Positions 1-33,768 of a stretch of 33,768 nt of DNA are shown here, piece by piece. The number at the start of each line of letters is the position of its first letter. Position 1 is the first letter of the stretch. The stretch lies in contig JAAYHR010000026.1 in NCBI GenBank assembly GCA_012735275.1, forward strand, positions 1 through 33,768, given 5' to 3'. The translations under genes and the position numbers were made by a program. This DNA comes from Erysipelothrix sp. GTDB taxonomy: Bacteria > Bacillota_I > Bacilli_A > Erysipelotrichales > Erysipelotrichaceae. Under the pieces are notes generated by a model. The model had not been told where the DNA came from, did no database searches, and was given only the letters and a program-made list of their open reading frames with translations.

Positions 1-139
1 CAATTATCGCAGCACTTAAACCAACTATTAAATGTGTCTTTAATCCTGCGTGTGATTGATTAACTTCTCTCTCGTATCCAATCAAGCCAGAAAACACACT
101 AACTAATAGTAACCTTAAAACAATATCATATACATTCAT
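1..139 (-). CDS. MgtC/SapB family membrane protein, N-terminal fragment
   Basis: The reverse strand reads 46 codons from an ATG at 139 to the window edge without a stop, so the gene continues beyond base 1. The visible N-terminus has a first hydrophobic helix, then GLIGYEREV, a loop, and AGLKTHLIVGLSAAII. This is the usual start of MgtC/SapB inner-membrane proteins (GLIGxER, then AGLRTH-LVGLGAA). The role of the family (Mg2+ or virulence-linked, or modulation of the F-type ATPase in some bacteria) varies, so no substrate is assigned. An in-frame ATG at 148 exists, but the AGGA Shine-Dalgarno would abut it; the start at 139 leaves about 9 bases and is preferred. It lies 41 bases downstream of the serine hydrolase on the same strand and may share its transcript. 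Family assignment is fairly sure; function is not. Confidence 0.75.
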   Translation of the reverse strand, partial: MNVYDIVLRLLLVSVFSGLIGYEREVNQSHAGLKTHLIVGLSAAII

Positions 140-180
140 TTTTCTCATTCCTGACTTTTATTACATAAAAATCTTTTACT

Positions 181-2259
181 CTACTTACTCTGAACTTTAG
201 ATCTTCTTCTATTTATTTTAGCAATAGTAAATACAGAGATTTTGAGTAATGTAATGTGTGGATAGATATTATTTTCTACACCTGTTTCAGGTGTCTTTGG
301 TTTATCCACAATTACTGGCACATTTGTATCTTCGTCTTTATTATCTTTATCTATTTCTTTTATCTCAGTGTCTTCTTTTTCAGTATTATCTTCAACATCT
401 GAATCAATATCTTCATCTTTTTCATTATTATCTTTATCAGGTTCTTCAACTTCTGGCTTTTTAGTTTCTTCTGGCTTATCGACTTCTGCTAAGATTAAAC
501 TTAACTTATCTTCAAGTGAATCAACTAAAGTCTGAGTAGCTGTATCATCCTCAAGTATCAACTTCGCAAATCTTAAGTTATCTAAATCATTTTCATTTAA
601 CTCATATTGATTATCAATTTCAACAGTTCTTAATTTTGGTTGCTTTTCAAATTTTCCTAGTGTAGCTTCTAACTTAGACTTATCAACATTTGTAATAAAG
701 CTTGCATCAATATGATTAGTTTCAGAAGTTAAATCATCATTTAATAATGCCCCTTCTAAGTTATTTAAAATATAATCTCTTGCTGATATATCGTTGATTG
801 CTAAATCTTTTAAGACTTTATAAAGAGCCCTAACACTATTTTTATGACTTGGTGATTTGTATTCAGTGCTCTCAATCTTGTTAATAACGAAATCTGTTGC
901 GTTAAAATTATCATTATATCCAAGCCCCTCATAAACTAAACTTGTAATCGTGCCATAGTCATTAGTATTGAAACCTTTTGTCCAGAAATCATTTTTGTCT
1001 GGACCCATAATTGGACTGTTTCTAGCATTAGTGAATAAAACAATCACTAGATTATCTTCAGGATCTATCTGTGTTAGCGTTCCTGTCCATCCAGTGTGTC
1101 CAATTGTGGCCTCACTAGCATAGTTTGAAAAGGCCCAACCATATGCTTGATCTTTACCTTGCTTTCTCCAACCATAGGCATATGTATCATTTAAATCACT
1201 TGGTTGGACTACTTCATCAATAGTTTCTTGACTAAATACTTCATAATTGTTCAATGTACCACCATCAAGCATTAATTGTGCTAGAACAGCTGTGTCTTTT
1301 GCACTTGCAAATAGTCCTGCATGTCCTGATACACCTGCAAATGAATGAAATGCTTTCTCATCATGTACTTCGCCAGTTACTATTGTTTCGCGATAATTAT
1401 TAAAGAATTCTCTACCGTCACGAGTATTACCATGAAGCTCAGATGATGTTGTTTGCTTTGCATCAAATCCGCTATTTAATGGATTAAAGCTAACATTTTT
1501 AAGTCCAAGTGGACCATATACTTCTTTGTCTAAATATTCATCTAGTGGCATTCCAGTAATTTCTTCCACAATCTTACCTAGTAACATGAAGTCAACATCA
1601 GAGTATCTTACTTTGGTTCCAAGATCATATTCGATTGGAGTTAATAATAGTTTACTAAGTATCTCATCTTCATCTTGAGTATATAACCAGTTTTCTGTAT
1701 GACCATCATTTCCTAAGTTTCCTAAAAAGTTATTATTATGGTACTTAGGACTAGCAATAAAACCCGAGTCATGTCTAAGTAGATGTCCAATATTCATTAG
1801 TGACTGTTGATCAACACCAATCCCAATATATTTAAAATCGGGGAAGATATCTACAACTTTGGTATCCATTGTTATTTTACCTTGAGTGATTAATCTTTGG
1901 ATTGCATAGTTTCCTGCATACATCTTAGTATTACTAGCTAGATCGAAAAGCGTTTCATCAGTTACTCTATTTCGCTCTGCAACAGGAACTACTTCAACTT
2001 CGTCTAGGACAACACTGCCATCTCTGACAATATTCTTATAACTGTTTGTATAACCATACGATTCTTTCTTAACAGTCTTTCCATCTTTTAAAACTACTAG
2101 TTGCGCTCCTGATAGTCCATAGCTAACTTCTGCTTCAACTATCATATCAATTAATTGAAATGCACTAACTGCTTCACTCACTTCCTCAACATTTTTAGCA
2201 TTGATGTTACTTACTAACAATGTTAAAGAAAACAAAATTACAACAAAATTTTTAAGCAT
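181..2259 (-). CDS. Secreted beta-lactamase-family serine hydrolase with acidic linker and sortase-like C-terminus
   Basis: A 692-residue protein starting at the ATG at 2259, which has a strong AGGAGG five bases upstream; the open frame extends upstream to a GTG at 2337 without a ribosome site. Residues 1-21 form a signal peptide (hydrophobic core, then NINA). The catalytic domain has the class C beta-lactamase/PBP4* motifs: SNTK (109-112, SxxK nucleophile), YSD (219-221, YxN position) and HTG (388-390, KTG position), plus LLRHDSGF (160-167). Family members are esterases, D-aminopeptidases or peptidoglycan-active enzymes, so the substrate is open. Residues 590-650 are a strongly acidic Asp/Glu/Lys linker. 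The end has TPETG (656-660), a modestly hydrophobic stretch interrupted by a Lys, and a basic tail containing RRR, like a non-canonical LPXTG sorting signal. The protein is probably exported and perhaps wall-anchored; anchoring is an inference. Confidence 0.85.
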   Translation of the reverse strand: MLKNFVVILFSLTLLVSNINAKNVEEVSEAVSAFQLIDMIVEAEVSYGLSGAQLVVLKDGKTVKKESYGYTNSYKNIVRDGSVVLDEVEVVPVAERNRVTDETLFDLASNTKMYAGNYAIQRLITQGKITMDTKVVDIFPDFKYIGIGVDQQSLMNIGHLLRHDSGFIASPKYHNNNFLGNLGNDGHTENWLYTQDEDEILSKLLLTPIEYDLGTKVRYSDVDFMLLGKIVEEITGMPLDEYLDKEVYGPLGLKNVSFNPLNSGFDAKQTTSSELHGNTRDGREFFNNYRETIVTGEVHDEKAFHSFAGVSGHAGLFASAKDTAVLAQLMLDGGTLNNYEVFSQETIDEVVQPSDLNDTYAYGWRKQGKDQAYGWAFSNYASEATIGHTGWTGTLTQIDPEDNLVIVLFTNARNSPIMGPDKNDFWTKGFNTNDYGTITSLVYEGLGYNDNFNATDFVINKIESTEYKSPSHKNSVRALYKVLKDLAINDISARDYILNNLEGALLNDDLTSETNHIDASFITNVDKSKLEATLGKFEKQPKLRTVEIDNQYELNENDLDNLRFAKLILEDDTATQTLVDSLEDKLSLILAEVDKPEETKKPEVEEPDKDNNEKDEDIDSDVEDNTEKEDTEIKEIDKDNKDEDTNVPVIVDKPKTPETGVENNIYPHITLLKISVFTIAKINRRRSKVQSK

Positions 2260-2279
2260 ATTTTCCTCCTTTTGACGAC

Positions 2280-2317
2280 AAAAAAGCCAAGGAAAGATTA
2301 AAATCTTTTCCTTGGCT
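2280..2317 (-). terminator. Strong terminator hairpin inside the leader of the serine hydrolase gene
   Basis: On the minus strand a 15-bp stem (AGCCAAGG...CCTTGGCT, one bulged A, two-base loop) is followed at once by six T. It lies downstream of a candidate promoter at 2351-2359 and 21 bases upstream of the ATG at 2259. The preceding gene (lemA) has its own terminator at 2421-2449, so this one appears to act on the hydrolase transcript: a leader attenuator, or the 3' end of a roughly 65-base small RNA. I recognise no known riboswitch class in the short leader. Confidence 0.75.
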
Positions 2318-2350
2318 AATGCTTGTCTAAATAACACGCCTATACGGACT

Positions 2351-2359
2351 ATAATAGCA
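2351..2359 (-). promoter_or_regulatory. Candidate extended -10 promoter for the serine hydrolase
   Basis: The minus strand reads TGCTATTAT, an extended -10 (TGn plus TATTAT). The nearest -35-like hexamer, TTGATA, is 21 bases upstream, too far to be convincing. Predicted initiation near 2344 would give a leader of about 85 bases containing the terminator hairpin. Confidence 0.45.
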
Positions 2360-2420
2360 CAAGAGTTATTAAAGCGCTATCAAATTTTAACTATTTAGTA
2401 TTATTTTTCACTTCAATCAA

Positions 2421-2449
2421 GAAAAAACCTAAATCGAGTGATCTAGGTT
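2421..2449 (-). terminator. Terminator of the lemA-DUF3137 operon
   Basis: Just after the lemA stop, the minus strand has a 9-bp stem (AACCTAGAT with ATTTAGGTT, one G-U pair) and a 6-base loop, followed by TTTTTTC. Confidence 0.8.
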
Positions 2450-2450
2450 C

Positions 2451-2987
2451 TTAGTATTCAACAGTTGGTTTAACTAAATTCTCAACATCAGTTTTAAATA
2501 ATTCTTTTGGTTGATAATTGAACATATTAGCAACAATGTTTGAAGGGAATCCTTCAATAAGGTTGTTGTAGTTTGTAACATTGTTATTGTAGAAGCGACG
2601 TGATGCTTGCAGATGTTCTTCAACATTGGCAATATTCTTTTGTAAGTTTAAGAATTGATCACTAGCTTTTAAATCTGGATAAGCTTCGATTGTTATGTTT
2701 AGACGATTAATAATTGAGTTCATGTGATCATTTGCTAAATCAGGATTTGAACTTAACTCTGATCTAATTGAGACTAATTCTTCAAGTATTTGTGACTCGT
2801 GTTTTGTATATCCTTTTACGACTTGAACTAAATCGGTAATTAAGTCATGTCTTTTTAAGAGTGAGATATCAATGCCTGAGTGTGCTTCTTCAACTGAGTT
2901 TTTCGTTCTTACTAATTTGTTATAAGTTGAGATAACAATAAGTGCCAAAATGGCTAGTATAACTAATACGATAATAAATAATTCCAT
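2451..2987 (-). CDS. lemA: LemA family membrane protein
   Basis: A 178-residue protein with one N-terminal membrane helix (about 2-22), then a helical extracytoplasmic domain. It opens with YNKLVRTKNSVEEAHSGIDI, and continues with LLKRHDLITDLVQVVKGY, EAYPDLKAS and RRFYNNNVTNYNNLIEGFPS, the ordered signature blocks of LemA. Length is normal for the family. The biochemical role is unknown; LemA proteins are thought to be membrane-associated helical bundles facing outside. The start at 2987 has GAGGAGG eight bases upstream. It follows the DUF3137 gene by 14 bases, a pairing often seen with LemA, and the pair is closed by the terminator just downstream. The family call is secure. Confidence 0.93.
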   Translation of the reverse strand: MELFIIVLVILAILALIVISTYNKLVRTKNSVEEAHSGIDISLLKRHDLITDLVQVVKGYTKHESQILEELVSIRSELSSNPDLANDHMNSIINRLNITIEAYPDLKASDQFLNLQKNIANVEEHLQASRRFYNNNVTNYNNLIEGFPSNIVANMFNYQPKELFKTDVENLVKPTVEY

Positions 2988-3001
2988 AAGTTCTTCCTCC
3001 T

Positions 3002-3946
3002 CTATTTACTATATAAATCGTTGTCTAAGTTTAATTCATCAATTACGTATTTAATAACATCAATATCATTTTGAACTTGTTTTAAAAACATTTTTGTTAT
3101 GTCTTTACCTGATAGTTCAAAGGCATTAGTATTATCATTAATCGCAATATGAAGCTTTTTATCTTTAAAGCCAAAGACGATTTCTCCTTGGGTTAAATTT
3201 TGATAATCAAGCATGTTTTGCATTAATCTTGGTGTCATTAAATAAAAGGCTTCTTGTTCATCACTAGTATAAGTTGAATAAGTTTTCGAGAACTCTGAAT
3301 CTTCAAAACTTACTTTCTTAAGTTTTCTTCCAAAGAAGTTTGCGGGCTTCTTGTTTTTAAAAATTGAATGGTTTTTTCTAACTTGATGTTCACCATTAAA
3401 TTCTTTAAAGAAATCAAAGATAATCCAACGACCTTGAAATAATTCTACTACGACAGTTGTTTTGCCTGATTTTCTAACATCTTGAATATGAACATCAGCT
3501 TGCATAAAGCCAACACCTTTATAGGAACCGCTCATTAAGTCATTTGATGAGTATTGATTACCTGATTCAAACATCTCTAGTGAGAAGATAAACTTTTCAT
3601 CAAAACCTTGATTTGGATAGTATTTAACTGCATCGAAGTTCTTTTCAAACATTTTCTGAATTACAATTTCTTTGATCAATAATTTATAAGCTTTTAGTCT
3701 TTTACTTTTTTGATAGAAGACATAAATAAAAGCGATGAAGGCACCAATCATTAAGAGAACTAGATCTAAGACAAAACTAATCTCACGATAGCCAAAATTG
3801 ATAAGTGCAAATAGAGTTGCTAAACCTGCAATTATCATTATTTGTTTTTCTTTTTTTGTAAATACCGTAGCTAGTTTGGCATTGCTAATTTTTTCATGTT
3901 CTTGATCGCTAATATCTACGATCCCTTCATATGATTTTTTATCCAT
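3002..3946 (-). CDS. DUF3137 domain membrane protein
   Basis: A 314-residue protein with a charged N-terminal cytoplasmic segment and two adjacent membrane helices (about 35-52 and 56-78), followed by a soluble domain of about 230 residues. The soluble part contains LFQGRWIIFDF, then FEDSEFSKTYSTY and EAFYLMTPRLMQNML, matching the FxD-xFN...EAxYLLTPxFM pattern of DUF3137 proteins, which frequently sit next to lemA. Their biochemical function is not known. A GAGGAG ribosome site precedes the ATG at 3946, and an extended -10 promoter is at 3987-3995. It is first in a two-gene operon with lemA. Family recognition is from the motif pattern only. Confidence 0.8.
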   Translation of the reverse strand: MDKKSYEGIVDISDQEHEKISNAKLATVFTKKEKQIMIIAGLATLFALINFGYREISFVLDLVLLMIGAFIAFIYVFYQKSKRLKAYKLLIKEIVIQKMFEKNFDAVKYYPNQGFDEKFIFSLEMFESGNQYSSNDLMSGSYKGVGFMQADVHIQDVRKSGKTTVVVELFQGRWIIFDFFKEFNGEHQVRKNHSIFKNKKPANFFGRKLKKVSFEDSEFSKTYSTYTSDEQEAFYLMTPRLMQNMLDYQNLTQGEIVFGFKDKKLHIAINDNTNAFELSGKDITKMFLKQVQNDIDVIKYVIDELNLDNDLYSK

Positions 3947-3986
3947 TTTATCGCTCCTCTTTAATCATTTTAATACTTATTTGCCT

Positions 3987-3995
3987 ATATTACCA
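3987..3995 (-). promoter_or_regulatory. Candidate extended -10 promoter of DUF3137-lemA
   Basis: The minus strand reads TGGTAATAT about 40 bases upstream of the DUF3137 start. The base stretch 17 upstream of the hexamer is TTTAAT, a weak -35. Confidence 0.4.
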
Positions 3996-4012
3996 TAGCA
4001 TCAAAGCAAATT

Positions 4013-4047
4013 AAAAAGTTGATCAAGAACATTATGACCAACTTTTT
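4013..4047 (-). terminator. Terminator after degV
   Basis: A perfect 9-bp inverted repeat (AAAAAGTTG and CAACTTTTT) with a 17-base loop lies between degV and the DUF3137 promoter. The arms supply U-runs on both strands; orientation is assigned from degV, which ends at 4056. Confidence 0.75.
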
Positions 4048-4055
4048 AACCTTAA

Positions 4056-4913
4056 TCAATCAACATTAATTTTCTTTGTATATTGTGAAGCGAGTCCACC
4101 AAGTCCCACGTGAATTGCGACTGCAGTGACTAATTCTTTAACATAGATTTCAACGCCATCTACTTTTTCAACAATCATATCTCTTAATTTGTTAGCATAT
4201 TCTTCATTACGAACATGAACAACATAAACGATATAGTCTTTATCAATTCCAGCTTCCATAAAGCGATCAAATACATCTTTAATAGCACGATTCATTGTAC
4301 GTGGTTTTGAAACAGGTTCTAACTTACCACCAGTTTCTTGACCTAAGTATAAAACGGGCTTAATTTTTAATAGACCACCAAGAATTGATGCTGCGGGTGA
4401 TAAACGTCCACTCTTCATTAAGTGTTTTAAGTTATCTGGAAGAATGTATGTTGCTGAGTGATCACGGGCTTCAGCTAATCTTTCCTTAGCTTGTTCAACT
4501 GTAAAACCTTTATCAAACATAACGCGTGCCGCTTTAGCATAAGTTAATAGAATTTCTCCACCTGAGTAAAGATCGAAGTAATCGAAATCAATTCCAACAT
4601 TACTAGCCGCTGTATTTAGGGCTTGAGTTGTTCCTGATAAACCAGTACTTAAGTTAATTCCAAAGATTAAATCGTAACCCTCAGCTTTTAACTGCTCAAA
4701 TAATTCTTCTGCACGACTAAGTGGAGGTAGTGACGTAGAAAATAAATGCCCTTCCTCAAGCATATCAAAAGTCATATTTCGATCAATGGTTTCACCATCT
4801 AAGTAAGTATCATCACCTGACAATATTTGTAGGGGAAGACCGTAAATACCTGGTATTGCTTCTTTTAAATCATATATATCGCTTGAACTATCTGTTACAA
4901 CTGCTATTTTCAT
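4056..4913 (-). CDS. DegV family fatty-acid-binding protein (FakB-like)
   Basis: A 285-residue protein. It carries the DegV signature: TDSSSD (7-12) at the N-terminus, the FSTSLPPLS block, NLSTGLSGTTQA, and KHLMKSGRLSPAASILGGLL followed by KIKPVL. DegV proteins bind a long-chain fatty acid in a buried pocket; in Firmicutes, FakB subunits present the fatty acid to the kinase FakA, giving acyl-phosphate for phospholipid synthesis. No fakA is present in the window, so the partner must be elsewhere. AAGGAGG lies ahead of the ATG at 4913. The gene is monocistronic, with its own terminator and a promoter carrying a palindrome that may bind a repressor. The family is certain; fatty-acid specificity and paralog identity cannot be read from the sequence. 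Confidence 0.92.
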   Translation of the reverse strand: MKIAVVTDSSSDIYDLKEAIPGIYGLPLQILSGDDTYLDGETIDRNMTFDMLEEGHLFSTSLPPLSRAEELFEQLKAEGYDLIFGINLSTGLSGTTQALNTAASNVGIDFDYFDLYSGGEILLTYAKAARVMFDKGFTVEQAKERLAEARDHSATYILPDNLKHLMKSGRLSPAASILGGLLKIKPVLYLGQETGGKLEPVSKPRTMNRAIKDVFDRFMEAGIDKDYIVYVVHVRNEEYANKLRDMIVEKVDGVEIYVKELVTAVAIHVGLGGLASQYTKKINVD

Positions 4914-4938
4914 ATTTTAAACCTCCTTGTTTAATTTT

Positions 4939-4970
4939 ATTATAACACGATAACTAGTTGCACTAGTCAA
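4939..4970 (-). promoter_or_regulatory. degV promoter with overlapping palindrome
   Basis: The minus strand has TGTTATAAT (extended -10, hexamer 4939-4944) and TTGACT at 4965-4970, 20 bases upstream. Between them, 4953-4967 is a perfect inverted repeat, ACTAGT-3-ACTAGT, covering the spacer and the -35 edge. Its placement fits a repressor operator. The regulator is unknown; a MarR- or FapR-type lipid regulator is one possibility only. Confidence 0.5.
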
Positions 4971-4972
4971 TA

Positions 4973-5016
4973 TAGAAAATATCTCAGACAATGCACACAA
5001 AGTGAGTTATTTTCTA
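4973..5016. repeat. 14-bp inverted repeat between divergent degV and yigZ promoters
   Basis: Arms at 4973-4986 and 5003-5016 are inverted copies (TAGAAAATA-CTCA pattern) with one mismatch and a 16-base spacer. No U-run follows on either strand, so it does not look like a terminator. It lies between the degV -35 and the yigZ -10. Confidence 0.55.
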
Positions 5017-5070
5017 GTAATTTCAAAAGAATATTTCAAAACGCCAGTCCATAAAAACTTTCGTTTCCTA

Positions 5071-5079
5071 TGTTACAAT
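5071..5079 (+). promoter_or_regulatory. Candidate extended -10 promoter of yigZ-addBA
   Basis: TGTTACAAT lies 33 bases upstream of the yigZ ATG, with no good -35 at 17 bases. This is the only promoter-like sequence upstream of the yigZ-addB-addA run. Confidence 0.45.
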
Positions 5080-5111
5080 AGTAGTAAGAGAATACTGTAA
5101 GGAGTGGTTTA

Positions 5112-5720
5112 ATGTATAGAATACAAGAAGAGGTTATTGATACTTTTGTTGAGAGAAAATCAGAGTTTATAACTTATCTACAAAGAGTTGAGGATGAAGA
5201 TGCAGCCCGTGCTTATATTGACTCAATCAAAAAACTTCATCCTAAAGCAACCCATCATTGCCAAGCCTTTATAATTGATAATATGATCCAAAGATCAAAC
5301 GATGATGGTGAGCCATCAGGTACAGCCGGAATTCCCATGTTAGAGATTTTACGTAAAAGAGAAATGGAACTAATTGTTGCCGTTGTCGTTCGCTACTTCG
5401 GTGGCATTCTTCTTGGTGCTGGTGGATTAATTCGCGCATATTCACGCGGAGTCTCAGATGCGCTTAATGTTGCCAATATCTATCAAGTAAAATTAATGCA
5501 AAAATCTACCATTACCGTTGATTATCAATATGCTGATCAGATCGAAAAACTTTTAGAAGATTACGATGTCTTAGAAAAAGACTATGAAATGCAAGTAAGT
5601 TTTACTTATCTCCATGATAATGATGATCTTAAAGATACTTTTAATGAGATTACCCGTGGGACAATCAAAACAGTTACCTATGATCCAATCGAGATCGAAG
5701 TTAAAGTAAGGAATGATTAG
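5112..5720 (+). CDS. yigZ: YigZ/IMPACT family protein
   Basis: A 202-residue protein with an N-terminal UPF0029/IMPACT domain: ERKSEFITYLQRV, HPKATHHCQAF, NDDGEPSGTAGIPMLEIL, and VVVRYFGGILLGAGGLIRAY, followed by a C-terminal alpha/beta domain (about 130-202) typical of the bacterial YigZ/YvyE form. The length matches the family. The function in bacteria is unsettled; eukaryotic IMPACT acts on translational control through Gcn1/Gcn2. An AAGGAG Shine-Dalgarno precedes the ATG at 5112. It overlaps the open frame of addB and heads the addBA operon, although nothing in the sequence ties it to DNA repair. Confidence 0.93.
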   Translation: MYRIQEEVIDTFVERKSEFITYLQRVEDEDAARAYIDSIKKLHPKATHHCQAFIIDNMIQRSNDDGEPSGTAGIPMLEILRKREMELIVAVVVRYFGGILLGAGGLIRAYSRGVSDALNVANIYQVKLMQKSTITVDYQYADQIEKLLEDYDVLEKDYEMQVSFTYLHDNDDLKDTFNEITRGTIKTVTYDPIEIEVKVRND

Positions 5721-5721
5721 T

Positions 5722-8307
5722 ATGACAACAAGATTAATTGCCCCAGGCTACCTTCATGATTTACTCTCCAAAGATTTGCTAAAAGACAAGCAAGTTGTTT
5801 TTAACTACTCACTTTTACCACTTAACTCCTTTGTTGAAGAAATTGTTGGAAAGATCGATAACAACTACGACCAGTCTTTAAAAGAAAGACTAAGTAATTT
5901 AGAAAGTGAATTAAGCATCTTAAAAGCATACGTAAATAATCAAACATTTATTCAATCAATTAAAGACTTCCATATTGATATGTATTTATATGCTATCAAG
6001 ATCGAAGATCTAGCTGATCAGTCGCGTAAGGATCAGGATCTAAAAGCAATTTATCAAGCAATTAGTGATTTAAAACCAAATGAGATTGAAGCATATGAAA
6101 AACTTCAAGACTATCTATTAAATAATGATTTAGAAAATACGTATTTAGTTGAACATAACTATCAATCAAACTTGGATTTAGAAATTATTAATCTCTTGTA
6201 TCAACATCAATTAAAGGACTATAAACAAGACCTTTATGATTTCAAGTCGCTAACAATTAACTATGCCAACAATATTCGCTCTGAGATTGAAGCTAGTGCC
6301 CAGTTCATTATTGAAAATAAGTTAGCACAAGCACAAGTAGTCTATCTAAATGCTGAGTACTTACCAATCATTAAGCAAATCTATCAGCGTTATAATATTA
6401 AATCAAACTTAGATTATTATAATGATTCACGTTACAACAAACGTTTTTTAAGCTTAGTAAAATTACTTATTAATCAAGATCATGAAGCCCTAGTAGGCTT
6501 TATCTCAGCAAACCTTTTAAATTTAAAGTACACAGCTGCCTTAGAGAAGTTAGTTGATTTCTTCAACTTTGATTTAAATGGTCTTTTAAACTTTGAAGTC
6601 ATTGAACTAAATGATCCAATCTTAAATCGTCATGATATCAAGCACTATAATGAATTAATTGAAAACTCAAAAGAGAATATTGCGATTATCAAAGACTTTA
6701 TCGCAGCTTTAAATATTCGTGATTATTCTAATGGCCAAGTTATTTTAGAAGATACTTTTAACTATCTACTTGAGAATATGTATGATAAACAGCTTAATAA
6801 AATATCTAATAAAATCTTAGCTAAGCATAGTGAAATAAGTTCAGCTAATAACCTTCTTGAAAGCTTAGAGGAAATTCTAATTGATGAAGTTGATAAGTCA
6901 TATGATGATTCACATATTTTTGTAACTTCAATTTCTGAGCACTTACACTTTAATAAAGAGCATGTAATCCTCCTTGGAGCAACTTCTAAAAACTATCCAA
7001 ACTTAAAGTCACTATCTGGTGTTATTGATGAGACATATGTTAAAAATTTAAATTATCCAAAGAAATCATTTCGCTTTGAGCGCCAACTAGCAAGTTATCA
7101 AGCTTTATTAAATGCTGCAAACTTACATATCTTCTATCCTTTAGCAAGTAATGAAGGTAAGAACATTGAACCATCATTCTCACTCTTAAACTACGGAAGT
7201 TCTAAAGGTGTGAGTGCTCAAGCATATAAATTAGTTGAAAACGACTACTTTATTAAAAAACAAAGAGCACTCGAGCCCTGTGTGGCCAAAGCCCTCTTCT
7301 TTGATAATGATAAATTGTATGGATCAATATCTTCCTTTGAATCTTATAACTCATGCCCTTATTCTTACTTCTTAAAAGTTGGACTAAAGATGTATCCAAA
7401 ATCACTGCCTGAGTTGTCCCCAGCTTATATCGGATCTTTGCTCCATGATTTAATTGAAAAGATTGTTGCAAAAAGGATAAAGGATCGAGTTGATATTTTG
7501 GAAGCTGACGTGCTTGAATTAATTGAACAATCGTTTCAAGCCTTAGCTATCCTTAATGATCCACGAGTAAAAATTGTTAAAGAGACTTTAGCTAAACACT
7601 TCTTAGTTGTTTTAAAACGATTAAATCGAATTGATGATGAAACTAATTTTGAACCACTCAAGGTTGAACACGAGTTTAATTATCAGATTAGCGATAAGAT
7701 TTCAATCAATGGGAAGATTGACCGTATTGATCAATACCAGGACTACCTAAGAGTTATTGACTACAAGTCATCTAATCATATGATGAGCGAGGCTAGTTTT
7801 AAATCAGGCCTGCAGTTACAGTTAATGACCTATCTTTTAGCCGCTAGTGAGACTATGAACCTTGTTCCAGCTGGCGCTTACTATATTTCCTTAAATGAGA
7901 ACTTTAAAATGGTAACACCACGTAAGGTTAAGAAGTCTAAACCCTTCTTTGAGAAATATACGAATGAAGATTATCTCAGAGAAGTTCAAATTGCTAATCG
8001 TCAACATGGCTGGCACTTTGAGGAATCTGATGATATGTATTTAAACGTGACCAATTCAGTCAACTTAAAAGTCAAAGACGATATGGTTGTAATTAGTAAG
8101 ATTTTAAACTTTGAAACAGTTGTGACAATCTTAAAAGACCTATATGAAGAAGTTTATAATAATCTAGCAAGTGGTATTATTGAAGCAAAACCGGTCAAGA
8201 ATGGTTGTTTATATTGCGACTTTAAAAATATTTGTCAAAATCATCATGCAAGCTTTACCCGTCAACCATTATATAGCCAACAAAAATTAACAGAGGAGAT
8301 TGAATAA
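5722..8307 (+). CDS. addB: ATP-dependent helicase/nuclease subunit B (AddB/RexB type)
   Basis: The second subunit of the AddAB double-strand-break resection enzyme, 861 residues from the ATG at 5722; an ATG at 5713 is in frame, but the AAGGA site would touch it. The C-terminal PD-(D/E)XK nuclease is clear: GSLLHDLIEK, INGKIDRIDQY, RVIDYKSS and SGLQLQLMTYLL. The four iron-sulfur cysteines are present: C545 (in SYNSCPYSYF), and C829, C832 and C838 (CLYCDFKNIC), the AddB cluster spacing. The N-terminal half is poorly conserved and begins RLIAPGYLHDLL, without the GxSGxGKT P-loop found in Bacillus AddB; the protein is also about 300 residues shorter than that one. A helicase-like block HVILLGATSKNYPNL remains. 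It is followed after one base by addA. Confidence 0.92.
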   Translation: MTTRLIAPGYLHDLLSKDLLKDKQVVFNYSLLPLNSFVEEIVGKIDNNYDQSLKERLSNLESELSILKAYVNNQTFIQSIKDFHIDMYLYAIKIEDLADQSRKDQDLKAIYQAISDLKPNEIEAYEKLQDYLLNNDLENTYLVEHNYQSNLDLEIINLLYQHQLKDYKQDLYDFKSLTINYANNIRSEIEASAQFIIENKLAQAQVVYLNAEYLPIIKQIYQRYNIKSNLDYYNDSRYNKRFLSLVKLLINQDHEALVGFISANLLNLKYTAALEKLVDFFNFDLNGLLNFEVIELNDPILNRHDIKHYNELIENSKENIAIIKDFIAALNIRDYSNGQVILEDTFNYLLENMYDKQLNKISNKILAKHSEISSANNLLESLEEILIDEVDKSYDDSHIFVTSISEHLHFNKEHVILLGATSKNYPNLKSLSGVIDETYVKNLNYPKKSFRFERQLASYQALLNAANLHIFYPLASNEGKNIEPSFSLLNYGSSKGVSAQAYKLVENDYFIKKQRALEPCVAKALFFDNDKLYGSISSFESYNSCPYSYFLKVGLKMYPKSLPELSPAYIGSLLHDLIEKIVAKRIKDRVDILEADVLELIEQSFQALAILNDPRVKIVKETLAKHFLVVLKRLNRIDDETNFEPLKVEHEFNYQISDKISINGKIDRIDQYQDYLRVIDYKSSNHMMSEASFKSGLQLQLMTYLLAASETMNLVPAGAYYISLNENFKMVTPRKVKKSKPFFEKYTNEDYLREVQIANRQHGWHFEESDDMYLNVTNSVNLKVKDDMVVISKILNFETVVTILKDLYEEVYNNLASGIIEAKPVKNGCLYCDFKNICQNHHASFTRQPLYSQQKLTEEIE

Positions 8308-8308
8308 T

Positions 8309-11300
8309 ATGTGGACCAATGAACAAATTGAAGCAATCAACATAATTGATATTAATACAACAGTCTCCGCTAGTGCTGGGGCTGGAAAGACCGCAGTCTT
8401 AGTTGAACGTTTAATGAAGCGAATTCTAATTGATAAGGTATCGGTCGATGAAATCGTCTCATTAACATTTACGGATGCGGCCGCAGCTGAAATGAAAAAC
8501 CGTTTAATGAGTGCCCTTCTAAGTAAGCAAGCTGAAGATCCTGATAATCAATATATCTTAGAGCAAATTACCTTACTTCCAAATGCTAATATCTCAACGA
8601 TTCACTCATTCTGTCTACGATTATTAAAAGATTATTACTACGTCCTCGGGATTAACCCTGATTCACTTAATAATATTATTTCTGAGAGTGATAAGCTACA
8701 AGTCCAAAAACAAGCTTTTGAATATGCTATTAGCAATTATGATTCAAACAAGATTGCTGACTTAATGACTTACCTTTCAAATAATGCGCTAAATCTTAAT
8801 CGCATCAATGACATTATTAAAGTCTTGGTAGACAAAGCTAATGAGACAATTGATCCGGAAGCATTTATTGTTAATTCAGTAGCGGCATACCGCCAATATC
8901 AAAGGATTAATGATTTACCAGAGCCTTTCTTATCACTCTTTTACAATGAGTTAAGACATGAACTTGCGATCCTTAACCAATCAATCATGGCAGCAATTAA
9001 TTACTTAGATGCGCTTGATAGTGATATTAAACGTGATGATCATACTGCATGGTTACAAGCCCTACTTAATGGAGTCTTTACTTTATATGAGCAGATTGAT
9101 CAGCAAGATTACCAAGCTTTTGTGGATAACTTTGATCGTATCTCAGCTTTACCAAGTAAAACTCTTTCTAAACATAAAGACTTTACTGTATTAAGAGGAG
9201 ACATTATTGATAATTTAGATGCGATAGCAGCGTCACTCTATGATGAGAAAGACGCCTTAGCACATTTAGCAGTTCTCGAGTATCCTTTAACGATTCTTAA
9301 GGATTTAGCACTTATGTATAATGATTACTTTAAAAAAGAAATTATTCGCTTAAATAAAATTACCTTTAATGATATGGAAACTCTCACTTATCAACTATTA
9401 AAAGCTAATGATAATGAGATTGCGAAAATATTAAGTCAACAAATATCTGATATTTTAGTTGATGAGTTTCAAGATACTAACCAACTTCAAAATGAAATTA
9501 TTAAACTTCTTGGAAATGGTAGAAATATCTTTAGAGTTGGTGATGTTAAACAGTCAATCTATCGATTCCGTGGTGCACAACCTGAAATTATGCAATCACT
9601 AATTGATCAAGGTGAAACTGAAGACCATAAGACTATTTACTTAAGTAAAAACTTCCGTTCTAAAGATACAATCGTTGAGTACAATAACCACTTATTTAGA
9701 AACATCATGAATGTCGATGGCTTTCGCTCCAGTTATGATCAGTACGATAGTGTTCAGGTTGGAACTGATAATCAAAAAGAGAATAATGTTCCAGTTGAAC
9801 TAATTCTGATTAATTCTAAGAGTGATAGTCTTGATGAAGAACAAGCAGAAATGGATAGCCAGTTCTTAAAAGCTTCCTATATTGCTAATAAGATGGTTGA
9901 AATGGTTAAGGATGAAGAGGATCCCAATTGGAAGAAGTTTACCGTCCTAGCTAATGCCCACTCAATTAAGCATCCATTAAAACGTGCTTTTGATGAAGCA
10001 AATATTCCATACTTTATTGCCCTACCGGATGGTTTATATGAAACTGAAGGGGTCGCAACAATGCTTGCCTACTTAAGTTTAATTAATGATCCAAGTGATA
10101 AGGTTGCACTTATGACACTTTTAACAGTTTTATATGGTCATAGTGATAACACTATCGCTAAGTTATTTATTAATGAGAAATCATTAGTAAAAGTTGCTAA
10201 CATCCTTGAGCCAAGTCTTATGGAATTAGTATATAAATATAATGCTAGTCAGTACCGTCAATCCATTAGTGAGATTGTCAATGAGTTAATGATGATTAAT
10301 GATTTCTATGAGTTAAAACTATCTAAGCAAAACCGAACTAACTTTGATATCTTTTATGAAGATATTATCGAATATGATTTAGATAAAGTTGGCATCTATG
10401 GTTTCTTAAAGAAAATTGATTTAATCAAGCAAGCTAAAGCTAAAGAAGGTTCTTCAATATCAAGTGAAGATAATGTTGTTAACGTAATGACGATACATAA
10501 CTCAAAAGGACTACAATTTGAGAATGTCTTTTTAATGAGTAAATCACAATACCGTGATAATGATGCTTCAAGTAAGTTTATGATCCATTCAAAACTCGGT
10601 TTAGCAATTAAAACATCAATTCCTGAAACTAGGATTGAACATAATAACTTAATTCATAACTTAATTAAAAAAGTTGATCGTCAAGAATCAATTGAAGAAG
10701 ATATGCGTGTTCTCTATGTTGCCCTTACTAGAGCGCAGAATAAATTATTTATTGTGGATACCGTCGCAATTAAAGGTGATGATACGCTTGCCGCAATCAA
10801 TCTTAATAAGAGTGAAATTCTCGCTTCATCTTTTACTAAGTGGATAGGTGCAACGCACTATCATGAGCCTAGTCGCTATTTAAATCAAACACTAGTTGAA
10901 GAGTTTACACAAGAATTACTGCCAGCCCTTATTAAACCAAGTCTAGAACTAGTAAAAAGAGATGAGTATCAGCTATCCAAATTTACTATCGAGTCGAACT
11001 ATGTTCCAAACAAACTATCATTGAGCCAAGTTCAACTTGGGTCTGATATTGGATCTTTAGTCCATAATACACTTGAGAAATTAGTTGGCCACTCATGGTC
11101 GCGTGCGTATATATTAGATATCGCAGCAGATTTATCTAATTACTATGTCGATCGTCTAGTTAATCTTGGAAGTAATGATTTCTTTAAAGCCTTGTTTGAT
11201 AAAGAAGTCTTAAAGGAAGTTCCATTTGTTTATGCTAATCAAGAGCAATCGATTCGAGGAATTATAGACATGGTTGCGATTAGTGATGATGAAGTGATTA

Positions 11301-11470
11301 TCGTCGACTTTAAGACCGATAATCTGGAGCATGAAATTGATTTTGTTGATCGCTATGCGAGTCAGTTAGACTTTTATGCTGATGCCTTGGCACTAGAATA
11401 TCCTGACCATAAAATTTCTAAATACATATACTCATTAAAACATGAAACTTTTATCAAGTTGGCAAAATAA
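8309..11470 (+). CDS. addA: ATP-dependent helicase/nuclease subunit A (AddA/RexA)
   Basis: A UvrD/Rep-type (superfamily 1) helicase fused to a RecB-type nuclease, 1053 residues; it works with AddB to resect double-strand breaks for RecA. The ATG at 8309 has AGAGGAG ten bases upstream; a TTG at 8300 would sit on that site. Helicase motifs run in order: SASAGAGKT (20-28, Walker A), SLTFTDAAAAEMKNR, STIHSFCLRLL, ILVDEFQDTNQLQ (Walker B), GDVKQSIYRFRGA, NVMTIHNSKGLQFENVF, and VLYVALTRAQNKL. The nuclease at the end has GSLVHNTLEKL, RGIIDMVAI and VDFKTD (999-1004), then the QxxxY block SQLDFYADAL. It is somewhat shorter than Bacillus AddA (about 1230), and no motif is missing. Confidence 0.96.
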   Translation: MWTNEQIEAINIIDINTTVSASAGAGKTAVLVERLMKRILIDKVSVDEIVSLTFTDAAAAEMKNRLMSALLSKQAEDPDNQYILEQITLLPNANISTIHSFCLRLLKDYYYVLGINPDSLNNIISESDKLQVQKQAFEYAISNYDSNKIADLMTYLSNNALNLNRINDIIKVLVDKANETIDPEAFIVNSVAAYRQYQRINDLPEPFLSLFYNELRHELAILNQSIMAAINYLDALDSDIKRDDHTAWLQALLNGVFTLYEQIDQQDYQAFVDNFDRISALPSKTLSKHKDFTVLRGDIIDNLDAIAASLYDEKDALAHLAVLEYPLTILKDLALMYNDYFKKEIIRLNKITFNDMETLTYQLLKANDNEIAKILSQQISDILVDEFQDTNQLQNEIIKLLGNGRNIFRVGDVKQSIYRFRGAQPEIMQSLIDQGETEDHKTIYLSKNFRSKDTIVEYNNHLFRNIMNVDGFRSSYDQYDSVQVGTDNQKENNVPVELILINSKSDSLDEEQAEMDSQFLKASYIANKMVEMVKDEEDPNWKKFTVLANAHSIKHPLKRAFDEANIPYFIALPDGLYETEGVATMLAYLSLINDPSDKVALMTLLTVLYGHSDNTIAKLFINEKSLVKVANILEPSLMELVYKYNASQYRQSISEIVNELMMINDFYELKLSKQNRTNFDIFYEDIIEYDLDKVGIYGFLKKIDLIKQAKAKEGSSISSEDNVVNVMTIHNSKGLQFENVFLMSKSQYRDNDASSKFMIHSKLGLAIKTSIPETRIEHNNLIHNLIKKVDRQESIEEDMRVLYVALTRAQNKLFIVDTVAIKGDDTLAAINLNKSEILASSFTKWIGATHYHEPSRYLNQTLVEEFTQELLPALIKPSLELVKRDEYQLSKFTIESNYVPNKLSLSQVQLGSDIGSLVHNTLEKLVGHSWSRAYILDIAADLSNYYVDRLVNLGSNDFFKALFDKEVLKEVPFVYANQEQSIRGIIDMVAISDDEVIIVDFKTDNLEHEIDFVDRYASQLDFYADALALEYPDHKISKYIYSLKHETFIKLAK

Positions 11471-11487
11471 TTGCCTAAGTAATGTTG

Positions 11488-11493
11488 TATAAT
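11488..11493 (+). promoter_or_regulatory. Weak candidate promoter for the 219-residue protein gene
   Basis: TATAAT occurs just after the addA stop, but the hexamer 17 bases upstream (AAATAA) is a poor -35. Initiation would be near 11500, just before the AGGAGG at 11502-11507. The gene could equally be read from the addBA transcript. Confidence 0.3.
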
Positions 11494-11514
11494 AGTCTTA
11501 ATAGGAGGAATAAC

Positions 11515-12174
11515 ATGAACGAAAGAGCATATAAAGCAATTGATAAATTGTTATTTACTGAAGATAAATACGCTGAAAGTTACCGTGAATACGTAACAGT
11601 TAAGTTCTTTGAGAATACTAGTGATGTTAGATTATCACTTGCAATAATTGCTTACTTAGAAGCTAAAATTAAACATAATAATAAAGGGAATGTATCACTG
11701 GGAATTTCACAAACACCAAACTTTGATATTTTAGCCTTAGAGATGGATATAAAAGCAAATGAAAGAGTTGCGGTTAGTATCTCTGAACATGGAGCAATCT
11801 ATGGTCTTTGGTTTAAAAAAGATGACGTCTATATTAACTCATCAATCTCAGTTGGGGCATCATTTAGAGAATCAATTGTTCTAACTGGTTTAATTATTGA
11901 AGCTTCATTACACTTTAAACACGAAGACAAAGAGTTGATGGATCTTTATAATCAAGTATTAGAAAAGATTAATAGTGAAGATGATATTACGCAACTACTA
12001 CATGATTACACAATTGCTCTAACGAAATTTGGAGCTAACTTTGTTTGGTTAAACAATAGTGGCGATATTTCTTATCGTGAACTGTATATCGCTTCTCTGC
12101 CTTATACATCAAGTATTACAAAAACATTATTAAATGGTGAAGAGTTTATTCTTTTCCCGCATTCGAAAAAGTAA
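11515..12174 (+). CDS. Hypothetical protein, 219 residues
   Basis: I do not recognise this protein. It is chosen as real because of the AGGAGG seven bases before the ATG at 11515, coding-like composition and a strong terminator right after it. An upstream in-frame start at 11482 lacks a ribosome site. The protein is soluble, with no signal peptide or membrane helix, and looks alpha/beta: an N-terminal helical segment rich in Lys and Tyr, a central part with SLGISQTPNFDIL and SISEHGAIYGLWFKKDD, a hydrophobic helix ESIVLTGLIIEAS, and a C-terminal part with ANFVWLNNSGDISYREL. No Cys is present and no catalytic motif is evident. It lies 44 bases after addA and may be co-transcribed, but nothing in it suggests DNA repair. 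Confidence 0.8.
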   Translation: MNERAYKAIDKLLFTEDKYAESYREYVTVKFFENTSDVRLSLAIIAYLEAKIKHNNKGNVSLGISQTPNFDILALEMDIKANERVAVSISEHGAIYGLWFKKDDVYINSSISVGASFRESIVLTGLIIEASLHFKHEDKELMDLYNQVLEKINSEDDITQLLHDYTIALTKFGANFVWLNNSGDISYRELYIASLPYTSSITKTLLNGEEFILFPHSKK

Positions 12175-12195
12175 TTTTATTTGACAATTAATATT

Positions 12196-12220
12196 AAAGG
12201 ACAGACTTCTGTCCTTTTCT
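12196..12220 (+). terminator. Terminator after the hypothetical gene
   Basis: AAAGGACAGA pairs with TCTGTCCTTT around a two-base loop, followed by a short T-rich tail. It closes the yigZ-addBA-hypothetical unit. Confidence 0.8.
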
Positions 12221-12282
12221 TATGCCTTATTTTAAAAAATCAGTCTTATCCGATACATTTACTTTAATTTGATTAATAAATA

Positions 12283-12318
12283 TGGTTTAATATAGATATA
12301 TGAATGAACACTCATATA
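12283..12318 (+). promoter_or_regulatory. cdr-tcyP promoter with operator-like palindrome
   Basis: An extended -10 (TGGTTTAAT, 12283-12291) is followed by a perfect inverted repeat, TATATGA at 12297-12303 and TCATATA at 12312-12318, separated by 8 bases. The repeat would start around the transcription start and end just before the GGAGG at 12321. The form resembles ArsR/SmtB-type operators; no regulator gene is adjacent. Confidence 0.5.
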
Positions 12319-12329
12319 AAGGAGGAATT

Positions 12330-13664
12330 ATGGAAGTTATCGTAATCGGTGGTATTGCAGCAGGTATGAGTGTTGCTGCAAAAGCACGACGCGAAAATCC
12401 TGATGCTACAATCACAGTTATAGAAAAAGAAAACTATGTGTCCTTTGGAGCCTGTGGACTACCTTATTACTTAGGTGGGCAATTTGAAGATGAAAATGAA
12501 ATGTTTGCACGAACTCCTGAGCAAATTACTGCTTCTGGAATAAACTTATTATTAAATTCAGAAGTAACTGATGTTAATTTTGATGAAAAAAACGTTACTT
12601 ATAAAGACTTAGTTACAAATGATGTAACTACTAAAGCTTATGATCGTTTAATGATTGCTACTGGCGCAAGCCCAATTGTTCCAAACATTGATGGTGTTGA
12701 TAGTGATAATGTTTATACCTTTACTCGATTAGATGATGTTAATCGCTTAATGAGTAAACTGGATCAGTATCAAAACATTGCGATTGTTGGTGGAGGATTT
12801 ATTGGTGTTGAAGTTGCTGAGCAATTAGCACCATTTAATAAAAACATTACTTTGATTCACTCACGTGAGCGCCTTATGAATTCCGTATTCGATAGTGAAT
12901 TCGGAGAAAAGATTGAGGAAGCACTAAGTAATGAAGGAATTAATATCTTACTTGAATCAAGAGCAAATGGATTTACTCTAAATGATCAGAGTGTTAGCCA
13001 AGTCTTAGTAAATGATCAAGCCATCGATGTTGATGCGGTCATTTTAGCAGTTGGATTTAAACCTAACACACATTTCTTAAAAGATAAGTTAGATATGTTA
13101 GACAATGGAGCAATTATTACTGATAATTTTGGAAGGACTTCAATTAAAGATGTCTTTGCAGCTGGGGATTGTGCTAGCGTTAATGATCGTTTAGCTGGAA
13201 CAATTTACTTACCACTCGCAACTTATGCAAATAAGATGGGAAGAATTATTGGAACTAATATTGTTACTGAAGAAAAAGATTGGAACGAATTTAATGGAGC
13301 ACTCTCAAGTTCTTACTTGAAAGCTGGTGCTAGTGAAGCTGGAGCAACGGGATTAAATGAAGCTGGAGCTAAAGCACTTGGTCTAGATTATAAAACAACG
13401 CTAGTCCATGCCAATAACCATTCAAATTATTATCCAAATCAACAAACGATTATGATTAAATTGATTTATGATGCTAATACTTTTGTTTTATATGGAGCAC
13501 AGATCTTTGGACAAGAAGAAGCAGTTCTAAGAATACAAGCTTTAACAACCGCAATCTATGCAGGATTAACGACAAAAGAATTAGGATTTATGGACTTTGG
13601 TTATGCACCACCGTTTGCATCAACTTGGGAAGCATTAAATATCGCAGCTAACACTGCAAAATAA
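12330..13664 (+). CDS. cdr: CoA-disulfide reductase-like FAD/NAD(P) oxidoreductase
   Basis: A class III pyridine nucleotide-disulfide oxidoreductase, 444 residues from the ATG at 12330 (GGAGG four bases upstream; the frame also opens at 12300, inside the operator-like repeat). VIVIGGIAAGMSVAAKARR is the FAD-binding start. SFGACGLPYYLGG holds the single redox Cys in the SFxxCxLPY form typical of CoA-disulfide reductases rather than NADH oxidases. NIAIVGGGFIGVEVAEQL binds NAD(P)H and VFAAGDCASV is the second FAD site; the C-terminal dimerisation domain ends with DFGYAPPFASTWEAL. Expected role: reducing CoA disulfide or related low-molecular-weight persulfides and disulfides. The cystine transporter gene follows 13 bases later, which supports a thiol function. 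An NADH oxidase role is the main alternative. Confidence 0.85.
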   Translation: MEVIVIGGIAAGMSVAAKARRENPDATITVIEKENYVSFGACGLPYYLGGQFEDENEMFARTPEQITASGINLLLNSEVTDVNFDEKNVTYKDLVTNDVTTKAYDRLMIATGASPIVPNIDGVDSDNVYTFTRLDDVNRLMSKLDQYQNIAIVGGGFIGVEVAEQLAPFNKNITLIHSRERLMNSVFDSEFGEKIEEALSNEGINILLESRANGFTLNDQSVSQVLVNDQAIDVDAVILAVGFKPNTHFLKDKLDMLDNGAIITDNFGRTSIKDVFAAGDCASVNDRLAGTIYLPLATYANKMGRIIGTNIVTEEKDWNEFNGALSSSYLKAGASEAGATGLNEAGAKALGLDYKTTLVHANNHSNYYPNQQTIMIKLIYDANTFVLYGAQIFGQEEAVLRIQALTTAIYAGLTTKELGFMDFGYAPPFASTWEALNIAANTAK

Positions 13665-13677
13665 GGAGGAATAGAAT

Positions 13678-15072
13678 ATGATAAACGCACCGTTTTTCAC
13701 ACAATTTTTAAGATTAAGTACCGTATTTACAGTCATTTCGATAGCACTATTAATTGGAGGGATGTTATTACTTAATAATCTAACTAAAAAGAAAATTTCA
13801 TTCTCAAACAGAATGTTAATTGGATTAGTTATCGGTTTAACACTAGGGGTCGCAATTGATCTAGTTGGATCAAGCAATGCAATTTATGCTGAGTTCGCTC
13901 AAAAAGAAATCTCATCTTGGTTTGCACTAGTTGGATCTGGCTTTATTAAGTTAGTTCAGTTATTAGCAGTTCCAGTAGTATTCTTATCAATCATTAAAGT
14001 TATTACAGATGTAGATGGTAAAAGAATTAAATCTCTTTCATCAAAAACATTCTTAACACTACTTGGTACTACAGCTATTTCAGCAATTGTTGGTATCTTA
14101 GTCGTTAAATTATTCTCACTTGAAGGTACTAACTTAGTTGGAGCTTTATCGGATGGTCAAATCGAAAGAATGGGTAACATTGCTAATCAATCATTCCCAG
14201 AGTTCTTCTTAGGATTAATTCCAAACAACATTATTTCTTCATTTGGTAATAATGGTCAAGTAGTTTCAACAGTAATCATTGGAGCATTATTCGCTTCAGC
14301 AATTAGATTCTTATCAGTTAAAAAACCAGAACAAGTTAAGCCTTTCGTTGATATCTTAGATTCAATGCGCTTAACAGTTAACTCAGTTTTAATTAATGTT
14401 ATTAAATTTATGCCATATGGAGTTATGGCACTTGTTGCTAACACAATCATTTCTAATGGTGTTTCAGCAATCATCGGTATGGGTGGATTTATTATTGCTA
14501 TCTATGTTGGTGTAATAATTATGTTATTAGTTTATGTTCTACTATTATCAGTTAACGGAATTGACCCAATTACATTCTATAAAAAAGCATTTACGACTAT
14601 GGTCTTTGCTTTCTCATCAAGATCAAGTGTTGGTACTTTACCAATGACACTTTCTACTTTAGAAAATGATCTTGGAGTTTCAGGTCAAACTGGTAACTTT
14701 GTCGCAACTTTAAGTACTTCAATTGGTATGAACGGTTGTGCCGGAGTCTTCCCTGCAATGTTAGGTACATTAGTTGCTGCTGCAGCTGGTGTTGAAATGA
14801 ACTTTGCATTCTATGTTATGTTAGTATTAGTCGTTACAATCGGTTCAATCGGTATTGCTGGTGTTCCTGGAACTGCTACAGTTGCAGCAACAGTTACACT
14901 AAACGGTATTGGACTTGGCGATGCTATTCCAAACGTTGGAGCAGTATTCGGAATTGACCCAATCATTGATATGGGACGTACAATGTTAAATGTTACAGGT
15001 GCTATGGTATCAGCAATCTTAGTTGATAAATGGGACGGAACATTTGATAAGGACGCATTCAATAAATTTTAA
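13678..15072 (+). CDS. tcyP: L-cystine symporter TcyP
   Basis: A dicarboxylate/amino acid:cation symporter (DAACS) family membrane protein of 464 residues, close to the length of Bacillus TcyP. It has multiple membrane helices starting with LSTVFTVISIALLIGGMLLL. The substrate-site region has the TcyP-type form SSRSSVGTLPMTL, then NGCAGVFPAMLGT and the re-entrant GVPGTATVAATVTLNGIG, with GIDPIIDMGRTMLNVTGA near the end, where the aspartate and arginine of the transport site sit. Expected role: sodium-coupled import of cystine, which the neighbouring disulfide reductase system would help turn into usable thiol. An AAGGAGG site precedes the ATG at 13678, and a terminator lies six bases after the stop. 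Confidence 0.9.
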   Translation: MINAPFFTQFLRLSTVFTVISIALLIGGMLLLNNLTKKKISFSNRMLIGLVIGLTLGVAIDLVGSSNAIYAEFAQKEISSWFALVGSGFIKLVQLLAVPVVFLSIIKVITDVDGKRIKSLSSKTFLTLLGTTAISAIVGILVVKLFSLEGTNLVGALSDGQIERMGNIANQSFPEFFLGLIPNNIISSFGNNGQVVSTVIIGALFASAIRFLSVKKPEQVKPFVDILDSMRLTVNSVLINVIKFMPYGVMALVANTIISNGVSAIIGMGGFIIAIYVGVIIMLLVYVLLLSVNGIDPITFYKKAFTTMVFAFSSRSSVGTLPMTLSTLENDLGVSGQTGNFVATLSTSIGMNGCAGVFPAMLGTLVAAAAGVEMNFAFYVMLVLVVTIGSIGIAGVPGTATVAATVTLNGIGLGDAIPNVGAVFGIDPIIDMGRTMLNVTGAMVSAILVDKWDGTFDKDAFNKF

Positions 15073-15077
15073 TTACT

Positions 15078-15104
15078 AAGCCTTGTTGAAAAACAAGGCT
15101 TTTT
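15078..15104 (+). terminator. Terminator of cdr-tcyP
   Basis: AAGCCTTGTT pairs with AACAAGGCTT around a GAAA loop, ending in TTTTT. Confidence 0.9.
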
Positions 15105-15184
15105 AAATCCACATATAAAAGGATGAAAAAGATGTTAGAAAATGTTAAGATGACCATAGTGAAAAGATTTTATTGGAGGTAATT

Positions 15185-16012
15185 ATGAAATTTATATCTT
15201 GGAATATTGACTCGCTTAATGCGGCATTAACAGCTGAATCTGCACGTGCCCTATTATCAAGAGATGTATTAAAAACTATTATAGAACACGATCCTGATGT
15301 TATTGCTCTTCAGGAGACAAAGTTATCCGCAAATGGACCTACTAAAAAACATGTAGAAGTTTTAGAAGAAATGTTTCCAGACTACGATATCGTATGGAAC
15401 TCATCAGAAGAGCCAGCACGTAAGGGTTATGCTGGAACAATGTTCTTATATAAGAACCATTTAGACCCACTAGTTTCTTATCCAGAAATTGGTGCCCCGT
15501 CGACGATGGACTTAGAAGGACGTATCATTACTTTAGAGTTTGAAGACTTCTACTTAACACAAGTCTATACACCAAATGCTGGTGATGGCTTAAATCGTTT
15601 AGGTGATCGTCAAGCATGGGATATTCAATATGCTGAATACTTAAGTGAACTTGATAAAGATAAACATGTAATTGCTACTGGTGATTATAATGTTGCGCAT
15701 CATGAAATCGACCTAGCAAATCCAGCTGGTAATCGTAATTCCGCAGGATTTACTGATGAAGAGCGTCAAGGCTTTACTAACCTATTAGCCAAAGGCTTCA
15801 CTGATACTTTTAGACATCTACATAATGATATTGAAGGTGTTTATTCTTGGTGGGCACAAAGAGCTAAGACTTCTAAGATTAATAACTCTGGTTGGAGAAT
15901 TGATTATTGGTTAGTTTCTGATCGTATCGCAACTAAAGTCTTAAAATCAGAGATGATTGATTCTGGTCCAAGACAAGACCATACACCATTATTATTTGAA
16001 ATTGATTTATAA
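15185..16012 (+). CDS. exoA: Exodeoxyribonuclease III / AP endonuclease
   Basis: A 275-residue enzyme of the exonuclease III family (base-excision repair; cleaves at abasic sites, 3'-5' exonuclease). The ATG at 15185 has TGGAGG six bases upstream; an in-frame ATG at 15173 overlaps that site. Motifs run in order: FISWNIDSLNA, ALQETKLS (metal-binding Glu), GYAGTMFLYK, VYTPNAG, GDYNVAHHEIDLANP (catalytic Asp and Asn), EERQGFTNLL, SWWAQRAKTSKINN and GWRIDYWLVS. The final DHTPLL carries the catalytic His; the block is RQDHTPLL, where most homologs have GSDHCPV. It is monocistronic and converges on prs with a shared terminator. Confidence 0.95.
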   Translation: MKFISWNIDSLNAALTAESARALLSRDVLKTIIEHDPDVIALQETKLSANGPTKKHVEVLEEMFPDYDIVWNSSEEPARKGYAGTMFLYKNHLDPLVSYPEIGAPSTMDLEGRIITLEFEDFYLTQVYTPNAGDGLNRLGDRQAWDIQYAEYLSELDKDKHVIATGDYNVAHHEIDLANPAGNRNSAGFTDEERQGFTNLLAKGFTDTFRHLHNDIEGVYSWWAQRAKTSKINNSGWRIDYWLVSDRIATKVLKSEMIDSGPRQDHTPLLFEIDL

Positions 16013-16016
16013 GCAT

Positions 16017-16043
16017 AAAAAAAGTCCTTTACAGGACTTTTTT
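16017..16043. terminator. Bidirectional terminator between exoA and prs
   Basis: A run of seven A, then GTCCT-4-AGGAC and six T, gives U-tailed hairpins on both strands. It lies between two convergent genes ending at 16012 and 16051. Confidence 0.9.
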
Positions 16044-16050
16044 AGATTAA

Positions 16051-17022
16051 TTAGTCATTGAATAATGAGTAAATATTTGAAACTGGTGTTTTTTCATTAA
16101 TAGCTTGAATTGTTTTAGCTAGCATATTTGCTACTGAAATTTGCTTAATTTTTGCTACACCTTTTGCGGCTTCTGGTAATTTGATTGAATTAGAAACTAC
16201 TAATTCTTTTATTGATGAATTATTAATTCGATTAACTGCGTCACCTGATAATACACCGTGTGAACATGCAGCGTATACTGCTGTTGCGCCATGTTTGTAT
16301 AGCATATCAATACCAGCGACCATTGAACCACCTGTATCAATCATGTCATCGATAACGATAGCAGTTTTATTTGCTACATCACCAATTAGGTTGATTGCTT
16401 CAGCTTCATTTGGTTTTGAACGACGTTTGTCAATAATCGCAACTGTTGAATTTGGAATTGTATCAGCTAATTTACGGGCTCTTGTTGCTCCACCATGGTC
16501 TGGTGATACAACTACGATATCATTAGTGATTTCACCATTAGTTGCTTTTGATCTAAAGTATTGACCAAACATTGAAACTATTGATAAGTCATCCGTTGGT
16601 ATCTTGAAGAAACCTTGAATCTGTGGTGCATGTAAATCAATCGTAACCATACGATCTGCTCCTGCTGCTTCATATAAATCTGCCATTAATCTTGCAGAGA
16701 TTGGTTGACGAGCACGTGCTTTACGGTCCTGTCTTGCATAACCAAAGTATGGCATTACAACTGTAACTTCTTTCGCTGAAGCTCGTTTACAAGCATCTAG
16801 TGCAATTAATACTTCCATAACCGTTGAGCTTGTTGGAGCGTTTGTTGATTGAACAATGAATACATGTTTTCCACGAACTGATTCTTCCGGTTCAACAATA
16901 ATTTCTCCATCGGCAAAATGTTCTACTTTACATCTGCCTCGTCTTACTTTTAAGTGTTCACAAATTTCATCTGCTAATTCTACACTTGCTGATAAAGCAA
17001 ATACAATAATATCCTTTTCCAT
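16051..17022 (-). CDS. prs: Ribose-phosphate pyrophosphokinase
   Basis: PRPP synthetase, 323 residues: ribose-5-phosphate plus ATP gives PRPP and AMP, feeding purine, pyrimidine, histidine and NAD synthesis. Visible motifs: FADGEIIVEPEESVRGKHVF, the ATP loop FGYARQDRKARARQPISARL with the catalytic HAPQIQGFF segment, SPDHGGATRARKLA, and the PRPP loop VIDDMIDTGGS. Length and order are those of class I bacterial enzymes. It starts three bases after the glmU stop with an AGGGAT ribosome site, and is last in the mnmE-to-prs block; glmU-prs adjacency is the same as in Bacillus. Confidence 0.97.
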   Translation of the reverse strand: MEKDIIVFALSASVELADEICEHLKVRRGRCKVEHFADGEIIVEPEESVRGKHVFIVQSTNAPTSSTVMEVLIALDACKRASAKEVTVVMPYFGYARQDRKARARQPISARLMADLYEAAGADRMVTIDLHAPQIQGFFKIPTDDLSIVSMFGQYFRSKATNGEITNDIVVVSPDHGGATRARKLADTIPNSTVAIIDKRRSKPNEAEAINLIGDVANKTAIVIDDMIDTGGSMVAGIDMLYKHGATAVYAACSHGVLSGDAVNRINNSSIKELVVSNSIKLPEAAKGVAKIKQISVANMLAKTIQAINEKTPVSNIYSLFND

Positions 17023-17025
17023 TAA

Positions 17026-18375
17026 CTAATTATCCCTTTCTAGATATAACTTACCTTTTCCATTCTTAATCTCAGCACGGCTTCTTCCAATAATCATATC
17101 GCCATCTTCAACTGTACCACTCACAACTGAACCAGCTGCCACAACAACTTGATTACCTATATCCATTGGAGCAATCAATGTTGATGAACTTCCGATAAAA
17201 CTATCATCGCCTATATTAGTCGTTGATTTTGACTTACCATTATAGTTTGCAGTCACAACTCCCCAACCAATATTACAACGATTTCCGACATTTGTATTTC
17301 CTAGGTATACGTTATGCGCTAATGCATTGTTATCCTGTAGTGTTACTTGCTTAAGTTCTACTGATGTACCAATACGGTTCTTATTTCCGATTACTACATA
17401 TTCTCTTAAGTTTGCCCAAGGGCCAAAGTTATTATGATCTTTTACAATACTCTTAATAATTCGCGATTGCTCGATTGTATTCGCAACTCCAATTTCACTA
17501 TCCTTAATGAAATTCCCGAAGTTAAGGGTATTGTATCTGCCGATTTTTGTTTTTCCAACAATAATATTATTTTGATATATTACGGTATCATATCCGATTT
17601 CAACATCACTACCGATGACGACGCTATCGCCATCATATATTGTAACACCATTATCAAGCCAATGGCTAACAATTCGATTTCTTTCCCAGTTTGTCGCTAA
17701 AACTAAGTCCTGCCGAGTGTAAATTGGTAGTGCTTCTAAGTAATCTTCAATCTTATATGGTAAAACATGGTGTCCATCAGCTTTAAATAATGGAACCAAA
17801 GCAAATGGATTAACTTCTTGTTTAGCATCTTCAACTTGCTTTAAATATTTATATAAAAGTTTATTATCAAATGCAAAGACATCTAATGCAACTTCCTTAA
17901 CTTGTTTCTGATCGGTATTAGCTTCGCGATAATCTACTAGTGATCTAACAGTGTCAATTGGATTTCTTAAGACAATTGCTTGATCCTTATTAATACGGGT
18001 ATCTGAAGTTAGCATTACCATTGGAAACTCAGCGACCTTTTCAATCATTGCTTGATAAGTTGCTTGGGTAATATTTGGAACATTACCATAAGTAAGTATC
18101 GTTACCCCTTCTTTATCTTCAATTAATTCAGCAAGTTTCTTAAAATCAACAATATCATTATTTGTAAATAAATACTCACAATTATTTGGGAGTGTTTCTT
18201 TTACTTTCTTGTTGGCTTTATCAATTACTGCAGTGATTGCATCAAAATTCATTATTGAAAAGTTATCCACTTGTTTATTTATCATTGGCTTATCAATTAT
18301 TTCATGGAAAATTGATGGAATATTTGACTTTAACCCTTCAATATTTTTATTCGCTATTATTATTACTTTTTTCAT
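17026..18375 (-). CDS. glmU: GlmU-family protein with intact acetyltransferase and degenerate uridylyltransferase domain
   Basis: A 449-residue protein with GlmU length and layout. The start at 18375 is chosen because AAGG sits six bases upstream; an ATG at 18381 touches it. The C-terminal left-handed beta-helix (about 252-435) keeps the residues needed for GlcN-1-P acetylation by position: R324, K342, H354 and Y357 (LAHNVYLG), N368 (NIGWG), N377 and K383 (ANYNG...K). The N-terminal half (1-230) aligns in spacing with the uridylyltransferase domain (GLKSNIPSIFHEIIDKPMI) but lacks its catalytic features: LAAGxGTRM reads IIANKNIEGLK, the metal Asp of GDxP is Asn98 (YGNVP), QxxGTAHA is absent, and the late Asn/Asp metal ligand (GVND) is replaced by IYTR. 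It probably makes GlcNAc-1-P only. It overlaps ispE by 29 bases. Confidence 0.9.
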   Translation of the reverse strand: MKKVIIIANKNIEGLKSNIPSIFHEIIDKPMINKQVDNFSIMNFDAITAVIDKANKKVKETLPNNCEYLFTNNDIVDFKKLAELIEDKEGVTILTYGNVPNITQATYQAMIEKVAEFPMVMLTSDTRINKDQAIVLRNPIDTVRSLVDYREANTDQKQVKEVALDVFAFDNKLLYKYLKQVEDAKQEVNPFALVPLFKADGHHVLPYKIEDYLEALPIYTRQDLVLATNWERNRIVSHWLDNGVTIYDGDSVVIGSDVEIGYDTVIYQNNIIVGKTKIGRYNTLNFGNFIKDSEIGVANTIEQSRIIKSIVKDHNNFGPWANLREYVVIGNKNRIGTSVELKQVTLQDNNALAHNVYLGNTNVGNRCNIGWGVVTANYNGKSKSTTNIGDDSFIGSSSTLIAPMDIGNQVVVAAGSVVSGTVEDGDMIIGRSRAEIKNGKGKLYLERDN

Positions 18376-19255
18376 AGGCATCCTTCTTTCTTGTTATGTG
18401 CTCAGACATACTAACATCTTTTATTACTTTTGCTTTTTTAACAAATGAGTATTTATCAAAAAAGTGACTAACAGCTCGATTTACCAAATCTTCATCCTGG
18501 CTAATGCCAAAAACGGTTGATCCCGCACCTGTCATAATTGCATTATCAAAACCAAATTCAATTAATTCTTTTTTAATACGTTTTATTTCTGGTGAAATAC
18601 TCGCTGCGACTTCTTCCAGGGCATTCCCCATGTTATCCACTAACATTTGATAGTTGTTAGTTTCAAGAGCTTCAATAACCTTCGCTGAGTCGAACTCTTT
18701 TAAGGTTTTTGATTTAATTCTTTTAAAAACCATTGGGGTTGATAAACCTTTCTTAGGTTTAACAATAAAAATATGAAAATCTAAATTAACTTTAACTGGA
18801 TTGATAATATTTCCAATTCCTTCAACATGGGCCGGCTTTCCATACATTGTAAATGGAGCATCCGTTTCAACTAAATCAGCAAACTCTAATAACTTATCAT
18901 CAGACATATCTAATTCTAGATAGTCATTAAGCATTTTTATTACTGTTGCAGCGTTAGCTGAACCACCCCCCATACCTGAGCGTGTTGGAATATTCTTAAC
19001 AACCTTTATATCAAAGTTCTCTTTAAAGTGATATTCATTTCTTAATATATTAATCGCTTTTATAACTGAGTTTCTCTTGTCGACTGGCAAATAATTCTTA
19101 TCAGTAGTCATTTCCATTGTATCATTTTCTGATATTTCGACAGTATCAAAGAGTGAGATTGGAACCATAACCATATCCTGGTTGTGATAACCATCATCAC
19201 GGCGATTAACAATATTGAGACATAGATTCATTTTAGCATAAGATTTTCGTTTCAT
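18347..19255 (-). CDS. ispE: 4-diphosphocytidyl-2-C-methyl-D-erythritol kinase
   Basis: IspE, a GHMP kinase of the MEP isoprenoid pathway; it phosphorylates CDP-methylerythritol. The protein has 302 residues from the ATG at 19255, with GGAG six bases upstream; an adjacent ATG at 19258 and an open frame to 19285 are less likely. Motifs: SYAKMNLCLNIVNRRDDGYH, the ATP loop IPTRSGMGGGSANAA (89-103; the usual GLAGGSSDAA in variant form), VETDAPF (D132 as the catalytic Asp), and the C-terminal MTGAGSTVFGI. It begins inside rsmA (overlap 23 bases) and runs into glmU, so translation is likely coupled. Unlike Bacillus, no purR, yabJ or spoVG lies between ispE and glmU. Confidence 0.95.
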   Translation of the reverse strand: MKRKSYAKMNLCLNIVNRRDDGYHNQDMVMVPISLFDTVEISENDTMEMTTDKNYLPVDKRNSVIKAINILRNEYHFKENFDIKVVKNIPTRSGMGGGSANAATVIKMLNDYLELDMSDDKLLEFADLVETDAPFTMYGKPAHVEGIGNIINPVKVNLDFHIFIVKPKKGLSTPMVFKRIKSKTLKEFDSAKVIEALETNNYQMLVDNMGNALEEVAASISPEIKRIKKELIEFGFDNAIMTGAGSTVFGISQDEDLVNRAVSHFFDKYSFVKKAKVIKDVSMSEHITRKKDAYEKSNNNSE

Positions 19256-20090
19256 CATACACTCCATATAGTCTAATATAATCATTAATATCCAGCTGGG
19301 CTGGTCGGCTATTCAGTGGGATTTTCGCACTTTCTAATAGGCTAGTTGTAAACTCATTTGAAAACTCAGTTCTAAGATTATTGAAGAGAGTTTTTCTTTT
19401 CTGTGTGAAGCACAGTTGTACAAATTTAATATAATCAGCTTTATCCTCAATCTTAGTATCCTTACGGACTAACTTAACGATAGCTGATGTTATATTTGGT
19501 TTTGGTAAAAATACATTCTTAGAAACATTGAAACTTAGATTACACTTGTAAAATGTTTTCGCAATAACTGTAACTGGACGATAATCCTTAGTGTTATGAG
19601 CAGATACTAAACGTTGACCAAACTCAGCTTGGACCATGATCATAACTTGATCAAATGGATCATCTAGTGCAAAGACTGATAAGAGGATATCTGATGTAAT
19701 ATAGTAAGGAAGATTCGCTACTAGATAAACATCTTTATACTCTTTTCTTAAATCAGTGACTAATTTTTGTAAATCCACTTTTAAAATATCTTCATGAATA
19801 ATTTCAAAGTTTTCTTTATCTTTAAAATTATCTTCCATTACTTCAACCATATTCTTATCTATTTCGATTGCGATAACCTTTTTCGATATCGTTAAAAGTT
19901 TTTCAGTTAAAGCACCAAGTCCAGGTCCCACTTCAACGATGACACAATCATCACTTTTATCGACATGATCAATAATCTTATCAATTACTTTTAAGTCAAC
20001 TAAAAAGTTTTGTCCTAAGGAAATTTTAGCTGACAGTTTATATTTATCTAATATTGCTTTTGTTGTTTGTAAACTACCGATATTCTCCAT
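19233..20090 (-). CDS. rsmA: 16S rRNA (adenine1518/1519-N6) dimethyltransferase
   Basis: RsmA/KsgA, 285 residues, dimethylates two adjacent adenines near the 3' end of 16S rRNA late in 30S assembly. Visible: SLGQNFLVD (24-32), the SAM-binding EVGPGLGALTE (53-63), the acidic EIDKN ribose-binding block, and catalytic NLPYYIT (126-132). The C-terminal domain has FLPKPNITSAIVKL and FTQKRKTLFNNL. The ATG at 20090 follows a GGAGG, and the gene overlaps rnmV by 17 bases, keeping the rnmV-ksgA pair seen in Bacillus. Confidence 0.97.
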   Translation of the reverse strand: MENIGSLQTTKAILDKYKLSAKISLGQNFLVDLKVIDKIIDHVDKSDDCVIVEVGPGLGALTEKLLTISKKVIAIEIDKNMVEVMEDNFKDKENFEIIHEDILKVDLQKLVTDLRKEYKDVYLVANLPYYITSDILLSVFALDDPFDQVMIMVQAEFGQRLVSAHNTKDYRPVTVIAKTFYKCNLSFNVSKNVFLPKPNITSAIVKLVRKDTKIEDKADYIKFVQLCFTQKRKTLFNNLRTEFSNEFTTSLLESAKIPLNSRPAQLDINDYIRLYGVYDETKILC

Positions 20091-20619
20091 TAATTTCCTC
20101 CATTATTTTCTTTAATTTATTTCCATCTATATTTAACATGATTAAACGTTTATAGAGTGTTTTAGCATTAGCATAAGTTATATCTAATTTATCACATAAC
20201 TTTGCTCTTAATTCACGACTATTTGAAAAACCATTTAATTGATTATCAATTAAATCTTGAAATGTTAAATCAACCACTTTATCGCCTGTAGAAATATAAT
20301 TTTCTAAGGCTTTTTTAATACTTTCGATACTGGCATTTTCAATTCCAATATCACCATTTAAGCGCGCATCATTTCTTTTAATAAATGCATGTTCGGCACT
20401 TGGAATTTGCTCAGCGATTAATGAGCGAATACGTTCCCCAGGACCATCTGGATCAGTTAAGATAATAATCCCCTTTTCACTATGGACTTTCTTTAGCATT
20501 CTCATTAAATCTTTTGATAAACCGGAGCCTGATGTTGATATTACAAAAGCATCGACTGCCCGCTTAACTGCTAAAATATCATTTTTTCCTTCGACCACAA
20601 TTACTTTAGAAATTTTCAT
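20074..20619 (-). CDS. rnmV: Ribonuclease M5
   Basis: RNase M5 matures 5S rRNA precursors in Firmicutes. The 181-residue protein has an N-terminal TOPRIM domain with VVEGKND (8-14, catalytic Glu), STSGSGLS and LTDPDGPGERIR (54-65, DxD metal site), followed by the C-terminal domain with a helix-rich tail. Length is normal. It heads the rnmV-rsmA-ispE-glmU-prs series and has a promoter at 20640-20667. Confidence 0.95.
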   Translation of the reverse strand: MKISKVIVVEGKNDILAVKRAVDAFVISTSGSGLSKDLMRMLKKVHSEKGIIILTDPDGPGERIRSLIAEQIPSAEHAFIKRNDARLNGDIGIENASIESIKKALENYISTGDKVVDLTFQDLIDNQLNGFSNSRELRAKLCDKLDITYANAKTLYKRLIMLNIDGNKLKKIMEEINGEYR

Positions 20620-20639
20620 TCTTACCTTCTTTCTTCTAT

Positions 20640-20667
20640 ATTATACACTAATTTGATTTATTGATAA
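20640..20667 (-). promoter_or_regulatory. rnmV promoter
   Basis: The minus strand has TTATCA, a 16-base spacer, and TATAAT, ending about 20 bases before the rnmV start. It overlaps the plus-strand promoter of the flavoprotein gene. Confidence 0.6.
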
Positions 20668-20681
20668 TTAACTAATATTAT
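20653..20681 (+). promoter_or_regulatory. Promoter of the HI0933-family flavoprotein gene
   Basis: TTGATT, a 17-base spacer and TATTAT. The hexamers interleave with the divergent rnmV promoter, so the two may compete for polymerase. Confidence 0.6.
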
Positions 20682-20706
20682 ATTAGGGAAAGAATGGTGT
20701 GATACT

Positions 20707-21942
20707 ATGAAAATTTTAGTTGTTGGAGCCGGTCCGGCGGGAATGATGGCAGCAATCCATGCAATAAATAATGACAATCAGGTAACAATAATTGAAGCTA
20801 ATGGTAGCTTAGGAAAGAAGTTACTTCTGACCGGAAATGGACGCTGTAATATCGCTAATAACAAGCCCAATTATCAACTGATTAAAATCCTGCATAATGG
20901 GAAATTTATGACTAAGATTTTAAATAATTTTGATATAAATTTTATCCACGAATTCTATGCAAATAAAGGGCTAGATTTAGTCGAAGAAGTAGATAATAAA
21001 CTCTACCCAATTACCCAAAAGTCAGCTAGTGTTTTAGATGTATTTAAAGACTATTTAAATGAACTAAATATAACTGTACGCTACAATAGTCGCTTAGACA
21101 ATTTTAAGCTGGAAAATGGTAAAATAACTAGCCTAATTATTAATGGTAAGACTGAATATTATGATCATATAATATTTGCTAGTGGTGGATTGTCTTTTCC
21201 AAATATCGGCAGTGATGGGCATATTCATAATTTATTAAAGGCAAATAATATTAAATATTCAGATAATTATCCGGTTGAGGCACCACTATTTTCTAATGAT
21301 AAAATTGTTAAAGACAAAGAACTTTTAGGACTTTCCTTTAAAGATGTAAAACTTAGCCTCTATTCTAGTCAATCAGCTAAAATTATCGATTCCATAAGAA
21401 ACGACCTTATTTTCACGCATAAGGGACTTTCAGGTCCCGGGGCCCTTATACTTTCTGAAACTGTTTATAAGCTTATAGAGCAAAATAAAAGCCCATACCT
21501 GGCTATTTGCTTCCTAAATGATCTAAAACAAAGCAAATTAGCGGAAATTATCGCTAATTCTGACCAATCAATTAGAAATGTCCTTTATGACTATCTTCCA
21601 AAAAGATTAGTCAATTATATGCTAAATATTAATAATATCGATCCACATACACACACTAAGCAAGTATCTAATCTGAATAAGGAAAAATTATATGAAGCAA
21701 TCTATCGTTTTAAGATCCAGATAGATCAAGTGGCACCTCTCAAGCAAGCCTTTATTACGGGTGGTGGAATTAGCTTAGATGAACTATCTGATGAAAGCTT
21801 AGTATTGCATAAAATAACTAACCTTTCTCTTTGTGGTGAGATGTTAGATATTCATGGACCAATTGGTGGTTATAATTTACTAATTGCGCAAGTGACTGGT
21901 GCCTTTGCAGGATCTTATGTTAAGACATTAAAAAAGGACTGA
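20707..21942 (+). CDS. NAD(P)/FAD-dependent oxidoreductase, HI0933/BaiN family
   Basis: A 411-residue flavoprotein. The start KILVVGAGPAGMMAAIHA binds FAD (GxGxxG), then IIEANGSLGKKLLLTGNGRC, with the family's GNGRCN block. Further signatures: FASGGLSFPNIGSDG, GLSFKDVKL, FTHKGLSGPGAL, the GGGISLDEL block and LCGEMLDIHGPIGGYNL, which completes the FAD site. These proteins are widespread; BaiN in gut clostridia is proposed to act on bile acids, but most homologs have no assigned substrate, and none should be inferred here. The gene stands alone on the plus strand inside the minus-strand block, and its TGA stop lies inside the terminator hairpin of the opposing 3D gene. Confidence 0.9.
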   Translation: MKILVVGAGPAGMMAAIHAINNDNQVTIIEANGSLGKKLLLTGNGRCNIANNKPNYQLIKILHNGKFMTKILNNFDINFIHEFYANKGLDLVEEVDNKLYPITQKSASVLDVFKDYLNELNITVRYNSRLDNFKLENGKITSLIINGKTEYYDHIIFASGGLSFPNIGSDGHIHNLLKANNIKYSDNYPVEAPLFSNDKIVKDKELLGLSFKDVKLSLYSSQSAKIIDSIRNDLIFTHKGLSGPGALILSETVYKLIEQNKSPYLAICFLNDLKQSKLAEIIANSDQSIRNVLYDYLPKRLVNYMLNINNIDPHTHTKQVSNLNKEKLYEAIYRFKIQIDQVAPLKQAFITGGGISLDELSDESLVLHKITNLSLCGEMLDIHGPIGGYNLLIAQVTGAFAGSYVKTLKKD

Positions 21943-21954
21943 TATTTCAGTCCT
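21930..21954 (-). terminator. Terminator of the 3D lipoprotein gene, containing stop codons of both convergent genes
   Basis: AGGACTGA (21935-21942) pairs with TCAGTCCT (21947-21954), loop of four. On the minus strand six T follow. The plus strand lacks a U-run after the stem, so the hairpin serves the minus gene better. The stops of both genes (TGA at 21940-21942, TAG at 21953-21955) lie in or touch its arms. Confidence 0.75.
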
Positions 21955-22792
21955 ACTTACATCCATTATTTCTAACATATGTTTTAAAACCAACAATTTC
22001 AACTTTCGTTGTTCCAGCACTTGGGCTTCCACTTTGGGAAATAGCTCCAAGATTTTTTTCACTACCGGCGAATAAGTCGATATCACTGCCAGAAACACCA
22101 CGGTTTCCAACTATCGCTAAAAAGGGTTGTCCTTTTGTTATCCCGCCACCGGAAAATTGGTGATTTGATATTTCTACTACTGTACACATTGGTATGGCAT
22201 TAGATGTTGCGATAACATGCATACCGCCATATGTTAATCCATTTTTCCATGATCCATCAAATTGTCTGATTTTATTGCCCGAGAATTTAATTCCCGATGC
22301 TGATCCGGAAAAATCATCACTAGTAACTGAACAGCCATCACAGTCGTAACCATATCTTGTTACACGACGTGGATTCCACACAGCGCCAACCTTTGCTGTT
22401 TGTCCATATTGGAATACTGTAGGCTCAGCCTCAGTATATACTTCCGTTCCAGGTACTCTTACTGATGAGACGACTTCATTAAACTGATTGTAGGTTTTTA
22501 ATAAGGTAACTTTAGATCTAGCGTCCGTTGCGTCACTGACTTTTGCTGCCATCCAAGGGTAACCTTGACCATTTGATTCTCTATATTCTATTTTATTTTG
22601 TTTTGTTCCTATTATTGGTTCTTCTACAGTTATATACTCTTGCGTATAGTTTGCTTGCTTTATAACTTGATCCTTAGTTTGATCATCAGCTAAGACTTGT
22701 AGAACAATATTTTCACTATCTTCATTAAAAACACATCCACTTAGAACTAATAATAATGAAAGTAATAAAATTACTCTCCTCTTTGCTATCAT
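21953..22792 (-). CDS. 3D-domain lipoprotein (YabE-like position), secreted
   Basis: A 279-residue predicted lipoprotein: a basic start, a hydrophobic core and a lipobox VLSGC with Cys20. Residues about 48-130 look like a G5-type or related beta domain. Residues about 140-245 form the 3D/double-psi barrel module: GYDCDGCSV, GIKFSGNKI, GMHVIATSNAIPMCTVVEI, GQPFLAIV and GSDIDLFAGS. The 3D domain is named for three Asp; the usual DTGG/DRGG element reads GNRGVSG here, so one Asp is Asn230, while the IDLF Asp is kept. Related proteins act on peptidoglycan, either as lytic enzymes or as binding factors. The location, between tatD and rnmV, equals that of Bacillus yabE. An AAGGAG site precedes the ATG at 22792. 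Confidence 0.82.
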   Translation of the reverse strand: MIAKRRVILLLSLLLVLSGCVFNEDSENIVLQVLADDQTKDQVIKQANYTQEYITVEEPIIGTKQNKIEYRESNGQGYPWMAAKVSDATDARSKVTLLKTYNQFNEVVSSVRVPGTEVYTEAEPTVFQYGQTAKVGAVWNPRRVTRYGYDCDGCSVTSDDFSGSASGIKFSGNKIRQFDGSWKNGLTYGGMHVIATSNAIPMCTVVEISNHQFSGGGITKGQPFLAIVGNRGVSGSDIDLFAGSEKNLGAISQSGSPSAGTTKVEIVGFKTYVRNNGCK

Positions 22793-22819
22793 TTTTTTCT
22801 CTCCTTTTTGGACTGTTAA

Positions 22820-22848
22820 ATAATAGCATAGTGTAAGTCACACTACAA
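22820..22848 (-). promoter_or_regulatory. Promoter of the 3D lipoprotein gene
   Basis: The minus strand has TTGTAG, a 17-base spacer, and TGCTATTAT (extended -10). The -35 overlaps the tatD stop codon. TAGTGT and ACACTA form a small inverted repeat at 22829-22845, within the spacer and -35. Confidence 0.55.
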
Positions 22849-23616
22849 TAATTTGAATAAGGACTTGTAATTTGAAAGAATTTGTGATTGTAATGTGAAA
22901 ATATCCATTTCCTTAATTTCCGCTAATTTCTCACCAACATACTTAACATACATCGGCTCATTAGTTTTTCCGCGAAAAGGATGCGGAGTCAGGTATGGTC
23001 CATCAGTTTCTATAAGGATCTTATCAAGTGGAATACTTTGTGCTACCTCAACGATTTTATTAGCATTTTTGAAAGTTAATATACCGCCAAAAGAGATCAA
23101 AAACCCTTTGTTTATAAAGGCTTTTGCCATTTCTAGGCTTCCGCTATAGCAGTGCATCACTCCACGTACCTGCATGTCATAACTAGCAATGATATCAAAA
23201 ACATCTTGCGTAGCTTCGCGCATATGGATATTGACTGCTAAGTCATATTTGATAGCGAGTTCAATCTGGCGACGAAAGACGTCGATTTGGATCTTTTCAT
23301 GGGTTTTATCCCAATAATAGTCGAGTCCAATTTCGCCAATTGCGGCAATTTCACCACTTTTTATAAATTCTTCCATTTTTTGGAAATCATTTTCAGTAGC
23401 TAAATGTGCGTCTACAGGATGAAAACCAGCCGCAATATCAATCATTTTATACTTCTTTTTGAGTCTAATTGCTAGCTCTATTTCGCTAATCGTCATGGCA
23501 ATTACCATAATTCTAACGATATTATTAGCTTTAGCCCGTTCAATTACATCATCAATCTGTAGAAGTAGACTATCATCCATCAGATGAACGTGTGAATCTA
23601 ACCATCCAATTGACAT
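22843..23616 (-). CDS. tatD: TatD family metal-dependent hydrolase
   Basis: A TatD/YcfH-type amidohydrolase-fold DNase of 257 residues. Metal-binding residues are seen in DSHVHL (HxH), GEIGLDYYW (Glu), NIHMREA (His), HCYSGS (His) and IETDGPYLTP (Asp). Length and order match YabD of Bacillus. It starts one base after the mnmE stop, so the two are probably co-transcribed. In Bacillus, yabD lies next to metS, not mnmE, so the upstream partner differs here. Biochemical function in vivo is not settled for this subgroup. Confidence 0.94.
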   Translation of the reverse strand: MSIGWLDSHVHLMDDSLLLQIDDVIERAKANNIVRIMVIAMTISEIELAIRLKKKYKMIDIAAGFHPVDAHLATENDFQKMEEFIKSGEIAAIGEIGLDYYWDKTHEKIQIDVFRRQIELAIKYDLAVNIHMREATQDVFDIIASYDMQVRGVMHCYSGSLEMAKAFINKGFLISFGGILTFKNANKIVEVAQSIPLDKILIETDGPYLTPHPFRGKTNEPMYVKYVGEKLAEIKEMDIFTLQSQILSNYKSLFKLL

Positions 23617-23617
23617 A

Positions 23618-24937
23618 TTACTTACCTAAACAGAACTTAGAGAAGAGTGTATCAAGTAGATCATCACGTGATACCTCGCCTAAGATTTCTTTTAATGATA
23701 AGTATCCATCATTTAGATCAATTGCAACTAACTCTAACTCCATTCCCATCGCAATGGTATTAAGCGCATCTTTAAAATGGTTTAAAGCTTTTAGAGCAAG
23801 ACCAATTTGACGCTCATTATTTAAACTATCTTGCTTAACATCTAAGATATTATCTTTAAACATTTCATTAATTGCGACTTCTAAGTTAGTGACATCATCA
23901 TTGATTGCTGAAACCTTAATCTCACCAATATCATTGATATCAGTTTTATTGTGAACAATAATATGTTTTTGATCCTTAATTAATTCAAGTAGTTCTTCTT
24001 CAAATTCGTTAATTGGACGTGATGCATCTAAAACCATAATAACAAACTCAGCTGCTTCCAATGCTTCCTTAGTTTTAGAAATACCAATTTGTTCAATAAT
24101 ATCATCAGTATCACGTAGTCCGGCAGTATCAATCAGGGCTAGTGTAACATTCTCTAGTCTGATCTTATCTTCAATTAAGTCACGGGTTGTTCCAGCGATA
24201 TTTGTAACAATCGCTTTATCTTGTTCAATTAAGGCATTAAAGATTGATGACTTACCAACATTTGGTTCACCAACAATTACTGTTTTAACCCCATCTTTAA
24301 TTTCTTGTGTCTTATAAGCACGATCAATAATCTTTTCAAGATCAATAACCCATGAGTCAACACGTGGTTTGACTATTTCATTTGATAACATCTCAACATC
24401 ATCATATTCTGGATAATCAATATTTACTTCAATTACAGCAATCGTATTTAGTAGATCTTCAATTAATGGATCTAAAAGACGCTTAACGGAACCCTTAAGC
24501 CCTGAGACCGCTAGCTTTAAGCCACGATCATTGTTAGCTTCAATTAAGTCATTAATAGCTTCGGCTTGTGTTAAGTCTAAGCGGCCATTTAAGTAGGCAC
24601 GTTGGCTAAACTCACCAGGATTTGCTAAACGAGCACCATTAGCTAAGATTAAACTTAAAACCTTCTTAGTAACTAATACTCCACCATGAGTATTAATCTC
24701 AACTACGTCTTCACGCGTAAAAGAATGGGGTCCTTTAAAAATCGACACCATTACTTCATCTATTATCTCTCCATCAACAACTATGTTTCCATAGTTAATT
24801 GTATTTCTTTCAAACTCATTTAAGTTTCTATCAAATATTTTATTTACACATTCAATCGCATCTTGACCACTGACTTTTATAATCGAAATAGCTCCTTGAG
24901 CTAGTGGCGTTGCAATTGCGGCAATTGTATCATTCAT
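23618..24937 (-). CDS. mnmE: tRNA modification GTPase MnmE
   Basis: With MnmG, this GTPase adds cmnm5 to U34 of certain tRNAs. The 439-residue protein starts at the ATG at 24937, where AGAGGTG is 6 bases upstream; a GTG at 24946 overlaps that site. The N-terminal folate-binding domain has DTIAAIATPLAQGAISIIKV and GEFSQRAYLNGRLDLTQAEA. The G domain has GEPNVGKS (223-230), the G3 block IDTAGLRDT (269-277) and NKTD. The protein ends in CLGK (436-439), the conserved CxGK tail with the family's catalytic Cys. It is first in the mnmE-tatD pair. mnmG is not in the window. Confidence 0.97.
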   Translation of the reverse strand: MNDTIAAIATPLAQGAISIIKVSGQDAIECVNKIFDRNLNEFERNTINYGNIVVDGEIIDEVMVSIFKGPHSFTREDVVEINTHGGVLVTKKVLSLILANGARLANPGEFSQRAYLNGRLDLTQAEAINDLIEANNDRGLKLAVSGLKGSVKRLLDPLIEDLLNTIAVIEVNIDYPEYDDVEMLSNEIVKPRVDSWVIDLEKIIDRAYKTQEIKDGVKTVIVGEPNVGKSSIFNALIEQDKAIVTNIAGTTRDLIEDKIRLENVTLALIDTAGLRDTDDIIEQIGISKTKEALEAAEFVIMVLDASRPINEFEEELLELIKDQKHIIVHNKTDINDIGEIKVSAINDDVTNLEVAINEMFKDNILDVKQDSLNNERQIGLALKALNHFKDALNTIAMGMELELVAIDLNDGYLSLKEILGEVSRDDLLDTLFSKFCLGK

Positions 24938-24955
24938 GTTAAACACCTCTTGATA

Positions 24956-24964
24956 ATTATAACA
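24956..24964 (-). promoter_or_regulatory. mnmE extended -10 promoter
   Basis: The minus strand reads TGTTATAAT about 20 bases before the start. The hexamer at 17 bases upstream is weak (ACTGAA). Confidence 0.5.
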
Positions 24965-24994
24965 TATAGGCGAAATATTCAGTGATTACAAATT

Positions 24995-25031
24995 AAAAGG
25001 ACCAAGTCCGATAAAATCTCTTACTTGATCC
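24995..25031 (-). terminator. Terminator of brnQ
   Basis: The minus strand has GGATCAAGT pairing with ACTTGGTCC (one wobble) across a 15-base loop, followed by TTTTAATTT, downstream of the brnQ stop. Confidence 0.6.
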
Positions 25032-25038
25032 ATATTTA

Positions 25039-26376
25039 TTACTTACTTTTAATTCGACTAATTAAACTACCAATGATTAAACCAATAATTGTAAAGTTTA
25101 CCCATTCAATTCCAAAGCGTGCTAATGGAAGATTATGATAGAGCGCAAGTGTATTTGTTAATAAGTTTGAACTTGCGATTAGATTTGGAAAACTCGCAAT
25201 TAACTCTAAGATTGCTCCAATCATTGTAAAGTAGAGAACATATTTATTTCTAACAATATTCTCATGCTTAAAGATTAATCCATAGATAACGTGCATAATC
25301 GCAAGTGGGTAAATGAAGTTTAAGACGGGAACTGCAAAATAGATGATTGCGGTTAAACCAATATTAGCGACAAAGACACCAGCTGTGATAAAGATAAAGA
25401 CAAATTGACGGTAGTTAATCTTTGGAAATAAAGAGTGGAAGTAGTTTGCACAGGCAATTGTTAATCCAGTCGCAGTTTTAATACAAGCTAGCGTTATTGT
25501 TATAACGAAGAAGGCTGTTCCTAATTTACCGAGATAGTGATTAAATATTTGTCCTAAAGCAATTCCACCATTAGCCGCTGTATCAAAGATATTACGTGAT
25601 GAGACTGCAATAACAGTTAAGACATAATAGATAGCCATTAACATTATCCCAGCAAAGATACCCGCATAGACTAGATCTAAGACAGCTGAGCGCTTGTTAC
25701 CATCACTAGAGAAGTCATTGACACTAATTACAACGTAAGTGAAGACTAAGGCTGCTAAGAGGTCCATCGTTTGATAACCATAGACAAATGAGGTAATAAA
25801 AGCACGCTCACCATAAGCTGGATCTGGAACAATCGGATCAATTGGCCCCATTGTTTTAACAAAGAACAAGACAAAGAATAAGAAGAGACAAGTTAAGAAT
25901 ATAGGATTAATAAACTTACCAATGATTTCTTTAACCTTACCTGGTCTTAATGCCATATTTAAAACAATCGTAAAGAAAATAAGTGTATAAATAAATAGTC
26001 CAAGTTTTTGATTAATATTTGGAAATAAGTGCGATACTCCAACTTCATATGGAACAGTTGCTGTTCTTGGAAGTGCAAAGAAAGGTCCAATTGTTAATAA
26101 TAGAACTGTATTAAAGAAGCGGGCATATTTCTTACCAAATCCGACTAGTAAGGATTCTAAAGTTTCACTCTCTGATGTCGCACAAAAAATTACTCCTAGT
26201 ACAGGAAGTAGGACGGCAGTTATTGAAAACCCGAGTGTTGCAATATTCATATTGTTACCAGCTAACTGACCAACATTAACTGGGAAGATTAAGTTACCAG
26301 CTCCAAAGAAAAGTCCAAATAAAACTGAACCTAAGAGGATTCGATGCGTAAACCGATTTGATTTAATTCTTTCCAT
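25039..26376 (-). CDS. brnQ: Branched-chain amino acid:cation symporter BrnQ
   Basis: A 445-residue polytopic membrane protein of the LIVCS family (sodium- or proton-coupled leucine/isoleucine/valine uptake). It starts with the signature LLGSVLFGLFFGAGNLIFPV, followed by about twelve hydrophobic helices, GPFFALPRTATVPYEVGVSH and a central YGYQTMDLLAALVFTYVVI segment. Length is standard. It is monocistronic with its own promoter (TTGAAT-17-TATGAT) and terminator. The ATG at 26376 has an AGGTGAT site. Confidence 0.94.
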   Translation of the reverse strand: MERIKSNRFTHRILLGSVLFGLFFGAGNLIFPVNVGQLAGNNMNIATLGFSITAVLLPVLGVIFCATSESETLESLLVGFGKKYARFFNTVLLLTIGPFFALPRTATVPYEVGVSHLFPNINQKLGLFIYTLIFFTIVLNMALRPGKVKEIIGKFINPIFLTCLFLFFVLFFVKTMGPIDPIVPDPAYGERAFITSFVYGYQTMDLLAALVFTYVVISVNDFSSDGNKRSAVLDLVYAGIFAGIMLMAIYYVLTVIAVSSRNIFDTAANGGIALGQIFNHYLGKLGTAFFVITITLACIKTATGLTIACANYFHSLFPKINYRQFVFIFITAGVFVANIGLTAIIYFAVPVLNFIYPLAIMHVIYGLIFKHENIVRNKYVLYFTMIGAILELIASFPNLIASSNLLTNTLALYHNLPLARFGIEWVNFTIIGLIIGSLISRIKSK

Positions 26377-26396
26377 AATATCACCTAATTTGTAAT

Positions 26397-26425
26397 ATCA
26401 TAGTGTATTTAAAGCTTTAATTCAA
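26397..26425 (-). promoter_or_regulatory. brnQ promoter
   Basis: The minus strand reads TTGAAT, a spacer of 17 and TATGAT, about 20 bases before the brnQ start. The spacing is ideal. Confidence 0.65.
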
Positions 26426-26450
26426 GCACTTCATAAACTTTTCACATAGA

Positions 26451-26475
26451 AAAAAAGATTCCGAAGAATCTTTTT
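26451..26475 (-). terminator. Terminator of the metal ATPase gene
   Basis: On the minus strand, AAAAAGATTC, a TTCG loop, then GAATC and a run of T; the opposite strand also has T. It is immediately after the ATPase stop. Confidence 0.8.
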
Positions 26476-26478
26476 CAT

Positions 26479-28554
26479 TTATCTCACTCTTAGTAGTCTT
26501 AAAGCATTTAATATAGCTAATAATGACACTCCGACGTCTGCAAAGACCGCCATCGCCATTGATGAAATTCCAAGTGTTCCAAGAATTAGGAAGAGGAATT
26601 TAGTTGCTAGTGCAAAGACAATATTTTGTTTAACAATGCGCATTGTACGACGAGAATGTTTAATTGCTATTGGTAGCTTATTCGGATTATCATCCATAAT
26701 TACAATGTCTGCTGCTTCAATCGCAGCATCACTACCTAAACCACCCATGGCAACACCAACGCTTGCCATTGTTAATACTGGAGCATCATTAATACCATCA
26801 CCAACAAAGACTACACTTTCATCACGATCTAAGAATCTTTCAACAATATTAACTTTATCAACTGGAGTTAGGTTAGCATTTGCAACATCTAGGCCTAACT
26901 CACGAGCAACGTCAGATGCAATTACTTGATTATCACCAGTTACCATTTCAATATCTTTAATACCTAAATCTCTTAAGTTATTAATAGCTAGGTATGCTTC
27001 TTGCTTAATCTCATCAGCAATAATAATCACACCAATGAATTTATCATCAATAGCTAAATAGATTACTGACTTGTCAGTCACATACTCACTAACTTCTATT
27101 TCTTTAAGTTGCATTAATTTGTAGTTACCCGACCAAACTTGGCTACCTTTATAGACAACGCCAACTCCGTGATGCGCAATTTCTTCTGCTTGGCTTAATT
27201 CATTAATATCAATTTCTTTTCCATACTCATTAACTATCGATTTAGCGATTGGATGATTTGAATAGTACTCAGCCATCGCTGCATATTCAATTACCATTGC
27301 TTTATCATACTCAGTTACAATATCAGTAACAGCAAAGTTACCTTCTGTTAATGTTCCTGTTTTATCAAAGAGAACATTTTCCGCTTTTGATAATGCTTCA
27401 ATATAGTTTGACCCTTTAAATAAGATCCCTACTTTTGATGCTCCACCGATACCACCAAAGAAACTTAATGGCACTGAAATAACTAAGGCACATGGACAAG
27501 AAATAACTAGGAAAGTTAATGCTTTATAAATATATGAGTAATCATATAAGACACCTTGAGTAACTAGTGGTACCACAAAGGCAATTATTAGCGCTAATAC
27601 GACAACAACTGGTGTATAGTATTTAGCAAAACGAGCAATGAATTTCTCAGCTGGTGCTTTATTAGCACTAGCATTTTCAACTAGATCTAAGATTTGTTTT
27701 ACTGTTGATTCAAAGTAAGCTTTACTTACTTCTATTTCTAAGACACCATCAATGTTGATTGCTCCACTTAATACATCAGATCCTACTTGAACATCTTGTG
27801 GTAGTGACTCACCAGTTAAAGCCTTAGTATCAATATATCCGATACCATTGATTACTTTACCATCTAAAGGAATCTTTTCACCTGGTCGAACAACAATAAT
27901 ATCTCCAACCATAATTGAGTCTGGATCAACTTTATATTCTTGACCATCGACTAACTTCATCGCAAAGTCTGGTTTAATATCCATTAAGTTGGCAATTGAT
28001 TTTTTTGATTCATTAACAGCCTTGTCTTGGAGGTACTCACCTAATTGATAGAGGAGCATTACAAGGACTGCTTCAAAACGCTCATTAATTAGAAAGGCAC
28101 CGACGGTTGCGATTCCCATTAAAAAGTTTTCATCTAATGCTTTACCACGAATAATATTTTTAAAGGCTAATATTAAGACGTCATAACCAACGGTTAGGTA
28201 TGAGGTAATTAAGAATGCGAAACTAAGGACATCATTTTCCTTAATCATTAAGCCAATTACTAGTAATATACTGGCACTAATTATTCTTAAAAGTGCATGT
28301 GAGCCCTTATCAGCATGATCATGATCATTTTCAGCTACTAGTGCAGCCCCTGGCTCAATTTTATCTGCGATAATATTGAACTGTTTAAAGATATCACTAT
28401 CACGGACACTTTCATCTACTTGCATATTAACGTTATACTGCATCAAATCGATTGATGTAGCATTAACCCCATTTATTTTTAGGGAAGCCTCTTCTATTTG
28501 TGATGCACAAGACGCGCATTCTAATCCTGAGATTTTAAATTTTAATTGTTTCAT
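26479..28554 (-). CDS. cadA: P1B-type Zn/Cd/Pb-exporting ATPase
   Basis: A heavy-metal P-type ATPase of 691 residues from the ATG at 28554 (AGGAGG upstream; an in-frame extension to 28584 lacks a site). Residues 1-60 are an HMA domain with ECASC (C13, C16), followed by a His/Asp-rich stretch NDHDHADKGSH. Then come eight membrane helices, TGES (247-250), CPCALVIS in TM6 (353-355), DKTGT (397-401, phosphorylated Asp397), SNHPIAKS and GDGINDAP. TM8 has FADVGVSLL and TM7 a Lys (LATKFL), the P1B-2 pattern of ZntA/CadA; CPCALVISVP also differs from copper pumps (CPCALGLATP). Expected to export Zn2+, Cd2+ or Pb2+. No metal-responsive regulator gene is adjacent. Confidence 0.93.
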   Translation of the reverse strand: MKQLKFKISGLECASCASQIEEASLKINGVNATSIDLMQYNVNMQVDESVRDSDIFKQFNIIADKIEPGAALVAENDHDHADKGSHALLRIISASILLVIGLMIKENDVLSFAFLITSYLTVGYDVLILAFKNIIRGKALDENFLMGIATVGAFLINERFEAVLVMLLYQLGEYLQDKAVNESKKSIANLMDIKPDFAMKLVDGQEYKVDPDSIMVGDIIVVRPGEKIPLDGKVINGIGYIDTKALTGESLPQDVQVGSDVLSGAINIDGVLEIEVSKAYFESTVKQILDLVENASANKAPAEKFIARFAKYYTPVVVVLALIIAFVVPLVTQGVLYDYSYIYKALTFLVISCPCALVISVPLSFFGGIGGASKVGILFKGSNYIEALSKAENVLFDKTGTLTEGNFAVTDIVTEYDKAMVIEYAAMAEYYSNHPIAKSIVNEYGKEIDINELSQAEEIAHHGVGVVYKGSQVWSGNYKLMQLKEIEVSEYVTDKSVIYLAIDDKFIGVIIIADEIKQEAYLAINNLRDLGIKDIEMVTGDNQVIASDVARELGLDVANANLTPVDKVNIVERFLDRDESVVFVGDGINDAPVLTMASVGVAMGGLGSDAAIEAADIVIMDDNPNKLPIAIKHSRRTMRIVKQNIVFALATKFLFLILGTLGISSMAMAVFADVGVSLLAILNALRLLRVR

Positions 28555-28579
28555 AGTTTCCTCCTCATATGAACCACTA

Positions 28580-28616
28580 TACATATGTACTATACAACAT
28601 ATGAATGATTATGCAA
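28580..28616 (-). promoter_or_regulatory. Metal ATPase promoter and palindromic operator candidate
   Basis: The minus strand has TTGCAT, a spacer of 16 and TATAGT (-10 at 28589-28594). A perfect repeat, CATATGT (28582-28588) and ACATATG (28597-28603), encloses the -10 with 8 bases between. Part of it also reads TACATATGTA (28580-28589), which fits the CopY box TACAnnTGTA. A repressor bound there would block polymerase. Confidence 0.55.
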
Positions 28617-28636
28617 GCATTATTATAAAAATTATT

Positions 28637-28662
28637 AAAAAAGGCTATCAATTTTGATAGCC
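28637..28662 (-). terminator. Terminator of pepF
   Basis: A 9-bp stem, GGCTATCAA with TTGATAGCC, two-base loop, followed on the minus strand by six T. Confidence 0.9.
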
Positions 28663-28676
28663 TCTAATAAATTAAA

Positions 28677-30479
28677 TTAATCTTGAAGAATTTCTGACAG
28701 CTTAGCTAGTCTTTCTCTAAATACTTTTAGTGTATCTTCAATAGGTTTTGGTGAATTCATGTCCACTCCTGCCTTTTTAAGAACATTAATTGGATAATCA
28801 CTTGAACCTGCTTTTAGATAATCGATGTAAGCATCAATCTTAGCTTGATCGCCACTTAGAATATTTAATGCCAGTGAAGTTGCAGCTGAGAAGCCAGTTG
28901 CATATTGATAAACATAGTAGTTATAGTAGAAATGTGGAATTAATGCCCATTCATAACCAATTTCTTTATCATATGTCATTACATCACCATAATATTTTTT
29001 ATTCATATCAAAGTAAGCTTCAGTTAACATTTCTCCTGTTAAGGCTTGGCCTGCTTGTTCTGATGTATAAATAAAGTGTTCGAATTCTGCAAACTGAGTT
29101 TGTCTAAAGACCGTTCCTTTAACACCATCTAAGTAATGGTTTAAGATATATGCTTGCATTTCTTTTTCAGGATATTTCTTTAAGAAGTAATCAGTTAGTA
29201 ATTGCTCATTAGTTGTTGAAGCTACTTCAGCAACAAAGATTGAGTAGTTACCATATACTTGTGGTTGGTATTTTCTTGTGTAGTATGAATGTAATGAGTG
29301 ACCAAGTTCATGTGCTAACGTATAAACGTTATCTAATGAATCTTGCCAGTTCATAAGAATATATGGGTTTGTTCCATATGTTCCTGATGAATAAGCACCT
29401 GACCGCTTGTTTTCATTTTCTACTAAATCCATCCAACGCTCATCAAAGGCACGTTTAACAACTGAAACGTATTCTTCTCCAAGTGGTGCTAGTGCTTCAA
29501 TAATAATCTCTTTAGCAGCTTCTTGGGTAAACTTAATATCTACTTCAGCTACTAGAGGTGTATATAGGTCATACATATTGATTTCATCTAATCCTAATAC
29601 ATCTTTTCTCACTGCAACATACTCGTGTAGTGCGTCAATATTATTATTAATTGTTGAAACCAGCCCTTCATAGACTGACTCATCAACATTATTCGCAAAT
29701 AATGCTGCGTGTCTTGCTGAATTATAGCCTCTAATAGTTGCATTTAAGTTTCCTGCTTTAACATTACCTGCTAAAACAGTTGCTAAAGTGTTCTTATTAT
29801 CACCATAAGTATTATGCATACCCATGAATGCTTCTCTTCTCACATCTTTATTAGCATTTTCTCTTAATTTAGCATATCTTCCATAAGATAGTTTCATTTC
29901 AACGCCATTTTCATCTTTAACAATTGGCATCTTCATTTCTGAGTTTGTATAAACGCCATAGATTTCATCAAATAATGATAATGTTCCTGATGTCATCGCT
30001 AGAATACTTTCTTCACGATCAGTTAAAGTATATGGACGACGTGCTAGTAAACGTTTAAAGTAATGTTTGTAGACAGTTAATTCATCATTTGAATTGATAT
30101 AGTCATCTAATACTTTTTCATCAGCTTCTAGGATTTCTGGATCAATAAAAGCAAATGCCGCTTCAATATTTGTAATTAAGTTAATTGCACGTGTTTGCAT
30201 AGCTAAGTAAGTTCCATTTGAAACATCTGTATCAGAATTTAAATGAGTAAATACATATAAATGCATTGCTTGCAGTGACACTGCTTCTGAAAACTTTAAT
30301 AATTCTAATAGTGTATCAGCACTATCTAAGATATGTCCTTTAAACTTTTCAATTGCAGGATATTCTGCTTCTACTTTTTTGTATGATGCTTCCCATTCTT
30401 CATTATTTTTAAAAATAACATCTAGATCCCATGTATCTTTGATTGCTACTTCAGATCTTTTTGGTAAATTGACACTCAT
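28677..30479 (-). CDS. pepF: Oligoendopeptidase F (M3B metallopeptidase)
   Basis: A 600-residue cytoplasmic zinc peptidase of family M3B that cleaves medium-size peptides. Catalytic HELGH is at 390-394, followed by the third zinc ligand Glu in IFVAEVASTTNEQLL. The N-terminal helical region (AIKDTWDLDVIFKN) and the ending typical of PepF (DMNSPKPIEDTLKVF) complete the fold. The length matches Bacillus PepF (about 600). It has a weak promoter (TATAAT at 30505-30510) and a strong terminator, so it appears to be transcribed alone. The ribosome site ahead of the ATG is a modest GAGTGAG. Confidence 0.96.
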   Translation of the reverse strand: MSVNLPKRSEVAIKDTWDLDVIFKNNEEWEASYKKVEAEYPAIEKFKGHILDSADTLLELLKFSEAVSLQAMHLYVFTHLNSDTDVSNGTYLAMQTRAINLITNIEAAFAFIDPEILEADEKVLDDYINSNDELTVYKHYFKRLLARRPYTLTDREESILAMTSGTLSLFDEIYGVYTNSEMKMPIVKDENGVEMKLSYGRYAKLRENANKDVRREAFMGMHNTYGDNKNTLATVLAGNVKAGNLNATIRGYNSARHAALFANNVDESVYEGLVSTINNNIDALHEYVAVRKDVLGLDEINMYDLYTPLVAEVDIKFTQEAAKEIIIEALAPLGEEYVSVVKRAFDERWMDLVENENKRSGAYSSGTYGTNPYILMNWQDSLDNVYTLAHELGHSLHSYYTRKYQPQVYGNYSIFVAEVASTTNEQLLTDYFLKKYPEKEMQAYILNHYLDGVKGTVFRQTQFAEFEHFIYTSEQAGQALTGEMLTEAYFDMNKKYYGDVMTYDKEIGYEWALIPHFYYNYYVYQYATGFSAATSLALNILSGDQAKIDAYIDYLKAGSSDYPINVLKKAGVDMNSPKPIEDTLKVFRERLAKLSEILQD

Positions 30480-30504
30480 TTTCTCACTCTTTTCTATATG
30501 CTAT

Positions 30505-30510
30505 ATTATA
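30505..30510 (-). promoter_or_regulatory. Candidate -10 of pepF
   Basis: The minus strand reads TATAAT 25 bases before the pepF ATG; no convincing -35 at 17 bases. Confidence 0.35.
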
Positions 30511-30534
30511 CATGATATTTTCAGTGGTTTACAT

Positions 30535-31314
30535 TTAAATGTAAAAGTTTTCTTTTAATTCATCAAGGATTGTTTTATTATTCGATGCGAGTAAATCTGT
30601 ACGTTTAGCATCAAAGACAATTTCATCTTCTAAGAAGTTATGGTAAGCACCAAGTTCATTTAAAATAACTAACCCAGCCGCGAAATCCCAAATACATAGA
30701 GTATCAGAAATATACATATGAATTCGACCAAGCCCAATATGTGCAAGTCTTAAGGCTGCTGATCCCATATTACGGTGTGAAAGAATTGAACTCGACATTT
30801 TCGTTAAGTCAGCTATACCCTTTTTCTCTAAACCAACAATTGTTCTTAGTGATACATCCACGATTGCTTCACGTAAAGTAACTGGTTGAACATTTTTTAC
30901 TGGTTTATCATTTAAAGTAACACCTTCATTTAAAACGCCAACAATCATTTCATCATTTACTACGTCACAAATAACTCCAATTTGACCTACCTTATTATGG
31001 TAGAGTGCAACTGAAATAGCAAAGTCACGTAACATATAGACAAAGTTCATCGTGCCATCAATTGGATCAATAATCCAAACATATTCTTTATCTTCTATTG
31101 GTACCGTATTTTCTTCAGTAATAAATCCATCATTAGGATAAGCTGCTTGAATTCTTCCAACTAAAAACTCTTCAACTGAAACATCCACTTCAGTAACTAA
31201 GTCAGATTGATTTCCACCTTTAATATCTACATTATAATTAGCATCTATTTTGGCTAAAATCATCGCTTGTGCTTCTCTAACTAGGGCTACGATAAATTCT
31301 TTTCTATTATTCAT
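30535..31314 (-). CDS. Inositol monophosphatase family protein
   Basis: A 259-residue Mg2+-dependent sugar/inositol phosphatase-like protein. SDLVTEVDVSVEEFL, FITEE (E67 and E68), WIIDPIDGTMNF (80-91, metal-binding Asp and the phosphatase motif) and IWDFAAGLVIL near the end define the IMPase/SuhB superfamily. The substrate could be inositol-1-phosphate, fructose-1,6-bisphosphate or 3'-phosphoadenosine-5'-phosphate; the sequence does not decide. The gene lies ten bases after pgcA, so they are probably one transcript. The ribosome site (GATGAG) is weak. Confidence 0.9.
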   Translation of the reverse strand: MNNRKEFIVALVREAQAMILAKIDANYNVDIKGGNQSDLVTEVDVSVEEFLVGRIQAAYPNDGFITEENTVPIEDKEYVWIIDPIDGTMNFVYMLRDFAISVALYHNKVGQIGVICDVVNDEMIVGVLNEGVTLNDKPVKNVQPVTLREAIVDVSLRTIVGLEKKGIADLTKMSSSILSHRNMGSAALRLAHIGLGRIHMYISDTLCIWDFAAGLVILNELGAYHNFLEDEIVFDAKRTDLLASNNKTILDELKENFYI

Positions 31315-31324
31315 TTTCTCATCT

Positions 31325-32998
31325 TCAATCTATTTTATATTTTATATAATCACTTAGTATCTTAAAGTGATTCTCTGCTAATTCTTGGCTCTCGCCTATT
31401 GCAGCATAGTATACTTTAATTTTCGGTTCAGTACCACTTGGACGAACAGCAATCCAGCCTAACTCTTCAAAGAATACTTTAAATACGGTCGCTTTTTCAA
31501 AATCTAAATGGTTAACTGCATTACTTGTAATTGATTCTTGCGTATCATAGTTTTCAATTTTAATGATATTACCAAAGTCATTTTGTCCAAGTGTTTCTGA
31601 ATAAAACTTATTCATAATTGCTGCAACTTTCTCAGCACCATCAAGTCCTGCAACTGTAATACTTTCTTGTTGATCAACATGATAGCCAAACTCTGCATAT
31701 ACTTCTTCTAAAACATCAATTAGAGTTTTACCTTCTAACTTAGCGTGAGCTGCGATTTCAGCTAAGAAAAGTGTTGCTGAAACTGCATCCTTATCACGTA
31801 CAAGTGGTAAAGGTAATGAACCATAACTTTCTTCATAAGCAAAGATGAAATTATCTAAGTTATCTGCTTCATCAATTAATGTTCCTAGATATTTAAATCC
31901 AGTTAAAGTTTTATGCATTGTTGCATTATATTTATTAGCAATCTTATCGCCTAAATCACTCGTAACAATTGTGTTTGCAACAAATGGTGTTTTTGGTAGA
32001 CTATTGCTTTTAACACGTTTTTCAAAGATATAGTTTAAGATAATCGCTGTTGTTTCATTTCCATTTAGTAATCTAAATTCTCCATCATGTCTTACTGCCA
32101 CTCCTAAACGATCTGCATCGGGGTCAGTTGTAACAACGATATCAGCATTGTTTTCTTTAGCAAGCTTAATTCCTTCAATATATGCATCAGTATCTTCTGG
32201 ATTTGGTGATAGCGTATTTGAAAAGTCACCATCTATATTTGATTGTGATTCAACTAAGCTATAGTTATAACCTGCTTGATCTAACAGTGCTGGAATAACA
32301 TTAATACCTGCTCCATGTTGCGGTGAGTAGACTAGTGAAAATTCAGCATTTTTTACATAATCTAATTGTTGCGCTAATACTTCATTACGATATTTATCGA
32401 TTAGAGTATTGTCGATATGTTTAATTAGATTTGCTTGTTCTGGATTAGCTTGTGTTTCAATATTTAAATAATCTTCAATTTGATTAACATTTTCAACTAC
32501 TTGATTAGCTAAACTTGTGATTAATTGGCAGCCAGCTTCATTATAGACTTTAAAGCCGTTATATTCTTTTGGATTATGTGAAGCGGTAATATTGATTCCT
32601 CCACCGCAATTTAATTCTCTAACTGCGTAAGATAGTAGTGGTGTCGCCATTACTTTATCGTAAATGAAGACCTCAATATTTTGTGTCGCTAAAACATTAG
32701 CAGAAATTTCCGCAAACTTTTTTGAGTTGTTACGGTTATCATATGCGATTGCTACACGTTTATTGAAGTTTCGACTGTTTACAAATTGTGCAAATGCTAA
32801 AGCAGCACGTGCGATTGTAAACTCATTAATTCGATTAGTACCAAGGCCCATAAGCCCACGCATTCCTGCTGTACCAAACTCGACATTTTTATGAAATGCT
32901 TCCTCAAGTTGCTCAGGAGTCATCATATTTATTTGATTTTTGTACTCTTGTGAAACCTTATCACTATTCATCCATTGCTCGATTGTTAACTTTGTCAT
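31325..32998 (-). CDS. pgcA: Phosphoglucomutase / phosphomannomutase
   Basis: A 557-residue alpha-D-phosphohexomutase. NVEFGTAGMRG at the start, ITASHNPKEYNG (137-148, phosphorylated Ser140), the metal loop DPDADRLGV (292-300), the sugar-specificity loop FAYEESYG, and RPSGTEPKIKVYY (phosphate-binding loop) are all present. The AGMRG version and the length match the PgcA type of Firmicutes, linking glucose-6-P and glucose-1-P. It follows ptsH at 53 bases, but a terminator lies between them and no clear promoter is seen ahead of it, so it may depend on read-through. It is probably co-transcribed with the downstream IMPase gene. Confidence 0.95.
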   Translation of the reverse strand: MTKLTIEQWMNSDKVSQEYKNQINMMTPEQLEEAFHKNVEFGTAGMRGLMGLGTNRINEFTIARAALAFAQFVNSRNFNKRVAIAYDNRNNSKKFAEISANVLATQNIEVFIYDKVMATPLLSYAVRELNCGGGINITASHNPKEYNGFKVYNEAGCQLITSLANQVVENVNQIEDYLNIETQANPEQANLIKHIDNTLIDKYRNEVLAQQLDYVKNAEFSLVYSPQHGAGINVIPALLDQAGYNYSLVESQSNIDGDFSNTLSPNPEDTDAYIEGIKLAKENNADIVVTTDPDADRLGVAVRHDGEFRLLNGNETTAIILNYIFEKRVKSNSLPKTPFVANTIVTSDLGDKIANKYNATMHKTLTGFKYLGTLIDEADNLDNFIFAYEESYGSLPLPLVRDKDAVSATLFLAEIAAHAKLEGKTLIDVLEEVYAEFGYHVDQQESITVAGLDGAEKVAAIMNKFYSETLGQNDFGNIIKIENYDTQESITSNAVNHLDFEKATVFKVFFEELGWIAVRPSGTEPKIKVYYAAIGESQELAENHFKILSDYIKYKID

Positions 32999-33016
32999 TT
33001 CCCCACTACCTTTCCA

Positions 33017-33042
33017 TAAAAAAAGAAGGCTGCGCCTTCTTT
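33017..33042 (-). terminator. Terminator of ptsH
   Basis: A 9-bp stem, AAAGAAGGC with GCCTTCTTT, three-base loop, followed on the minus strand by TTTT. pgcA starts about 20 bases further on. Confidence 0.85.
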
Positions 33043-33051
33043 AAACTTTTA

Positions 33052-33318
33052 CTAAGCTATTACTTTTTGCGCTTGTAATGTTTCTCTAATTGTTTCTAAT
33101 GCTTCTTCTTCATCTTCACCATCTGTTTTGATTGTTATCATAGCTCCTGGTGTTGCCCCTAAAGAAATTATGTTTAGAATTGATTTCATATTTACTTCTT
33201 GACCGTCAAATCCGATAGTCACGTCGCTTTTAAATTTACTTGCTACTGAAACTGCAATTGTTGCAGGTCTAGCGTGTAATCCTACTGGATCAATAATTTC
33301 TGCTGTAAAACTTTTCAT
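33052..33318 (-). CDS. ptsH: Phosphocarrier protein HPr
   Basis: HPr of the sugar phosphotransferase system, 88 residues. GLHARPAT places the phospho-His exactly at residue 15, and NMKSILNI places the regulatory Ser at 46, so the HPr kinase/CcpA type of control is likely, as in other Firmicutes. Length is typical. No ptsI is next to it; the gene ends with its own terminator and has a promoter at 33344-33372, so ptsI must be elsewhere. An AGGAGG-like site (GGAGGT) precedes the ATG. Confidence 0.97.
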   Translation of the reverse strand: MKSFTAEIIDPVGLHARPATIAVSVASKFKSDVTIGFDGQEVNMKSILNIISLGATPGAMITIKTDGEDEEEALETIRETLQAQKVIA

Positions 33319-33343
33319 AGTCTACCTCCATCCTACTGGTTAT

Positions 33344-33372
33344 AATATATACTAAATTACACTTTTAAGCAA
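33344..33372 (-). promoter_or_regulatory. ptsH promoter
   Basis: The minus strand has TTGCTT, a 17-base spacer and TATATT, about 25 bases before the ATG. Confidence 0.55.
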
Positions 33373-33382
33373 CTAAAATAGA

Positions 33383-33768
33383 TTATAGTTTAATTATATT
33401 TTCTATTTCAGCTAACTTGGATACATCCTCGATAATAAAGGTGTCTTTCGTGTATTTTTGAGTGGTATTACCCTTCAATTCATTCTTATATTTAGTCTGA
33501 GCATCGAGTTTGCGTGGATTAATGATTACGCTACCTTTATTTGCTGTAACCGGTTCAACAAGAACACGTTTAATTTTGTTTCTTAAGACTTCTTTTACTA
33601 ATTTATTATCTTGATCTATTTGGATAACGCGACGATCAGTAATGTAATAAGTAAACTTTTCATTCTTCTTACCATTAGCGATTGCGATAAAGTATGCGAC
33701 AAAGCAAATTATCGCTCCAATAATTGATCCAATCGTAATGATGTTCAAGATGAAATCTTGCTTACTTG
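33383..33768 (-). CDS. PH-domain-like membrane protein, C-terminal part
   Basis: The frame stays open to the right window edge, so the real start is likely outside; a TTG at 33748 is the only start inside and has no ribosome site. The visible 128 residues begin SKQDFILN, then have a membrane helix (IITIGSIIGAIICFVAYFIAI) and a soluble domain with YYITDRRVIQIDQDNKLVKE and an IIEDV...ENIIKL ending. The TDRRVI block is typical of bacterial PH-domain (YdbS/YdbT-type, DUF304) membrane proteins. The role of such proteins is unknown. The family call is moderate. Confidence 0.6.
   Translation of the reverse strand, partial: SKQDFILNIITIGSIIGAIICFVAYFIAIANGKKNEKFTYYITDRRVIQIDQDNKLVKEVLRNKIKRVLVEPVTANKGSVIINPRKLDAQTKYKNELKGNTTQKYTKDTFIIEDVSKLAEIENIIKL

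Follow-up and report, generated by a model that had tools for sequence, protein, structure and literature searches.

GlmU is regarded as an essential bifunctional enzyme and is an antibiotic target. The genome of an Erysipelothrix sp. encodes a glmU-derived protein whose first half appears catalytically dead, raising the question of whether this GlmU has been reduced to a single activity and, if so, which enzyme supplies UDP-GlcNAc. The gene lies in a 33,768-nucleotide stretch of DNA (hereafter, the window), corresponding to the first third of contig C4 in a draft assembly (1.07 Mb, 63 contigs, 84.6% complete; G000). The open reading frame, a relative of UDP-GlcNAc pyrophosphorylase/GlcN-1-P acetyltransferase, occupies 17026..18381 on the minus strand and encodes 451 amino acids from an ATG start; an earlier note on this DNA had the locus right, with the start six bases short and no strand. 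Residues 1 to 228 (17698..18381, minus strand) form the uridyltransferase (pyrophosphorylase) half, and residues 229 to 451 (17026..17697, minus strand) form the left-handed β-helix acetyltransferase half. The neighbors, assigned by Pfam and likewise on the minus strand, are the ribose-phosphate pyrophosphokinase gene prs downstream (16051..17022) and, upstream, an ispE-type GHMP kinase (18347..19285), the rRNA adenine dimethylase ksgA (19233..20090), and an rnmV-type Toprim/DUF4093 protein (20074..20619). The order rnmV-ksgA-ispE-glmU-prs is shared with the congener G002 (JAAZDN010000033.1, an independent assembly, 94% complete) and the more distant G012, which identifies the window gene as the orthologous glmU rather than a paralog. 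Genome-wide searches returned one GlmU match each in the window genome and the congener, and no second GlmU was found in either assembly (84.6% and 94% complete, respectively).

Two further genes of the window were recorded in passing. A putative lipoprotein of 279 residues (21953-22792, minus strand), lacking any Pfam or NCBIfam match, occupies the interval between tatD and rnmV and is syntenic in G002 and G012, a position resembling that of yabE in Bacillus. A secreted serine β-lactamase-like protein of 718 residues (181-2337, minus strand) has a tail that is acidic and rich in repeats, along with a sorting-like motif of the PETG type.

To examine the uridyltransferase half, the window protein was aligned with Streptococcus pneumoniae GlmU and 30 relatives (catalytic residues are numbered as in E. 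coli GlmU). Every catalytic or ligand residue tested in this half is replaced or deleted: the window protein lacks the Gly-rich loop, Arg18, Lys25, Gln76, Gln79, Gly81, Thr82, Asp105, Gly140, Glu154, and Asn227. The nucleotide loop LAAGKGTRM aligns with IIANKNIEGLK, as the earlier note had read it, and QLGTGHA (noted earlier as a missing QxxGTAHA) and GYGR are absent. The remaining motifs are altered from GD(T/C)P to GN(V)P, VEFKD to VDYRE, NTG to ALD, and GVND to PIYT, the last removing the second metal ligand as had been proposed. The metal-binding Asp of GDxP is Asn100 in the full reading frame, equivalent to the Asn98 previously reported when counted from the second ATG. One reading required correction: the lysine of KVLH had been taken as isoleucine, and the alignment instead places Ser23 at the lysine of PKVLH and Ile24 at the valine. 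Pfam detects hexapeptide repeats only in the window protein, with no NTP_transferase domain, and the scores fall below both NCBIfam GlmU cut-offs (PRK14354, 308.1 versus 450 bits; TIGR01173, 274.8 versus 366.9 bits). The N-terminal half is nevertheless homologous from end to end to an intact-GlmU profile (hhalign probability 99.8%, 222 columns). A shifted alignment, which would undermine the earlier diagnosis of a dead-looking half, was considered and rejected; several alignments and hhalign agree on a single register, and no displaced motifs were found.

The congener protein, 59% identical to that of the window, exhibits the same losses but retains the Asn-Thr of the NTG motif, while the uridyltransferase motifs are intact in all 28 other full-length relatives inspected. 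Recurrence of these losses in an independent assembly, with an N-terminal half 48.8% identical to that of the window, places them beyond chance or sequencing error. The loss of ligands suggests that the N-terminal half no longer binds UTP/Mg2+ or GlcNAc-1-P productively, and the same substitutions leave room for a changed activity.

The acetyltransferase half displays the opposite pattern. Eleven of 12 tested positions are kept (Arg333, Lys351, His363, Tyr366, Asn377, Asn386, Tyr387, Lys392, Ser405, Ala423, and Arg440), in agreement with the His, Tyr, Asn, and Lys positions named in the earlier note. The left-handed β-helix of the C-terminal domain is represented by Hexapep matches and by an AlphaFold model with pLDDT of about 63 to 94 over residues 260 to 370. 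The exception, not mentioned previously, is Ala380 of the acetyl-CoA site, which is Trp373 in the window protein (about 17263-17265). This tryptophan is common to the window genome and the congener and absent from the other relatives inspected, which carry Ala or Cys; Cys occurs in most family members. Staphylococcus aureus GlmU has a cysteine at this site, through which redox state is reported to affect the acetyltransferase (PMC11947611). The tryptophan, which is new to us, might weaken the acetyltransferase.

To determine whether this reduction is peculiar to the genus, GlmU was surveyed in 172 genomes of the family at least 90% complete, the window genome being counted in. Full-length GlmU was present in 66 genomes; in 23 (11 genera) the uridyltransferase half is decayed or deleted, 20 have no detectable GlmU, and one match is unlisted. 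About 62 genomes exhibit the reverse reduction, in which the uridyltransferase is intact and the acetyltransferase is truncated around residue 325 or gone (e.g., G017, G025, G031, G060, G080, and G102 [L079, L080, L081, L104, L105, and L106], with about 56 others). Each of the 23 uridyltransferase-dead proteins was inspected at the sequence level, as were six reverse-type proteins; the other reverse-type proteins and unfetched full-length proteins were classed by match ranges. A tree of the acetyltransferase half and Prs calls for four or more separate losses of the uridyltransferase. A single origin of all such losses was rejected (AU p=2e-79), as was a topology uniting the large g3/g57/g65/g70 group and the window genus (AU p=2e-5); the loss in the window genus is separate from that of the largest other clade. 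No uridyltransferase-dead GlmU was found in 24 genomes of the sister family, which lack GlmR; an apparent acetyltransferase-only GlmU in one of these (G057) proved to be cut off by a contig end. A scan of viral contigs for further GlmU sequences returned nothing.

A requirement for UDP-GlcNAc is indicated by the pathways retained. Genes for MurA, a MurF-type ligase, Ddl, and a RodA/FtsW-type protein are present in the window genome, together with those for an FnlA-like UDP-GlcNAc 4,6-dehydratase and a nonhydrolyzing (WecB-type) UDP-GlcNAc 2-epimerase. Two EPSP_synthase-family matches initially suggested two MurA copies, but one is AroA, leaving a single MurA. These genes contradict the suggestion in the earlier note of a reduced cell wall. 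A canonical GlmM scores above cut-off on contig C58 (L072:2369-3700), MurQ is also encoded, and no eukaryote-type UDPGP enzyme (PF01704) was found in the window genome. GlgC and GlgD are present in the congener (L160 and L186) and were not found in the window genome or in the third genus genome compared (G001), where the glycogen pathway may have disappeared or may lie outside the assembly.

These observations are consistent with a GlmU that has probably been reduced to a one-activity enzyme, with UDP-GlcNAc supplied by another enzyme, much as the earlier note had anticipated. Residue loss is seen in two species, loss recurs independently in the family, and the UDP-GlcNAc pathways and two candidate enzymes are present; the catalytic assignments are read from sequence. 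By this account, the β-helix half would convert GlcN-1-P from GlmM to GlcNAc-1-P, as its kept residues suggest, while the N-terminal half would bind neither UTP/Mg2+ nor GlcNAc-1-P productively and would persist under weaker selection, contributing to the trimer structurally. A trans-acting enzyme would then combine GlcNAc-1-P with UTP to form UDP-GlcNAc. The search for another uridylyltransferase proposed by the earlier note yielded two candidates, a 306-residue NTP-transferase and GlmR/YvcK.

The NTP-transferase, a 3PNN-like protein (C58:63150-64067), is intact and is the sole NTP_transferase-family gene found in the window genome (PF00483, 39 bits versus a cut-off of 21.2). It keeps LAAGMGSRYGG, Lys, Gln, PWGTTHA, ADD, and Glu, motifs that align column by column with those lost from the window GlmU (hhalign 96%); LAAGMGSRYGG, Gln, PWGTTHA, and ADD are invariant or nearly so across 22 homologs. 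The gene occurs in all three genus genomes and in 23 of 23 uridyltransferase-dead genomes, as compared to 54 of 66 with full-length GlmU (hypergeometric 0.02, uncorrected for kinship). One genome (G036) has the NTP-transferase without GlmU or GlmR. The gene adjoins murQ in the window genome and the congener, a context that is not conserved elsewhere and is thus uninformative. PDB entry 3pnn bears the molecule name "Conserved domain protein," and no characterized 3PNN-like member was found in the open-access literature searched. The NTP-transferase may instead make UDP-glucose, since searches turned up no GalU-like gene in the window genome or in several relatives with intact GlmU. That it forms UDP-GlcNAc in trans has roughly an even chance.

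The second candidate, GlmR/YvcK (PF01933, TIGR01826; C58:9448-10290, L107:9358-10302), scores 325 bits against a TIGR01826 cut-off of 196 and is judged somewhat short of evenly likely to be the enzyme that acts. A stricter alternative, in which GlmR is the sole UDP-GlcNAc-forming enzyme and the NTP-transferase stands in for GalU as the source of UDP-glucose, is a serious contender though the less probable reading. GlmR of Listeria, Bacillus, and Staphylococcus forms UDP-GlcNAc from GlcNAc-1-P and UTP in vitro (PMC10128056), so that the reaction has biochemical precedent in three Bacillota. GlmR is present in 165 of 172 family genomes and in none of the 24 sister-family genomes, where uridyltransferase-dead GlmU was not seen, and three genomes (G135, G136, and G167) encode GlmR but, at the search thresholds applied, neither GlmU nor the NTP-transferase. 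The lack of a GalU-like gene in the window genome also fits this alternative, as does a PgcA-type phosphohexomutase of 557 residues in the window (31325..32998, minus strand; Pfam and NCBIfam), a possible source of Glc-1-P. However, nearly every genome of the family has GlmR, and finding it therefore carries little weight. It occurs in 20 of the 23 uridyltransferase-dead genomes; in two of the three exceptions (G190 and G124) whiA is missing too, and these were set aside as probable assembly gaps. In the third (G137), rapZ ends three bases before whiA and glmR is cleanly gone from the operon (L128:583-2397), while the NTP-transferase is kept, which argues against GlmR as the only route. The proposed catalytic Asp pair, which matters in B. 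subtilis (PMC13046274) and corresponds to D40/D41 of Listeria GlmR, reads VADN rather than VADD in the window genome and the congener (L114:1298-2245), Asp-Asp in G001, and Asp-Ser in G010 and G011. The Asp-Asn pair is not decisive because the solved homolog 2ppv also reads VADN, and an initial reading of this GlmR as dead was dropped for that reason. Between the two candidates, the NTP-transferase is only slightly preferred; supply by a missed enzyme is improbable. Two nearly complete genomes (G018 and G140) have no candidates for GlmU, GlmR, or the NTP-transferase and were left uninterpreted. For the family as a whole, the more favored reading is that bifunctional GlmU came apart repeatedly, in both directions, and that in lineages such as that of the window, whose members are walled, the 3PNN-like enzyme (or GlmR alone) has become essential as the UDP-GlcNAc pyrophosphorylase.

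Selection on the two halves was compared between the window protein and its congener ortholog. Identity is 70% in the C-terminal half and about 49% in the N-terminal half, and dN is higher in the N-terminal half by a factor of 2.0, as compared to N/C ratios of 0.96 to 1.36 in six intact pairs. With dN at 0.44 and dS at 1.15 or more (the latter near saturation), the N-terminal half is relaxed yet still under purifying selection. This pattern fits a structural remnant, and survival of the half as a scaffold is plausible; acetyltransferase-only proteins lacking the half occur in six other genera. Repurposing of the N-terminal half as a ligand-binding or regulatory domain (e.g., in UDP-GlcNAc sensing or in docking a trans uridylyltransferase) would also account for its full length and its constraint (dN < dS) where those other genera dispense with it, and both species share some stretches without a difference, PxIFHEIIDKP among them. 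Similar constraint would, however, be expected if the half needed only to fold and pack in the trimer, and the comparison involves two sequences, for which AlphaFold gave an uninformative prediction of the N-terminal half (pLDDT below 50); repurposing is considered unlikely.

Decay may instead extend to the whole protein, with UDP-GlcNAc reaching the cell by a route that bypasses GlmU, as in relatives that have no GlmU or one with both halves decayed. Three g3 genomes are of the latter kind (G004, G128, and G137; L077:6785-7948, L102:2834-3958, and L103:2775-3884), their proteins also lacking Arg333, Lys351, and Asn377, and most other g3 genomes have no GlmU at all. The tryptophan at the Ala380 position could be a sign of such decay in the window genus. 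The acetyltransferase half, conserved at 11 of 12 positions and with half the dN of the N-terminal half, speaks against it, and a dead or dying protein is distinctly improbable. The window assembly, at 84.6% completeness, could have missed a second, intact enzyme, although the single GlmU of the 94% complete congener argues against a GlmU that merely went unassembled. That the gene is misassembled or chimeric, and that an ordinary GlmU sits in the 15% of the genome missing from this 63-contig draft, is very improbable: a long-diverged, independently assembled genome shows these losses at this locus too, there are no frameshifts, and each genome has one GlmU match.

Reduction of the window GlmU to its acetyltransferase remains the preferred reading. 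Searches of open-access literature on loss of a GlmU half in this family, GlmU pseudoenzymes, Erysipelothrix GlmU, or 3PNN returned nothing relevant; no earlier report of half-loss in the family was thus found, and the survey describes repeated loss of one activity of a known enzyme. Lineages missing one half of GlmU show that its two activities need not be linked. Such lineages are predicted to escape inhibitors aimed at the uridyltransferase site, and natural acetyltransferase-only variants offer material for structural work. Two proposals become testable: that GlmR can be a cell's only UDP-GlcNAc-forming enzyme, and what role the widespread 3PNN-like nucleotidyltransferase plays.

With bifunctional GlmU (PRK14354/TIGR01173; 4aaw of S. 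pneumoniae and 1hv9 of E. coli), the window protein shares length, domain order, β-helix residues, and adjacency to prs. It differs in lacking the Gly-rich loop, Lys25, Gln76, Gly-Thr, Asp105, Glu154, and Asn227, in scoring below both family cut-offs, and in a uridyltransferase half that evolves about twice as fast. The acetyltransferase-only proteins (G012, G014, G066, G189, G121, and G183) and shrunken ones (G026, G119, and G170) share loss of the uridyltransferase and retention of the acetyltransferase, and those inspected adjoin prs as in the window; their origins are independent, and their N-terminal domain is deleted or cut to roughly 140 to 170 residues. The 3PNN-like enzyme (PF00483) is in a sense the complement, keeping the motif set that the window GlmU lost and lacking an acetyltransferase domain. 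GlmR/YvcK is encoded in the window genome and showed no relationship to GlmU in the sequence searches made here; its homologs catalyze the step apparently lost from the window GlmU. In other bacteria it works alongside an active GlmU, whereas here it might replace one.
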